Origin: Aureimonas sp. AU22
GTDB taxonomy: Bacteria > Pseudomonadota > Alphaproteobacteria > Rhizobiales > Rhizobiaceae
Direction: 5' to 3'
DNA: 64,000 nucleotides
Assembly: GCF_001463745.1 (NCBI RefSeq)
Contig: NZ_BBWJ01000028.1
Span: forward strand, 28,717-92,716
A program made the translations under genes and the position numbers. Positions 1-64,000 of this stretch are shown here, piece after piece. A model generated the notes under the pieces. It did no database searches and was not told the origin of the DNA. It saw only the letters and a list, made by a program, of their open reading frames with translations. Numbering within the stretch: the first letter of the stretch is position 1; each line of letters opens with the position of its first letter.

Positions 1-16
1 CACGCTATCTCTAGCG

Positions 17-1309
17 GTGTCGCCCGCACGAACTTCCGGCACCATTTTGCATTTCGGCCTCGTCTGTCCTCCGTTCCCGAGCCATGTGCGCGTCTTCGAG
101 GCGATCGCCTGTGCGCTCACCGCTCGCGGCCACCGGGCCAGCTTTCTCCTCAACGCCGGTGCGGGGGCGCTGGTACGGTCCGGACCTTGGAAGGTCCGCG
201 AGGTCGGCCCCGGTCCCGCACAACGCGCAGGGACCGCCGGCTCCACCGGGCTCTTCGGCATCCTGCGCACCGTGGCGGACGCCGCCCGGCGCACCGAAAG
301 CCTGGCGGTCGGGGGTGTAGCGGCCTTGGAAGCGATGGGCGTCGACGCGCTTCTCGGCGATCAGATGGAGCCGGCCTCCGGGCTTCTCGCCGCCCGTCTC
401 GGCCTGCCGTTCGTGTCGATCGCCTCGGCGCTCGCCATCGATCCCGACCTGGCGACGCCGCCGCCCTATCTCGACTGGTCCTATGACCCCAGCAGTGAAG
501 GGTTGAAGCGCAACCGCGGGGGGCGGCGGATCGCCAACCTGCTTCTGCGTCGACAGGCCGAGACGATCCGCCGCAGCGCTCTTTCGCTCGGCCTGCCGCC
601 GCACGGCACGATGGAAGACTGGCTCTCGCCGCTCGGAACGATCTCGCAGACCCCGCTCGCGTTCGAATTTCCCTATGGCGGGCGGCGCCGGATCCTCGGT
701 GTCGGTCCGCTGCGCGCGCCGGGGGAGGGGGAGGAGCCGCTGCCCTTCGCGCCCAACCCGGCGCGGCCGCTCGTCTTCGCCTCGCTCGGCACGCTGCAGG
801 GCCATCGGCTGGGCCTGTTTCGCGCCGTCGCGCAGGCTTGCCGGCGGCTCGGCCTCGACCTTGCCGTGGCCCATTGCGGCCGCTTGAGTGCGGACGAGGC
901 GGCGACGATCGACGCACGGGTCGTCACCGACTTCCTGCCCCAGCGCGCCGTCCTGCGCGCGGCAAGCGCCTGCGTCACCCATGCCGGGCTCAACACCGTC
1001 CTCGATGCGATGGAGGCGGGCGTGCCGACGCTCGCCATCCCCATCGCCTACGACCAGCCGGGCGTCGCCGCCCGTCTCGTGCATCACGGCGCGGGATTGA
1101 AGCTTTCGCGCCGGCGCCTTGCGCCCGACGCCGTGGAAACGGCGCTGGAACGGCTCCTGAACGAGCCTCGCTTCCGGGAGCGGGCAGAGGCGATCGGCGC
1201 GGCGATCGGACAGGCGGGGGGTGTGTCCCGCGCGGCCGACGCGATCGAGGACTGGATCGCCGAGGCGCGGCCGATGCGGCGCCCGGCCCGCAAGGCGGAG
1301 CCGGCATGA
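17..1309 (+). CDS. crtX: Zeaxanthin glucosyltransferase CrtX
   Basis: Glycosyltransferase of the UGT/GT1 fold, predicted to move glucose from UDP-glucose onto the hydroxyls of zeaxanthin. The N terminus has the CrtX-like CPPFPSHVR segment. The nucleotide-sugar region lies around residues 300-345, with PQRAVL followed by THAGLNTVLDAMEAGVPTL. Length (430 aa) fits the family. The GTG at 17 is the first plausible start in the window, but the frame is open to the left edge, so a few residues may be missing. It is the first gene of crtX-Y-I-B; its stop overlaps the crtY start as ATGA. Identity rests on the fold plus the neighbours. Confidence 0.9.
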   Translation: MSPARTSGTILHFGLVCPPFPSHVRVFEAIACALTARGHRASFLLNAGAGALVRSGPWKVREVGPGPAQRAGTAGSTGLFGILRTVADAARRTESLAVGGVAALEAMGVDALLGDQMEPASGLLAARLGLPFVSIASALAIDPDLATPPPYLDWSYDPSSEGLKRNRGGRRIANLLLRRQAETIRRSALSLGLPPHGTMEDWLSPLGTISQTPLAFEFPYGGRRRILGVGPLRAPGEGEEPLPFAPNPARPLVFASLGTLQGHRLGLFRAVAQACRRLGLDLAVAHCGRLSADEAATIDARVVTDFLPQRAVLRAASACVTHAGLNTVLDAMEAGVPTLAIPIAYDQPGVAARLVHHGAGLKLSRRRLAPDAVETALERLLNEPRFRERAEAIGAAIGQAGGVSRAADAIEDWIAEARPMRRPARKAEPA

Positions 1310-2472
1310 GCCTCGATGCCGATCTGATCCTCCTCGGCGGCGGTCTTGCCAACGGCCTCATCGCCCATCGGCTGGCCACGCGCCGGCCGGACCTGCGCAT
1401 CCTCGTGATCGAGGGCGGCGAGACGCTGGGCGGCAATCACACCTGGAGTTTCCACGACGGCGATCTCAGCCAAGCCGAGCACGAGTGGATCGCGCCCTTC
1501 GTGGCTGCGCGCTGGACGGACTACGACGTGCGGTTCCCGCGGCGCGAGCGGCGTTTCGGCACGGGCTATGCCTCGGTCTCGTCCGAGCGCTTCCGGGAAC
1601 TGCTGACGCGGCAGCTCGGACAGCGCATCCTCGCCGGCATCCCCGCTGTCGACGTCACTCCGACGAGCGTGACGCTGGCCGATCAGCGCAGTTTCAGCGC
1701 GCGCGCGGTGATCGACGGTCGCGGCGCACGGCCGAGCCCGCATCTCGATCTCGGCTTCCAGAAGTTCCTCGGCCAGGAATGGGAGTTCGATCGGCCGCAC
1801 GGGCTGCAGCGTCCCGTCATCATGGATGCCACCGTGCCCCAGCGCGACGGCTATCGCTTCGTCTACGTCCTGCCCTTCTCGCCGACGCGCCTTCTGGTGG
1901 AGGATACGTACTACGCTGACCGAGGCACGCTCGACACCGAGGTCCTGCGCGGCCATCTCGCCGACTACGCGACGCGAGCCGGTTGGGGCGAGGGGCGGCT
2001 CGTGCGCGAGGAGCACGGCATTCTGCCCATCGCGCTCGGCGGCGACATCGACGCCCTCATCGCGTCGTCGAACGGCATGCCGACGGTGGGCCTTGCCCAC
2101 GCGCTGTTCCATCCGACCACCGGGTACTCACTGCCCGACGCGGTGCATGTTGCCGATCTCGTCTCGCGCGCGCCGGACATCTCGCCGGAGGGGCTCGCGC
2201 GGCTTCTCGACGCGCATGCCCGCAACATCTGGAGCGACCGCAGCTATTTCCGGATGCTCAACCGGCTCCTGTTCCATGCGGGACGCCCGGAAGAGCGTTA
2301 CCGGATCCTCGAGCATTTCCACCGCCTGCCCGATCCGCTCGTGGCGCGGTTCTATGCCGCACGGCTGGACTTTGCCGACAAGGTCCGCATTCTCGCCGGC
2401 AAGCCCCCGGTCCCGGTGTTCAGCGCCCTGCGGGTGCTCGCCGCCTCCCGTTTGCCCAAGGAATCCGCATGA
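1306..2472 (+). CDS. crtY: Lycopene beta-cyclase CrtY
   Basis: Flavin-dependent lycopene cyclase that closes both ends of lycopene to give beta-carotene. The N terminus has the dinucleotide fold LILLGGGLANGLIAHRL, followed by GGNHTWSFHD, characteristic of bacterial CrtY. At 388 aa it matches the soluble bacterial type rather than the small CrtYcd membrane type. The ATG at 1306 overlaps the crtX stop (ATGA) and the gene ends in an ATGA overlap with crtI, so the operon is probably translationally coupled. Confidence 0.95.
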   Translation: MSLDADLILLGGGLANGLIAHRLATRRPDLRILVIEGGETLGGNHTWSFHDGDLSQAEHEWIAPFVAARWTDYDVRFPRRERRFGTGYASVSSERFRELLTRQLGQRILAGIPAVDVTPTSVTLADQRSFSARAVIDGRGARPSPHLDLGFQKFLGQEWEFDRPHGLQRPVIMDATVPQRDGYRFVYVLPFSPTRLLVEDTYYADRGTLDTEVLRGHLADYATRAGWGEGRLVREEHGILPIALGGDIDALIASSNGMPTVGLAHALFHPTTGYSLPDAVHVADLVSRAPDISPEGLARLLDAHARNIWSDRSYFRMLNRLLFHAGRPEERYRILEHFHRLPDPLVARFYAARLDFADKVRILAGKPPVPVFSALRVLAASRLPKESA

Positions 2473-3986
2473 ACGAAGAGATCCCGTCCGCCCGCTCCAC
2501 CGCCCCGAAGACGGCCATCGTCATCGGTTCCGGCTTCGGCGGACTGGCCCTGGCGATTCGGCTCCAGGCGGCCGGAACCCAGACCGTGCTTCTGGAGAAG
2601 CGCGACAAGCCGGGCGGGCGCGCCTATGTCTACGAGGATGGAGGTTTCGTGTTCGATGCCGGTCCCACCGTCATCACCGACCCGTCCGCGCTGGAAGAGC
2701 TCTTCGAGGTGGCCGGCAAGCGGCTTGCCGACTATGTCACGCTCCTGCCCGTCAGCCCGTTCTACCGGCTCTGCTGGGAGGACGGCTACAGCTTCGACTA
2801 CGCCAACGACCAGGCCGAGCTGGACCGGCAGATCGGCGCCAAGAACCCGAGGGACGTCAAGGGCTACCGACGCTTCCTCGCCTACTCGCGCGCGGTCTTC
2901 GAGGAGGGCTACCTCAAGCTCGGCACCGTGCCCTTCCTGCAGTTCCGCGACATGGTGCGCGCGGGGCCGCAGCTCGCCAAGCTCCAGGCCTGGCGTTCGG
3001 TCTATGCCAAGGTGTCCGAGTTCATCGAGGACGAGCAGCTCCGGCAGGCCTTCTCGTTCCATTCGCTGCTGGTCGGCGGCAACCCGTTCGCGACCTCCTC
3101 GATCTACGCGCTGATCCACGCGCTGGAGCGCGAATGGGGCGTCTGGTTTCCGAAGGGGGGCACGGGCGCGCTGATCAACGGCATGGCCCGGCTCTTCACC
3201 GACATCGGCGGGCGGGTCGAGCTGAATGCCGAGGTCTCGCGCATCGCGGTGGACGGGCGGCGCGCGACCGGCGTCGTCCTCCACGACGGGCGGAGCTTCG
3301 AGGCGGACGCCGTCGCCTCCAACGCCGACGTCGTCCACACCTACGACAAGCTCCTGAAGGGCACGACGCGCGGAGCCTCGCAGGCGGCCAAGCTCAAGCG
3401 CAAGCGCTTCTCCATGTCGCTCTTCGTCCTGTATTTCGGGCTGAAGCGGCACCAGACCCAGCTCCAGCACCACACGGTGCTGTTCGGCGCACGCTACCGG
3501 GCGCTGATCGACGAGATCTTCAAGGGCCGCGAACTCGCGGGCGACTTCTCGCTCTATCTGCACAGCCCCTGCGCCACCGACCCCTCGCTCGCACCGCCCG
3601 GCATGGGCAGCTACTACGTCCTGTCGCCGGTGCCGCACCTCGGCAACGCCGACATCGACTGGTCGGTGGAGGGGCCGCGCTACGCAACCCGTATCTTCGA
3701 CTACCTGGAAGCGCGCTACATGCCGGGCCTGCGCGCCGATCTCGTGACACAGCGCATCTTCACCCCGAACGACTTCCAGTCGGAACTCAACGCGCACCAC
3801 GGCTCGGCTTTCTCGCTCGACCCGGTGCTCACCCAGTCCGCCTGGTTCCGTGCCCACAATCGCGACGACGCGATTCCCAATCTCTACCTCGTCGGCGCGG
3901 GCACCCATCCCGGCGCCGGGGTGCCGGGCGTCGTCGGCTCGGCCAAGGCGACGGCAGGCCTGATGCTCGGGCATGAGCGAGCCTGA
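2469..3986 (+). CDS. crtI: Phytoene desaturase CrtI
   Basis: FAD-dependent desaturase converting phytoene to lycopene. The N-terminal FAD motif AIVIGSGFGGLALAIRL is at about residues 16-32. The C-terminal signature GAGTHPGAGVPGVVGSAKAT is diagnostic for CrtI-type desaturases. The 505 aa length is typical. Its ATG overlaps the crtY stop, and its last 14 nt overlap the crtB start. Whether it makes three or four desaturations cannot be read from sequence, but crtY downstream in the pathway implies lycopene. Confidence 0.96.
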   Translation: MNEEIPSARSTAPKTAIVIGSGFGGLALAIRLQAAGTQTVLLEKRDKPGGRAYVYEDGGFVFDAGPTVITDPSALEELFEVAGKRLADYVTLLPVSPFYRLCWEDGYSFDYANDQAELDRQIGAKNPRDVKGYRRFLAYSRAVFEEGYLKLGTVPFLQFRDMVRAGPQLAKLQAWRSVYAKVSEFIEDEQLRQAFSFHSLLVGGNPFATSSIYALIHALEREWGVWFPKGGTGALINGMARLFTDIGGRVELNAEVSRIAVDGRRATGVVLHDGRSFEADAVASNADVVHTYDKLLKGTTRGASQAAKLKRKRFSMSLFVLYFGLKRHQTQLQHHTVLFGARYRALIDEIFKGRELAGDFSLYLHSPCATDPSLAPPGMGSYYVLSPVPHLGNADIDWSVEGPRYATRIFDYLEARYMPGLRADLVTQRIFTPNDFQSELNAHHGSAFSLDPVLTQSAWFRAHNRDDAIPNLYLVGAGTHPGAGVPGVVGSAKATAGLMLGHERA

Positions 3987-4899
3987 TCTGGCGGCCTTCT
4001 CGGCCGCTTCCATCGCCAAGGGCTCGAAGAGCTTCGCCGCTGCCTCGCGGCTCTTCGACCGGCAGACGCGCCGGAGCGTCGTGATGCTCTATGCCTGGTG
4101 TCGCCACTGCGACGACGTCGTGGACGACCAGGAGGCGGGATCGGCGCTTCGCCATGCGGACGAGCGCCCCGCCGGCCAGCGCATCGCCGAGCTTCGTCGC
4201 GATACGGAGGCCGCCTTCGCGGGCGAAACGGCGGGCCTTCATCCCGCGTTCGCGGCGCTTGCAGAGGTCGCCCGGTGCCATGACCTCAGCCGCACCGACG
4301 CCGCCGAGCATCTGGCGGGCTTTGCGATGGACGTCGACGAGGAGGTCTACCGGACCTTCGACGACCTCCTTCTCTACTGCTGGCGCGTGGCCGGGGTCGT
4401 CGGCGTGATGATGGCACGCATCATGGGCGTGCGGGACGAGGCGGTGCTCGACCGGGCGAGCGATCTCGGCCTCGCGTTCCAGCTCACCAACATCGCGCGC
4501 GACGTCGTGGACGACGCGGTGGCGGGCCGCGTCTACCTGCCGCTGGAATGGCTGGAACAGGAGGGGCTGACAGCGCGCGACCTCACCGACCCGGCAAAGG
4601 CCGAGGCCGTGTTCCGGCTGCGCCGGCGCCTGGTGGAGGCGGCCGAGCCCTACTACGCCTCGGCGCGGATCGGCATCGCGGCCCTGCCGCGCCGTTCCGC
4701 CTGGGCCGTCGGCACGGCTTTCGGCGTGTATCGGCGGATCGGACTGAAGCTCGTCGCCCTCGGACCCCAACCCGTTCCCGGACGGGTCTCGACAACCGGC
4801 GCGGAGAAGCTCGCCGAGATCGGCCGGGGTGGCGCCATGGCCCTGCGCCGGGGTGGCGGGACCGCCCGCTCGCCCCTTCTGTGGACGCGTCCGCGCTAG
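3973..4899 (+). CDS. crtB: 15-cis-phytoene synthase CrtB
   Basis: Squalene/phytoene synthase family enzyme that condenses two GGPP to phytoene. The two Asp-rich Mg-diphosphate sites are visible: CDDVVDD at residues 46-52 and NIARDVVDD near 175-183. At 308 aa it has normal length. It starts inside the last codons of crtI (14-nt overlap). Its TAG stop interlocks with the stop of crtZ on the other strand in a CTAG tetranucleotide (4896-4899). Confidence 0.96.
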   Translation: MSEPDLAAFSAASIAKGSKSFAAASRLFDRQTRRSVVMLYAWCRHCDDVVDDQEAGSALRHADERPAGQRIAELRRDTEAAFAGETAGLHPAFAALAEVARCHDLSRTDAAEHLAGFAMDVDEEVYRTFDDLLLYCWRVAGVVGVMMARIMGVRDEAVLDRASDLGLAFQLTNIARDVVDDAVAGRVYLPLEWLEQEGLTARDLTDPAKAEAVFRLRRRLVEAAEPYYASARIGIAALPRRSAWAVGTAFGVYRRIGLKLVALGPQPVPGRVSTTGAEKLAEIGRGGAMALRRGGGTARSPLLWTRPR

Positions 4900-5405
4900 C
4901 GCGCCACGCGTCGCTCCTCGGCCTCCGCTGCGACCTTTCCCGAGCGTTTGAGCTGGGCCGAGAGCTTGTCCACCGGCGGGGCGTAGAGGAAGCCGAACGA
5001 CACGCAGTCGGCCTTGCCCTTCACGGCGTGATGCAGCCGATGCGCCTGGACGAGGCGCTTGGCATAGCCCCGGTGGGGAATGTGCCGGAACGGCCAGCGC
5101 TGGTGCACCAGCCCGTCGTGGACGATGAAGTAGAACAGGCCGTAGAGCGTGATGCCGGTGGCGATCGCCGTCACCACGGGCAGGTCCGCGAATGTGCCGA
5201 GCGCGAAGAGCGCGACCGCGAAGATCGCGAAGACCACGGCGTAGAGGTCGTTCTTCTCGAACAGATCGTCGTGCGGCTCGTGATGGCTTTCGTGCCAGCC
5301 CCAGCCCCAGCCGTGCATGATGTATTTGTGCGCGGCCCAGGCCACCCATTCCATGACGAAGAAGACGGCGATCGCGATCGCGATCAGGGCGGGCCAGCTG
5401 TCCAT
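4896..5405 (-). CDS. crtZ: Beta-carotene 3-hydroxylase CrtZ
   Basis: Membrane di-iron hydroxylase making zeaxanthin from beta-carotene. Residues 1-25 form a membrane segment. The histidine clusters of the fatty-acid hydroxylase family are present: HKYIMH (26-31), HESHH (38-42), H96/H101 and HRLHH (122-126). The start at 5405 gives 169 aa, aligning with the MSTW/MDSW-type N terminus of known CrtZ; an ATG at 5444 would add 13 residues. It lies 127 bp downstream of crtE on the same strand and runs tail-to-tail into crtB. Confidence 0.94.
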   Translation of the reverse strand: MDSWPALIAIAIAVFFVMEWVAWAAHKYIMHGWGWGWHESHHEPHDDLFEKNDLYAVVFAIFAVALFALGTFADLPVVTAIATGITLYGLFYFIVHDGLVHQRWPFRHIPHRGYAKRLVQAHRLHHAVKGKADCVSFGFLYAPPVDKLSAQLKRSGKVAAEAEERRVAR

Positions 5406-5532
5406 GGGTCGAGCGATCCCTTCCGGTCGAGACAAGGCATCCATATAGGATCGGGAGGCGGCGAAAAACCCCCCGCGATTTGCGGGATGCCCTTGCAAAT
5501 CAGGGGTTTGGAATGATTCCGGACTGGCGCGG

Positions 5533-6465
5533 TCAGCGCCGTCCGCTCTCCTGTTCCAGGGCCTGGGCGGGCTCGCCGGAGCCCTTTCGGGCCGACAGCG
5601 CCAGGGAGCAGACGAGCGCGTCGAGCCGCGAATCCGCGCCGAAGACGGTTTCGAGATGCGCGCGCGCCGCGCCGATATGCCGCTCGACGAGGCGCTGCGT
5701 GCGCTCCACGCCGACGAGCGCGACCACCGTCGACTTGCCGGCGTCCCGCCCGACGTCCTTGCCGATCGCGGCCGGATCCGCCGTGAGGTCCAGGAGATCG
5801 TCGAGGAGCTGGAAGGCGAGGCCGAGTTCGGCGGCGAAGGCGCTGAGGTTGGCGCGCTGGCCGGGCGTCGCGCCGGCCACGATCGCGCCGAGTTCCACCG
5901 CCGACAGGAAGAGGGCACCCGTCTTGCGCCCGTTGGCGTCGCCGATGTCCTGCGCCGACCGGGGACCCCGGCCGCCCCGAAGGTCCTGGTACTGGCCGCC
6001 CACGAGACCAAGCGCGCCGACCGCCGAGGCAAGGACGCCGACCGCCGCGTTGCGGCGCTCCGGGCTCAGGCCTTCAATGCGCGACAGGACGGCGAAGGCC
6101 TCCGTCAGCATGGCGATGGACGCGAGCACCGCGACGTCCTCGCCGTGCCCGCGGTGGATCGCCGGGCGCCCCCGCCGCAGGGTCGCGTCGTCCATGCAGG
6201 GCAGGTCGTCGAGGATCAGGGACGCCGCATGCACCATCTCCACCGCGCAGCCGGCGTCGAGCGCCGCGTCCAGCGGCCCGCCGAGGTCCTGCGCCACGAT
6301 TGCCGCAATCAGCGGGCGCAGGCGCTTGCCCGGCGCCAGCAGACTGTCGCGCATGGCCGCCTCCAGGCCCTGCTGCCCGGCCAGCACGACGGGAACCAGA
6401 TCGGCCAGACGCGCGTCGATGCGGGAGAGGAGAGCGGAGTTCGGGCCGTCGGGTGAGGGGCTCAT
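5533..6465 (-). CDS. crtE: Geranylgeranyl diphosphate synthase CrtE
   Basis: Trans-isoprenyl diphosphate synthase that supplies C20 GGPP to CrtB. The first Asp-rich motif DDLPCMDD is at residues 86-93 and the second, DDLLD, at 222-226; GKRLRP, the IPP-binding segment, is at 46-51. The ATG at 6465 gives 310 aa, right for CrtE; the frame stays open upstream but that extension has no family resemblance. It is transcribed leftward, ahead of crtZ and divergently from the IPP isomerase gene. Assignment to GGPP rather than FPP synthesis comes from context. Confidence 0.92.
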   Translation of the reverse strand: MSPSPDGPNSALLSRIDARLADLVPVVLAGQQGLEAAMRDSLLAPGKRLRPLIAAIVAQDLGGPLDAALDAGCAVEMVHAASLILDDLPCMDDATLRRGRPAIHRGHGEDVAVLASIAMLTEAFAVLSRIEGLSPERRNAAVGVLASAVGALGLVGGQYQDLRGGRGPRSAQDIGDANGRKTGALFLSAVELGAIVAGATPGQRANLSAFAAELGLAFQLLDDLLDLTADPAAIGKDVGRDAGKSTVVALVGVERTQRLVERHIGAARAHLETVFGADSRLDALVCSLALSARKGSGEPAQALEQESGRR

Positions 6466-6643
6466 CGCGTCTTGGTCACTTTCCGGCACGGGGACATGTC
6501 TGAATGTCACGAAGGACTGGCGTTCGTTACGAGGTTGTAGCACGGGCAGGCGTCGCTGGAAGCGGCGGCGTCCCGAGGCGGCAGGAATGCGACGAATCGA
6601 CGTAGCGCGAAAACGCTTGCGGTGATGGCATGCAGGGAAACGA
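6466..6643. promoter_or_regulatory. Divergent promoter region between crtE and fni
   Basis: These 178 bp separate the divergent crtE and IPP isomerase genes and must contain both promoters. The GGGAAA about 6 nt before the ATG at 6644 is a usable ribosome binding site for fni. I looked for a PpsR-type TGT-N12-ACA operator and did not find a convincing one. No hairpin or strong sigma-70 pair was recognised. Confidence 0.45.
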
Positions 6644-7714
6644 ATGACGGCGGGCGAGGGCAAGGCAGGCATGGACGAGAGGACCGGCGGCATCGCCGAG
6701 CGCAAGGCTGATCATCTCGACATCGTGCTGTCGCCCCGCCTTGCCGGGCCACGCGCGGCCTCGGGCTTTGATGCGGTCCGCTTCGAGCATGTCGCGCTTC
6801 CCGAGGTCGATCTCGACGCGATCGACCTCGGGACGCGGTTTCTCGGACGCTCGATGCGGGCGCCGATCCTGATCTCGTCGATGACGGGCGGGCCGGAGCG
6901 GGCGGGCGTGATCAACGAGCGGCTGGCCGAGGCCGCCGAGCATCTCGGCCTCGCGCTCGCCGTCGGCTCGCAGCGCATCGCGCTGGAGGGTCGCGGCTCG
7001 GGCGGTCTCGACGGCGCGTTGCGCCGCCTGGCGCCCGGCGTTCCGCTGCTCGCCAACATCGGCGCCGCCCAGCTCGTCGCCGGCTGGGGGGCGGAGGAGG
7101 CCCGGCGCGCGGTCGGCATGATCGAGGCCGATGCGCTGATCGTCCACCTCAACCCCTTGCAGGAAGCGCTCCAGCCCGGCGGCGACCGGCGCTGGCGCGG
7201 CGTCCTGCCGGCCATCGCGGCGCTCGTCGAGGCCGTCCGCTTCCCGGTGGTGGTCAAGGAGGTCGGCGCCGGTATCTCCGGCACGCTGGCGCGCCGGCTC
7301 GTCGACGCCGGCGTGGCGGCGATCGACGTCGCCGGGGCGGGGGGCACGAGCTGGGCGGCGATCGAGGCCGAGCGCACGGGCGACCCGCGCGCCAGGGCCG
7401 CGGCGCTCCTCTTCTCGGACTGGGGCATTCCCACGGCGCAGGCGATCGCCGATGCGAGGGCGGCCTGCCCGGACGCGGTGGTGATCGGCTCGGGCGGCGT
7501 GCGCAACGGACTCGACGCCGCGCGCGCGATTCGCCTCGGCGCCGACCTCGTCGGGCAGGCCGCGGCCGGGCTGCCGGCCGCCGACCGTTCGGCCGAGGCC
7601 GTGGTGGCGCATTTCGAACAGGTGATCGCCGAGCTGCGCATCGCCTGCTTCTGCACGGGTTCGCCCGATCTCGCCGCCTTGCGGTGCGCCCGCCTCCTGC
7701 CGCCTGTGGGGTGA
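6644..7714 (+). CDS. fni: Type 2 isopentenyl-diphosphate delta-isomerase
   Basis: FMN- and NADPH-dependent enzyme interconverting IPP and DMAPP, the starter for CrtE. It has the TIM-barrel signatures of the type 2 family: [46 protein letters not shown] and the flavin phosphate-binding [19 protein letters not shown]. The length (356 aa) is normal. The ATG at 6644 has a GGGAAA site; an in-frame ATG at 6671 is possible. It is unrelated in fold to the type 1 Nudix isomerase. Its place beside crtE ties it to carotenoid precursor supply. Confidence 0.94.
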
Positions 7715-7791
7715 GCGCCGCTTTCCGTTTGCCCGTTGTGCGCGCGATCCGCTAATCCCGCAGGGGACGCAAGGTTCGACACGGAGGACGC

Positions 7792-8835
7792 ATGACGACG
7801 CTGACCCAGTATCTCGACGCCCATGGGGCCGCGTCCCCCGAGCGGCGCGACGTCGCCGTCCTGATCGGCAAGCTGGCGGCGGCGGCGGGCGAGCTGCAGC
7901 GCCTGATCTCGACGGGCGCCACCGGCGACGCGGGGGCGGCCACGGGCCCGGGCGGCGATCCCAACGGCGGCGGCGACATCCAGAAGGTCCTGGACCGCGA
8001 GGCCGACCGCCTGTTCCTGGCGGCCGCGAGAGCCGCGCCCGTCGCCTTCTACGGCTCGGAGGAGCAGGACGAGGCGGTGCCGCTCGACCTCGGCTCGAGC
8101 CTTGCGATGGCGATCGATCCGCTCGACGGCTCGTCCAACATCGAGACCAACGTCTCGATCGGCACGATCTTCTCTGTTCTCCCCGTGACGGACGCGCATC
8201 GCGCGGCCCCCGACACCGTGTTCCGGCAGCCCGGCCGGGCGCAGCTTGCCGCCGGCTTCTTCGTCTACGGCCCGCGGCTGATGCTGGTGGTGACGCTCGG
8301 AGAGGGCACGCACGCCTTCGGCTGGTCGCCGGAGACGGGCGTCTTCACACGGATGGGCCCGCTCACCATCCCGCCGGTGGCCAAGGAATATTCGATCAAC
8401 GCCTCCAACGCCCGCCACTGGGACGAGCCGGTGCGGCTCTATATCGAGCAGGCGCAGGCCGGCGCGGAAGGCCCGCGCGGTCGCGACTTCAACATGCGCT
8501 GGGTCGCCTCCATGGTGGCCGACGCCTACCGCATCTTCGTGCGCGGCGGCATCTACATCTACACCGGCGACCGCCGGAAGGGCTACGACCGGGGCCGCAT
8601 CCGGCTCGTCTACGAGGCGAACCCGGTCGGCTTCTGCGCTGAACAGGCGGGGGGCGCGGCGAGCGACGGGCTTCGTCCGATCCTCGACATCGTGCCGGAG
8701 GGGCTGCACCAGCGCACGCCGGTCGTCTTCGGCTCGCGCGAGGAGGTGGTGGAGTTCGCCCGCGTGATGGCCGATCCCGCCAGCCTCACCGAGACCTCGC
8801 CGCTCTTCGGCCAGCGCCCGATCGGGGGGATCTGA
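7792..8835 (+). CDS. fbp: Class I fructose-1,6-bisphosphatase
   Basis: Hydrolyses fructose 1,6-bisphosphate to fructose 6-phosphate in gluconeogenesis. The metal-binding signature [14 protein letters not shown] lies near residues 105-117, and a C-terminal substrate-binding segment runs [15 protein letters not shown] into EQAGG. At 347 aa it is a class I enzyme, not GlpX. A GGAGG-type site precedes the ATG at 7792. rpe follows after one base, so the two form an operon. No other Calvin-cycle genes are nearby, so there is no reason to call it cbbF. Confidence 0.95.
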
Positions 8836-8836
8836 G

Positions 8837-9514
8837 ATGGCCGGCGGCATCCTCATCGCGCCCTCCATCCTGTCGTCGGACTTCTCTCGGCTTGGCGAAG
8901 AGATCGCGGCGGTGGACCGGGCGGGAGCGGACTGGATCCATCTCGACGTGATGGACGGGCACTTCGTGCCCAACATCACCTTCGGGCCGCCGGTCGTGGC
9001 GGCGGTGCGCGGCGCCTCGAAGAAGTTCTTCGACGCGCACCTGATGATCGCGCCGGCCGACCCCTATCTCGAGGCCTTCGCCAAGGCGGGCTGCGACGGG
9101 ATCACGGTCCATGCCGAGGCCTGCACCCATCTCGACCGCACGCTCCAGGCGATCCGGGGGCTGGGGTGCAAGCCCGGCGTCGCGATCAACCCGGCGACGC
9201 CCGAGACCGCGATCGAATACGTCCTCGACCGCGTCGACCTCGTGCTCGTGATGACGGTGAACCCCGGCTTCGGTGGCCAGAGCTTCATTCCGGCGACGCT
9301 GGAGAAGATCCGCCGCCTTCGCGCCCTCATCGGCGACCGGCCCATCCGCCTGCAGGTGGACGGGGGCGTCGCGCCCGACACGATCGGCGCCATCCGGCAG
9401 GCGGGCGCGGACACGTTCGTGGCGGGTTCCGCCATCTATCGCGGCGGGACCGAGAATCATTACCGGGATAATATTGAAGCCTTACGGAAGCACGCCGAGG
9501 TCAACAAAGCGTGA
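8837..9514 (+). CDS. rpe: Ribulose-phosphate 3-epimerase
   Basis: TIM-barrel enzyme interconverting ribulose 5-phosphate and xylulose 5-phosphate in the pentose phosphate pathway. The family signatures [33 protein letters not shown] and the phosphate-binding [10 protein letters not shown] are all present in order. The 225 aa length is standard. It begins one base after fbp, so both are probably made from one mRNA. Pentose phosphate partners (tkt, 6PGDH) are in the same window at 39.6-42.8 kb. Confidence 0.97.
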
Positions 9515-9666
9515 TGGCTGGCAAGTAATTCCGACAACACCCCTCCTTTCAACCGGTTCGTCGCCGATATGGGCGGGGGCGTTTCATGCCGCCCGGGCAC
9601 ATCTCCAAGATTTGTGCGATCGGGATATTGCATTGCGATATGGACTACACACCTAAGCGGCCGCGT

Positions 9667-9706
9667 GACCGGACCGGGGCCGAGGGCGATCGTCTCCGGT
9701 CCGGTC
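9667..9706 (+). promoter_or_regulatory. Leader hairpin upstream of the TerC-family gene
   Basis: GACCGGACCGG (9667-9677) pairs perfectly with CCGGTCCGGTC (9696-9706), an 11-bp stem around an 18-nt loop that can itself pair partly. It lies in the 270 bp between rpe and the TerC gene, about 80 nt before the start. No T tract follows, so it is not a simple terminator. TerC-type genes elsewhere often have a manganese-sensing yybP-ykoY leader, but I do not see that motif's conserved core. Confidence 0.45.
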
Positions 9707-9784
9707 CTCTATCGATGGATCGGTCGTGCGCGGCTGTGTGAGTTTTGGTGCCGATCCGGGATGGACGGCGTGAAGGAGGGATCG

Positions 9785-10843
9785 TTGGAGCAATCACTTT
9801 CGGACGCGGCGGCGCAGACGGCCGCGACGGGCATCTCGCCCGACGTTGTGCCGACCTGGGTGTGGCTCGCCACCGTCGCCGGCATCGCCGCGTTGTTCGT
9901 CTTCGACTTCGTCACCCACGTCCGCAAGCCGCACGAGCCGACCTTCAAGGAATCGGCCCTGTGGTCGACCTTCTACGTCGGTCTCGCGCTCCTGTTCGGC
10001 TGGGGCGTCTGGCACTTCTGGGACCGCGACCACGGTATCGAGTATTTCGCCGGTTTCGTGACCGAGAAGTCGCTGTCGGTCGACAACCTCTTCGTGTTCG
10101 TCATCATCATGAAGAGCTTCCTGGTGCCGCGGGCCTACCAGCAGAAGGCGCTTCTCATCGGCATCGTGATCGCGCTCATCATGCGCGGCATCTTCATCGC
10201 GCTGGGCGCGGCGGCCATCGAGCGGTTCTCCTGGGTGTTCTACATCTTCGGCCTGTTCCTCCTGTGGACGGCGTGGAAGCTCATCGTCGAAAGCCTGAAG
10301 CACCAGAAGTCGACGGACGAGGAATACGAGCCGAACGCCATCGTGACGTATTTCCAGCGGCACCTGAACACGACGGACGATTTCCGCGGCAACCAGCTCT
10401 GGGTGATCGAGAACGGCAAGCGCTTATTCACGCCCATGTTCATCGTGATCCTGGCGCTCGGCATGACCGACCTCCTGTTCGCGCTGGACTCGATCCCCGC
10501 GATCTACGGTCTGACGGACGCGCCCTACATCGTCTTCACCGCCAACGCCTTCGCGTTGCTCGGGCTGCTGCAACTGTACTTCCTGATCGGCGGGTTGCTC
10601 GATCGCCTCGTGTATCTCGGCATCGGCCTGTCGCTGATTCTCGCCTTCATCGGCCTGAAGCTGATCGTCCATGCCGTGGAGGCCAACACGCTGCCCTTCG
10701 TCAACGGGGGTGAGCCGATCGCGGTGCCGGCCTGGATGCATGTCGACACGACCACCTCGCTCATGGTCATCGTCGGCATCCTCGTCGTCACCACCGTGGC
10801 GAGCCTGCTGAAGAGCCGGTCGGACGGCAGGAAGGCCCACTGA
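9785..10843 (+). CDS. TerC/Alx-family integral membrane protein
   Basis: Multi-pass inner-membrane protein of the TerC family (the Alx branch is linked to manganese export). About nine hydrophobic segments are visible. The family's conserved acidic motifs are present: TEKSLSVDNLFVFVIIMKSF and ALGMTDLLFALDSIPAI. Two starts compete. ATG 9761 has no clear ribosome site, whereas TTG 9785 sits 4 nt after GAAGGAGGG (9772-9780), so I favour the TTG (352 aa). It is a single gene with a strong terminator after it. The transported ion is not shown by the sequence. Confidence 0.88.
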   Translation: MEQSLSDAAAQTAATGISPDVVPTWVWLATVAGIAALFVFDFVTHVRKPHEPTFKESALWSTFYVGLALLFGWGVWHFWDRDHGIEYFAGFVTEKSLSVDNLFVFVIIMKSFLVPRAYQQKALLIGIVIALIMRGIFIALGAAAIERFSWVFYIFGLFLLWTAWKLIVESLKHQKSTDEEYEPNAIVTYFQRHLNTTDDFRGNQLWVIENGKRLFTPMFIVILALGMTDLLFALDSIPAIYGLTDAPYIVFTANAFALLGLLQLYFLIGGLLDRLVYLGIGLSLILAFIGLKLIVHAVEANTLPFVNGGEPIAVPAWMHVDTTTSLMVIVGILVVTTVASLLKSRSDGRKAH

Positions 10844-10878
10844 AGACCGGGCTTTCCACAGCTTCGGCATACAGCGAG

Positions 10879-10904
10879 AGCCGGCCCTTCGGGGCCGGCT
10901 TTTT
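10879..10904 (+). terminator. Rho-independent terminator after the TerC gene
   Basis: AGCCGGCCC, a stable TTCG tetraloop, then GGGCCGGCT followed directly by TTTT: a 9-bp GC-rich stem with a short T run, 36 bp after the stop codon of the TerC-family gene. Confidence 0.9.
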
Positions 10905-11031
10905 CGTGCGCGCATCCTCGGCCTGCGCTGGGGCGCGGGGCCTGCCGCGGGGGACTTGCCCTTCCGTCGATTTCCCGGTCACATACGGGCGTTGACGCAA
11001 GGGATCCTGCGCTTCGGCGAGCGACACGGAA

Positions 11032-11049
11032 CTGTCACGCGTCGGTGAT
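11032..11049 (+). promoter_or_regulatory. Candidate Pho box before the ABC-PhoD operon
   Basis: CTGTCAC, a 4-nt spacer GCGT, then CGGTGAT. The first half-site is a perfect match to the PhoB half-site and the second matches CTGTCAT at 5 of 7 positions, with the expected 11-bp period. It lies about 75 bp upstream of the first gene of an operon that ends in a PhoD-like phosphatase, which makes phosphate control plausible. The second half-site is degenerate, so confidence is limited. Confidence 0.4.
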
Positions 11050-11123
11050 AGTCCCCCGCACGGCCGATCGCAGGCGCTCGCCGCGCGGCATGCCCATAGC
11101 AAGAGAATTCTCAGGAGAGCTGG

Positions 11124-12239
11124 ATGATCGGGACAATGAAACAGGGCGTGTCGCTGGCGGTTCTCGCGAGCTTCGCGCTGGGCGCGGCCGCATCCGGCGC
11201 CCGGGCACAGGACATGGACGCGCTGGTCGCGGCCGCCAAGAAGGAAGGCTCGCTCACCACGATCGCCCTGCCGCACGACTGGTGCAACTACGGCGAGATG
11301 ATCTCGGGCTTCAAGGCCAAGTACGGCCTGGAGGTCAACGAGCTGAACCCCGACGCCGGCTCGGCCGACGAGATCGAGGCGATCAAGGCCAACCAGGGCA
11401 ACACCGGCCCGCAGGCGCCCGACGTCATCGACGTCGGCCTGTCCTTCGGCCCGCAGGCCAAGACCGACAAGCTCATCCAGCCCTATAAGGTCGCGACCTG
11501 GGACGAGATCCCGGCCGACGCCAAGGATGCCGAGGGCTACTGGTACGGCGACTATTACGGCGTGCTCACCTTCGAGGTGAACAAGGACATCGTGTCCGAC
11601 GTGCCGCAGGACTGGGCCGACCTCCTGAAGTCCGACTACGCCAACTCCGTCGCGCTCGCCGGTGACCCCCGCGCCTCGGCGCAGGCGATCCAGGCCGTCT
11701 ACGCCGCGGGTCTCGCCAAGTCGCCGAACGGTTCGGCCGCCGAGATCGCCGATGCCGGCCTCGACTTCTTCAAGCAGCTCAACGCCGCCGGCAACTTCGT
11801 GCCCGTGATCGGCAAGCCGGCCTCGCTCGCGCAGGGCACGACGCCGATCATGATCCGTTGGGACTACAACGCCCTGTCGAGCCGCGACACCTTGAACGGC
11901 AACCCCGAGGTCGAGGTCGTGGTGCCCAAGACCGGCGTTCTCGCCGGCGTCTACGTCCAGGCGATCAGCGCCTACGCGCCGCACCCGAACGCCGCCAAGC
12001 TCTGGATGGAGTACATCTACTCCGACGAGGGCCAGCTGACCTACCTCAAGGGCTACTGCCACCCGATCCGCTTCAACGAGATGGCCAAGGCCGGCAAGAT
12101 CCCGCAGGATCTCCTCGACCGTCTGCCGCCCGCGGCAAGCTACGAGGCCGCCAAGTTCCCCTCGCTCGACGACCAGAACGCCGCCAAGGCGGAGATCACC
12201 ACCAAGTGGGATCAGGTCGTCGGCGCCAACGTCCAGTAA
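11124..12239 (+). CDS. ABC transporter periplasmic solute-binding protein
   Basis: Periplasmic binding protein of the iron/polyamine/2-aminoethylphosphonate type (COG1840/COG0687-like). A Sec signal peptide occupies residues 1-28 (hydrophobic core then AAASGARA before Q29). The mature chain begins DMDALVAAAKKEGSLTT, typical of the family. AGGAGAG lies a few bases before the ATG. It heads an operon with two permeases, an ATPase and a PhoD-like phosphatase. The substrate is not determined; the phosphatase partner and Pho-box candidate suggest an organophosphorus compound, an inference only. Confidence 0.88.
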   Translation: MIGTMKQGVSLAVLASFALGAAASGARAQDMDALVAAAKKEGSLTTIALPHDWCNYGEMISGFKAKYGLEVNELNPDAGSADEIEAIKANQGNTGPQAPDVIDVGLSFGPQAKTDKLIQPYKVATWDEIPADAKDAEGYWYGDYYGVLTFEVNKDIVSDVPQDWADLLKSDYANSVALAGDPRASAQAIQAVYAAGLAKSPNGSAAEIADAGLDFFKQLNAAGNFVPVIGKPASLAQGTTPIMIRWDYNALSSRDTLNGNPEVEVVVPKTGVLAGVYVQAISAYAPHPNAAKLWMEYIYSDEGQLTYLKGYCHPIRFNEMAKAGKIPQDLLDRLPPAASYEAAKFPSLDDQNAAKAEITTKWDQVVGANVQ

Positions 12240-12263
12240 GGTCGCAACCGCCGGAGCATTCCG

Positions 12264-12286
12264 GCGAAGGCCAAGTGGGCCTTCGC
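12264..12286 (+). repeat. Intercistronic stem-loop after the binding-protein gene
   Basis: GCGAAGGCC, loop AAGTG, GGCCTTCGC: a perfect 9-bp stem 24 bp after the stop of the binding-protein gene. Position and form suit a partial terminator or mRNA-stabilising hairpin that keeps the binding protein more abundant than the permeases. No T tract follows. Confidence 0.65.
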
Positions 12287-12313
12287 GCCCGGGCCACGCG
12301 ACGAAGAAATGTC

Positions 12314-12356
12314 TGGAGCACGTCCCCTGAACCTCGGGTTCGACGGACGTGCTCCA
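12314..12356. repeat. Long palindromic element between binding-protein and permease genes
   Basis: TGGAGCACGTCC (12314-12325) is perfectly complementary to GGACGTGCTCCA (12345-12356). Within the 19-nt loop GAACC (12329-12333) pairs with GGTTC (12337-12341). The two-tier stem resembles REP/RIME-type palindromes scattered in rhizobial intergenic regions. Whether it is repeated in this genome cannot be judged here; I did not see a second copy in the window. Confidence 0.55.
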
Positions 12357-12427
12357 ACGTCCGCCGCGCCCGCGCGGCGGTCCCGTCTCCTCCCGCCGCC
12401 TCGCGGCTCCAGTGAAAGGGTCCGTCG

Positions 12428-13345
12428 TTGAGTGTCCAGGCCCTCGATCCCGGCATGGGCGGCGCGGTCGCTGCCGCCGGCCCGCCTGTGGAGCGCGCGC
12501 GAAAGGGATCGCTGGCCTGGCTCGGCGTCGTCCCCTTCTTCGCCTTCGCCATCCTGTTCCTGATCGCGCCGACCTTCTATCTCGTGGTCGGCGCCTTCCA
12601 GAACCCGGCCGGCGCCTTCACGCTCGACAACATCGCGGGCCTCTTCCAGCCGCAGATCCTGTCGGCCTACTGGATCTCGATCCGCATCAGCCTCGCCTCC
12701 GCCGGCCTCGGCACGCTGCTCGGCTTCTTCCTGGCCTACGCCATCGTGCATGGCGGGCTGCCGTCCTGGATCCGCTCCTCGGTCGTCACCTTCTCGGGCG
12801 TCGCGTCCAACTTCGCCGGCATCCCGCTCGCCTTCGCCTTCCTCGCGACGCTCGGGCGCATCGGCCTCGTCACCTGGTTCCTGAACGAGGCGTTCGGGAT
12901 CAACATCTACCGCCTCGGCTTCAACCTCCTCAGCTTCTGGGGCCTGACGATCACCTATCTCTACTTCCAGATCCCGCTGATGGTGCTGATCATCACGCCG
13001 GCGCTGGACGGCCTGAAGCGGGAATGGCGCGAAGCGTCCTCGATTCTGGGCGCCTCCAACTGGCAGTACTGGCGCATGGTGGCGCTGCCCGTCCTGTTCC
13101 CCAGCATCATGGGCTGCTTCCTGCTGCTCTTCGCCAACGCCTTTGGCGCCATCGCCACAGCCTACGCGCTCACCGGCTCCTCGCTGAACATCGTGCCGAT
13201 CCTGCTCTATGCGCAGATCCGGGGCGACGTCCTCTACAACCCCAATCTCGGCTATGCGCTGGCCTTCGGCATGATCGTCATCACCGGCTGCTCCAACCTC
13301 CTCTATATCTGGCTGCGCTCGCGCGCCGAGCGGTGGCTGCGATGA
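12428..13345 (+). CDS. ABC transporter permease, first subunit
   Basis: Inner-membrane channel subunit of the importer. There is an N-terminal cytoplasmic stretch, about six membrane helices, and the EAA loop near EWREASSILGASNWQYWRMV contacting the ATPase. Start is TTG at 12428, since the conserved N terminus begins there and no ATG or GTG fits better; an AAAGGG site lies upstream. 305 aa. A 188-nt gap with two hairpins separates it from the binding-protein gene. It overlaps the second permease as ATGA. Confidence 0.88.
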   Translation: MSVQALDPGMGGAVAAAGPPVERARKGSLAWLGVVPFFAFAILFLIAPTFYLVVGAFQNPAGAFTLDNIAGLFQPQILSAYWISIRISLASAGLGTLLGFFLAYAIVHGGLPSWIRSSVVTFSGVASNFAGIPLAFAFLATLGRIGLVTWFLNEAFGINIYRLGFNLLSFWGLTITYLYFQIPLMVLIITPALDGLKREWREASSILGASNWQYWRMVALPVLFPSIMGCFLLLFANAFGAIATAYALTGSSLNIVPILLYAQIRGDVLYNPNLGYALAFGMIVITGCSNLLYIWLRSRAERWLR

Positions 13346-14157
13346 AGGCCCCCCGCATCCTCGCCACGATCGCGGTGGTGCTGGCCGCGCTCTACTTTCT
13401 TCTGCCGCTTTGGGCCACCTTCCAGTTCTCGCTGTCGATGCTGCGCGGGCAGTGGACGTTCGAGGCCTACCGCGTCGTCTTCGCCGACGACCGGTTCCAG
13501 AACACCTTCCTGTTCTCCGGCATCTGCGCGCTCGCCACGATCGTGCTCGGTGCGCTCCTGGTGGTGCCGACGGCCTATTGGGTGCGCCTGCGCCTGCCGC
13601 GGCTGCGTCCCGTCGTCGAGTTCGTCACGCTCCTGCCGCTCGTGATCCCGCCGATCGTCCTCGTGTTCGGCTATCTCCGGCTCTACAACTCCTCCTCGTG
13701 GCTGCCCTTCACGGGCACCGTCTGGGGCACCAACGTCATCCTCGTGTTCGGCTACACGGTGCTGGCGCTGCCCTACATGTACCGCGCCGTCGACACCGGC
13801 CTCCAGGCGATCGACATCCGCACGCTGACCGAGGCGGCGGAAAGTCTCGGCGCCAAGCGCTCCACCATCATGGCGCAGGTGATCCTGCCCAACGTCCGGG
13901 CGGCGGTCCTGTCGGGCGCCTTCCTGACATTCGCCATCGTGATCGGCGAGTTCGTGCTGGCGAGCCTCCTCAACCGCCCGGCCTTCGGGCCCTATCTCCA
14001 GAACGTCGGCGCCAACCGGGCCTACGAGCCGGCGGCGCTCGCGATGATCGCCTTCGCGGTCACCTGGGGCTGCATGGTCTGCCTGCATCTCCTTGGCGGC
14101 GCCGGGCCGGGCCGCGCGCGCTCCTTCTTCAAACCCAAGGCGAGGGCTGTTCCATGA
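13342..14157 (+). CDS. ABC transporter permease, second subunit
   Basis: Second channel subunit, 271 aa, with six predicted helices starting at residue 5. The EAA motif is TEAAESLGAKRSTIMAQVIL, with the glycine expected for docking to the ATPase. It belongs to the PotC/PhnV-like group by overall layout. Start ATG overlaps the stop of the first permease and its own stop overlaps the ATPase start, so the three are translationally coupled. Confidence 0.9.
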   Translation: MKAPRILATIAVVLAALYFLLPLWATFQFSLSMLRGQWTFEAYRVVFADDRFQNTFLFSGICALATIVLGALLVVPTAYWVRLRLPRLRPVVEFVTLLPLVIPPIVLVFGYLRLYNSSSWLPFTGTVWGTNVILVFGYTVLALPYMYRAVDTGLQAIDIRTLTEAAESLGAKRSTIMAQVILPNVRAAVLSGAFLTFAIVIGEFVLASLLNRPAFGPYLQNVGANRAYEPAALAMIAFAVTWGCMVCLHLLGGAGPGRARSFFKPKARAVP

Positions 14158-15275
14158 GCTTTCTCGAGATCGCGGGCGTCGCCAAGAGCTTCGGACCGAA
14201 CACGGTGCTGCATGGGTTCGACCTCGGTGTCGAGAAGGGCGAGTTCGTCACCTTCCTCGGCCCCTCCGGCTGCGGGAAGACGACGATGCTGCGCATCGTC
14301 GCCGGCTTCGAGACCGCGAGCCGCGGCACGGTGCGCATCGACGGGCAGGATGTCACCGACCTTGCGCCCAACGCCCGGCGCATCGGCATGGTGTTCCAGG
14401 CCTACGCCCTCTTTCCCAACATGACGGTGGCCGACAACGTAGCCTTCGGTCTGAAGGTCGCGGGCGTGCCGAAGGCCGAGCGCCGGACGCGCGTCGAGGA
14501 CATGCTGCGCCTCATCGGCCTGCCCCACATCGCCGACCGCTACCCCTACCAGTTGTCGGGCGGCCAGCAGCAGCGCGTGGCGCTCGCCCGCGCCATCGCG
14601 CCGCGCCCGCGCGTCCTTCTGCTCGACGAGCCGCTCTCGGCCCTCGACGCCAAGATCCGCGTCTCGCTGCGCACCGAGATCCGCGACCTCCAGCGCGAGC
14701 TCGGCATCACCACGATCTTCGTCACGCACGACCAGGAGGAAGCGCTCTCCATGTCGGACCGGATCGTGGTCATGTCGGAAGGGCGCATCGAGCAGGTCGG
14801 CACGCCGTTCGAGATCTACAACCGCCCGCGCACCCGCTTCGTCGCCTCCTTCGTCGGCACGCTCGGGCTTCTGAAGGGCGAGGTCGTCCATGGCGACCGG
14901 GTGATCGTCGACGGGCAGGAGATCGAGGCCGATGCCGGCGAGGCGCGGGTGGGCGACACGGTGACGCTGGCGCTGCGCCCCGAGGCCCTGTCGCTCAACC
15001 CCAGCCGCGAGCGCTCCAACGAATTGCGCGGCGAGATTACCGCCGTCGCCTTCCTCGGCTCCGTCGTACGCCTGCGCGCCCGGTTTGGCCGCGACGAGCT
15101 CCTGATCGACACGTTCAACGATCCCGCCATGCCCCCGCCGGGACACGGCGAGACGGTGGCGGTGCATTTCGCGCCCACCGATGTCCTGTGCCTGGGCGCC
15201 GAACCCGGAGCGTCCAATTCGGGACCCCGCTCGCAGGCGCCCGCGGCGGGGCTTCGGGCACCCCTCGCGGTCTGA
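14154..15275 (+). CDS. ABC transporter ATP-binding subunit
   Basis: ATPase driving the importer. Walker A GPSGCGKTT is near residue 40, the Q-loop follows in VFQAYALFPNMT, the signature LSGGQQQRVALARA precedes Walker B VLLLDEPLSALD, and the H-loop is VTHDQEEA. A C-terminal TOBE-type domain spans roughly residues 280-360, as in PotA and UgpC. 373 aa. The start ATG overlaps the permease stop. The C-terminal tail after residue 350 is low-complexity Ala/Pro. Confidence 0.94.
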   Translation: MSFLEIAGVAKSFGPNTVLHGFDLGVEKGEFVTFLGPSGCGKTTMLRIVAGFETASRGTVRIDGQDVTDLAPNARRIGMVFQAYALFPNMTVADNVAFGLKVAGVPKAERRTRVEDMLRLIGLPHIADRYPYQLSGGQQQRVALARAIAPRPRVLLLDEPLSALDAKIRVSLRTEIRDLQRELGITTIFVTHDQEEALSMSDRIVVMSEGRIEQVGTPFEIYNRPRTRFVASFVGTLGLLKGEVVHGDRVIVDGQEIEADAGEARVGDTVTLALRPEALSLNPSRERSNELRGEITAVAFLGSVVRLRARFGRDELLIDTFNDPAMPPPGHGETVAVHFAPTDVLCLGAEPGASNSGPRSQAPAAGLRAPLAV

Positions 15276-15285
15276 GGTCGGCTTT

Positions 15286-15323
15286 CCACCTTGTTTCGGT
15301 GGCCCCGCGCACGACATGTGCGC
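15286..15323 (+). repeat. Two small hairpins between ATPase and phosphatase genes
   Basis: CCACC (15286-15290) pairs with GGTGG (15298-15302), and GCGCAC (15307-15312) pairs with GTGCGC (15318-15323) around GACAT. They fall in the 84-nt gap and have no T run. They may tune expression of the last gene; this is weak evidence. Confidence 0.35.
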
Positions 15324-15359
15324 CTCTGAAGGGCCGCCGAGCCGAGGATCCGAAGACCA

Positions 15360-16814
15360 TTGAGCACTCCCGATCGTCACGAGCCGACCCTTGTCGCCGG
15401 CCCCGTCCTTTACGCGCGCGGGGCGGACGGCGAGGGCGTGCGGCTCGGCCTCGTCGCCGTCACCCGTGAGGGCGCGCCGGCGCCGCGTCTCGAAGCCGAC
15501 GGGGCGGAACCCGTCGCCCTCGCGCTGCGCGCGGAACTCTTCGGCCATGCCGTCTGGGGCGCCGAATTCTCGCTGCCTACGGGTGAGGACGTCGGCTACC
15601 GGCTGGATGGCCGCCGTTTCCCCGTCGTGACCGATCTGTCGGGCGACGTCGCGGTCGGCTTCGTGTCCTGCAACGGGCAGGAGAACGGCGACGAAGGCCG
15701 CAGCCACGAGGACCGCGACGTCATGTGGCGGCGGCTGGCGACCGAGCACCGCGCCCGCCCGTTCGCCCTCCTGCTGCACGGCGGCGACCAGCTCTATGCC
15801 GACGAGGCGGTGGAGGCCCATCCCGAGACGCGCCGCTGGGCGGCGCTGTCGATCAACGAGAAGCCCGGTGTCGCCTTCGACGCGCCGATGGAGGAGGCCG
15901 TGCGCGGCTACTTCTTCCGCCGCTATCTCGCGCTGATGCGCCAGCCGGCCTTCGCCGAGCTCGGCGCCCGCGTACCCTCCCTGATGATCTGGGACGACCA
16001 CGACATCTTCGACGGCTGGGGCAGCCATCCCGCTGGCCTGCAGGAGAGCCCGGTGGCGCTCGGCCTTTTCCGGGCGGCGCGCGAGATGTTCATGCTGTTC
16101 CAGCTCGGCGCCGACCCCGCCGCCCTGCCGCTCACCTGCCGCGACCGGTCGGGCGCGAGCTTCTCGCAGGACGCGCGCTTTCCCGGCTTCTCGGTGCTGC
16201 TGCCGGACCTTCGCTCGGAGCGCACGCCGGAGCGCGTCATGGGGGAACGGGGCTGGGAGGCCTTCGAGGCGGGACTGGAGGCCGCACCGGACGGCGATCG
16301 GCGGATCGTGGTCTCCAGCGTTCCCGCACTCGGGCCGCGCCTGTCGCTCGTCGAGGCGCTGCTCGACCTTTATCCCGGACAGCAGCAATACGAGGACGAC
16401 CTGCGCGACCAGTGGCAGAGCCGGGGCCACCGGGCCGAATGGGCGCGCTTCCTCTTCGCGATGGAACGCGAAGCCGTGACTCGCGGTGGCCCGGTGACGG
16501 TGGTCTCGGGCGAGATCCATCTGGCGACGCGCGGCGAGATGCGCCTGTCGGACGGATCCTCGCTGCACCAGCTCGTGGCGTCGGGCATCACCCATCCCAA
16601 GCCCCCCGCGGCGCTCGGGCTCGGCCTCGGCCTCCTGTCGCGGCTCGGCCATTCGCCGCTCCCCGGCCGCCCGATCCGGCTGAAGCGCCTGCCGGGGCAG
16701 GCAAGGGTCTATACCGCCGAGCGCAACTACCTCGTGCTGCGCCGGCGCGCCGGCCATTGGACGGCTGCCTGGGAGCTGGAGGAATCCGGTCGCACGGCCG
16801 AACTCGGCCTCTGA
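15360..16814 (+). CDS. PhoD-like metallophosphatase, predicted cytoplasmic
   Basis: Calcineurin-fold metallophosphatase of the PhoD-like group (phosphomonoester or phosphodiester hydrolysis). Metal-site motifs in order: LLLHGGDQLYADE near residue 140, MIWDDHDIFDGWGS near 210, VVSGEIHLAT near 380, and ASGITHP. The start is TTG at 15360, with GAGGA about 12 nt upstream, giving 484 aa. Unlike classical secreted PhoD it shows no Tat or Sec signal. Position as last gene of the ABC operon suggests it works inside the cell on the imported compound. It converges on the SLC13 gene with a 7-bp gap. Confidence 0.85.
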   Translation: MSTPDRHEPTLVAGPVLYARGADGEGVRLGLVAVTREGAPAPRLEADGAEPVALALRAELFGHAVWGAEFSLPTGEDVGYRLDGRRFPVVTDLSGDVAVGFVSCNGQENGDEGRSHEDRDVMWRRLATEHRARPFALLLHGGDQLYADEAVEAHPETRRWAALSINEKPGVAFDAPMEEAVRGYFFRRYLALMRQPAFAELGARVPSLMIWDDHDIFDGWGSHPAGLQESPVALGLFRAAREMFMLFQLGADPAALPLTCRDRSGASFSQDARFPGFSVLLPDLRSERTPERVMGERGWEAFEAGLEAAPDGDRRIVVSSVPALGPRLSLVEALLDLYPGQQQYEDDLRDQWQSRGHRAEWARFLFAMEREAVTRGGPVTVVSGEIHLATRGEMRLSDGSSLHQLVASGITHPKPPAALGLGLGLLSRLGHSPLPGRPIRLKRLPGQARVYTAERNYLVLRRRAGHWTAAWELEESGRTAELGL

Positions 16815-16821
16815 CGGGGAA

Positions 16822-18591
16822 TCAGCCCCCCACCGGCCAGAACAGCGCGATCAGCGGCACGCCCACGACCAGCACGATCACCGACAGCGGCAGTCCGAGG
16901 CGCCAGTAGTCGCCGAACCGGTAGCCGCCGGGCGCCATGACGATCGTGTTGCACTGGTGGCCGATCGGGGTGAGGAAGTCGCAAGCCGCGCCGAGCGCCA
17001 CCGCCATCAGGAACGGGTCGGGGTTCAGCCCCAGCCGGATCGCGAGGCTGCCGGCGATCGGCCCGAGCATCAGCACCGTCGCCGCGTTGTTGAGGAACGG
17101 CGTGACAGCCATGGCGAGCAACGTCACCATGAACAGCGAGGTGAGCGGCGACAGGCCGTGCAGCGCGGTGGACAGCCATCCGGCGATGAGATCCGTGCCG
17201 CCCGTCGTCTGGATCGCCTCCGAGAGCGGGATGAGCGCGGCGAGGAGCACGATCACCGAGGCTTCCACCGTCTGATAGGCCTCGTGCATGCTCATGACGC
17301 GCAGGAGAAGCAGGATCACCGCCGCGCCGAAGAAGGCGGCGACGGCCGGAACGTAGCCCGTCGCCGTCAGCACCATCGCGGCGACGAGGATTCCCAGCGG
17401 AATGAAGGACCGACGCGAGCGGCCGAGCACGATGGAGCGTTCGGCGAGCGGCAGGATGCGCAAGTTCGCGAGCGCCGCCGGCACGCTCTCGCTGGTGCCC
17501 TTGAGGACGAGGACGTCGCCCTCGCGAAGGCGGAGCGAGGCGAGGCGCTGACCGATCGGCCGCCCCGACCGGCTGACGGCCAGCGCTGCCACGCCGTGGG
17601 CGGATTCCAGGGAAAGCTTTCCGAGGCGCGAGCCGATCACCGGCGACTGCGGCGTCACGACGCCCTCGACGACGCTCTCCGTCTCGATGTCGCCACCGGC
17701 CGGCAGGTCGCCCGTGAGATGAAGGCCGGCGCGTGCCACCGCGCGCTCGATGCCCTCCGGCTCGCCGCCCAGAAGCAGGAGGTCGCCCGCCTTCAGCACC
17801 ATGCCGGGCGTCGGCTCGTGGCGGCGGAAGCGCTCGCGGATCACGAGCCGCACGGCGATGTCGTTGTCGGCGGCGGATTCCAGTTCGGCCACCGTGCGGC
17901 CGGCGATGGCGGAGGTCTCGGGAACCTCGGCTTCCGCGGTATAGGCGTCGAGCGCGAAGGCCTCGCCCATGCCGCCGGCGGGCTTGCGCTTGGGGATGAG
18001 GCCGGACGCGAGCGACAGGAACAGGAAGCCGCAGACCACGACGCCGAGACCGACGGGCGCGTAGTCGAACATGGCGAAGGGTTGGCCCGTCATGTCCTGG
18101 CGGATCTTCGAGACGATGATGTTGGGCGAGGTGCCCACCAGCGTCACGAGGCCGCCGATCAGCGAGCCGAAGGCCATCGGCATCAGGAGCTGCGAGATCG
18201 ACGTGCCGTTCTTGCGCGAGACCTGCGCGGCGATCGGCATGAACATGGCGAGCGCGCCGACGTTCTTGGTCACCATGGAGAGCAGCGTCACCGCGCCGAC
18301 GAGTACGAACACCTGGCTTCGCGCCGTCTTCATGTGCGGCATGAGGGGGCGCATGATGTCCTCGACGACGCCCGAACGCGCGATCGCGGCGCTGACGAGG
18401 AGCGCGGCCACCACGATCACCACCACGTCGTCGGCAAAGCCGGTGAACGCGCTCTTCACCGGCACGATGCCGGTGACGACCCCTGCGAGGAGGCCGAGCA
18501 GCGCGATCAGGTCGTAGGGCAGCCGCCCCCAGACGAAGCCGGCGACGGTGAGGCCGACAAGGCCAAAGGCGAGGGCTTGGTCGAGTGTCAT
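16822..18591 (-). CDS. SLC13/DASS-type anion transporter with two TrkA-C domains
   Basis: Integral membrane symporter of the divalent-anion family (sulfate, dicarboxylate or related). Two hydrophobic halves flank a cytoplasmic region (about residues 205-385) containing two TrkA-C/RCK-C regulatory domains. Family motifs include TLVGTSPNIIVS in the first half and a related TPFLNNAATVLM and GHQCNTIV region in the second. The ATG at 18591 gives 589 aa; a GTG three codons upstream is also possible. The substrate is not readable from sequence. It is divergent from the hybrid kinase gene. Confidence 0.88.
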   Translation of the reverse strand: MTLDQALAFGLVGLTVAGFVWGRLPYDLIALLGLLAGVVTGIVPVKSAFTGFADDVVVIVVAALLVSAAIARSGVVEDIMRPLMPHMKTARSQVFVLVGAVTLLSMVTKNVGALAMFMPIAAQVSRKNGTSISQLLMPMAFGSLIGGLVTLVGTSPNIIVSKIRQDMTGQPFAMFDYAPVGLGVVVCGFLFLSLASGLIPKRKPAGGMGEAFALDAYTAEAEVPETSAIAGRTVAELESAADNDIAVRLVIRERFRRHEPTPGMVLKAGDLLLLGGEPEGIERAVARAGLHLTGDLPAGGDIETESVVEGVVTPQSPVIGSRLGKLSLESAHGVAALAVSRSGRPIGQRLASLRLREGDVLVLKGTSESVPAALANLRILPLAERSIVLGRSRRSFIPLGILVAAMVLTATGYVPAVAAFFGAAVILLLLRVMSMHEAYQTVEASVIVLLAALIPLSEAIQTTGGTDLIAGWLSTALHGLSPLTSLFMVTLLAMAVTPFLNNAATVLMLGPIAGSLAIRLGLNPDPFLMAVALGAACDFLTPIGHQCNTIVMAPGGYRFGDYWRLGLPLSVIVLVVGVPLIALFWPVGG

Positions 18592-18726
18592 GGCGCTCAC
18601 GGAAGGGGGCGGCGGGGAACGATCGAAAATCTGCGTGCAAGGACCGTGCCCGTCGAACGAAATCCGGCCATCGCCGTTACCCCGATCGGTGCGGCGCCGT
18701 CGTCCGCATTCGGGGGACTTTCGAGC

Positions 18727-22103
<3,377 letters not shown>

Positions 22104-22107
<4 letters not shown>

Positions 22108-22484
22108 CACGCATCCTGCTGGTCGAGGACCACGAAGAAATCTGGGACTTCCTGTCCCGCCGCCTCCAGCGGCGCGGCTACGAGGTCGTGCTCGCGCACG
22201 ACGGGCAGGACGGGATCGAGAAGGCGCGCGGCACCGCGCCCGACATCATCCTTCTCGACATGAACCTGCCGGTGCTGGACGGCTGGACCGCCGCGCGCAC
22301 CATGCGCGCCGACGCCTCGATCCCGCGCATTCCCATCATCGCTCTCACCGCTCATGCCATGTCGGGCGACAAGGAAAAGACGCTGGCTGCCGGCTGCGAC
22401 GACTATCATGCCAAGCCGGTGGACTTCTCCAAGCTCCTCGGCCAGATCGAGGCCCTGCTGCCGCAAGCGGCGGCGGCGCAATAG
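22104..22484 (+). CDS. Single-domain response regulator
   Basis: Stand-alone receiver of 126 aa, CheY/DivK-like. Acidic pocket LLVEDHEE at the N terminus, phosphoacceptor Asp52 in ILLDMNLPVLDGW, switch Thr in IALTAHAM, and Lys in YHAKPVDF. No output domain, so it must act by protein contact or phosphotransfer. The ATG overlaps the hybrid kinase stop, which makes that kinase its likely partner. Confidence 0.93.
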
Positions 22485-22495
22485 GGGCGGCGGGC

Positions 22496-23089
22496 TTGAG
22501 CTTCGAATGGCTGTGGCGTCTTGCGGGGCGCCAGGCGGGTCCTCGTGACGGGCAGGGCTTGAACCTCGAGGCCATGGACCTTCCGGGCATCGAGGCGGTT
22601 GGCGGCACGATCGCGCTTCCCGCTGGGTCGCGGCGCGACGAGATCGAGGGATCGCTCGCCCTCAAGGTCCTGTCGGCGCATCTGGCGAACTTCCGGCAGG
22701 TGTCCTTTCCCCTCACGCTGGACTTCCGGTCCTTCTCGAACGAGGAAGCGGCGCTGGTGATGGAGGCCGCGGCCCTGGCGCTCGAGGCCGACGATGGCGG
22801 CTGGGCGGATGCGGGGCGGCGGGAGAAGGCAGCGGAAACGCTGGCGCGGCTCGGCGCTTCGCCCGAGCAGCGCGCGACACTGCTGGCGCCTTCGATGCCC
22901 GTCGGCTCGGTCGGCTCGATGGTCGAGACGGCGCGGCGGCTCGACAAGGCCGCGCACGCCTATGCCGTCTCGCTCGTCGTCCTCGGCCACCGATCGGCGG
23001 TGGCCCAGGCCTATCTGACCTATCTCGCCGCGCGCCTCGGGCTCACCAGCAATGTCGTCGGCAGCCTCAACCGGCGCTTTCGCGCGTGA
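22496..23089 (+). CDS. TerB/DUF533-like protein
   Basis: Predicted 197 aa cytoplasmic protein. The C-terminal two thirds resemble the all-helical TerB/DUF533 fold: EEAALVMEAAALALEADDGG, a second acidic stretch, then YLTYLAARLGLTSNVVGSLN. No signal peptide or membrane helix. The start is TTG at 22496 with AGGGG 8 nt upstream; there is no better start in frame. It lies 11 nt after the response regulator, so it is likely cotranscribed with the kinase. Its 3' end overlaps the convergent CBS gene by 23 bp. Function unknown. Confidence 0.7.
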   Translation: MSFEWLWRLAGRQAGPRDGQGLNLEAMDLPGIEAVGGTIALPAGSRRDEIEGSLALKVLSAHLANFRQVSFPLTLDFRSFSNEEAALVMEAAALALEADDGGWADAGRREKAAETLARLGASPEQRATLLAPSMPVGSVGSMVETARRLDKAAHAYAVSLVVLGHRSAVAQAYLTYLAARLGLTSNVVGSLNRRFRA

Positions 23090-23495
23090 TTTCGCGAAGG
23101 CCGGCCTGAAGGGTCTGCGAGTCCAGAAGAAGCACCCGCGACAGGTCCGCCAGGGTCACCCAGCCGACCACCGTGCCGCCGCCTTGCGTGACGGCGAGGC
23201 GTCGGACCCGGTGCGCCGTCATCAGATCCATCGCCGCCTGGAGACTGTCGTCCGCCCGGCAGGAGATCAAGGGCGACGACATCACGTCGCGCGCCCGCAC
23301 CTGTGAGGCGTCGAGGCCACGCGCCACGACGCGGTAGAGGATGTCCCGGTCGGTGACGACGCCCTTCGGATCCTCCGGCGTGCCGATCGGCAGCGATCCG
23401 ACATCGAGGTCGCCCATGGTGACGGCAAGTTCGGTCACGAGTTCGTCGGCGCCGGCGAACTCGACATGCCGGTTCATCACGTCCTGGATCTTCAA
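23067..23495 (-). CDS. CBS-domain pair protein
   Basis: Small regulatory protein (142 aa) made of two tandem CBS motifs: KIQDVMNRHVEF through LPIGTPEDPKGVVTDRDIL, then ARDVMSSPLISC through RLAVTQGGGTVVGWVTLADL. Such pairs bind adenosyl ligands. Start is the TTG at 23495, exactly at the domain's N terminus, with a GGA upstream; the next ATG falls inside the first motif. It is convergent with and overlaps the TerB-like gene, and divergent from glgX. Confidence 0.8.
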   Translation of the reverse strand: MKIQDVMNRHVEFAGADELVTELAVTMGDLDVGSLPIGTPEDPKGVVTDRDILYRVVARGLDASQVRARDVMSSPLISCRADDSLQAAMDLMTAHRVRRLAVTQGGGTVVGWVTLADLSRVLLLDSQTLQAGLREITRESAG

Positions 23496-23627
23496 GGGCT
23501 CGGGTCCTGACAGGGAAGGTGTGACCTCAACGCATCGGGGCGCGAAGGGTTCGGCGATGCGGGAACCAAAAGCTGCACTGCGATCTTCTTCTCCTCGGCG
23601 TGTTTCCTTTATGACGGGATCGATCCC

Positions 23628-25904
23628 TTGAACATTCAACCGAATGAATCCGACTTTGCGTCCACCCTCGCGAAGCCGGGCTTGAAGCGCTCGCGGGTCG
23701 AGGCGGGACGGCCTTTCCCGCGCGGCGCGACCTGGGACGGGCTGGGCGTCAACTTCGCCCTGTTCTCCGCCAATGCGACGAAGGTCGAGCTCTGCCTCTT
23801 CGACGAGACGGGCACGACCGAACTCGAGCGCATCGTCCTGCCCGAATACACGAACGAGGTGTTCCACGGCTATCTGCCGGACGCGCGCCCCGGTCTCGTC
23901 TACGGCTACCGCGTTCACGGTCCCTACGAGCCCGATGCCGGCCATCGGTTCAATCCCAACAAGCTGCTTCTCGATCCCTATGCCAGGCAGCATCTGGGCG
24001 AATTGAAGTGGGACCACGCCCTGTTCGGCTACACGATCGGCCATGCCGACGGCGACCTCTCGTTCGACGAGCGCGACTCCGCCGCCTTCGTGCCGAAGTC
24101 GCAGATCGTCGACCCCGCCTTCACCTGGGGCAACGACCGCCGGCCGAACGTCGCCTGGGAGCGCACCATCTTCTACGAAACCCACGTCAAGGGTTTCACG
24201 CAGCGCCATCCGAGCCTGACGGATCGCGACCGCGGCAAGTTCTCCGGCCTCGCGCACCATGACGTCGTCCAGTACATCAAGAGCCTCGGCGTCACGTCGG
24301 TCGAGCTGCTGCCGATCCACGCCTTCGTGGACGACAGCTATCTCGTCGAGAAGGGCCTCAGGAACTTCTGGGGCTACAACACGCTCGGCTTCTTCGCGCC
24401 CGACCCGCGCTACATGGCGACGCCCTTCGTCAACGAGTTCAAGGAACTCGTGTCGACCTTCCATCACAACGGCCTCGAGGTCATCCTCGACGTCGTCTAC
24501 AACCACACGGCGGAAGGCAACGAGAACGGTCCGACGCTGTCCTTCAAGGGCATCGACAACGCGACCTACTACCGGCTCCTGCCGGACAACAAGCGCTACT
24601 ACATCAACGACACCGGCACCGGAAACACGGTCAACACCTCGCATCCCCGCGTGATGCAGTTGGTGATGGATAGCTTGCGCTACTGGGCCGGCGAGATGCG
24701 GGTGGACGGGTTCCGCTTCGACCTTGCCACGATCCTGGCGCGCGAGCCGACCGGCTTCTCCGAGGAATCCTCCTTCCTCCACGCCACGATGCAGGATCCG
24801 CTCCTCAGCCAGGTCAAGCTCATCGCCGAGCCCTGGGACTGCGGTCCGGGCGGCTATCAGGTCGGCCGCTTCCCGCCGGGCTGGGCCGAATGGAACGACG
24901 GCTACCGCGACACGGTGCGCGCCTACTGGCGCGGCGACGAGGGCAAGGTGCCGGCGGTGGCGGGCAAGATCTCGGCCTCGGCCGACCTCTTCAACAATCG
25001 CGGCCGCCAGCCCTGGGCGAGCGTCAACTTCATCACCGCCCACGACGGTTTCACGCTGCACGACACGGTCTGCTACAACGAGAAGCACAACGAGGCGAAC
25101 GGCGAAGACAATCGCGACGGCCACTCGCACAACCTCTCGAACAACTACGGCGTCGAGGGGCCGACGGACGATCCCGAGATCAACAACGTCCGCTTCCGCC
25201 AGCTGCGCAACTTCTTTGCGACGTTGCTCCTGTCGCGCGGCACGCCGATGATCCTCGCCGGCGACGAGTTCGCCCGCACGCAGGGGGGCAACAACAACGC
25301 CTACGCGCAGGACAACGAGATCGGCTGGGTCGACTGGAACGTCTCGAAGGAGGGCGAGGACCTCGCCGAGTTCGTGCAGAAGCTGATCATGCTGCGTCAG
25401 GCGCTGCCGATGCTGCGTCGCGGACGCTTCCTGCAGGGCCGCTTCGATGAGGAGATCGGCGCCAAGGACGTGACGTGGATGTCGCCCTCGGGCGGCGAGA
25501 TGCAGCAGGCCGAATGGGAGGACGCGGGCGCGCGTTGCTTCGGCGTCCTCCTCGACGGTCGCGCGCAGGCGGAAGGCATCAAGCGTGTCGGCTCCGACGC
25601 CACCATGCTGCTCATCCTCAACGCCCATCATGACGTCGTGAACTTCAAGCTGCCGACGGCGCCCGGCGGCCATCGCTGGCACTGCATCATCGACACCAAC
25701 ATGCCGGATCGCGACGAGCTGATGCCCTTCGAATTCGAGACGGACTACATGGTGACCGGCCGGTCGGTGCTGGCCTTCATCCTGGAGCCGGAGGACGGCT
25801 ACTCCCTGTCGGACGAGGCCCACCAGGCCTTCGCCCACGTGTCGGAGGCCTTCCAGCGTGCGGCGGCCGAGAAGGTCCACATCGTGCGACCCGAACAGGG
25901 CTGA
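23628..25904 (+). CDS. glgX: Glycogen debranching enzyme GlgX (isoamylase type)
   Basis: GH13 debranching enzyme cleaving alpha-1,6 branches of glycogen limit dextrin. An N-terminal CBM48 domain (about 25-130, starting at PFPRGATWDGLGVNFALFSA) precedes the catalytic barrel. Catalytic residues: nucleophile Asp365 in DGFRFDLA, acid/base Glu401 in IAEPWD, and Asp473 in TAHDGF. 758 aa. The start is TTG at 23628. No other glycogen or trehalose genes are adjacent, so it stands alone. A hairpin terminator follows. Confidence 0.93.
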   Translation: MNIQPNESDFASTLAKPGLKRSRVEAGRPFPRGATWDGLGVNFALFSANATKVELCLFDETGTTELERIVLPEYTNEVFHGYLPDARPGLVYGYRVHGPYEPDAGHRFNPNKLLLDPYARQHLGELKWDHALFGYTIGHADGDLSFDERDSAAFVPKSQIVDPAFTWGNDRRPNVAWERTIFYETHVKGFTQRHPSLTDRDRGKFSGLAHHDVVQYIKSLGVTSVELLPIHAFVDDSYLVEKGLRNFWGYNTLGFFAPDPRYMATPFVNEFKELVSTFHHNGLEVILDVVYNHTAEGNENGPTLSFKGIDNATYYRLLPDNKRYYINDTGTGNTVNTSHPRVMQLVMDSLRYWAGEMRVDGFRFDLATILAREPTGFSEESSFLHATMQDPLLSQVKLIAEPWDCGPGGYQVGRFPPGWAEWNDGYRDTVRAYWRGDEGKVPAVAGKISASADLFNNRGRQPWASVNFITAHDGFTLHDTVCYNEKHNEANGEDNRDGHSHNLSNNYGVEGPTDDPEINNVRFRQLRNFFATLLLSRGTPMILAGDEFARTQGGNNNAYAQDNEIGWVDWNVSKEGEDLAEFVQKLIMLRQALPMLRRGRFLQGRFDEEIGAKDVTWMSPSGGEMQQAEWEDAGARCFGVLLDGRAQAEGIKRVGSDATMLLILNAHHDVVNFKLPTAPGGHRWHCIIDTNMPDRDELMPFEFETDYMVTGRSVLAFILEPEDGYSLSDEAHQAFAHVSEAFQRAAAEKVHIVRPEQG

Positions 25905-25930
25905 CGCACGCAAACCAGACCTAGACGCAT

Positions 25931-25965
25931 GACGAAGGCCGTCCCGATCCGGGGCGGCCTTCGTC
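25931..25965. terminator. Hairpin terminator after glgX
   Basis: GACGAAGGCCG (25931-25941) pairs with CGGCCTTCGTC (25955-25965). One G-U and three more G-C pairs close a 5-nt loop, giving about 15 bp. It is 26 bp after the glgX stop and lies between convergent genes, so it may act on both strands. The T tract is poor. Confidence 0.7.
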
Positions 25966-26106
25966 GTTCAGCGAGGGTTCGTGGAACGCGCGATCCCGGT
26001 CGCGCCGTGCATGTCTTGCGCCCGAAACGGTGTGGCATGAGGCGTCCGGACGGCGCCAACCGCCGCCCGAACGTGACCGCTCGGCTATGACTCGATGACG
26101 ATCGTC

Positions 26107-28107
26107 TCAGGCCGTCGCCGCGATCGCCGGCTCCACCCTGGTCTCGTCCGCCACGTCGGGGGCGGCCGGCGCTTCCGGCTCGGGCACGTGCCCTTGCTGT
26201 CCCGACATCTCCAGCGCGGCGGCAAGCGCCCCGTTCAGCGTCGTGACCAGCGCGTCGGCATGGACGCGGCGCTTCAACTCCTGCAGCATGGCCGGGTCGC
26301 GCTGGCGCCAGATGCCGATCAGGATCCGCGCGCGCGGCGCCACGCGATGGACGCGCCGCACTGCCTGGCGCAGGTGCACCGTGGACAGCGGCTCGACGAA
26401 GGACAGACAGACGAGGGCCACGCCCTCGGCGTCCTGCGGGCTCGGCGGGTTCTTCTGAAGGGTCGCGAGGTCCAGCGCTTCCGCACGCAGGCCGTGACGC
26501 GTCAGGACCTGGGCCAGCATGGCGGTGACCGCGCCGTCGAGCGCGTTGACGCCGGCGAGGCACACGACGGGGCGCTCGCCCCGCCAAGCCGGCAGGAGAT
26601 CCTGCCGGCGCTGCACGATGCGCGTGACCTCCTGGTCGGGCCCGGCGGCATCGACGGCCGCGGCGGCCTCCGCGGTCAGGTTCTTCTTGGAGCGCCGTCC
26701 CCGCTGGGCGGAGGTGCGCACGTTCTTCAGCCCGTCGACCAGTTCCAGCGTCGAGCGTTGAAGCGTCTCCAGACGCTCGCCCTCGACGGCGAACCGCGCG
26801 ACGTCCTCGTGGGCGATCCGCAGGCCTTCGAGGGCGACTTCGTCGTAGTAGGTCGCCAGTTCGCGCTCGCGCAGGAACTCGTGCGCCTGATCGATCGCCT
26901 CGCGCGGTCCGCCAGCCAGCATGCGCTGGTAGAAGATCTGCGCGGGCGACAGCGCCGGCCGGTCGCCGAACATCACGTCGATGAAGGATAGGCGCGGCAC
27001 GTGGCGCCCCATGACGACGAGGCAGATCGTCAGCGGCGTCGCGAGGATCAGGCCGACCGGTCCCCAGAGGAAGGCCCAGATGGTGGCGGCGAGGAGGATG
27101 GCGACCGGCGAAAGGCCGGTGGAATGGCCGTAGAGGACGGGTTCCACGACGTTCGACAGGATGGCCTCCGCGCCGAGGTAAAGCACCGCGGTCCAGATCA
27201 CCATGGACCAGCCGGGATCGACGGCGAAGGCCAGCAGCATCGGCAGCCCCGCGCCGACGAAGCCGCCGACATAGGGGATGAAGCGCAGGATGCCGCCGAG
27301 GATTCCCCAGAGCGCCGGGCTCGGCACGCCGAGAAGCCAGAGGCCGAGCGCGGTGACGACGCCGAAGGCGGCGTTCACGCCGAGCTGGAACAGGAGAAGC
27401 TTCGACAGGCGCCTCGCGGCATCGTCGATGGCCGCGGTCGTCTGCTGGAGGTCGTCGGTGCCGGCAAGGCGTATGAAGCGATTCCGCAGGTCCTCGCGCT
27501 GGAGGAGGATGAAGATCGCGAAGATGATGACGACGCCGAAGGTCGCGAGCGGCTGGAGCAGCGGCAGCGCGATGGCGCTGATCGTGCTGAGGATCGAACT
27601 GTCGTTCTCGACCGTGACCGGGATCGGGTGGGGCGTCGCCGTTCCCTCCTCGCCTTCTCCGCCGGCCGGCGACGAGCCGGCCATGGCCTGGATATCGGCC
27701 GCCATCTCTTCGAGCGCCACGGCAGCCCGGCTGAAGGGGCCGTTGCCGGTCGCCTGTGCCGAGGCCGAGAGCGACTGGAGCTTCTGCTGGACGGTGATGC
27801 GATAGGAGGGGATCTCGCCGACGAGCGACGTGATCTGCGTCGCGATCACGAAGCCCAGCGCGACGATGACCACCGTGGCGGCCAGGATCGCGCCCGATAT
27901 CGCCAGCATGCGTGGAACGCGCATGCGCTGCAGCTTGATGACGATCGGCGCCAGGATGAAGGCGAGGAGAATGCCGAGCGCGAAGGGCACGAAGATCTCG
28001 CGCCCGAGCGTCAGGATCGCGGCGATGGTGAGCGTCAGGACGCCGATCGCCAGCGCCGTGAACAGGGGAAGCGCGCGGCGCAGCATCTGCGAAGTGACGA
28101 TATCCAA
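26107..28107 (-). CDS. AI-2E/PerM-family permease with C-terminal Rossmann-like domain
   Basis: Multi-pass permease of the AI-2E transporter (PerM) family in residues 1 to about 360. The conserved GGILRFIPYVGGFVGAGLP and GPVGLILATPLTICLVVMGRH segments are clear. It continues for about 300 residues: a helical linker, a basic KNLTAEAAAA region, then an alpha/beta domain (about 508-640) starting PVVCLAGVNALDGAVTAMLA. Start TTG 28107 has GGAG 10 nt upstream; ATG 28086 is an alternative. 666 aa is almost twice the usual length. Substrate unknown. Confidence 0.83.
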   Translation of the reverse strand: MDIVTSQMLRRALPLFTALAIGVLTLTIAAILTLGREIFVPFALGILLAFILAPIVIKLQRMRVPRMLAISGAILAATVVIVALGFVIATQITSLVGEIPSYRITVQQKLQSLSASAQATGNGPFSRAAVALEEMAADIQAMAGSSPAGGEGEEGTATPHPIPVTVENDSSILSTISAIALPLLQPLATFGVVIIFAIFILLQREDLRNRFIRLAGTDDLQQTTAAIDDAARRLSKLLLFQLGVNAAFGVVTALGLWLLGVPSPALWGILGGILRFIPYVGGFVGAGLPMLLAFAVDPGWSMVIWTAVLYLGAEAILSNVVEPVLYGHSTGLSPVAILLAATIWAFLWGPVGLILATPLTICLVVMGRHVPRLSFIDVMFGDRPALSPAQIFYQRMLAGGPREAIDQAHEFLRERELATYYDEVALEGLRIAHEDVARFAVEGERLETLQRSTLELVDGLKNVRTSAQRGRRSKKNLTAEAAAAVDAAGPDQEVTRIVQRRQDLLPAWRGERPVVCLAGVNALDGAVTAMLAQVLTRHGLRAEALDLATLQKNPPSPQDAEGVALVCLSFVEPLSTVHLRQAVRRVHRVAPRARILIGIWRQRDPAMLQELKRRVHADALVTTLNGALAAALEMSGQQGHVPEPEAPAAPDVADETRVEPAIAATA

Positions 28108-28336
28108 CGCCCGGCAACTCCTGCATGGCGTCGGACGAAAGCGACGCGAACTCGGCCAAACGCAGGACCGGCCGAGCGGTTCCCATGGCGGCGCGCGACG
28201 CACAAATCGGTCGATCTCGGCCAGCTATGCAGGATCCGTATGGCTGCCGCGCCGAAACACCGCTTCAAAGTCGTGGGGGAAAGGCCCATCTTCCCGTCAG
28301 ACGAACAGAGACAAACCCCCTGAAAGGACGATCTCG

Positions 28337-28516
28337 ATGAGCCCCCGCAACAACCGCACGCGCTCCTTCGGCCAGCGGCTCCGCAGCATGACCGAGACCT
28401 TCGGCGGCATCGCGGCCTGCGCGGCGGCGGCCGAGGCCGGCAAGCGCCCGTCGCGCGCGGCACTCAAGGCGGCCGGGATCGAGCCCAACGCGTTCGACGA
28501 CGTCCACCTCGGCTGA
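28337..28516 (+). CDS. Small conserved-looking protein, 59 aa
   Basis: A short gene with a GAAAGG site 7 nt before the ATG at 28337 and a strong terminator 28 bp after the stop. The protein is basic at the N terminus (MSPRNNRTRSFGQRLRSM), Ala-rich in the middle and ends DAFDDV-like and acidic. No membrane helix, no known domain recognised. The codon bias matches its neighbours. I recall similar short orphan proteins in Hyphomicrobiales but cannot name a family. Confidence comes from the flanking expression signals. Confidence 0.65.
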   Translation: MSPRNNRTRSFGQRLRSMTETFGGIAACAAAAEAGKRPSRAALKAAGIEPNAFDDVHLG

Positions 28517-28543
28517 CGCCGACATCTTAACGACCCATGCATG

Positions 28544-28578
28544 AAAAGGGCGGCTTTCTCGCGAAAGCCGCCCTTTTT
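28544..28578 (+). terminator. Strong rho-independent terminator
   Basis: AAAAGGGCGGCTTTC, loop TCGC, GAAAGCCGCCCTTTT then T: a 15-bp perfect stem with a five-T run, after the 59-aa gene. The A run at the other end lets it also terminate the leftward tct operon, which ends at 28604. Confidence 0.92.
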
Positions 28579-28603
28579 CGTTCGTTGGAAACAAGGAGCG
28601 AGG

Positions 28604-30214
28604 TCAGTCCTCGTCGGCCGCCATCTGCGACAGGATCTGACCGCGACCGCGAGCGCGCAGGATCATCGGCACCACCAGCGCCAGCACCGCGAGCGTCAGG
28701 AGGGCGATGGCGAGCCAGGAATGGACCAGGATCGACGGATCACCCTGGCTGATGGCGAGTGCGCGGCGGAGCTGCTGCTCGGCCATCGGCCCGAGGATCA
28801 GGCCGACCACGACCGGGGCGATCGGATAGCCGAAGCGGCGCAGCATGTAGCCGATCAGACCGAAAAGCAGCAGCATGCCGAGCTCGACCGGCGAGGGGTT
28901 GGCGCCGATGCAGCCGAGCGTCGCGAAGACGAGGATGCCCGCGTAGAGCCAGGGGCGCGGGATCGTCAGCAGGCGCACCCAGAGGCCGATCAGCGGCAGG
29001 TTGAGCACCACCAGCATCAGGTTGGCGATCAGGAGGCTGGCGACGAGGCCCCAGACGATCTGCGGCGAGGTGATGAAGAGAAGCGGGCCGGGCTGGAGCC
29101 CGAACTGCTGGAAGGCGGCGAGCATGATTGCGGCGGTGGCCGAGGTCGGCAGGCCGAGCGTGAGGAGCGGCACCAGCGTGCCGGCGGCGGACGCGTTGTT
29201 GGCGGCTTCCGGGCCCGCCACACCCTCGATCGCGCCGTTGCCGAACTCCTCCGGGTACTTCGTGAGGTTCTTTTCCATCGAATAGGAAAGGAAGGTGCCG
29301 ATCTCGGCGCCGCCGGCCGGCATCGCGCCGATCGGGAAGCCGACCGCGGTGCCCCGCAGCCACGGCTTCCAGGACCGCTTCCAATCCTCCTTGGTCATCC
29401 AGAGCGAGCCCGTCACCGCTTGGACCGTGTCGGGCGTGCGGGTCGCGGCGGCCGCCACCACGAGACACTCGCCGATGGCAAAGAGCGCGACGGCGAGCGT
29501 TGTCACCTCGATGCCGTCGAGAAGATTGGCCGAGATGCCGCCGAAGAGCCCGGCGAGTGAGGCCCAGAGACCGTGCATAGAGGCGGCGGGGTCGGCGGCC
29601 ATGCCCTGGAAGTACTGGGCGATCGGCGTCAGCGTCAGGCGGGCCTGTCCGGTCTGGAGGTCGATGCCGACGAGGCCGAGCGTCAGGCCGAGGACGAGCG
29701 CGGTGAGGCCGCGCAGCGCCGAGTCGCCGAACGCCGCCGACACGGTGACGAAGGCGAGCAGCATCAACGCGAAATACTCGGCCGGGCCGAACGACAAGGC
29801 GAAGGAGACGATGACCGGCGCCAGGAAGGCGAGTCCGAGCGTCGCGATGAGCCCGGCGACGAAGGAGCCGATCGCGGCGGTCGCGAGCGCCGGTCCGCCG
29901 CGGCCCTTGCGGGCCATCTTGTTGCCCTCGAGCGCGGTGATGATCGACGCGCTCTCGCCCGGCGTGTTGAGGAGGATCGAGGTCGTCGAGCCGCCGTACA
30001 TGCCGCCGTAGTAGATGCCCGCGAACATGATCAGCGAGCCGGCGGCATCGAGCTGGTAGGTGACGGGCAGGAGAAGCGCGACGGTCAGCGCGGGGCCGAT
30101 GCCCGGCAGCACGCCGACGGCGGTGCCGAGCGTCACGCCGATCAGCGCGTAGAGGAGGTTCATCGGCTGGGCGGCCGTCGCCAGGCCTTGACCGAGAAGC
30201 GCGAAGGTATCCAT
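28604..30214 (-). CDS. tctA: Tripartite tricarboxylate transporter, large membrane subunit TctA
   Basis: Large permease of a TctABC secondary transporter. About eleven to twelve helices, with the conserved [19 protein letters not shown] near the N terminus, then [18 protein letters not shown], and a repeat of the motif around [13 protein letters not shown]. 536 aa, slightly long for the family. It is the last gene of the operon and is separated from tctB by 96 bp holding a hairpin. Confidence 0.95.
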
Positions 30215-30280
30215 CGCTTGAGACCCGTGGTTCGAGCGGGCGCGGCCGGCCGTGGGCGGCGGCGCCGGAGAAGGACTTAA

Positions 30281-30303
30281 GCCTCCGACGAAAGGCCGGA
30301 GGC
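30281..30303 (-). repeat. Intercistronic hairpin between tctB and tctA
   Basis: GCCTCCG (30281-30287) pairs with CGGAGGC (30297-30303) around a 9-nt loop, in the 96-bp gap between two genes of the tct operon. It is probably an mRNA-processing or attenuation element; no T run. Confidence 0.4.
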
Positions 30304-30310
30304 GGACGGC

Positions 30311-30799
30311 TCAGCCGAAGAGGCGTTCCAACGGACCGGCCGGCAGCGCAAGGTTCAGGACCTTCGTGAACATCAGCCAGATGGCGAGGCTGAGAAGGAT
30401 GCCGACGGGGATCGACACGTAGAGCTTGCGCTTGCCGAAGGCGCGGGCGGTGGCCGCGAAGAGAAGGCCGGTGGCGATGGAGAAGCCGGCGGTGGTCAGG
30501 AGCAGAAGCTGGGCCGCGAGGCCGCCGACGATCCAGACGATCGGAGCGAACTCGTCGTGGTCCCGCTCCGGGAAATCGCCGCGCCAGGCCTCCACCATCG
30601 TCCAGCCGGCCAGCCCCAGGAGCGCGGCGCCGATCAGGAACGGAAAGGTCGCCGGCCCGATGCGCGCATAGGCGCCGCCGCCGATCTGGCTGGCGTCCAG
30701 AAGCACGAGAAGGCCGAGAATTCCCAGGCCTATGCCGATGGCAAACGCCGCCCGGTCGGGGCGGCGTTCGGTCGGCTCATGGTCCGACGGGGCGGTCAT
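30311..30799 (-). CDS. tctB: Tripartite tricarboxylate transporter, small membrane subunit TctB
   Basis: Small four-helix membrane subunit (162 aa) of the TctABC carrier. Helices begin near residues 18, 44, 82 and 125. The ATG at 30799 shares its A-T with the tctC stop (TAATG), showing coupling. Sequence in this subunit is poorly conserved across the family; the call rests on size, topology and position between tctC and tctA. Confidence 0.9.
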   Translation of the reverse strand: MTAPSDHEPTERRPDRAAFAIGIGLGILGLLVLLDASQIGGGAYARIGPATFPFLIGAALLGLAGWTMVEAWRGDFPERDHDEFAPIVWIVGGLAAQLLLLTTAGFSIATGLLFAATARAFGKRKLYVSIPVGILLSLAIWLMFTKVLNLALPAGPLERLFG

Positions 30800-31749
30800 T
30801 ACTGGACGAGGCCGATCGCGGTGAGGACGGTCCGGGTGTCCTCGATGTTCTTGGCGAGTTCGGTCTTGAAGGCGTCGCCGGCGAGGAACGTGTCCACCCA
30901 GTTGTTGCGCTCGAGGACCGCCTTCCATTCCGGCGTCTGCACCATCTTCTCCATGTTGGCGATGACGGCGGCCGTCTCCTCGGCCGAGATGCCGGGCGCG
31001 CCGGCGACCATGCGCCAGTTCTGCAGTTCCATGTCGATGCCCGCTTCCTTCAGCGTCGGCGCCTGCGAGCCCTTGACGCGCTCGGCGCCGGTGGTGGCGA
31101 GAAGGCGGAGCGTGCCGGCCTGCACCTGGCTTTCGAACTCGCCGTAGCCCGAGATGCCGGCCGCGACCTGCTGGCCGAGAATGGCGGCGAGCGCCTCGCC
31201 GCCGCCCGAGAAGGCGATGTAGTTGATCGCCTTCGGATCGGCGCCGACGGCCTGGGCCAGAAGGCCGGCCGCGATGTGGTCAGTGCCGCCGGCCGAGCCG
31301 CCGGCGATCGCCACGGCGCCGGGGTTCTCCTTCAGCGCCTTCACGAGATCGTCGATCGTCTGGTAGGGCGAGGACGCCGGCACCACGATGGCCTCGTCCT
31401 CACCGGTGAGGCGGGCGAGCGGCGTGACCTGGTCGAGGGTGACGGGCGACTTGTTGGTGAGGATCGCGCCGACCATGACGTAGCCGCCGACGAGCAGGGC
31501 GTTCGGGTTGCCCGACTTGGTGGACACGAACTGCGCGAGGCCGATCGTGCCACCGGCGCCGGGGACGTTGACGACCTGCACGTTGCTGGCGAGCTTGGAT
31601 TCCTGCAGCACGTTCTGCATGGCGCGGGCGGTCTGGTCCCAGCCGCCGCCCGGCGAGGCGGGCGCCATGATCTCGTAGGCGGGCGCCTGGGCGAAGGCGC
31701 TGGTGGACACGAGAAGCGCGGCGAGCGCGCCCAGAAGCATGGACTTCAT
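30799..31749 (-). CDS. tctC: Tripartite tricarboxylate transporter, periplasmic binding protein TctC
   Basis: Bug/TctC-type periplasmic binding protein. Signal peptide residues 1-20 ([20 protein letters not shown]). The mature part has the family's [14 protein letters not shown] and [12 protein letters not shown] ligand-loop motifs and [11 protein letters not shown]. 316 aa. The start is fixed by GGGAGGA 8 nt before the ATG at 31749. It follows the two-component genes by 231 bp containing an 11-bp direct repeat. The ligand is a carboxylate by family; which one is unknown. Confidence 0.94.
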
Positions 31750-31947
31750 GAATAGATCCTCCCGAATGGCGACGCGTGGCGTCCCAGGACAACGATGGAT
31801 GGTCGCGGGGAGGGCGGCGCACGATGATCGCGTCGGCTTCGGGTGACCGCGTCGCCCCTCCAGGCTCTTCGGTCGATCGGCGGCCTCAGGCCGCCCGCGG
31901 TCGCATCCAGCCTCCCCGGCCGTCTGGAAACATCCTAACAAAGTGTT

Positions 31948-31965
31948 CCTGTCAAAAACCTGTCA
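31948..31965. promoter_or_regulatory. Pho-box-like direct repeat upstream of tctC
   Basis: CCTGTCA occurs at 31948-31954 and again at 31959-31965, an 11-bp period; read on the plus strand it is CTGTCAAAAACCTGTCAC, nearly a consensus Pho box. On the minus strand, toward tctC, the same bases include TTGACA (31955-31950), a possible -35 box. OmpR/PhoB-family regulators bind such repeats; the adjacent TctD-like regulator is the nearest candidate, PhoB the alternative. Confidence 0.55.
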
Positions 31966-31980
31966 CGGCTCGGCCGTGCC

Positions 31981-34626
31981 TCATTGCGGTGCAACGATCT
32001 CCATCCACGTGTCCAGAAACCGGGCACGGCGCTGGCGGTCGAGCCCGACCAAGAGCGAGGGCCCGAGCGGCACGGGCTGCACGGCGCCGCGCCCCAGCGC
32101 CGCGATGCTCTCCGCCGTCCAGCGCCCCGGCGATCCCGGCACCACGGCGCCGAGCGCGGCGGAGCCGGCGAGGATCGCCTGGCCGTCCGCCGACAGGGCG
32201 AACTGGAGGAAGGCCTCGCCGAGATCGGGACGCCTGGCCCCGACCGGCACGAACATCGAGCGGGTGACCACGAGGACGTAATCGTCTGGCACCACGATGC
32301 CGATGCGCGCGCCCGCCGCCTGGCGCGCGAAGGCATAGGAGCCGAGAACGTTGTAACCGAGCGCGAGGTCACCGCGCTCGATGCCGTCGAGGATGGCGGG
32401 GCTCGCGCCCGACAGGCGCACGCCGGCTCGGCCGAATGCGCTGGCGAGACGCCAGAAATAGGACGAGACCGACTGATCCTGCGCGGCCAGCATGTAGCCG
32501 ACCCCGGAGCGCGCGACGTCGTAGGTCGCGATCCGGCCGGCGAGGCGCACGGCTTGGCGCTCGAGGAGTTCGGCAAGCTCCAGATGGCTGCGCGGCACCT
32601 CGTCCTCGGAGATGATGTCGGGGTTGTAGACGATCACCGCCGGCTCGAAGGTGAAGCCGAAGAGCTCCGAGCGCCATTGCGCCCAACCCGGCAGGGACGC
32701 GGCGCCGGACAGGGTCAGGCCTCGTGCGAAGCCGTCGTTCACGAGCTTGACCTGCAGGTCCGAGGCCGAGCTCATCATGATGTCGGGCTGCGGGGTCATC
32801 CCCTTGGCGAACGCCTCGTAGATGCCCAGCGTCTCGCCCTCGTCGTAGGCGACGGTGACGTCCGGCCGCTGCATCTGGAAGCCGCGCACCAGATGGGCGA
32901 AGAGGGCGGTGTCCGTGGCGCCGAGGATGGTGAGGCGCGCGCCCTGCGATCCGTCGGGCGCGGGATAGATCGTCTCGGCGGCGCCGGCCCCCCCGATCGG
33001 CAGCAGCAGGACGGCCAGAAGCAAGAGAGCCGCGAGCGCGCGGGGCGGGCCGTTGCCGCCGCCGGTGTCCGCCCGCGGCAGGGCGAGGCGCACGAGGAGC
33101 CCACCGCCCGGCCTGTCCTCCAGGCTGATGCGCCCGCGCTGCGCCTCGACCGCGCGCCGGACGATGGCAAGGCCGAGGCCCGATCCGTTGGTGCCGCCGG
33201 AGGCCGCGCCGCGGCGAAAGCGCGCGAACACCGCCTCGCGCTCGTCCACGGCGATCCCCGGTCCCCGGTCGGCGACATCGATGCCGACCGTGCCGTGGGC
33301 GAGCGCGGAGACGGCGATCTCCACCGGCCCGTCGCTGTAGGTGAGCGCATTGTCCACGAGGTTGCGCAGCATCTCGCGAAGCACCACGCGGTCGGCGCCG
33401 AGCGTGGCTTCGGTGAGACCCGTCTCGATCCGCACGGTGACGCGATCGGCCAGGTCCGGATCCAGCCGGCGCACCACCTCGGCCACCACGGCGCCGATGG
33501 GCGTCGCGCCGACCGGGGCGGTGTCGAGGCGATGCGAGATGGTGGCGTCCATGAGGAGCTGCGAGACGAGCTGGCTCGCCTGCACCGCCTCGTCGTGGAT
33601 GCGCGCGACCTGGGCGCGCAGGGCCTCGGGGTCGCGCTCGCTGCGCGCCACCTCGGCCTGGAGGCGCAGCGACGCGAGCGGCGTGCGCACCTCGTGCGCG
33701 GCTTCCGCCACCAGGGCCTCCAGCCGTTCGCGCGCGAGAGCCAGCCGGGCCATGAAGTCGTTAAGCGCGCCGACGAGCTGGGCCGCTTCCAGCGGCACCG
33801 GCAGGTCCAGGGGGGCAAGGTTCTCCGGCGCGCGGGCCCGCAGGTGGCGCTCCAGCGTTAGGAGCGGCCGGAAGGCGCGGCCGATGCCGAACCAGAGGAT
33901 GGCGAGGGCGAGGAGCAGGAGCGCCACGACGGGAAGCAGCGCGTTGCCGAAGATCTCGCGGGCGAGCGCCTGCCGCTCGCCGAGCGTCTCGGCGACACGC
34001 ACCGTCGCCCAGCCGGTGCCCGACGCCGTCGAGACGAGGCGCCCGGCGCTCGCCACGCGCACCCGCTCGCCGCGATAGACGGCATCCGCGAAGGTCGGCT
34101 CGCTGTCGTCTTCCGGCGCCAGGCCCTGCGACAGGTCGGGATAGCCGGTGACGTTGGTGCCATCAGGCGCTTCCACGGCATAGAAGATGCGGTCCCGACC
34201 GGAGAACATGGCGAAGGAGGCGAGCGGCAGTTCCACCGTCACCTCACCCTCCTCGAGCTGAACGGCGCCCGCGATGGTGAGCGCCGAGGCCCCGAGCAGC
34301 CGGTCGAAGGCCCGCTCGGAGGCGCGTTCGGCATAGTCGCGGACGAAGGCGACGAGGACGAGGGCGGCCAGAAAGAGAAGAAGCGTCGCGGCGACGAGCA
34401 CCCGGCGCCGGATGGAAACGGACCGTGGAGCCCGGACCGGGGCCTTGCCGGATCGGTCGGCCGCGACGTTTCGCCCCTCACCAGGGAGCGAGCCGCAAGT
34501 CTCGTCCGGTCCCCCGGAGCGTTGCCGCTGCCCGCCGGCGCCATCGGCCGCGTCACGCGCCTCGCCGTGGGGCGACGATGTCCCGCCCGGACTCTCTGCG
34601 GAGGCGTCGTTGCGAGCGCTATCCAC
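31981..34626 (-). CDS. TctE-like sensor histidine kinase fused to a periplasmic solute-binding domain
   Basis: One 881-aa frame. Residues 1-72 are a hydrophilic Gly/Ser/Arg-rich tail. Helix 1 at about 76-94, periplasmic sensor about 95-215, helix 2 near 218-240, HAMP-like linker, HisKA with AAHEVRTPLASLRL (His311), and a HATPase domain with NLVDNAL, DRGPGI and GSGLGLAIV. Instead of ending near 525, the chain runs into a third helix (about 530-548) and a complete COG1840-like solute-binding domain (551-881, beginning AETIYPAPDG). The GTG at 34626 overlaps the regulator stop by 8 nt. An internal GTG at 33093 lacks a ribosome site. The topology puts the binding domain in the periplasm. Confidence 0.85.
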   Translation of the reverse strand: MDSARNDASAESPGGTSSPHGEARDAADGAGGQRQRSGGPDETCGSLPGEGRNVAADRSGKAPVRAPRSVSIRRRVLVAATLLLFLAALVLVAFVRDYAERASERAFDRLLGASALTIAGAVQLEEGEVTVELPLASFAMFSGRDRIFYAVEAPDGTNVTGYPDLSQGLAPEDDSEPTFADAVYRGERVRVASAGRLVSTASGTGWATVRVAETLGERQALAREIFGNALLPVVALLLLALAILWFGIGRAFRPLLTLERHLRARAPENLAPLDLPVPLEAAQLVGALNDFMARLALARERLEALVAEAAHEVRTPLASLRLQAEVARSERDPEALRAQVARIHDEAVQASQLVSQLLMDATISHRLDTAPVGATPIGAVVAEVVRRLDPDLADRVTVRIETGLTEATLGADRVVLREMLRNLVDNALTYSDGPVEIAVSALAHGTVGIDVADRGPGIAVDEREAVFARFRRGAASGGTNGSGLGLAIVRRAVEAQRGRISLEDRPGGGLLVRLALPRADTGGGNGPPRALAALLLLAVLLLPIGGAGAAETIYPAPDGSQGARLTILGATDTALFAHLVRGFQMQRPDVTVAYDEGETLGIYEAFAKGMTPQPDIMMSSASDLQVKLVNDGFARGLTLSGAASLPGWAQWRSELFGFTFEPAVIVYNPDIISEDEVPRSHLELAELLERQAVRLAGRIATYDVARSGVGYMLAAQDQSVSSYFWRLASAFGRAGVRLSGASPAILDGIERGDLALGYNVLGSYAFARQAAGARIGIVVPDDYVLVVTRSMFVPVGARRPDLGEAFLQFALSADGQAILAGSAALGAVVPGSPGRWTAESIAALGRGAVQPVPLGPSLLVGLDRQRRARFLDTWMEIVAPQ

Positions 34627-35293
34627 CTTCGCGCACCCGCGCGACGTATCCCGAACCCCTCACGGTGCCGATCTCCAGCGCCGAGCCCTCGAGCTTGCGG
34701 CGAAGGCGCGAGACGTAGAGCTCCAGCGCGTTGATCGAGACCGCCTCGTCGAAGGAGAAGAGCTGCGCCATGAGCTGTTCCTTGCCCACCACGACGCCCG
34801 GCCGCGACAGGAGGATCTCGAGCAGGCGGAACTCGCGGCGCCCGATGTCGAGACGCTCGCCGCTCCGGCTCACCGCGTGACCCGCAAGGTCCACCGTGAC
34901 GTCGCCGAAGGCCGAGACGCTGGAGGTCTGGCCGGCCGGGCGGCGCAGAAGCGCCCGCAGGCGGGCGTCCAGCTCGCGAAGGTCGAAGGGTTTCACGAGG
35001 TAGTCGTCGGCGCCCTGGTCGAGGAGGCTCACCTTGTCGTCGATCTCGGAGCGCGCCGTCATCACCAGGATCGGGACGGCCGAACGGGCACGGCGGACCT
35101 GCGAGATCACCCAGAGCCCGTCGCGGCCGGGCAGCGTCAGGTCGAGGATCACGGCGTCGAACGTGTCGAGCCCGAAGGCCTCCACCGCGTCTTCGGCGCT
35201 GCGCACCCATTCCACGGCATGGCCCGCGCCCCGCAGGTGGCGGTTCACCGCATCGCCCAGTCCCTCGTTGTCCTCCACCAGGAGCATGCGCAT
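34619..35293 (-). CDS. OmpR-family response regulator, TctD-like
   Basis: 224 aa. Receiver domain with LLVEDNEGLGD, phosphoacceptor Asp51 in VILDLTLPG, Thr in VMTARS and Lys in YLVKPFD. The C-terminal winged helix (about 125-220) has LEILLSRPGVVVGKEQL and NALELYVSRLRRKL. Start at 35293 (MRMLLVEDN) gives the canonical N terminus; the frame extends 23 codons further but without similarity. Overlaps the kinase-binding-protein fusion gene by 8 nt, and likely controls tctCBA downstream. Confidence 0.93.
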   Translation of the reverse strand: MRMLLVEDNEGLGDAVNRHLRGAGHAVEWVRSAEDAVEAFGLDTFDAVILDLTLPGRDGLWVISQVRRARSAVPILVMTARSEIDDKVSLLDQGADDYLVKPFDLRELDARLRALLRRPAGQTSSVSAFGDVTVDLAGHAVSRSGERLDIGRREFRLLEILLSRPGVVVGKEQLMAQLFSFDEAVSINALELYVSRLRRKLEGSALEIGTVRGSGYVARVREGG

Positions 35294-35467
35294 GAACGGC
35301 CGGTCTCGCGGAACGATCGGAAAGCGCCGACCATAGGGACCGGCGTGCGGCTTGGGAACCATGGCGAAGGCGTGAGGGGCGGGATGGTTGATTCCGCGGG
35401 TGCCCTGCCGCTATCGGTCGACGACGACGTCGAACCCGGCGGCGCTCATCCGAAAGGTTGGCCTCCC

Positions 35468-36799
35468 ATGCATTCCATCGCGCGCGTCGGCCTGGCGGCC
35501 GATCTCCTGGCTCATGCGGAGCGGCACGGGCCGGTGACGGTCGGGGTCGCGGGCGCCGGGCAGATGGGCATCGATCTTCTGGTGCAGCTGAAACTGATGC
35601 CGGGGGTCCGGCTTGGCGCCGTGTCGACCTCCCGGCCGGCCGAGACGGAAGCCGCGTTGCGCTATGCCGGCTACGCACCGGAAGAGAGCGTGCGCGCCGG
35701 GCAGGCCTCGGCGGTCGATGCCGCCGTCGAGGCGGGACGCGCGGCGATCGTGCCGGATGCCGCGCTTCTGTGCGAGGCCGGGCGCATCGACGTCGTGGTG
35801 GACGCGACCGGCAGCCCGAGCTTCGGCACGACGCTGGCCTTGAAGGCCTTTGCCCACTGCAAGCACGTGGTGATGCTGAACGTCGAGGCCGACATCGCCG
35901 TCGGGCGCCACCTCAACGCCGCCGCGAAAGCCGCCGGCGTCGTCTACACCGGCGCGGCGGGCGATGAGCCGCACGCGACGATCGAGCTGATCGGCCTCGC
36001 CCAGTCGCTCGGTCTCGAGATCGTCGCGGCCGGCAAGGGCAAGAACAACCCGCTCGACTTCGACGCCGTGCCCGCCGACTACGAGGAGGAAGCCGCGCGG
36101 CGCAACATGAACGCGCGCATGCTGGTGGAGTTCGTGGACGGCTCCAAGACCATGGTGGAGATGGTCGCGATCGCCAACGCCACGGGGCTCGTGCCCGACG
36201 TGCCCGGCATGCACGGACCGAACGCCACGGCCGAGGATCTGGCGCAGGTGCTGTGCACCCGAGAGGACGGCGGCATCCTGTCGCGCACGGGCTGCGTCGA
36301 CTACACGATCGGCCGAGGCGTCGCGCCGGGCGTCTTCTGCGTGGTCAAGGGCCGGCATCCGCGCGTCACCGAGCGCATCGCCGACCTGAAAGTAGGTCCC
36401 GGGCCCTGCTTCGCGCTGTTCCGTCCCTTCCACCTCACCTCCATCGAGGTGCCGCTCTCGGCGATCCATGCGAGCGTCCATCGCCGGCCGCACATGGAGC
36501 CGCTCGACCGGCCGGTGGCGGAATGCGTGGCGGTCGCCAAGCGCGACCTCCGGCCCGGCGAGGTGCTCGGGCGCATCGGCGAGACGGGGTATCGCGGCTT
36601 CGCGATGACCTGGGGGGAGGCGCGCGCGGCCGGCGGCCTGCCGCTCGGGCTGGCGGAGGGCGCGCGGGTGACCGCGCCGATCCGGGCCGGCGAAACGATC
36701 ACCTACGCCAACGCGGCGCCCGACGAGACGCTGGACATCACCCGCGTCCGCCGAGAGCTCGATGCGGCGGACGAGAGGTTCGTCGGCAAGGTCGCCTGA
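35468..36799 (+). CDS. Homoserine dehydrogenase-like NAD(P)-binding protein with SAF domain
   Basis: 443 aa. N-terminal Rossmann fold VTVGVAGAGQMGIDLLVQL at about 20-38, a dehydrogenase-like catalytic region through 330, then a SAF-type domain (about 350-430, DLRPGEVLGRIGE and PIRAGETITYANA). This arrangement is known from uncharacterised oxidoreductases in sugar and sugar-acid catabolic loci. The ATG at 35468 has AAAGG about 10 nt upstream. It is a lone gene, divergent from the regulator and convergent with tonB. The substrate cannot be deduced. Confidence 0.8.
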   Translation: MHSIARVGLAADLLAHAERHGPVTVGVAGAGQMGIDLLVQLKLMPGVRLGAVSTSRPAETEAALRYAGYAPEESVRAGQASAVDAAVEAGRAAIVPDAALLCEAGRIDVVVDATGSPSFGTTLALKAFAHCKHVVMLNVEADIAVGRHLNAAAKAAGVVYTGAAGDEPHATIELIGLAQSLGLEIVAAGKGKNNPLDFDAVPADYEEEAARRNMNARMLVEFVDGSKTMVEMVAIANATGLVPDVPGMHGPNATAEDLAQVLCTREDGGILSRTGCVDYTIGRGVAPGVFCVVKGRHPRVTERIADLKVGPGPCFALFRPFHLTSIEVPLSAIHASVHRRPHMEPLDRPVAECVAVAKRDLRPGEVLGRIGETGYRGFAMTWGEARAAGGLPLGLAEGARVTAPIRAGETITYANAAPDETLDITRVRRELDAADERFVGKVA

Positions 36800-36803
36800 G
36801 CAC

Positions 36804-37754
36804 CTATCGCGTGTAGGCGATCGGCACCGTCATCGAGACGCTGCCGCCCTCCGGCGGGGCGGGAAAAGGGCTGGCGCGGCGCACGAGCGAGAGCGCCGCC
36901 TCGTCGAGCACCGGATTGCCCGACGAGCCCGCAAGGCGGATGCCGCTCGCCGCCCCACTGGCGGTGATGGTGAACGACACGCGCACGGTGCCCGCTCCGC
37001 CTCCGCGCGGCGTGCGTTTGAAGCGGTTGAGCCGGGCCTGGACCTGGGACTGCCACCGGGCCGGCGAAACGCTTGGACGCGAACGCTGCCCCTGCGAGGC
37101 ATCGGGCGCGGCGCGCGAGGCGCTGGACGCCGGCGCGGCCGGCTGGCGGCGTTCCGGCCGCGGACGCTCGCGCTGGCGCGGCCGTTCCACCTCGCGCCGA
37201 CGTTCGGGACGCTTCTCGGCGACCTCGCGACGCGGTTCCGGCGGACGGGGCCGGGCGCGCGGGACCGGCGCGTTGATGACGGCTTCGGCCTGCTGCTCGA
37301 TCACGGGCGGCGGCTCGGGCTGGGGCTCCGGCGGCGGCTCGGGCAGGGGTTCCGGCTCCTCGACGGGCGGCGGGGGCTCCTCGACCGGGGGCGGGGGCTC
37401 TGGCTCCGGCGGGGGCGGCACGGGTTCGGGCGGGGGCGGTTCGGGCTCCGGCTGCGGCTCGGGTGGCGGCGGCTCCGGCGGCGCAGGCTCGGGCGGCGTT
37501 TCCTCCGGCTGGACCTCCGGCTCCGGCGCTTCCATCGCCGGCGCGGCGGGAGCGGCGGCCTCGGGCGGCGCAAGCTCGATCAGGATCGGCGCTTCCGGCG
37601 CGCCGGCGGGCGGCGTCGCCACCGGGGGCATGTGGACGAAGAACCAGGCCGCCGCCGCATGGGCCGTGGCGATGGCGAGCATCGCCGTGCCCCAGCGCGC
37701 CGCGCTGGCCCATCCGGAGCCGCGCTCGATGTCGTGCGGGCGGGCGAGCGTCAT
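36804..37754 (-). CDS. tonB: Energy transducer TonB
   Basis: Couples the proton motive force harvested by ExbB-ExbD to outer-membrane receptors. One N-terminal helix (about 18-40), then a very long Pro/Glu linker (about 45-150) of repeated [10 protein letters not shown] units, an Arg/Pro/Glu segment (150-225) and a C-terminal TonB domain (about 230-316) with [35 protein letters not shown] sequence split over the conserved beta-strands. 316 aa. Its ATG overlaps the exbD stop. Last gene of exbB-exbD-tonB. Confidence 0.93.
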
Positions 37755-38218
37755 GGTTGCGGGGCGGCTCCGGCTCCGGCTGCCTGCGGCGAGGCGTCGC
37801 CGGCGTTCTCCAGGCCCACCAGTGCGATCTTGAGATAGCCGGCGTCGCGAAGGGCGTTCATCACCCCCATCAGGTCGCCGTAGTCGACCGCGGCGTCGGC
37901 GCGCAGGAAGATGCGCTCGTCGCGGTTGCCGCCCGTTCGCGCGTCGAGCGCGGTGCGCAAGGTCTCGCGCGCGACCGCCTCCTCGCCCATCACGAGGTTC
38001 AGGTCGTCCTGCACGGTGAGGTAGAGCGGCTCGTCCTGCCGCTGCTGCGGTTGCGCGTTCGACACCGGCAGGTCCACCGGCACGTCCACGGTCGAGAGCG
38101 GCGCGGCCACCATGAAGATGATGAGGAGCACGAGCACGACGTCGATGAACGGCGTGACGTTGATCTCGGAGACTTCGCCGGAATCGTCGTCGTCGGAGTT
38201 TTTCAGGCTGACACCCAT
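37751..38218 (-). CDS. exbD: Biopolymer transport protein ExbD
   Basis: Single-pass proton-channel subunit, 155 aa. The diagnostic segment [20 protein letters not shown] carries the essential Asp in the membrane helix. A periplasmic domain follows and ends in an Ala/Gly/Pro-rich tail. The ATG at 38218 lies 5 nt after the exbB stop and its stop overlaps the tonB start. Confidence 0.96.
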
Positions 38219-38223
38219 CGCGC

Positions 38224-39327
<1,104 letters not shown>

Positions 39328-39637
39328 CGTCGACCTTTTCGTCGATCGGGCGAGGCGTCGCCCGTGCCGCAGTGCCGCCGGCGGGGGGGCGCCGACTGCT
39401 TGGCTGCAATACATGAACCATGAAGTCATGTTTTCCATACGCACCGGGTCCCCATCGCACAAGCCCCCGTTCCAACTCTCCCCACCGCAGGGCTTTGCCA
39501 GTTCGACGGCCCCCTCCGAGGGTCGCCCCCATCGACAAGGTCGCGATGCGCCCCACCATAAGGCGCAAATATCAAGGGACGCCGCGCCGCAGGATCGAAC
39601 CGCCGCGATGTGCCCGGCCTCGAAGGAAGGACCGCCC
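39328..39637. other. Divergent intergenic region exbB-tkt
   Basis: These 310 bp hold the promoters of the leftward exbB operon and the rightward tkt operon. The IRO-type palindrome lies at 39411-39431, and the tkt ribosome site GAAGGAAGG is at 39622-39630. No further gene or structured RNA was recognised. Confidence 0.6.
39414..39428 (-). promoter_or_regulatory. Candidate RirA iron-responsive operator (TGA-N9-TCA)
   Basis: TGA at 39414-39416, nine bases, TCA at 39426-39428: exactly the IRO pattern described for RirA in rhizobia. The flanks extend the symmetry to ACATGA...TCATGT (39411-39431). It is 87 bp upstream of exbB, whose operon is a standard iron-regulated target. The short motif can occur by chance, but place and symmetry support it. 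Confidence 0.6.
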
Positions 39638-41737
39638 ATGAGCGCGAACCCCGCCGCCGCACCCGATCACGGATCGACTGGAGCCGGCTCGCCCGAGCAG
39701 AAGGCCATCGACACGATCCGCACCCTGTCGATGGATGCCGTCCTCAAGGCCCATTCGGGCCATGTCGGCGCGCCGCTGGGCCTTGCCCCCGTCGCCTACA
39801 CGCTGTGGACCGAGTTCATGCGCTACGATCCCGGCCGGCCGGACTGGCCGAACCGCGACCGGTTCGTGCTCTCCGTCGGCCACGGGTCGATGCTGCTCTA
39901 TTCGGTGCTGCATCTCACCGGCGTCGAGGAGATCGACGCCCACGGCAAGAAGACCGGCAAGCCTGCCGTCTCGCTGGAGGACATCGAACAGTTCCGCCAG
40001 CTTTCGTCGAAGACGCCGGGCCACCCGGAATACCGGATGACGACGGGCGTCGAGACGACCACGGGCCCGCTCGGCCAGGGCTGCGGCAACTCGGTCGGCA
40101 TGGCGATCGCCGAGCGCTGGCTGGCGGCGCGCTACAACAAGCCGGAGGCCACCGTCTTCGACCATGACGTGATCGTCTTGTGCGGTGACGGCGACATGAT
40201 GGAGGGCGTGTCCTCCGAGGCCGCCTCGCTCGCCGGCCACCTCAAGCTGTCGAACCTTCTCTGGATCTACGACAACAACAAGGTGTCGATCGAAGGCTTC
40301 ACCAGCCTCGCCTTTTCCGAGGACGTCGCGAAGCGGTTCCGGGGCTACGGCTGGAAGACGCTGCATGTCTCGGACGCCAACGACCTCGGCGCGATCCGCG
40401 AGGCGGTGGCGGAGTTCCGCCGGACCGACGACCGGCCGACGCTGGTGGTCGTGGACAGCGTGATCGGCTACGGGCTCAAGAAGCAGCAGGGCACGGCCGC
40501 CGCCCACGGCGAGGCCTTCGACGCCGAGGACGTGAAAGGCGCCAAGCGCTCCTACGGCTGGCCCGAGGACAAGAGCTTCTACGTACCGGACGGCGTCGCG
40601 CAGGACTTTCGCTCGCGCGTCGAGACGCGCGGCAAGGCCGCGCGCGAGACCTGGGAAGCCGATTTCGCCCGCTATCGGCAGGCGCACCCGGACCTCGCCG
40701 CCGAGATCGACGCCATGCGCGAGGGCAAGCTGCCGGACGGCTGGGACGCCGGCATTCCGACCTTCGAGCCGGATGCCAAGGGCGTCGCCTCGCGCGACGC
40801 GTCGGGCAAGGTGCTGAACGCCATCGCCGAGCGCGTGCATTACCTCATCGGCGGCTCGGCCGACCTTGCGCCGTCGAACAAGTCGAAGCTCGGCTTCGAA
40901 GGCGCGGGCTCCTTCGAGGCCGACGACTACGGCGGCCGGAACCTTCATTTCGGCATCCGCGAGCATGGGATGGGGGCGATCGCCAACGGCATGGCGCTCT
41001 CCTACGTCCGGCCCTATGCTGCGACCTTCCTCGTCTTCTCAGACTACATGCGGGCGCCGGTGCGCCTGTCGGCGATCATGGAAATCCCGGTGGTCTGGAT
41101 CTACACGCACGATTCCATCGGCGTCGGCGAGGACGGGCCGACCCACCAGCCGGTAGAGCACCTGGCGAGCCTGCGCGCCATTCCCGGCCTCAACACGATC
41201 CGCCCCTGCGACGCCAACGAGACGGCGGAAGCCTGGCGCGTCGCGATGGAACAGACGCACGAGCCGACCGCGCTGGTGCTCTCGCGCCAGCCGCTGACGA
41301 CGCTCGACCGCTCGAAGTTCGCACCCGCCTCCGGGCTTCGGAAGGGCGCCTACATCCTGGCCGAGGCCGAAGGCGGCAAGCCGGACGTGATCCTTCTCGC
41401 CACCGGCTCGGAAGTGTCGCTCTGCGTCGAGGCGCGCGACAGGCTGGCCGGCGAGGGCATCAAGGCGCGGGTCGTGTCCATGCCGTCCTGGCACCTCTTC
41501 GAACGCCAGGACGAGAGCTACCGCGATGAGGTTCTGCCCCCGGACGTCATGGCGCGCGTCGCGGTGGAGCAGGGCGGCTCGCTCGGCTGGGACCAGTATG
41601 CCGGCTCGAAGGGCGCCAAGATCGTCATGAAGACCTTCGGCGCCTCGGCTCCCATCGCCAAGCTCCAGGAGAAGTTCGGCTTCACGGTCGACAACGTCGT
41701 GAAGCTTGCCAAGGAGCAGGCGGCCGCCGGCCGCTGA
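39638..41737 (+). CDS. tkt: Transketolase
   Basis: Thiamine-diphosphate enzyme of the pentose phosphate pathway, moving two-carbon ketol units. Thiamine site [19 protein letters not shown] followed by NN near residues 185-212; substrate His motifs [12 protein letters not shown] near residue 38 and [14 protein letters not shown] in the pyrimidine domain; a C-terminal transketolase domain from about 560. 699 aa. GAAGGAAGG 7 nt before the ATG fixes the start. It leads tkt-gnd-HAD. Confidence 0.96.
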
Positions 41738-41816
41738 CGGGCCTTCGGGCGGCGTGCTCCCCCCAACGCCGTCCGCCACTTCCCACCGATCTTCCAGAAA
41801 AAACCGCAGGATCATC

Positions 41817-42794
41817 ATGCAGATCGCGATCATCGGCCTCGGCCGCATGGGCGGCAATATCGCCCGCCGCCTCATGGCGCACGGCCACGAATGCCTCGTC
41901 TTCGACCGCAACGCGGAGGCAGTCTCGGGCCTGGCTGGCGAGGGCGCCAAGGGGGCCTCGTCGCTCGGCGAGCTCGCCGGCCTCTTCACCGGACGGCGCG
42001 TCTTCTGGGTCATGCTGCCCGCCGGAGAACCGACGGAGGCCACGATCCGCGAGCTTGCCGACCTGGCCTCGCCCGGCGACGTCGTGATCGACGGCGGCAA
42101 CTCCTTCTACAAGGACGACATCCGGCGCTCCAAGGAACTGGAGCCGAAGGGCATCCGCTACGTCGACGTCGGCACTTCCGGCGGCGTCTGGGGGCTGGAG
42201 CGCGGCTACTGCATGATGATCGGCGGGCCGGAGGATACGGTGCGCGAGCTCGATCCGATCTTCGACGCCCTGGCGCCGGGCTATGGCGACATCGAGCGCA
42301 CGCGAGGCCGCAATGCCCCGGACGACCGCGCCGAGCGGGGCTATATCCATGCCGGACCGGCCGGCGCCGGCCATTTCGTCAAGATGGTCCACAACGGCAT
42401 CGAATACGGTCTGATGCAGGCCTATGCCGAGGGCTTCGACATCCTGAAGACCAAGAATTCCGAGCATCTTCCTGCCGATGAGCGGTTCGACCTCAACCTC
42501 CCCGACATTGCCGAGGTCTGGCGCCGCGGCTCGGTGATCTCCTCCTGGCTCCTCGACCTCACGGCCATCGCGCTGGCAGGCGACCGGAACCTCGAGCATT
42601 TCTCCGGCAATGTCGCCGATTCCGGCGAGGGACGCTGGACGCTGGAAGCGGCGATGGAGGAGGCGGTGCCGGTCAACGTGCTTTCGGCCGCCCTCTACGC
42701 CCGCTACCGCTCGCGCCAGATGGCGACGTTCGGCGACAAGATGCTGTCGGCCATGCGCTACGGCTTCGGCGGCCACGTCGAGATCCCGCAATAG
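41817..42794 (+). CDS. gnd: 6-phosphogluconate dehydrogenase, short (decarboxylating) type
   Basis: Oxidises 6-phosphogluconate to ribulose 5-phosphate plus CO2. Rossmann motif [17 protein letters not shown] at residues 3-19, 6PGDH signature [13 protein letters not shown], and the catalytic [19 protein letters not shown] containing the conserved Lys and Asn. At 325 aa it is the short GndA/YqeC form, often NAD-specific, rather than the 470-aa enzyme. It follows tkt by 79 bp and abuts a HAD gene. Confidence 0.9.
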
Positions 42795-42795
42795 G

Positions 42796-43632
42796 ATGGG
42801 AACGACGCTCGACCTCCATCTCGCCAGGTCCATCCGCCTCGTCATCTGCGACATCGACGGCACGATGGTGCGCGACGACAAGACCCTCGCGGACGCCACG
42901 GTCGAGGCCGTCGCCCGTGCGCAGAAGGCCGGCATCGCGGTCACGCTCATCAGCGCGCGGCCGGCGAGCGGACTCGGAAGCATCGTGCGCGATCTCCAGA
43001 TCGCAGGTGCTGTCGGCGCCTTCAACGGCGGCACTCTCTTCCGGGCGGACGGCGAGGTGATCGAGGCCCATCGCCTGGCGGCGGCGGACGCGCGGGAGGC
43101 GGTCGAGCGTCTGGATGCGGCCGGAGTTCCGGTCTGGGTCTTCGCCGACGGGCTGTGGCTCGCCCGTTCGGAGGACGCGCTCCACGGAGACCGCGAGCGC
43201 AAGGCGGCGTGCGTCGATCCGACGATCGTCCAGGACTTCTCGCCCTGGTTCGACCGGACGGACAAGGTGGTCGGCGTGTCGGACGACCATCCCCTGGTCG
43301 AGCGCATGGAGCGGGAGATCGGAGCCACGCTGGGGCGGACCGCCAACGTCGTCCGCTCGCAGCTCTACTTTCTCGACGTGACCGCGAAGGTCGCCAACAA
43401 GGGCGACGGGGCGGCATTCCTGGCGAAGGCCCACGACGTGCCGCTCGAACGGACGGCGGCGGTCGGCGACATGCCGAACGACATCCCGATGCTGACGCGC
43501 GCCGGGCTCGGCGTCGCGATGGGACAGGCCGGGGAGGCGGTGCGCGCGGCGGCTGGGTTCGTCACCGCGTCCAACGAGGAGGACGGCGTGGCGCGTTTCC
43601 TCGATCGACTGGTCGAGGCGCAGCGCGACTGA
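42796..43632 (+). CDS. HAD-IIB (Cof-type) phosphatase
   Basis: 278 aa. HAD motif I ICDIDGTMVRDD at about residues 17-28, motif II LISARPASGL, and motif III/IV KGDGAAFLA with AVGDMPNDIPML. The large cap domain places it in subclass IIB, sugar-phosphate phosphatases. It starts one base after gnd, so it is probably part of the pentose phosphate operon and could dephosphorylate a sugar phosphate or a side product. The exact substrate is not visible. Confidence 0.87.
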   Translation: MGTTLDLHLARSIRLVICDIDGTMVRDDKTLADATVEAVARAQKAGIAVTLISARPASGLGSIVRDLQIAGAVGAFNGGTLFRADGEVIEAHRLAAADAREAVERLDAAGVPVWVFADGLWLARSEDALHGDRERKAACVDPTIVQDFSPWFDRTDKVVGVSDDHPLVERMEREIGATLGRTANVVRSQLYFLDVTAKVANKGDGAAFLAKAHDVPLERTAAVGDMPNDIPMLTRAGLGVAMGQAGEAVRAAAGFVTASNEEDGVARFLDRLVEAQRD

Positions 43633-43690
43633 GCCTCCTTTGCCGCACCCAGCGAACCCGAAGGCCGCGCCGGATTTCGCTGCGGGGTCC

Positions 43691-44479
43691 TTAGCGCGGT
43701 CGCACCGTGAGGCTCTGCGCCACCGAGCCGAGCGGGCCGTTCGCGTCGTGCAGGATCGAGTGCGTCAGGCCGATCCCGCCGGCATCGAAGGTGACGCTCG
43801 TGTCGAAGCCGAGCCATCCCGGCGCCGGCACGCGCAGGAGATGCGCGGTCAGGTCCACGTTGGGGAAGAAGGCCTCGTCCGGCCGCAAGCGCGGCGTGAT
43901 GCCGTTGGCGAAATCCACCATGCCGAGCGCCCAGGCCGTGCCGCTGACGCTCTCGCCGCCAATGAGGGCGTGGGGCGTGCGGATCCAGCCTCGTGCCCGG
44001 CCTTGGCCGAGCGGCTCGCGGCGTCCCTCGATCGAGGCGACGCAGGCCCCGGCCCATGAGCCGTCGAACGCGTGGTCGGGCAGTCCTTCGGGGGGCGCGA
44101 GCGGTGTGAGGGCCGTGCCGGCGATGCTCGAGGCGTCGAAAGCCTTGAGCAGCCAGGCCCGCGCGAGCAGCACCGGCCGTCCGTCGTAGAGAAGCCGGGC
44201 CTCGACGAGCTCGATCGTTCGGCCGGGGCGCAGGACGCTCGTCTCGACGGTCACGACGCCGATCGGGACGACGCCGAGAATGTCGTAGGAGACGCGAGAG
44301 ACCACCAGCGGATCGGCGCCGCGCCGCTCCCGCATGTCCGCCTCGATCGCATGGGCGACGAGGCCGAGCGCCGGGGCGATGTGCTGCTCGGCGGGGTTCC
44401 ATGCGCCTTCGGTGAGACGGGTCGCGCGAAAGGCGCGGGCGCCCTCGCGCTCGAAATAGGAACCGGGTCGGTCGGTCAT
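43691..44479 (-). CDS. Acyl-CoA thioesterase family protein (double hotdog)
   Basis: 262 aa, TesB-like/4HBT_3 layout: an N-terminal half with NPAEQHIAPALGLVAHAIE and a C-terminal half with GWLGFDTSVTFDAGGIGLTHSILHD. Hydrolysis of an acyl-CoA is expected. The ATG at 44479 overlaps the CoA lyase stop. It is the last gene of the leucine operon, so its acyl-CoA is probably a branched or hydroxylated intermediate of that route; this is inference. Confidence 0.78.
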   Translation of the reverse strand: MTDRPGSYFEREGARAFRATRLTEGAWNPAEQHIAPALGLVAHAIEADMRERRGADPLVVSRVSYDILGVVPIGVVTVETSVLRPGRTIELVEARLLYDGRPVLLARAWLLKAFDASSIAGTALTPLAPPEGLPDHAFDGSWAGACVASIEGRREPLGQGRARGWIRTPHALIGGESVSGTAWALGMVDFANGITPRLRPDEAFFPNVDLTAHLLRVPAPGWLGFDTSVTFDAGGIGLTHSILHDANGPLGSVAQSLTVRPR

Positions 44480-45327
44480 GCGATGTCCCCTGCACGGGCG
44501 AGAAGCTTGCGGGCTTGGGCAAGGTGCGGCGCGTCCACCATGCGCCCGTCCACCTGAAGCGCCCCGGCCCCCGGCGCGGCGGCGAAGGCGGCGACGATGC
44601 GCCGGGCGCTCGCCACGGCCGCCGCATCCGGCGTGAAGGCGGCGTTGATCGCGGCGACCTGGGCGGGGTGGATCGCCATCATGCCGGTGAAGCCGTCGCG
44701 CGCGGCGCGGGTCGCGAAGGCGAGAAGGCCGGCTTCGTCGCGCAAGTCCGGGTAGACGGTCTCGATCGCGGCGACGCCCGCCGCGTGGGCGGCGAAAAGG
44801 GCGAGCGAGCGGGCGAGCTCGTAGGGCGGCGTGAAGCGGCCGTCCGCCTCGCGGCTCGCGGACGCGCCGATCGCGGCCGGCAGGTCCTCGGCGCCCCAGG
44901 TGAGTCCGGCCAGCCGATCCCCGACCTCGGCGTAGCTGCCGAGCCCGAAGATCGCGGCGGGGGTCTCGGTGGCGATCGGCAGGATGGGCGCGTCGATCCC
45001 GGCCTCCGCTAGCCGCGCGGCGCAGGCGCGGACATCCGCCGCCCCTTCGGCCTTGGGCAGCATCACGGCGTTCGGTGAAAGACCCCGCAGCGCCCGGAGA
45101 TCGGCCTCGAAGAGCGGCGTTCCCAGCGGGTTGACCCGAACGAGGAGGCGCGCCCGGCCGCGTTCCTGTCCGAGACGATCCGCTACTGCGGCGCGGGCGG
45201 CATCCTTTGCGCTGGGGGCGACGGCGTCCTCGAGGTCGAGGATCACCGCGTCGGCGCCGCTGGATCCCGCCTTCGCGAATCGGTCCGGCCGGTCGCCGGG
45301 CACGAAGAGAAGCGAGCGGAGGTTCAC
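44476..45327 (-). CDS. HpcH/HpaI-CitE family CoA-ester lyase
   Basis: 283 aa TIM-barrel lyase of the CitE-like group. Motifs: SLLFVPGDRPDRFAKA at the N terminus, VILDLEDAVAP (metal Glu/Asp), LLVRVNPLGTP (substrate Arg), LPIATETPAA and GLTWGAEDL; then IHPAQVAAIN. These fit lyases that split beta-hydroxyacyl-CoA such as malyl-, citramalyl- or HMG-CoA. Start is GTG at 45327, overlapping the MaoC stop as GTGA. In a leucine operon that lacks the usual HMG-CoA lyase it may take that role. Confidence 0.86.
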   Translation of the reverse strand: MNLRSLLFVPGDRPDRFAKAGSSGADAVILDLEDAVAPSAKDAARAAVADRLGQERGRARLLVRVNPLGTPLFEADLRALRGLSPNAVMLPKAEGAADVRACAARLAEAGIDAPILPIATETPAAIFGLGSYAEVGDRLAGLTWGAEDLPAAIGASASREADGRFTPPYELARSLALFAAHAAGVAAIETVYPDLRDEAGLLAFATRAARDGFTGMMAIHPAQVAAINAAFTPDAAAVASARRIVAAFAAAPGAGALQVDGRMVDAPHLAQARKLLARAGDIA

Positions 45328-45779
45328 GCAACTGCCTTCCGCTTCACGAGCGCGGTGCGCAGGCACTCGCACACGATCTCGTCGCGCTGGTTCAGCATGC
45401 GGTGCGCGAAGGTGACGATGCCGGCCTCCGGGCGCGAGCGGCTGTCCTTCAGCGCATGGATCTCGGTCTCGGCGCGCAGCGTGTCGCCGAGGAAGACCGG
45501 CTTCGGCATCACGAGCTTGTCGTAGCCGAGATTGGCAACGAGCGTTCCGAGCGTCGTATCGCCGACCGAAAGGCCCACCATCAGCGCGAAGGTGAAGGTG
45601 CCGTTGACGAGGATCTGGCCGAACTCGCTCGCGCGCGCCGCCTCGGCGTCGAGGTGGAGCGGCTGCGGGTTGTGGGTCATCACCGTGAAGAGAAGATTGT
45701 CCGTTTCCGTCACGGTGCGGCGGATGTCGTGGACGATCCGCTCGCCGACGGTCCAGTCCTCGAAGGGGCGCCCCGCCAT
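45324..45779 (-). CDS. MaoC-family (R)-specific acyl-CoA dehydratase
   Basis: 151 aa single hotdog domain. The hydratase-2 motif is visible as NPQPLHLDAEAARASEFGQILVNG split around Asp/His. The family hydrates 2-enoyl-CoA to (R)-3-hydroxyacyl-CoA. Its start shares bases with the mccA stop (TGATG), its stop with the lyase start. In context it likely hydrates 3-methylglutaconyl-CoA or a related enoyl-CoA; no liuC-type crotonase is present in this operon. Confidence 0.84.
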   Translation of the reverse strand: MAGRPFEDWTVGERIVHDIRRTVTETDNLLFTVMTHNPQPLHLDAEAARASEFGQILVNGTFTFALMVGLSVGDTTLGTLVANLGYDKLVMPKPVFLGDTLRAETEIHALKDSRSRPEAGIVTFAHRMLNQRDEIVCECLRTALVKRKAVA

Positions 45780-47632
45780 CAGACCGTCTCCCGTTCGATC
45801 CGGGCGAGCAGCGTGCCCTCCGGCACCTGCGCGCCCTGCGCCACCTTCAACGCGGTCACAATCCCGGAGAAGGGCGCGACAAGCGCCTGCTCCATCTTCA
45901 TCGCCTCCAGCACCATGAGCTTTTCACCCTTGGCGACGCTTTGCCCCTCGCCGACATGGACCGCGATGACGGTGCCCGGCATCGGCGAGAGGATGGCGCC
46001 GTCGCCCTCGCTCTGTGTCCCGGCGCCGGCGCTTCGGCGAGGGCCGAAGGGCCAGGCCTCGCCGTCGAGAAAGGCGACGCCGCCCGCGATCGCGACGGCC
46101 GGATGCCGCTTCGGATCGCCGCGATAGGGCATCCCGGCGATGTCGAGCTCCACGGCCCTCTCGGGCGGGGCGTTGAGGCGGAAGCCGGCGAGGTCGGTCC
46201 ACGGGTCGCCGGTGTGGGCTGGCAGGAGCGCGGCCGCGGCCGCTTCCACCACACGATCCGGCGGCTCGGCTGCGGGGACCAGCGCTTCCGCGTGGCGCTC
46301 GATGAAGCCGGTGTCGACCTCCGCCGCCACGAAATCCGGATGGCCGGCGGCCCGGGCGAGAAATCCCGCATTGGTCTTCAGCGGCCAGACCTGCACGCCT
46401 TGCGCGGCCTTCGCCAGACGCCGCGCCGCCTCCACGCGCGTCGCGCCGTGCACGACGAGCTTGGCGATCATCGGGTCGTAGAAAGGCGTGATTGCATCCC
46501 CTTCGTCGACGCCGCTATCCACGCGAACGCCCGGGGGAAAGCGCAGGCGCTCGACCGGGCCGGTGGAGGGGAGGAAGCCCGTCGCCGGATTCTCGGCGTA
46601 AAGACGCGCCTCCATTGCCCACCCGTTGATCGAAAGGTCATCCTGGGCGAGGGGCAGGGGCTCGCCGGAGGCCACGCGCAACTGCCACTCCACGAGATCC
46701 TGGCCGGTGATCGCTTCGGTGACGGGGTGCTCGACCTGGAGACGCGTGTTCATCTCCATGAACCAGATGCGATCCGCTCGCAGCCCTTCCGACCCGTCGG
46801 CGATGAACTCGATCGTACCGGCCCCGACGTAGTCGACGGCTTTGGCCGCGCGCACCGCCGCCTCGCACACGGCGTGCCGCGTCGTCTCGTCCATGCCGGG
46901 GGCGGGGGCCTCCTCGATCACCTTCTGGTGGCGGCGCTGGAGCGAGCAGTCGCGCTCGAAGAGGTGGAGGACGTTGCCATGCGTGTCGCCGAAGACCTGC
47001 ACCTCGATGTGCCGGGGCGCGGTGATGTAACGTTCCAAGAGCACGCGGTCGTCGCCGAACGCGGCGGCCGCCTCGCGCCGGCAGCTTTCCAGGAGGGCGG
47101 GAAAGTCGGCCAGCGCGTCGACGCGGCGCATGCCCTTGCCGCCGCCGCCCGCCACCGCCTTGATCAGGAGCGGGGTGCCGATCGCCTCCGCCTCGCGCAG
47201 GAGGCGCTCGGGGCTCTGGTCGGCGCCGAGATAACCCGGCGTGACGGGGACCCCGGCCTCGATCATCCGCGCCTTGGCGGCGTCCTTCAGGCCCATGGCG
47301 CGGATCGCGGCGGCGGGGGCGCCGACCCAGACCAGACCCGCAGCAGCCACGGCTTCCGCGAATTCGGCATTCTCCGACAGGAAGCCGTAGCCGGGATGGA
47401 TCGCCTCGGCCCCCGTCCTGCGGGCGGCGTCGAGGATGCGGTCCTGCCGGAGGTAGCTGTCGCCGGCGGGCGCGGTGCCGATGCAGACGGCCTCGTCGGC
47501 TTCCGCGACGAAGGGCATCGCGGCATCGACGTCGGAATGGACGGCCACCGTGCGGATGCCGAGCCGCCGGGCGGTGCGGAGGATGCGGCGGGCGATCTCG
47601 CCGCGATTGGCGATCAGGAGGCTCTCGATCAT
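45779..47632 (-). CDS. mccA: Methylcrotonyl-CoA carboxylase biotin-containing subunit
   Basis: 617 aa. Biotin carboxylase domain (IESLLIANRGEIARRI at the N terminus, ATP-grasp GGGGKGMRRV near 165, EMNTRLQVEHPVTE near 285), then a BT-like region and a C-terminal biotinyl domain with EAMKME (Lys579). Carboxylates 3-methylcrotonyl-CoA with MccB. The start at 47632 lies 2 nt after the mccB stop. Assignment to MCC rather than propionyl-CoA carboxylase rests on the isovaleryl-CoA dehydrogenase and MccB neighbours. Confidence 0.92.
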   Translation of the reverse strand: MIESLLIANRGEIARRILRTARRLGIRTVAVHSDVDAAMPFVAEADEAVCIGTAPAGDSYLRQDRILDAARRTGAEAIHPGYGFLSENAEFAEAVAAAGLVWVGAPAAAIRAMGLKDAAKARMIEAGVPVTPGYLGADQSPERLLREAEAIGTPLLIKAVAGGGGKGMRRVDALADFPALLESCRREAAAAFGDDRVLLERYITAPRHIEVQVFGDTHGNVLHLFERDCSLQRRHQKVIEEAPAPGMDETTRHAVCEAAVRAAKAVDYVGAGTIEFIADGSEGLRADRIWFMEMNTRLQVEHPVTEAITGQDLVEWQLRVASGEPLPLAQDDLSINGWAMEARLYAENPATGFLPSTGPVERLRFPPGVRVDSGVDEGDAITPFYDPMIAKLVVHGATRVEAARRLAKAAQGVQVWPLKTNAGFLARAAGHPDFVAAEVDTGFIERHAEALVPAAEPPDRVVEAAAAALLPAHTGDPWTDLAGFRLNAPPERAVELDIAGMPYRGDPKRHPAVAIAGGVAFLDGEAWPFGPRRSAGAGTQSEGDGAILSPMPGTVIAVHVGEGQSVAKGEKLMVLEAMKMEQALVAPFSGIVTALKVAQGAQVPEGTLLARIERETV

Positions 47633-47634
47633 CG

Positions 47635-49230
47635 TCACATCCGGAACAGGCCGGCGCGCGGGCGCTCCGGGATCGGGGCGTTGAGCGTCGCCGAGAAGGC
47701 GAGGCCAAGGACGTCGCGCGTCTCGGCCGGGTCGATGATACCGTCGTCCCAGAGCCGGGCGGTGGCGTAGTAGGGGTTGCCTTCGTCCTCGTATTTCCGG
47801 CGGATCGGTGCCTTGAAGGCTTCTGCCTCTTCCGCGCTCCAGCTCTCGGCATCGCGGTGGACGGTGGCCAGAACGCTCGCCGCCTGCTCGCCGCCCATCA
47901 CCGAGATGCGCGCGTTCGGCCAGGAGAACAGGAAGCGTGGCGAGTAGGCCCGCCCGCACATGCCGTAGTTGCCGGCCCCGAAGCTGCCGCCGATGAGGAC
48001 GGTGATCTTCGGCACGGTGGCGGTCGCCACAGCCGTCACGAGCTTGGCGCCGTTCTTGGCGATGCCCTCGCCCTCGTAACGGCCGCCGACCATGAAGCCC
48101 GAGATGTTCTGGAGGAAGAGGAGCGGCACGCGGCGCTGCGAGGCGAGCTCGATGAAATGGGCGCCCTTCAAGGCGCTCTCAGAGAACAGGACGCCGTTGT
48201 TGGCGAGGATCGCCACCGGCATGCCCCAGAGATGGGCGAAGCCGCAGACCAGCGTGGTGCCGTAGAGCGCCTTGAACTCGTGGAACTCGGACCCATCCAC
48301 CAGTCGAGCGATCACTTCGCGCACGTCGTAGGTGGTGCGAAGGTCGGTCGGCACGATGCCGTAGAGTTCGGCCGGGTCGTGGAGCGGCGGGCGCGGGGGC
48401 TGGCGCTCGATGTCCACGGCCTTCGGCCGGTTGAGCGTGCCGAGGATGTCGCGCACGATGAGGAGCGCGTGGCTGTCGTTCTCGGCGACATGATCGACGA
48501 CACCGGAGCGCCGGCCGTGCGTCTCGGCGCCGCCGAGGTCTTCCGCCGAGATCACCTCGCCCGTCGCCGCCTTCACCAGCGGCGGGCCGGCGAGGAAGAT
48601 CGTGCCCTGGTTGCGGACGATCACGGTCTCGTCGCACATCGCCGGCACATAGGCGCCGCCCGCCGTGCACGAGCCCATGACGCAGGCGATTTGCGCAATG
48701 CCCGTCGCCGACATCTGCGCCTGGTTGAAGAAGATGCGGCCGAAATGGTCGCGGTCGGGAAAGACTTCGGCCTGATGCGGCAGGTTGGCCCCGCCCGAAT
48801 CCACGAGATAGACGCAAGGGAGGCGGTTCTCCCAGGCGATCTCCTGCGCGCGCAGGTGCTTCTTCACCGTCATCGGGAAATAGGCGCCGCCCTTCACGGT
48901 CGCGTCGTGGGCGACGATCATGCATTCGCGCCCCGCAATGCGGCCGATGCCGGCGATCATCCCGGCGCCGGGCGCGCCGTCGCCATACATGCCGTTGGCG
49001 GCGAGCGCGCCGATTTCGAGGAAGGGCGAGGCCGGGTCGAGGAGGCGGCCGACCCGGTCGCGCGGCAGGAGCTTGCCCCGCGCCACGTGGCGGGCGCGGT
49101 GCTCGGGCGAGCCGCCGAGCGCCGTTTTGGCCGTGGTCTCGCGCAGGGTCTCTGCCAGCGCGCGGTTGTGGGTGGCCTGGGCGGCGAAGGTGTTGGAGCG
49201 GGTGTCGACCAGCGATCGAAGCGTCGGCAT
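47635..49230 (-). CDS. mccB: Methylcrotonyl-CoA carboxylase carboxyltransferase subunit
   Basis: 531 aa carboxyltransferase of the MCC type. N terminus has [17 protein letters not shown], as in MccB and not PccB. Acyl-CoA half with [17 protein letters not shown], carboxybiotin half with [19 protein letters not shown] and [16 protein letters not shown]. Forms the holoenzyme with MccA. It begins 7 nt after the ivd stop. Confidence 0.94.
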
Positions 49231-49237
49231 CGTCGGC

Positions 49238-50407
49238 CTACTGCACGCGCGGCGCGGCTTGGCCGATCAGCTCGCGGCCGACCAGCATGCGCCGCATCTC
49301 GTTGGTTCCGGCGCCGATGTCGAGGAGCTTGGCGTCGCGCCAGTAGCGCTCCACCGGCCAGTCGCGCGTATAGCCGGCCCCGCCGAGCGCCTGGATCGCC
49401 TCGCCCGCCACCCGCACCGCGCTTTCGGAGGCGAGGAGAATGCATCCCGCCGCATCGAAGCGCGTGACGCGGCCGGCGTCGCAGGCTTTCGCCACCGCGT
49501 AGCAGTAGGACCGCGAGGCGTTCAGCGCGACATACATGTCGGCGACCTTCGCCTGCATCAGCTGGAACTCGCCGATCGGGCGGCCGAACTGCCGGCGCTC
49601 GCGCACGAAGGGGACGACCACGTCGAGGCAGGCCTGCATGATGCCGATCTGGATGCCGGACAGCACCACGCGTTCGTAGTCGAGCCCGGACATCAACACC
49701 TGCACGCCGCCGTTCAACGGGCCCATCACCTGTTCGTGCGAAACGAAGCAGTCGTCGAAGACGAGTTCGGCCGTCGGCGAGCCGCGCATGCCGACCTTGT
49801 CGATATGCTGGCCGATGGTGAAGCCGGCCATCCCCTTCTCGACCAGGAAGGTGGTGATCCCCTTCGAGCCGGCCTGCGGATCGGTCTTGGCGTAGACCAC
49901 CAGCGTATCGGCGTGGCTCGCGTTGGTGATCCAGAACTTGGTGCCGTTGAGACGCCAGCCGCGGTCCACAGGGTCGGCCCGCAGCTTCATCGAGACGACG
50001 TCGGAGCCGGCTGACACCTCCGACATGGCGAGGCTTCCGACATGCTCGCCGGACACGAGCCCCGGCAGATACCGCGCCTTCTGCTCGGGGCTCGCCCAGC
50101 GGCGGATCTGGTTGATGCACAGGTTCGAGTGGGCGCCGTAGGAAAGGCCGATGGCAGCCGACGCGCGGCTCACCTCCTCGCAGGCGACGAGGTGCTCGAG
50201 ATAGCCGAGCCCGAGGCCGCCGTCCGCCTCCTCAACCGTGATGCCATGGAGCCCGAGCGCTCCCATCTGCGGCCAGAGTTCGCGGGCGAAGCGGTCCTGC
50301 CTGTCGATCTCAGCTGCGATCGGCTCGATCCGGTCCAGCGCGAAGCGTCGCGTGGTGCTGCGGATCGTATCCGCCATTTCCCCGAGGCCGTAATCCAGGT
50401 CCGTCAA
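49238..50407 (-). CDS. ivd: Isovaleryl-CoA dehydrogenase
   Basis: FAD acyl-CoA dehydrogenase oxidising isovaleryl-CoA to 3-methylcrotonyl-CoA. The catalytic Glu lies at residue 245 within [11 protein letters not shown], the helix-G position used by isovaleryl-CoA dehydrogenase, not the C-terminal position of most family members. Signature [11 protein letters not shown] and the C-terminal [22 protein letters not shown] are present. The TTG at 50407 with GGGAGGG just upstream gives 389 aa. First gene of the leucine operon. Confidence 0.94.
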
Positions 50408-50533
50408 CGCGCCCTCCCAAGCTGCCGGAACCAAGTCTACGGCTCCCGGGCGCGGCGCGCAAAATCGAAAGATGGGGGCAGCGGCCACGAGAACGCGGCG
50501 CCGCGCTAGGCGTCCGGGCGGACCGGCGCCGCC

Positions 50534-50692
50534 CTACGCTTCGCCGTAGTGCTCGATCAGACAGGCGAGTTCGAGCGCGGTCCAGCCGAGGAGCGCGGCG
50601 ATCGCCAGAACCGTGCCGCCCGCGCCGATGGCAAGCACGAGCGCCAGCGCCCCTAGAGCATTCGGGTTCGGCCCGGGCATGGGGGGCAACAT
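50534..50692 (-). CDS. Small single-helix membrane protein, 52 aa
   Basis: A short gene whose ATG at 50692 is preceded by GAAGGAG at 8 nt, a strong ribosome site. The protein starts MLPPMPGPNPNALG and then forms one long hydrophobic helix (about residues 14-45), ending in an acidic ECLIEHYGEA-like tail. No domain recognised. The next gene downstream on this strand is ivd, 126 bp away. A real gene is likely because of the ribosome site and the neat membrane profile. Confidence 0.6.
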   Translation of the reverse strand: MLPPMPGPNPNALGALALVLAIGAGGTVLAIAALLGWTALELACLIEHYGEA

Positions 50693-51030
50693 CGGACGTC
50701 TCCTTCGGAAATGGACGGGGCGCCGGGATGCATATCGCGCGAGGCGTCGGGCGGACCAGTCGCAACCGTTCGTTAACCCTACCCGCGCGCCGAAAAGCCG
50801 GTCGCGCACGTTCCGTCGCCGTCGACCGAGAATGGGTCTCCCGCATGCATCGCCGGGGCCCGATGCGCCTATGGACCGCCTGCATTCCCGGCGATCGCCT
50901 GTTCCGGAGCGGCTCCGTCGGCGATCGCCGGCCGAGGTCATCAGGCATCCCGAAATGCCGCCGCCCTGATCGCCACTGGCGAGCGGCGGCTGTATGGTGA
51001 CGTTCTGCTTCGCAAGGGAATGCTGCATCC
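50693..51030. other. Intergenic region, nothing recognised
   Basis: 338 bp between the small membrane protein gene (leftward) and the amidohydrolase gene (rightward). It should contain both promoters. I found no convincing hairpin, operator or further gene; the ribosome site of the amidohydrolase gene is weak (AAGGGAATG about 15 nt upstream). Confidence 0.4.
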
Positions 51031-51885
51031 ATGACATCCACCATCCGGCCGAGTGCCATCGACAGCCACCAGCATTTCTGGCTGACCTCGCGTGGCGACT
51101 ACGGCTGGATGGGCGATCATGTGAAGCCGCTCCTGCGCGACTTCATGCCGGGCGATCTCGAGCCCCTCCTGCGCCGCGCCGGCATCGACCGGACGATCCT
51201 CGTCCAGGCGGCAGAAACGGAAGCCGAAACCGACTTCCTCCTCGAGATCGCGGCCCGCACGCCCTTCGTCGCGGGTGTCGTCGGCTGGCTCGACATGGAT
51301 GCGGACGGCTTTGCCGAGCGCCTCGCGCATTACCGGGCGAACCCGTATTTCGTCGGGCTGCGGCCGATGCTGCAGGATCTCGAGGACGACGCCTTCATCC
51401 TGCGCCCGCGCGTCCTCGACAACCTCCGGCGGGTCGCCGACAGCGGTCTCGCCTTCGACATCCTGACCTTCCCGCGCCATCTGCCGAACGTCGCCAAGGC
51501 GCTGGAGGGGGTGCCGAGCCTGCGCGCCGTGGTGGATCACCTGTCCAAGCCGGCGATCGCGACCGGCGACCTCGACCCCTGGGCCGCCGACATCGCGGCG
51601 GTCGCGGCCTTTCCGAACGTCTCGTGCAAGGTGTCCGGCATGGTGACGGAGGCAGGAACCGACTGGACGCTCGACGATCTCGCGCCTTACGTCGACCACG
51701 TCGCCCGCTGCTTTGGCGCGGACCGGCTCCTGTTCGGCTCGGACTGGCCGGTCGCGACGCTCGCCGCCGAATACGGCGAGGTCGCCCACGCGGCGCGGGC
51801 CCTTCTCGGACGCCATTTCGGGCCGGACGAGATGGCCAAGGTGTTCGGCGAAAACGCCGCGCGATTCTACGGCCTCGGCGCCTGA
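51031..51885 (+). CDS. Amidohydrolase-2 family sugar lactonase (fuconolactonase-like)
   Basis: 284 aa metal-dependent hydrolase. IDSHQHFW near residue 10 binds metal; central DHLSKP and C-terminal FGSDWPV complete the site. Members of this group hydrolyse L-fucono- or L-rhamnono-lactones or 2-pyrone-dicarboxylate. An SDR gene 212 bp downstream suggests a non-phosphorylating sugar oxidation route: dehydrogenase first, then lactonase. Exact sugar unknown. Confidence 0.83.
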   Translation: MTSTIRPSAIDSHQHFWLTSRGDYGWMGDHVKPLLRDFMPGDLEPLLRRAGIDRTILVQAAETEAETDFLLEIAARTPFVAGVVGWLDMDADGFAERLAHYRANPYFVGLRPMLQDLEDDAFILRPRVLDNLRRVADSGLAFDILTFPRHLPNVAKALEGVPSLRAVVDHLSKPAIATGDLDPWAADIAAVAAFPNVSCKVSGMVTEAGTDWTLDDLAPYVDHVARCFGADRLLFGSDWPVATLAAEYGEVAHAARALLGRHFGPDEMAKVFGENAARFYGLGA

Positions 51886-52097
51886 AGGTTCGTCTGTTCC
51901 CTCCCACGAAAGGGTTTCGGTCGGTCCGGTCTTCATCCCGGGAAGTCCGCGCTCTTGCGGCATGCGGCGCCCCTCCATCCCGCCCGAACGGCCGCCAGGC
52001 GGCCGGTTCGTCTTGCCGGCCCGGCAAAACGCCCTCGCGCGATCGACGGGGCGCGGTTATCAGCATCGCAGGGGATGGCATGGGACCGGGAGGGGAT

Positions 52098-52865
<768 letters not shown>

Positions 52866-52998
52866 AAGGGGCCGGAGGCTGCCGCCGACCTGCCCCGTGA
52901 AGAGGCATTGCCAGAAATTTCGGCATCGCATAGCGTCGCGACTCAAGGAAGCATGCCGGCGCGCCAATGCTGCCGGCGGTCACCAGGCGAGGTCCCCC

Positions 52999-54603
52999 AT
53001 GTTCCGTTTCACGACGTCTCTGTTCGCCGGCACGATGCTTCTCGGCGCCCTGGCGACCAACCTTCCGGCCTTTGCGGATACGCCGGCCGATACGCTGGTG
53101 ATCGCCAACGCGATCGACGACATGATCTCGCTCGACCCCGCCCAGAGCTTCGAGTTCTCCGGCCAGGATCAGGTCAACAATCTCTACGAGACACTGGTCG
53201 AGCTCGATCCGAAGACGCTGACCCCGATCCCGGGCCTCGCCTCCCAGTGGTCGGTATCCGAGGACGGCAAGACCTTCACCTTCGTCATGACGGAGGGACG
53301 CAAGTTCGCCTCCGGCAATCCGGTGCGGGCGCAGGACGCCGCCTTCTCGCTGCAGCGCGTCGTCAAGCTCAACCAGACGCCCGCCTTCGTGATCGGCCAG
53401 TTCGGGCTGACGCCCGAGAACGTCGAGGCCAAGGTGCGCGCGACCGACGACCGGACGCTGGTGATCGAGACCGACCGCCCCTTCGCGCCGTCCTTCCTCT
53501 ACAACGCCCTGACGGCGGAGGCCGGCTCCGTGGTGGACATGGAGACGGTGATGGCGAACGCCTCCGGCGAGGACCTCGGCAACGCCTGGCTGTCGCGCCA
53601 TTCGGCGGGATCGGGGCCCTATACGCTGCGTTCCTGGTCGCCCAACGAATCGGTGATCCTGGAGGCCAACCCCAACTGGTTCCGCGCCAGCGAACTGGCG
53701 ATGAAGCGCGTCTTCGTGCGCCACGTGGTGGAGCCTGCGACCCAGCGCCTGCTTCTGGAGAAGGGCGACGTCGACATGGCGCGCAACATGACGCCCACCG
53801 ACGTCGCGGCGATCCAGGGCAAGGACGGGGTCAAGATCGAGGACAACCTGCGCGGCCAGATCTACTACCTCTCCGCCAACCAGAAGAACGAGATCCTGGC
53901 CAAGCCCAAGGTCCTCGAGGCGCTGCGCTACGCGATCGACTACAAGGGCATGGCCGACACGATCGTGAAAGGCACCAACGTCGTCCACCAGTCCTTCCTG
54001 CCGGCCGGGTTCCTGGGCGCCATCGACGACAAACCTTTCTCGTTCGATCCGGCGAAGGCGAAGGCGCTCATCGCCGAGGCGGGCTATCCCAACGGCTTCG
54101 ACATCGAGGTCCTGATCCGCAACGAGCAGGAGCGGATCGACATCAGCCAGGCGCTGCAGGGCCAGTTTGCGCAGGCCGGCATCAACCTGTCGATCCGCTC
54201 GACGACGGGCGCGGAAGCCCTGTCGATCTACCGTGCGCGCAACCACCAGCTGACGCTCCAGACCTGGGGGCCGGACTATCCCGACCCGCACACCAACGCG
54301 TCCGTCTTCGCCGCCAATGCCGACAACTCGGACGCCGCACAGCTGACCGGCAACCTTGCCTGGCGCAACGACTACGCCGCCACCGAGACGACCCCGATGG
54401 TGGAAGCGGCGGTGGTCGAGAAGGACGAGGCCAAGCGGCGCGCCCTCTACGAGGAGATGCAGCGCATCTCGCAGAAGTCCTCGCCCTTCATCCTGATGTT
54501 CCAGCGGATCGAGCAGACCGCGATGCGCCAGAACGTGACGGACTTCACGGCCGGCGGCGCCGTCGCCTCGGCCTTCTACTGGCCGGTGCACAAGACGCAG
54601 TAA
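52999..54603 (+). CDS. Dipeptide/oligopeptide ABC transporter binding protein
   Basis: 534 aa periplasmic binding protein of the SBP_bac_5 (DppA/OppA) family. Signal peptide residues 1-26 ending NLPAFA. Mature start ADTLVIANAIDDMISLDPA fits the family, and LYETLVELDPKT and LASQWSVSEDGKTFTF are family motifs. First of a five-gene importer with an M19 dipeptidase after it. No lipobox, so it is soluble. The ligand class is peptides by family; other solutes are possible. Confidence 0.92.
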   Translation: MFRFTTSLFAGTMLLGALATNLPAFADTPADTLVIANAIDDMISLDPAQSFEFSGQDQVNNLYETLVELDPKTLTPIPGLASQWSVSEDGKTFTFVMTEGRKFASGNPVRAQDAAFSLQRVVKLNQTPAFVIGQFGLTPENVEAKVRATDDRTLVIETDRPFAPSFLYNALTAEAGSVVDMETVMANASGEDLGNAWLSRHSAGSGPYTLRSWSPNESVILEANPNWFRASELAMKRVFVRHVVEPATQRLLLEKGDVDMARNMTPTDVAAIQGKDGVKIEDNLRGQIYYLSANQKNEILAKPKVLEALRYAIDYKGMADTIVKGTNVVHQSFLPAGFLGAIDDKPFSFDPAKAKALIAEAGYPNGFDIEVLIRNEQERIDISQALQGQFAQAGINLSIRSTTGAEALSIYRARNHQLTLQTWGPDYPDPHTNASVFAANADNSDAAQLTGNLAWRNDYAATETTPMVEAAVVEKDEAKRRALYEEMQRISQKSSPFILMFQRIEQTAMRQNVTDFTAGGAVASAFYWPVHKTQ

Positions 54604-54612
54604 CGCGCCGGC

Positions 54613-55707
54613 ATGAGCACGTTCGATACCGGGACCCCGCGCGGGACCTTCGCGCGCGCGGGAGTGCTCGCCCGTCTTGGCGCCCCGCGCATTCTGGCGC
54701 GCGGCGCGGGCCTCCTGTTCTCGCTTCTCGTCACCCTGTTCGGTCTCCTCCTCGTCACCTTCCTGATCGCCCGCGTGGTGCCGCTCGACCCGGTGCTCGC
54801 GGTGGTCGGCGACCGGGCGACGCAGGCGCAGTACGAGGCGGCGCGCGTCGAGCTCGGGCTCGACCGGCCGCTGCCCGAGCAGTTCGTGCGCTACGTCTCG
54901 GAGGTCGTGCGCGGCGATCTCGGGCAGTCCAACCTCACCTCCCGCCCGGTTCTCGAGGATATCGCGCGCGCCTTTCCGGCGACGCTGGAGCTTGCGACGC
55001 TCGCCACCCTCATCGGCGTCCTCCTCGGCATTCCGGCCGGCGTCGTCGGAGCGGTGACCCAAGGCCGCTGGCCCGACCAGGTGATCCGCGTCGTCGGGCT
55101 GCTCGGCTATTCCATGCCGGTGTTCTGGCTGGGTCTCGTGGCGCTCCTCGTCTTCTACGGACAGCTCGGCTGGACCGCGGGCCCGGGCCGGCTCGACGTG
55201 ACGGAGCAGTTCACCTACGAGATGGACGTCACCCGCTACACCGGCTCGGTGATCCTCGACAGCGCCTTTTCCGGGGCCTGGGACGTGCTCCGCAACGCGC
55301 TCGCCCATGTCGTGCTGCCGGCAGGCGTCCTGGGCTACTTCTCCATGGCCTACCTCGCGCGCATGACGCGCTCCTTCATGCTGGAGCAGCTCGGCCAGGA
55401 ATACGTGACGGCCGCCCGCGTGAAGGGCGTGCCGGAATGGCGCGTCGTCTGGGTCCATGCGCTCGGCAACGCGATGGTGCCGCTGATCACCGTGATCGCC
55501 CTGTCCTACGCCTCCCTGCTGGAGGGCTCGGTGCTGACCGAGACCGTGTTCGCCTGGCCGGGGCTCGGCCTCTACATCACGCAGGCGCTGTTTGCCGCCG
55601 ACTTCAACGCGGTTCTGGGAGGCACGCTGGTGATCGGCGCGACGTTCATCGTCCTCAACCTCCTGTCCGACCTCCTCTACACGCTCGTCGATCCGAGGGC
55701 GCGATGA
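54613..55707 (+). CDS. Peptide ABC transporter permease, DppB type
   Basis: 364 aa inner-membrane subunit. Helix 1 about 28-52 with VTFLIARVVPLDPV, then the LGLDRPLPEQFVRYVSEVVRGDLG region typical of DppB. The EAA motif is in YVTAARVKGVPEWRVVWVHAL. It begins 9 nt after the binding-protein stop and overlaps the next permease as ATGA. Confidence 0.94.
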   Translation: MSTFDTGTPRGTFARAGVLARLGAPRILARGAGLLFSLLVTLFGLLLVTFLIARVVPLDPVLAVVGDRATQAQYEAARVELGLDRPLPEQFVRYVSEVVRGDLGQSNLTSRPVLEDIARAFPATLELATLATLIGVLLGIPAGVVGAVTQGRWPDQVIRVVGLLGYSMPVFWLGLVALLVFYGQLGWTAGPGRLDVTEQFTYEMDVTRYTGSVILDSAFSGAWDVLRNALAHVVLPAGVLGYFSMAYLARMTRSFMLEQLGQEYVTAARVKGVPEWRVVWVHALGNAMVPLITVIALSYASLLEGSVLTETVFAWPGLGLYITQALFAADFNAVLGGTLVIGATFIVLNLLSDLLYTLVDPRAR

Positions 55708-56627
55708 GCGTTCCGGCCCCCCCGTCGTCCTGGCGCGCCTGGCTCAGCTCGGACACGCCGCGTTCGCGACTTCAGGCGCGCTGCATCGCCGCCTGGAACG
55801 GATGGAGGACGCTCACCGGCAACGCGCTCGCGATGGTCGGCCTCGGGATCATCGTCCTCCTCGTCCTGATGGCCGCCTTCGCGCCGGTCATCGCGACCCA
55901 TGCGCCGAACGCGCAGGATCTCGCAGGCCGCCTCAACCCGCCGGGTTGGAACGGCCACCTCCTCGGCACCGACGAACTCGGCCGCGACATCTTCTCGCGC
56001 CTCGTCTACGGCTCGCGCGTGACGCTCTACATCGTGGCGCTGGTGGCGGTGACGGCACCGGTCTTCGGGCTCGTGATCGGCACGGTGTCGGGCACGCTCG
56101 GCGGCTGGACCGATCGCGTCCTGATGCGCGTCACCGACATCTTCCTCGCCTTTCCGCGCCTCATCCTGGCGCTGGCCTTCGTGGCGGCGCTGGGGCCGGG
56201 CATCGTCAACGCGGTGCTGGCCATCGCGCTCACCGCCTGGCCGGCCTATGCGCGCGTCGCACGGGCCGAGACGCTGACGGTGCGACGCTCCGACTACATC
56301 GCCGCCGCGCGGCTGCAGGGGGCCGGGACGCTGCGCATCATCATCGGCCACGTCATGCCGATGTGCCTGTCTTCTGTCGTGGTGCGCGTGACGCTCGACA
56401 TGGCCGGCATCATCCTCACCGCCGCCGGTCTCGGCTTCCTCGGCCTCGGCGCACAGCCGCCGCAGGCCGAATGGGGGGCGATGATCTCGACGGGCCGCCA
56501 GTTCCTGCTGTCGCACTGGTGGGTGGCGACGATCCCGGGCCTTGCGATTCTCACCGTCAGCCTCGGCTTCAACCTTCTGGGCGACGCGCTGCGCGACATC
56601 CTCGACCCCCGGAGCGGCGCGCGATGA
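55704..56627 (+). CDS. Peptide ABC transporter permease, DppC type
   Basis: 307 aa. N-terminal helix about 43-63, then HLLGTDELGRDIFSRLVYGSR, the signature of DppC. EAA motif in YIAAARLQGAGTLRIIIGHV. ATG overlaps the DppB-type stop; its own stop overlaps the ATPase start. Confidence 0.95.
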   Translation: MSVPAPPSSWRAWLSSDTPRSRLQARCIAAWNGWRTLTGNALAMVGLGIIVLLVLMAAFAPVIATHAPNAQDLAGRLNPPGWNGHLLGTDELGRDIFSRLVYGSRVTLYIVALVAVTAPVFGLVIGTVSGTLGGWTDRVLMRVTDIFLAFPRLILALAFVAALGPGIVNAVLAIALTAWPAYARVARAETLTVRRSDYIAAARLQGAGTLRIIIGHVMPMCLSSVVVRVTLDMAGIILTAAGLGFLGLGAQPPQAEWGAMISTGRQFLLSHWWVATIPGLAILTVSLGFNLLGDALRDILDPRSGAR

Positions 56628-57463
56628 CCGAGCCTCTCCTGTCCGTTCTCGATCTTCGCGTCACCTTCGACACGCGGCGCGGACCCTTCGAAGCGGTGCG
56701 CGGCGTCTCGTTCGACGTCGGGCGCGAGCGTGTCGGCATCGTCGGCGAATCGGGCTCCGGCAAGTCGATGACCGGGCGCGCGGTGCTCGGCCTCGTGCGC
56801 CCGCCCGGCCGCGTCGAGGCGAGCCGCATCGTGTTCGACGGCACCGATCTGCGTGGGCTGCCGGAGCGCCGGATGCGCACGATCCGCGGCCGGCGCATCT
56901 CGATGGTGATGCAGGATCCCCGCTACTCGCTGAACCCGGTGATGCGGGTCGAGCGGCAGATCGCGGAAGCTTTGCGCGTCCATGGCCGCCCGTCCGCCGC
57001 CGAGATCCGGCGCCGCTCGATCGACATGCTGACGGAAGTGCAGATCCGCGACCCCGAACGGGTGCTCGCCGCCTATCCGCACGAACTCTCGGGCGGCATG
57101 GGCCAGCGCGTGATGATCGCGATGATGCTGGTGACCGAGCCCGAGCTCCTGATCGCCGACGAGCCGACCTCCGCGCTCGACGTCACGGTGCAGCTCGAAG
57201 TCCTGCGCATCCTCGACGACCTCGTGCGGCGACGCGGCATGGGCCTCGTCTTCATCAGCCACGACCTGCGCCTCGTCTCGACCTTCTGCGACCGGGTGCT
57301 CGTCATGTATCGCGGCCGGATCGTCGAGGAGATCGCGGCCGAACGCCTGCACCAGGCGACGCACCCCTATACGCAGGGTCTTCTCAACTGCCTGCCCCGC
57401 ATCGGCGGCGGGCATGGCGACCTGCCGGTGCTGGAGCGCCAGGCCGCCTGGAGCGAAGCATGA
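56624..57463 (+). CDS. Peptide ABC transporter ATPase, DppD type
   Basis: 279 aa ATPase. Walker A GESGSGKS, Q-loop in MVMQDPRYSLNP, signature LSGGMGQRVMIAMM, Walker B LLIADEPTSALD, H-loop FISHDLRLV. Shorter than typical DppD at the C terminus, where the oligopeptide-transporter extension is brief. Coupled by ATGA on both sides. Confidence 0.94.
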   Translation: MTEPLLSVLDLRVTFDTRRGPFEAVRGVSFDVGRERVGIVGESGSGKSMTGRAVLGLVRPPGRVEASRIVFDGTDLRGLPERRMRTIRGRRISMVMQDPRYSLNPVMRVERQIAEALRVHGRPSAAEIRRRSIDMLTEVQIRDPERVLAAYPHELSGGMGQRVMIAMMLVTEPELLIADEPTSALDVTVQLEVLRILDDLVRRRGMGLVFISHDLRLVSTFCDRVLVMYRGRIVEEIAAERLHQATHPYTQGLLNCLPRIGGGHGDLPVLERQAAWSEA

Positions 57464-58230
57464 GCGTGCCGCGTATCGCCGTCGACGCCCTTACCACCGT
57501 CTACGGCGAGGGCGCGCGTCGGGTCGAGGCGGTGAAGGCCGTGTCCTTCAGCGTCGAGCCGGGCACAGCGTTCGGCCTCGTCGGCGAATCGGGATCGGGC
57601 AAGTCCACCGTTCTCCGGGCGCTGTGCGGCCTCGCGCCGGTGTCGGGTGGACGCGTCCTCTTCGACGGCGAGGCGCTTTCGGGGCGTCGCAGCCGCGCGT
57701 TCACGCGCCAGGTGCAGATGGTGTTCCAGGACCCCTACGGGTCGCTCCATCCCCGCCACACGATCGACCGCATCCTGTCCGAGCCGCTGTCGATCCACGG
57801 CCTGTCCGACCGCGACCGCCGCATCGAGGCGGCGCTCGCCGATGTCGGGCTCGATCCCGCCTTCCGCTTCCGCCTGCCGCACCAGCTGTCGGGCGGGCAG
57901 CGTCAGCGCGTGGCCATCGCGCGGGTGCTGATCCTCGAGCCGAGCGTCCTGCTGCTCGACGAGCCGACCTCCGCACTCGACGCCTCGATCCAGGCCGAGA
58001 TCCTGAACCTCCTGGCGCGGCTGCGGCGAGAGCATGGGCTCACCTACCTCTTCGTCAGCCACGACCTCGCGGTGATCGACCACATGTGCGATCGCCTCCT
58101 GGTGATGCGCGCGGGCGAGGCCGTGGAGGAACTGGACGCCGAGGCGCTGGCGACACGGCAGGTGGAAAGCGCGTATACCCAGGCGCTGATGAAGGCGAGC
58201 GAGGGCTTCGTGCGCCCCGCTGCCGTGTGA
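57460..58230 (+). CDS. Peptide ABC transporter ATPase, DppF type
   Basis: 256 aa ATPase, the second of the pair. Walker A GESGSGKST, Q-loop MVFQDPYGSLHPRHT, signature LSGGQRQRVAIARV, Walker B VLLLDEPTSALD, H-loop FVSHDLAVI. It is short relative to DppF (about 320) and lacks most of the C-terminal extension. The ATG overlaps the DppD-type stop. Confidence 0.94.
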   Translation: MSVPRIAVDALTTVYGEGARRVEAVKAVSFSVEPGTAFGLVGESGSGKSTVLRALCGLAPVSGGRVLFDGEALSGRRSRAFTRQVQMVFQDPYGSLHPRHTIDRILSEPLSIHGLSDRDRRIEAALADVGLDPAFRFRLPHQLSGGQRQRVAIARVLILEPSVLLLDEPTSALDASIQAEILNLLARLRREHGLTYLFVSHDLAVIDHMCDRLLVMRAGEAVEELDAEALATRQVESAYTQALMKASEGFVRPAAV

Positions 58231-58254
58231 CGCCTTTCCGAAGGACTCGAGATT

Positions 58255-59319
58255 TTGTCGAATACCGACCGCATTCCCGTCTTCGACGGTCACAACGACA
58301 CGCTGCTCCGCCTGATGGAGGATGCGACCGGCGAGGCCGAACGTCGCTTCTTCGAGGGCGGGGCGGGCGGTCATATCGACATGGCGTTGGCGCGGGAAGG
58401 GGGCCTTGCCGGCGGACTCTTCGCCGTGTTCCCGCCCTCGCACATGGACGCCTCGCTCTCCGACGCGATGCGCGTGCCGCCTTACTCCCTGCCGTTTCCG
58501 CACACGCCGAGTCTCGCTGAAGCGCGCGAGACGACGCTCCGGATGGTCGCGATCTTCCTGCGGCTGGAGCGTGCCTCGAAGGGCGCGTTCGCGATCTGCC
58601 GCACGGCCGGGGATATCGAAGCGGCGATGATCGCGGGGCGCTTCGCCGCGGTCCTCCATATCGAGGGCGCCGAGGCGATCGACGCCGATCTCGACGCGCT
58701 CGACGTCCTCCATGCCGCGGGCCTGCGTTCGGTCGGGCCGCTCTGGAGCCGCCCGAACCATTTCGGCCATGGCGTGCCCATGCGCTTTCCCTCTTCGCCG
58801 GACACCGGGCCGGGCCTGACGGATGCCGGCAAGCGGCTGGTCCAGCGCTGCAACGAGCTGCGCATCCTGGTCGACCTGTCGCATCTCAACGAGAAGGGCT
58901 TCGACGACGTCGCGGCCCTCACCGACGCACCGCTCGTCGCCACCCACTGCAACGCCCATGCGGTGACGCCGCACAGCCGCAACCTCACCGACCGGCAGCT
59001 GGATGTGATCCGCGCGACGGGCGGCCTCGTCGGCCTCAACTTCGCCACCGCATTTCTCGGCGACGGGGGCATGGACGAGACGATCGGCCTCGACCCGATG
59101 CTGCGCCATCTCGACCATCTCCTGAAGCACTTGGGCGAGGACGGCGTCGCGCTCGGCTCCGACTTCGACGGCGCGACGATCCCCGCCGCGATCGGAACCG
59201 CCGCCGGCCTGCCGCGTCTCCTGGAAGCGATGGCGGCGGCCGGCTACGGGCGCGACCTCGTCGAGCGCATCGCCTGGCGCAACTGGCTGTCGGTCCTGCG
59301 TCGGACCTGGGGGAGCTGA
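58255..59319 (+). CDS. M19 membrane-dipeptidase family enzyme
   Basis: 354 aa zinc dipeptidase of the renal dipeptidase family. FDGHNDTLLRLME near the N terminus supplies HxD ligands, with HIEGAEAI and later SDFDGATIP completing the dinuclear site. No signal peptide, so cytoplasmic. Start TTG 58255 is preceded by GAAGGACT. It follows the importer by 24 nt, so imported dipeptides are the likely substrate. Confidence 0.9.
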   Translation: MSNTDRIPVFDGHNDTLLRLMEDATGEAERRFFEGGAGGHIDMALAREGGLAGGLFAVFPPSHMDASLSDAMRVPPYSLPFPHTPSLAEARETTLRMVAIFLRLERASKGAFAICRTAGDIEAAMIAGRFAAVLHIEGAEAIDADLDALDVLHAAGLRSVGPLWSRPNHFGHGVPMRFPSSPDTGPGLTDAGKRLVQRCNELRILVDLSHLNEKGFDDVAALTDAPLVATHCNAHAVTPHSRNLTDRQLDVIRATGGLVGLNFATAFLGDGGMDETIGLDPMLRHLDHLLKHLGEDGVALGSDFDGATIPAAIGTAAGLPRLLEAMAAAGYGRDLVERIAWRNWLSVLRRTWGS

Positions 59320-59345
59320 TCGGGACGAGGTTCGGGAGGAACGAG

Positions 59346-59783
59346 ATGGACGACCCCCACCGATTGCAGCGTTTCGTCGATGCACAGGAGCCCGTGATGG
59401 ACGCCGTGCTCGCCGAGCTCCGGAATGGCCGCAAGCGCAGCCACTGGATGTGGTTCGTTTTTCCTCAGATCGCGGGCCTCGGTCGAAGCCCGACGGCGCA
59501 GCACTACGCCATCGCGTCGCTGGACGAGGCAAAGGCCTTTCTCGCCCATCCCGAACTCGGCACCCGCCTTCGGCGCTGCACCGAACTCGTCAACGCCGTC
59601 GCCGGACGCTCCGTTCTCGAGATCTTCGGCTCGCCGGACGACGTGAAGTTCCACTCCAGCATGACGCTGTTCAACCATGCCTCCGACGGTGACCCGCCCT
59701 TCGCCGCCGCGCTGGACAAGTACTTCGCCGGCGCGGCCGACCCCGCGACGCTCAGCATTCTGGGTGGCGCGCCCAAGCGTTGA
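59346..59783 (+). CDS. DUF1810 family protein
   Basis: 145 aa. Recognised by the DUF1810 hallmark at the start: RFVDAQEPVMDAVLAEL then GRKRSHWMWFVFPQIAGLG, and later DDVKFHSSMTLF. No function is established for this family. GGAGGA is 7 nt before the ATG. It follows the dipeptidase gene by 26 bp and may be cotranscribed; convergent with betA. Confidence 0.88.
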   Translation: MDDPHRLQRFVDAQEPVMDAVLAELRNGRKRSHWMWFVFPQIAGLGRSPTAQHYAIASLDEAKAFLAHPELGTRLRRCTELVNAVAGRSVLEIFGSPDDVKFHSSMTLFNHASDGDPPFAAALDKYFAGAADPATLSILGGAPKR

Positions 59784-59787
59784 GGCG

Positions 59788-61458
59788 CTACAGCGCTCCT
59801 TGCGCGGGCATCGGCAGGAAGGCCACCCGCTCGTAGGGCACGTCGGCGCGCGGCAGCGCTGCGCGATCGCGAATGATGTCGGCGGCCTTTTCCGCGATCA
59901 TGATGGTCGGCGCGTTGAGATTGCCGGTGGTGATCGAGGGCATGATCGAGGAATCGACCACCCGAAGCCGCTGCGTCCCGATCACGCGCGTTTCGGGGTC
60001 CACCACGGCCAGCGGATCGTCCACCGCTCCCATCTTGCAGGTGCAGGACGGGTGGTAGGCGCTCTCCACGTGCTCGGTGACGAAGCGGTCGATCTCCTCG
60101 TCGCTCTGCACCGCCTCGCCCGGCTGGATCTCGCGGCCCCGATAGCGGTCGAACGAGGGCTGCGCGAAGATCTCGCGCGTCAGACGCACGCAGGCGCGCA
60201 TCTCCGCCCAGTCGTCGGGATGGCTCATGTAGTTGAAGAGGATGCGGGGCGCTGCCGCCGGATCGCCGGAGGCGAGGCGCACGTGGCCGCGCGACTTCGA
60301 GCGCATCGGTCCGACATGGGCCTGGAACCCGTGTTCGGAAGCGAGGCCGCGCCCGTCGTAGGTCACGGCGAGCGGCAGGAAGTGGTACTGGATGTCGGCA
60401 TGCTCGACGTCGGGGCGCGAGCGGATGAAGCCGCAGCTCTCGAAATGGTTGGTGGCCCCGAGACCCCGCTTGGTGAAGAGCCAGCGCGCGCCGATCGATC
60501 CCTTGGCAAACGGCGTCATCGCAGAGAACAGCGTGATCGGCTCGCGGCAGGCGACCTGGAAATAGAATTCCAGATGATCCTGCAGGTTCTCGCCGACGCC
60601 GCGTCGGTCCGCCACGACGGCGATCCCGTGGCTCTTCAGCTCGGCGCCGGGTCCGACGCCGGACAGCTTCAGGAGCTTCGGGCTGTTGATCGACCCGGCG
60701 GCAAGGATCACCTCGCGCCGGGCCAGCGCCCGGCGCGCCACACCGCCGACCCGGTAGGCGACGCCGGACGCGGCGGTGCCGTCGAAGAGGACGCGCTCCA
60801 CCAGCGCATGCGTGACGACCTTGAGGTTCGGCCGGCCGAGCGCCGGCTTCAGATAGGCGTTGGCGGTGGACCAGCGCCGGCCGTTGTGGACGGTCATGTC
60901 CATCCGGCCGAAGCCTTCCTGCGTCGCGCCGTTGATGTCCTCGTTGAGTGCATGGCCGGCTTCGCCCGCCGCGCGCACGAAGGCGTCGTAGAGCGGGTTG
61001 GCGAGCGTGCCGTAGGTCGTGTGCAGCGCGCCCTCGGCCCCGCGATAGGGATCGCCCCCCGCTCGCCGGTTCTCGGCCCGGCGGAAGTAGGGCAGGACGT
61101 CCGGGTAGCTCCAGCCCGCGGCACCCTCGTTCTCCCAGCGGTCGAAATCGGCCGGCGCGCCGCGCACATAGACCATGCCGTTGATCGAGGACGAGCCGCC
61201 CAGCACCTTGCCGCGGGGGCAGTTCATCCGCCGGCCGCCTAAATGCGGTTCCGGTTCGGATGCATAGCCCCAGTTGTACTTGCGCATATTCATCGGGATC
61301 GACAGCGCGCTCGGCATCTGGATCAGCACCGAGCGGTCCGAGCCGCCGAACTCAAGGACGAGGACGGTGCTCCGGCCGTCCTCGCTCAGCCGATTGGCAA
61401 GGACGCAGCCGGCCGAGCCGGCGCCGACGATCACATAGTCGAAGCTCTCGATCTCCAC
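59788..61458 (-). CDS. betA: Choline dehydrogenase
   Basis: Membrane-associated FAD enzyme (GMC family) oxidising choline to betaine aldehyde, and on to betaine. 556 aa. FAD motif [18 protein letters not shown] near residue 6, GMC signature [18 protein letters not shown] near 84, and a C-terminal [10 protein letters not shown] with the catalytic His. It starts 15 nt after the betIB frame stop. Confidence 0.95.
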
Positions 61459-61473
61459 GGCTTGCCGCTCCGG

Positions 61474-63585
61474 TCAGTAGGGGGCGTCGACGCGCCCGAG
61501 ATTGACGTAGACGCTCTTGGCCTGCGTGTGCGCCAGAAGCGCCGCGCGCCCGTTCTCGCGGCCGAGCCCCGATTCCTTTGCGCCGCCGAAGGGCAGTTCG
61601 ATCGGCGTGATGTTGTAGGTGTTGATCCAGGTCGTACCCGCCTCGAGGCGCGCCACGACGCGGTGCGCGCGGGCCAGATCCCGGGTGAAGACGCCGGCGG
61701 CCAGGCCGAAGCGCGTGTCGTTGGCGCGGCGTACCACCTCGTCCTCGTCGCGGAACGGCAGCACGGTCATGACGGGGCCGAAGATCTCCTCGCGCACGAT
61801 CGCCATGTCGTCCGTGCAGGCGTCGAAGATCGTCGGCTCGACGAAGAAGCCGTCCGCCAGAGGTCCGGCGGTCGCGCGCTCGCCGCCGGCCAGGAGCGTC
61901 GCGCCGCCGCGCCTGCCCGCCTCGATGTAGGACAGGACCTTCTTCATGTGCGCCTCGGAGATGAGGGCGCCGACCTGCGTCGCGGGGTCGGCGGGATCGC
62001 CGACGACCATGGCGCGGGTCCGCTCGGTGAGCTTGCGCAGAAACGCCTCGCGCACGTCGTCGTGGACGAAGACGCGCGTGCCGTTGGAGCAGACCTCGCC
62101 GGCCGAATAGAAGTTGGCGAGCATCGCGCCGCCGACGGCATCATCGAGGTCGGCGTCGGGGAAGACGATCAGGGGCGACTTGCCGCCGAGCTCCAGCGTC
62201 ACCTGCTTCAAGGTGGTGGCGGCGTCGGCCATCACCTTCTTGCCGGTGCCGACCTCGCCGGTCAGCGAGATCTTGGCGATGCCGGGATGGCGCGACAGGA
62301 GGCGCCCGGTGCGCCCGTCGCCCTGCACGACGTTGAAGACGCCGGCCGGCACGCCGCACTCGGCCATCACCTCGGCGAGCTTCAGGGCGGTCAGCGGCGT
62401 CAGTTCGGCCGGCTTGAAGATGAAGCTGTTGCCGGCGGCGAGCGCGGGAGCCGCCTTCCAGCAGGCGATCTGGAGCGGATAGTTCCAGGCGCCGATGCCG
62501 GCGACGACCCCGAGCGGCTCGCGCCGGACATAGCCGAAGGCGGAGGGGCCGAGATCGACGTGCTCGCCCGCGATGCCGGCGGCGAGCCCGGCGAAGTATT
62601 CGATGCAGTCGGCGCCCGACAGGACGTCGACGGCGAGCGTTTCCTGGATCGGCTTGCCGGTGTCCTTCGTCTCCAAGAGCGCGAGCTCGTCGTTGCGCTC
62701 GCGCAGCCGGCTGGCCACGCGGTTGAGGATGCGCCCGCGCTCGGCGCCGGTCATCGCGCCCCAGGCCCGCTGCGCCTCGCGCGCCAGCGCCACCGTCTCG
62801 TTCACCTCCCGCTCGCCGGCGATCGCGATCTCGGCCAGCACCTTCCCGGTCGCGGGGTTGATCGTGGCGAAGGTCTCGGTCTCGGCCTCTTGCGGCAGGT
62901 AGGCTCCGCCGACATGACTGGTGAGCACCGGCACGCCCGGCATGCGCGGTGTCGCGCCCAGGCGCCGGTTCGCGGGTTTCGGCCTTGCTTCGGCGATCTG
63001 CACGTCGGTGAAGCTCGTGGCGATGGCGCAAGCCGCCGCGCTGTCGGTTTCCCCGGCATCGGACAGGGAGGAGCGCAGCCAGAGCCCGTCGATCACCGCG
63101 GCGATGGCCACCGCGACCCGGCCGACGTCCTCGGCCGCCACCAGCTGCCGGAGGTCGTGACGCAGGTTGGACAGCATGCGCTGCTGGTAGACCCGCTGAA
63201 CGCGCTTCAGCCGGGCCGAATGCAGCACCTGCCCCCAGAAGGCGAGCCAGACGGAGCCCGTGCGGCTATCGAATTCTTCCGGCGCGAGGTTGGCGTCGAT
63301 CACGCACTGGATCCGCTCGCGCGGGCCGTCGGCCCGTTGGAGGCGCCAGCGCGTGCCGTCGGAGACGCGCGTCGCCAGGTGACGTAGCGTCGCCTCGAGG
63401 AGGCCGTCCTTGTCTCCGAAGTAGTGCGACACCAGCGAGGGCGCGACCCCCGCACGGCCAGCGATCTCCGAGAGGCTCGCGGCCGCGAAGCCGACATCGG
63501 CGAGCGCCTCGATCGTTGCCTCGATCAGCTGCCTGCGGCGCTGGTCTTCGAGGCCGAAACGAGGGGCGGTGTTGGGGCGGCCCAT
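61474..63585 (-). CDS. BetI-BetB fusion: TetR-type choline repressor joined to betaine aldehyde dehydrogenase
   Basis: One open frame of 703 aa. Residues 1 to about 198 are a full BetI: helix-turn-helix ASLSEIAGRAGVAPSLVSHY near 40-60 and a ligand domain with TGSVWLAFWGQV and AVIDGLWLRSSL. A linker of 16 or so residues rich in Arg/Pro leads to Met215, from where 489 aa form a complete BetB: INPATGKVL, GAWNYPLQIACWK, ELGGKSP and catalytic Cys499 in AGEVCSNG (Cys285 of the BetB part, where E. coli has 286). Start ATG 63585 has GGAGA 9 nt upstream. No stop separates the parts and no ribosome site precedes Met215. Separate genes are the rule; a frameshift artefact would not usually leave both parts complete. 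Confidence 0.8.
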   Translation of the reverse strand: MGRPNTAPRFGLEDQRRRQLIEATIEALADVGFAAASLSEIAGRAGVAPSLVSHYFGDKDGLLEATLRHLATRVSDGTRWRLQRADGPRERIQCVIDANLAPEEFDSRTGSVWLAFWGQVLHSARLKRVQRVYQQRMLSNLRHDLRQLVAAEDVGRVAVAIAAVIDGLWLRSSLSDAGETDSAAACAIATSFTDVQIAEARPKPANRRLGATPRMPGVPVLTSHVGGAYLPQEAETETFATINPATGKVLAEIAIAGEREVNETVALAREAQRAWGAMTGAERGRILNRVASRLRERNDELALLETKDTGKPIQETLAVDVLSGADCIEYFAGLAAGIAGEHVDLGPSAFGYVRREPLGVVAGIGAWNYPLQIACWKAAPALAAGNSFIFKPAELTPLTALKLAEVMAECGVPAGVFNVVQGDGRTGRLLSRHPGIAKISLTGEVGTGKKVMADAATTLKQVTLELGGKSPLIVFPDADLDDAVGGAMLANFYSAGEVCSNGTRVFVHDDVREAFLRKLTERTRAMVVGDPADPATQVGALISEAHMKKVLSYIEAGRRGGATLLAGGERATAGPLADGFFVEPTIFDACTDDMAIVREEIFGPVMTVLPFRDEDEVVRRANDTRFGLAAGVFTRDLARAHRVVARLEAGTTWINTYNITPIELPFGGAKESGLGRENGRAALLAHTQAKSVYVNLGRVDAPY

Positions 63586-63786
63586 GAAGACAGTCTCCGT
63601 CGCATGCGAAGGGCAGAGCGGGTTGATCACCCATTCAATCGACCGAAAACCCGGCCGATGCAATCCCCGATGCCGCGCAGGCGCACAAGCGTACCGGCTT
63701 CGTTACCGGCAGTAGAGCGAGAAATATGCGCAAAACTCGTGCACGCTGACTTCGAATTGGTCCGGGAACGTCTTCGGCCACAAGAA

Positions 63787-63802
63787 TTGAACGTGCGTTC
63801 AA
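63787..63802. promoter_or_regulatory. Candidate BetI operator
   Basis: TTGAACG-TG-CGTTCAA, a perfect 16-bp palindrome in the 351 bp between betIB (leftward) and the next gene (rightward). It resembles the TTGAACGTCCAA-type site reported for E. coli BetI as I recall it. It lies 7 bp upstream of a consensus -35 box for the rightward gene, a good place for control of both directions. Confidence 0.6.
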
Positions 63803-63809
63803 CAGGTGC

Positions 63810-63839
63810 TTGACAGGCGCCGGGACGCAGTTCTCAATA
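63810..63839 (+). promoter_or_regulatory. Candidate sigma-70 promoter for the rightward gene
   Basis: TTGACA (63810-63815) is a perfect -35 box. An 18-bp spacer leads to TCAATA (63834-63839), a modest -10 match. The start codon is about 100 bp downstream. The BetI-type palindrome sits directly upstream. Confidence 0.4.
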
Positions 63840-63936
63840 GGCGGCGACGGTTCGATTGATCGGGCGATCCGCAAGGCGGTTCGTTTGTTGTCATCACTGC
63901 GATGGCGGGGATATCCGGGGTCCGGAGGGAGAGCGA

Positions 63937-64000
63937 ATGATGTCGTCGAGCCGGGTTCTGGCCGCAAGCCTTGCCACCCTCGTGATCGCGGCTCTCCCGT
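63937..64000 (+). CDS. Secreted protein, 5' end only (runs off the window)
   Basis: ATG at 63937 (or the adjacent ATG at 63940) preceded by GGAGGGAGA. The first 21 residues read as a signal peptide (MMSSSRVLAASLATLVIAAL). Divergent from betIBA behind the operator candidate, it could be the choline-binding protein of a choline ABC importer, but this is only context. Confidence 0.6.
   Translation, partial: MMSSSRVLAASLATLVIAALP

Follow-up and report, generated by a model that had tools for sequence, protein, structure and literature searches.

A predicted single-chain fusion of the choline repressor BetI with betaine aldehyde dehydrogenase in Aureimonas and other Alphaproteobacteria

Repressors that are fused to an enzyme of their own pathway are, to our knowledge, few. 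The textbook repressor–enzyme fusion is PutA, which uses a flavin switch that has no counterpart in an aldehyde dehydrogenase (ALDH). A long N-terminal part precedes the ALDH domain in ALDH1L1 (10-formyltetrahydrofolate dehydrogenase) as well, as it does in the protein described here, but the N-terminal domain of ALDH1L1 is enzymatic and does not bind DNA. Trifunctional PutA is described, in the accessible part of PMC9132996, as a DNA-binding repressor and catabolic enzyme with an ALDH domain that acts on its own pathway, a combination also found here. By Pfam, our protein differs in lacking the proline dehydrogenase domain and in having a DNA-binding part of the TetR type, while the Aldedh domain is present. 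Its architecture and operators would fit a protein that works like PutA, as a fused enzyme repressing its own genes. In BzdR, too, an enzyme domain is joined to a DNA-binding domain, in this case a shikimate-kinase-like domain to an HTH; the accessible text of PMC3602430 proposes loss of activity as a step toward a pure regulator. The present case differs from BzdR in that live and dead versions occur in related species and in that the fused repressor already had a ligand domain. We consider PutA and BzdR the nearest concepts to the BetI–BetB protein.

The two halves themselves are familiar as the separate BetI and BetB proteins of the betIBA operons of E. coli, Pseudomonas, Sinorhizobium and Ruegeria. 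As far as the accessible text of PMC12442346 goes, these operons have the same two families in the same order and BetI-box-like palindromes like those described below, with choline as the effector of BetI. The BetIs are described there as separate proteins, and the word "fused" is absent from that text. In our case, there is one predicted chain rather than two, and separate operators more often come in pairs.

The window, that is, the whole stretch of 64,000 nucleotides of Aureimonas DNA that was analyzed, contains one uninterrupted frame of 703 codons that encodes a BetI repressor followed by a betaine aldehyde dehydrogenase (Table 1). At an E-value of 0.001, Pfam detected a TetR_N and a BetI-type C-terminal domain (TetR_C_6) in the first half and Aldedh at residues 234–692, and no domain beyond these three in the fusion protein. 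The first 215 residues scored 208.3 bits against the NCBIfam BetI family TIGR03384 (cut-off 201.3), and the second half scored 767.4 bits against the betaine-aldehyde dehydrogenase family PRK13252 (cut-off 593). With TIGR01804, the second half fell on the line, scoring 667.2 and 668.8 in two scans against a cut-off of 668.6. Cys499, Glu465 and Asn368 are all present; their catalytic roles are presumed from the ALDH family. By these measures, the BetI half is complete, and the BetB half is complete with an intact active site and is predicted to be active as an enzyme. The initial annotation had read this gene as a stop-free frame of 703 codons, with a BetI half that keeps its DNA-binding and ligand domains and a full BetB with its catalytic Cys, and was correct on each of these points.

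Table 1. Positions in the window of the betIB fusion gene, its parts and the neighboring features.
Feature	Position	Strand	Remarks
betIB fusion gene	61474..63585	-	ATG at 63585, TGA stop ending at 61474; 703 codons plus stop
BetI half, residues 1–196	62998..63585	-	TIGR03384 score above cut-off
TetR_N DNA-binding domain, residues 20–65	63391..63528	-	Pfam
TetR_C_6 BetI-type C-terminal domain, residues 88–194	63004..63324	-	Pfam
Linker, about residues 197–223, Pro/Ala/Arg rich	62917..62997	-	Sequence variable; length varies by whole codons
Met215, proposed internal start	62941..62943	-	Weak Shine–Dalgarno, -2.4 kcal/mol
BetB half, residues 224–703, ALDH fold	61477..62916	-	Family scores, Pfam, structure model and structure searches
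Catalytic Cys499	62089..62091	-	Located in alignment and sequence
General-base Glu465	62191..62193	-	Located in alignment
Shine–Dalgarno GGAG of fusion gene	63595..63598	-	Duplex -6.6 kcal/mol
Proximal BetI-like operator TTGA-N8-TCAA	63623..63638	.	Motif search; predicted
Distal BetI-like operator TTGAAC-N4-GTTCAA	63787..63802	.	Motif search; predicted
betA choline dehydrogenase	59788..61458	-	15 bases downstream of fusion gene, own Shine–Dalgarno
Divergent choX-like gene, start	63937..64000	+	Cut by contig end; identity inferred from relatives

An AlphaFold2 model of the fusion protein consisted of two folded domains (mean pLDDT 84.4, pTM 0.65), with weak stretches at residues 206–210 and, within the ALDH half, in three places. 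Structure searches, which mainly covered residues 215–703, showed that the BetB half is modeled like the solved betaine aldehyde dehydrogenases (BADHs) and has the BADH fold. Sequence searches identified 3e7q, a generic TetR, as the best solved relative of the TetR half, and found ALDH1L1 (PDB 7rlt and 7rlu), which matched at chain residues 425–898.

The initial annotation had raised the doubt that a missed stop or an assembly frameshift had created the fusion, and had looked to related genomes for single BetI–BetB proteins. We checked the frame in 61 genomes, comprising the window's own, 20 of the same genus and 40 from a wider set. The full-length frame was open in the own genome and, with 73–89% identity, in all but one of the 20 same-genus genomes; three of those 19 are single-contig assemblies. 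This rules out an artefact of assembly or sequencing, for which nothing spoke beyond the fact that it was seen in a single window, and which we now regard as next to impossible. Single BetI–BetB frames are what the other genus members have, with one exception, G018, in which a separate betB (58% identity) is followed by betA and no BetI match was found; its locus (L186, G018:C1:239000-250000) is also without any operators.

Outside the genus, the frame was open across both halves in 16 of 397 genomes sampled from the order, 127 of which matched at E 1e-150, and in 3 of 385 sampled from the class, both counts including the own genome. Named genomes with a fused locus belong to Aureimonas, Ancylobacter, Azorhizobium, Methylobrevis, Faunimonas, Acidisoma, Gluconacetobacter and Novosphingobium; further fused loci were found in MAGs labeled Bauldia, Caulobacter, Sphingomonas and Gammaproteobacteria. 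We assembled 175 loci and dropped eight (seven ALDH paralogues and L145, a fusion without an active site); BetB scored above the cut in the other 167, of which 79 were fused, 47 had an adjacent separate betI, 10 had a betI nearby and 31 had none that was seen. These loci were fetched by similarity to the window protein, some genomes twice, and the numbers are no measure of prevalence. TetR_N, TetR_C_6 and Aldedh occurred together in 118 of the best 120 listed fusion-length matches to the BetI half. A 646-codon open frame containing BetI directly before a separate betB was seen in a Rhodobacteraceae MAG (L114:4650-6590). The initial annotation had called such a fusion not known. In the literature searched (titles and abstract openings, among the matches listed), we found no report of a BetI–BetB fusion, but UniRef already names some of these proteins "Multifunctional fusion protein". 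As far as could be seen, the fusion is thus catalogued in databases and apparently unstudied.

The contig ends just past the start of the divergent gene. At related loci (L187, L188, L044 and L047), the genes on the divergent side resemble choXWV, with choX coding for the binding protein of the choline ABC transporter, and five scanned divergent proteins (from L187, L188, L197 and L206) scored above the cut-offs of choline ABC transporter families. The operator-like sites lie between betIB-betA and this divergent choline transporter. In the upstream regions of the 20 genus loci, there were 29 TTGA-N8-TCAA sites compared to 0.15 expected from shuffles, and 19 loci had at least one; the 54 other fused loci, some of them near-copies, had 48 sites compared to 0.28 expected, and 38 had at least one. 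Control stretches inside genes contained 0 and 1 sites, respectively. The pattern was not found in the remaining genus locus (L024) nor in 16 of the 54 others. The palindrome at 63787 to which the initial annotation had drawn attention is conserved and looks like an operator. A longer motif occurred 0–3 times per genome (reversed control, 0) and was not found in G018, G008, G010 and G020; the last three have sites of the shorter pattern, and G018 is the genome without the fusion. After de-duplication, 54 of 69 fused loci had a site and 17 had two separate sites (340 bp searched), compared to 41 and 0 of 57 unfused loci (320 bp searched; seven double hits overlap), a contrast that is confounded in that unfused betI may not share the choXWV divergon. 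In 20 of the 21 genus genomes, there was no strong BetI match other than the fused copy, which scored above the cut-off in 17; G004 has a second, weak match besides the fusion, and G018 has none.

Two extensions of the operator analysis did not hold up. Helical phasing between paired operators, as expected for looping, was not apparent at spacings of 97–177 bp (R 0.19–0.33, for 22 pairs or 13 distinct spacings). A wider regulon was considered from nine places where the longer motif occurs elsewhere (e.g., G009:C29:156326), and was rejected, as those near a NUDIX-like gene or within a dppA-like coding region, names given by eye, lack a clear choline link. An operator-like motif does occur near a NUDIX-like gene at an apparently shared place in several Aureimonas genomes (L178–L182; G000:C40:149975 and counterparts).

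The history of the fusion was analyzed in a tree of BetB sequences with 159 rows, after removal of six that were duplicates or partial and of two shorter than 440 residues; the two fused loci with a short BetB that were omitted are, by length, L140 and L088. All 71 fused rows fell inside one clade of 88 (FastTree support 97). Nested in this clade were 17 unfused rows, requiring at least eight changes, four of them forced by well-supported branches. A second tree of 91 rows, in which distant outgroup rows were drawn into the fused clade, needed nine changes, five of them forced. With so many changes in both trees, a single origin cannot be taken as proven, and the nested rows indicate that either fissions or several fusions occurred. 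The simplest reading would be one fusion followed by several fissions. A clade of ten rows (L131–L139 and L142; eleven with L102 in the 159-row tree) has separate betI and betB among the fused BetBs, and probably represents a fission or a pre-fusion branch. In many unfused relatives, betI and betB lie in the same frame with only the stop between them (gap 0), in G024 a single TAG.

Some fusions have lost the active site. The catalytic Cys was missing in 19 of the best 120 listed fusion-length proteins, and the Glu was also missing in 18 of these; in the other, P0083 from Kaistia granuli, a Glu aligned within a changed motif. Four of the 19 are short (P0061, P0071, P0079 and P0088). The named sources of such proteins are Kaistia granuli, K. 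nematophila, K. adipata, "Candidatus Kaistia colombiensis", Kaistia sp. 32K and Zavarzinia. Their loci are L140, L145 and L197–L200 (Kaistia) and L206 (Zavarzinia), and some of the proteins are named simply BetI by NCBI. Among the 167 loci, both residues were kept in 88 of 88 unfused and 78 of 79 fused cases, with the dead L145 falling outside this set. In a tree of the BetI part built from 35 chosen proteins, three changes, one of them forced, were needed to account for the dead state. The 14 Kaistia genomes comprised three with live fusions, four with dead ones and seven without a match at E 1e-100. Three of the four dead Kaistia fusions remain divergent from choXWV, with two operators in between; the fourth, in G814, a fragmented genome that is 92% complete, is cut by a contig end. 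The four genomes had no match above cut-off to TIGR01810 (betA) or TIGR01804 (BADH). The live-fusion genome G815 likewise has no betA above cut-off; its locus (L202, G815:C12) has neighbors that look by eye like sarcosine oxidase subunits. Proteins of the Zavarzinia group have 474–612 residues. In Zavarzinia G696, the dead fusion faces choX with two operators and betA (818.7 bits) lies right downstream, while no BADH was found above cut-off. Loss of betA as the sole occasion for dead fusions is excluded by G815, which lacks betA with a live fusion, and by G696, which keeps it with a dead one.

Several alternatives to a single, functionally joined chain have to be weighed. The initial annotation had considered that BetB might be produced by internal initiation at Met215, which would yield a 51.7-kDa protein; more generally, BetB could be made also or only from an internal start or by proteolysis in the linker. 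Of the 20 genus fusions, only that of the window has a methionine at position 215; L015 and L027 have TTG there, and L026 has no in-frame ATG, GTG or TTG between residues 150 and 245. In most of these 20 loci, a clear Shine–Dalgarno stands ahead of both the fusion gene and betA. We then set aside six loci that were duplicates or partial and compared 73 fused loci with 88 unfused ones, scanning from -40 to +12 codons around the start of the BetB domain and taking -6 kcal/mol or better as a strong Shine–Dalgarno. An in-frame ATG was present in 23 of 73 fused and 85 of 88 unfused loci, and an ATG with a strong Shine–Dalgarno in one of 73 and 45 of 88, so that the start signal found in about half of the unfused loci is nearly gone from the fused ones. 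Eleven fused loci, two of them near-copies, have no ATG, GTG or TTG in this region. On the other side, ten of the 73 (e.g., L021 and L027) do have one of these codons with a strong Shine–Dalgarno near the junction, and a Shine–Dalgarno of -6 or better precedes the fused gene itself in just 42 of 71 loci. Pooled over nine pairs, dN/dS was 0.42 at the junction (residues 191–233), 0.51 in the linker core, 0.05 in the HTH, 0.14 in BetI and 0.11 in BetB, and pN/pS in the linker core was 0.9 or higher in four of the nine pairs. These values indicate strong constraint on the BetI half and, on the whole, a junction that behaves in evolution like translated sequence. It is unlikely that an internal start is conserved, with Met215 rejected as such a mechanism, and we consider two separate products improbable.

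A passive fusion is harder to dismiss. The stop between adjacent and often in-frame betI and betB genes may simply have been lost, leaving two independent, uncoupled halves on a flexible linker. The many unfused relatives in which only a stop intervenes fit such an origin, and so do the loosely constrained linker, with its low pLDDT, and a BetB half predicted to look just as solved BADHs do. It is less easily reconciled with a frame that persists over a deep clade and stays open even where the enzyme is dead; we put this reading slightly short of even odds. The dead ALDH halves might in turn be decaying passengers that have yet to hit a stop. In the four dead Kaistia genes, dN/dS was 0.09–0.16 in the BetI half and 0.40–0.60 in the ALDH half, far above the 0.07 measured for the ALDH half between two live copies. 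Neutral simulation with the GC-rich code gave a chance of meeting no stop of 0.07–0.11 per lineage beyond a distance of 0.2, and of 0.24–0.46 at 0.05–0.1; the shortened proteins of the Zavarzinia group also suggest decay. Against this, dN/dS stays below 1, and all 24 indel events in the four genes, counted on protein alignments and some perhaps shared, were of whole codons (the live pair had none). In addition, the model of the dead protein from Kaistia granuli (mean pLDDT 83.5) still shows an ALDH fold, with a TM score of 0.91 to 6bjp_C by target length; the alignment used for this model holds live homologues and thereby favors such an outcome. The passenger explanation is a serious possibility, if not the one that we would choose. 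Because the dead ALDH half evolves faster and the chance of escaping a stop is 0.07–0.11 or, over shorter times, more, its retention is no more than suggestive of a non-catalytic role.

Our preferred reading is that the gene produces one polypeptide of about 75 kDa, as predicted from the frame of 703 residues, which probably represses betIB-betA and the divergent choline transporter through two upstream BetI-like operators; we assign this a probability of roughly 75%. The whole chain would then be the BetI of these bacteria, acting at its own promoter and that of the choline importer, and at the same time their BetB, with enzyme and repressor subunits set at one per one. Choline would free the chain from DNA, and the same chains would go on to oxidize betaine aldehyde, so that each enzyme molecule would also be a repressor awaiting choline depletion. 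Homologues of the ALDH half form tetramers. More weakly, the ALDH half may tie BetI dimers together and so aid operator binding, which would explain why fusions with a dead active site are kept in frame. The initial annotation had proposed that the oligomeric state or substrate load of the enzyme might influence repression; that evolutionary observation is the sole pointer to such an influence, and it is no more than suggestive. We propose only tentatively, thinking it doubtful on balance, that the ALDH half takes part in the switch itself, either through oligomerization or as a sensor of betaine aldehyde or NAD, and that Kaistia and Zavarzinia have made an enzyme-dead transcription factor from it, in a natural series that runs from separate genes through live fusions to a regulator with a pseudoenzyme half.

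The BetI–BetB fusion joins two well-studied proteins and is found in many Alphaproteobacteria. Related species carry it unfused, as a live fusion and as an enzyme-dead one, so that the route from enzyme to transcription factor would be directly testable with extant proteins.
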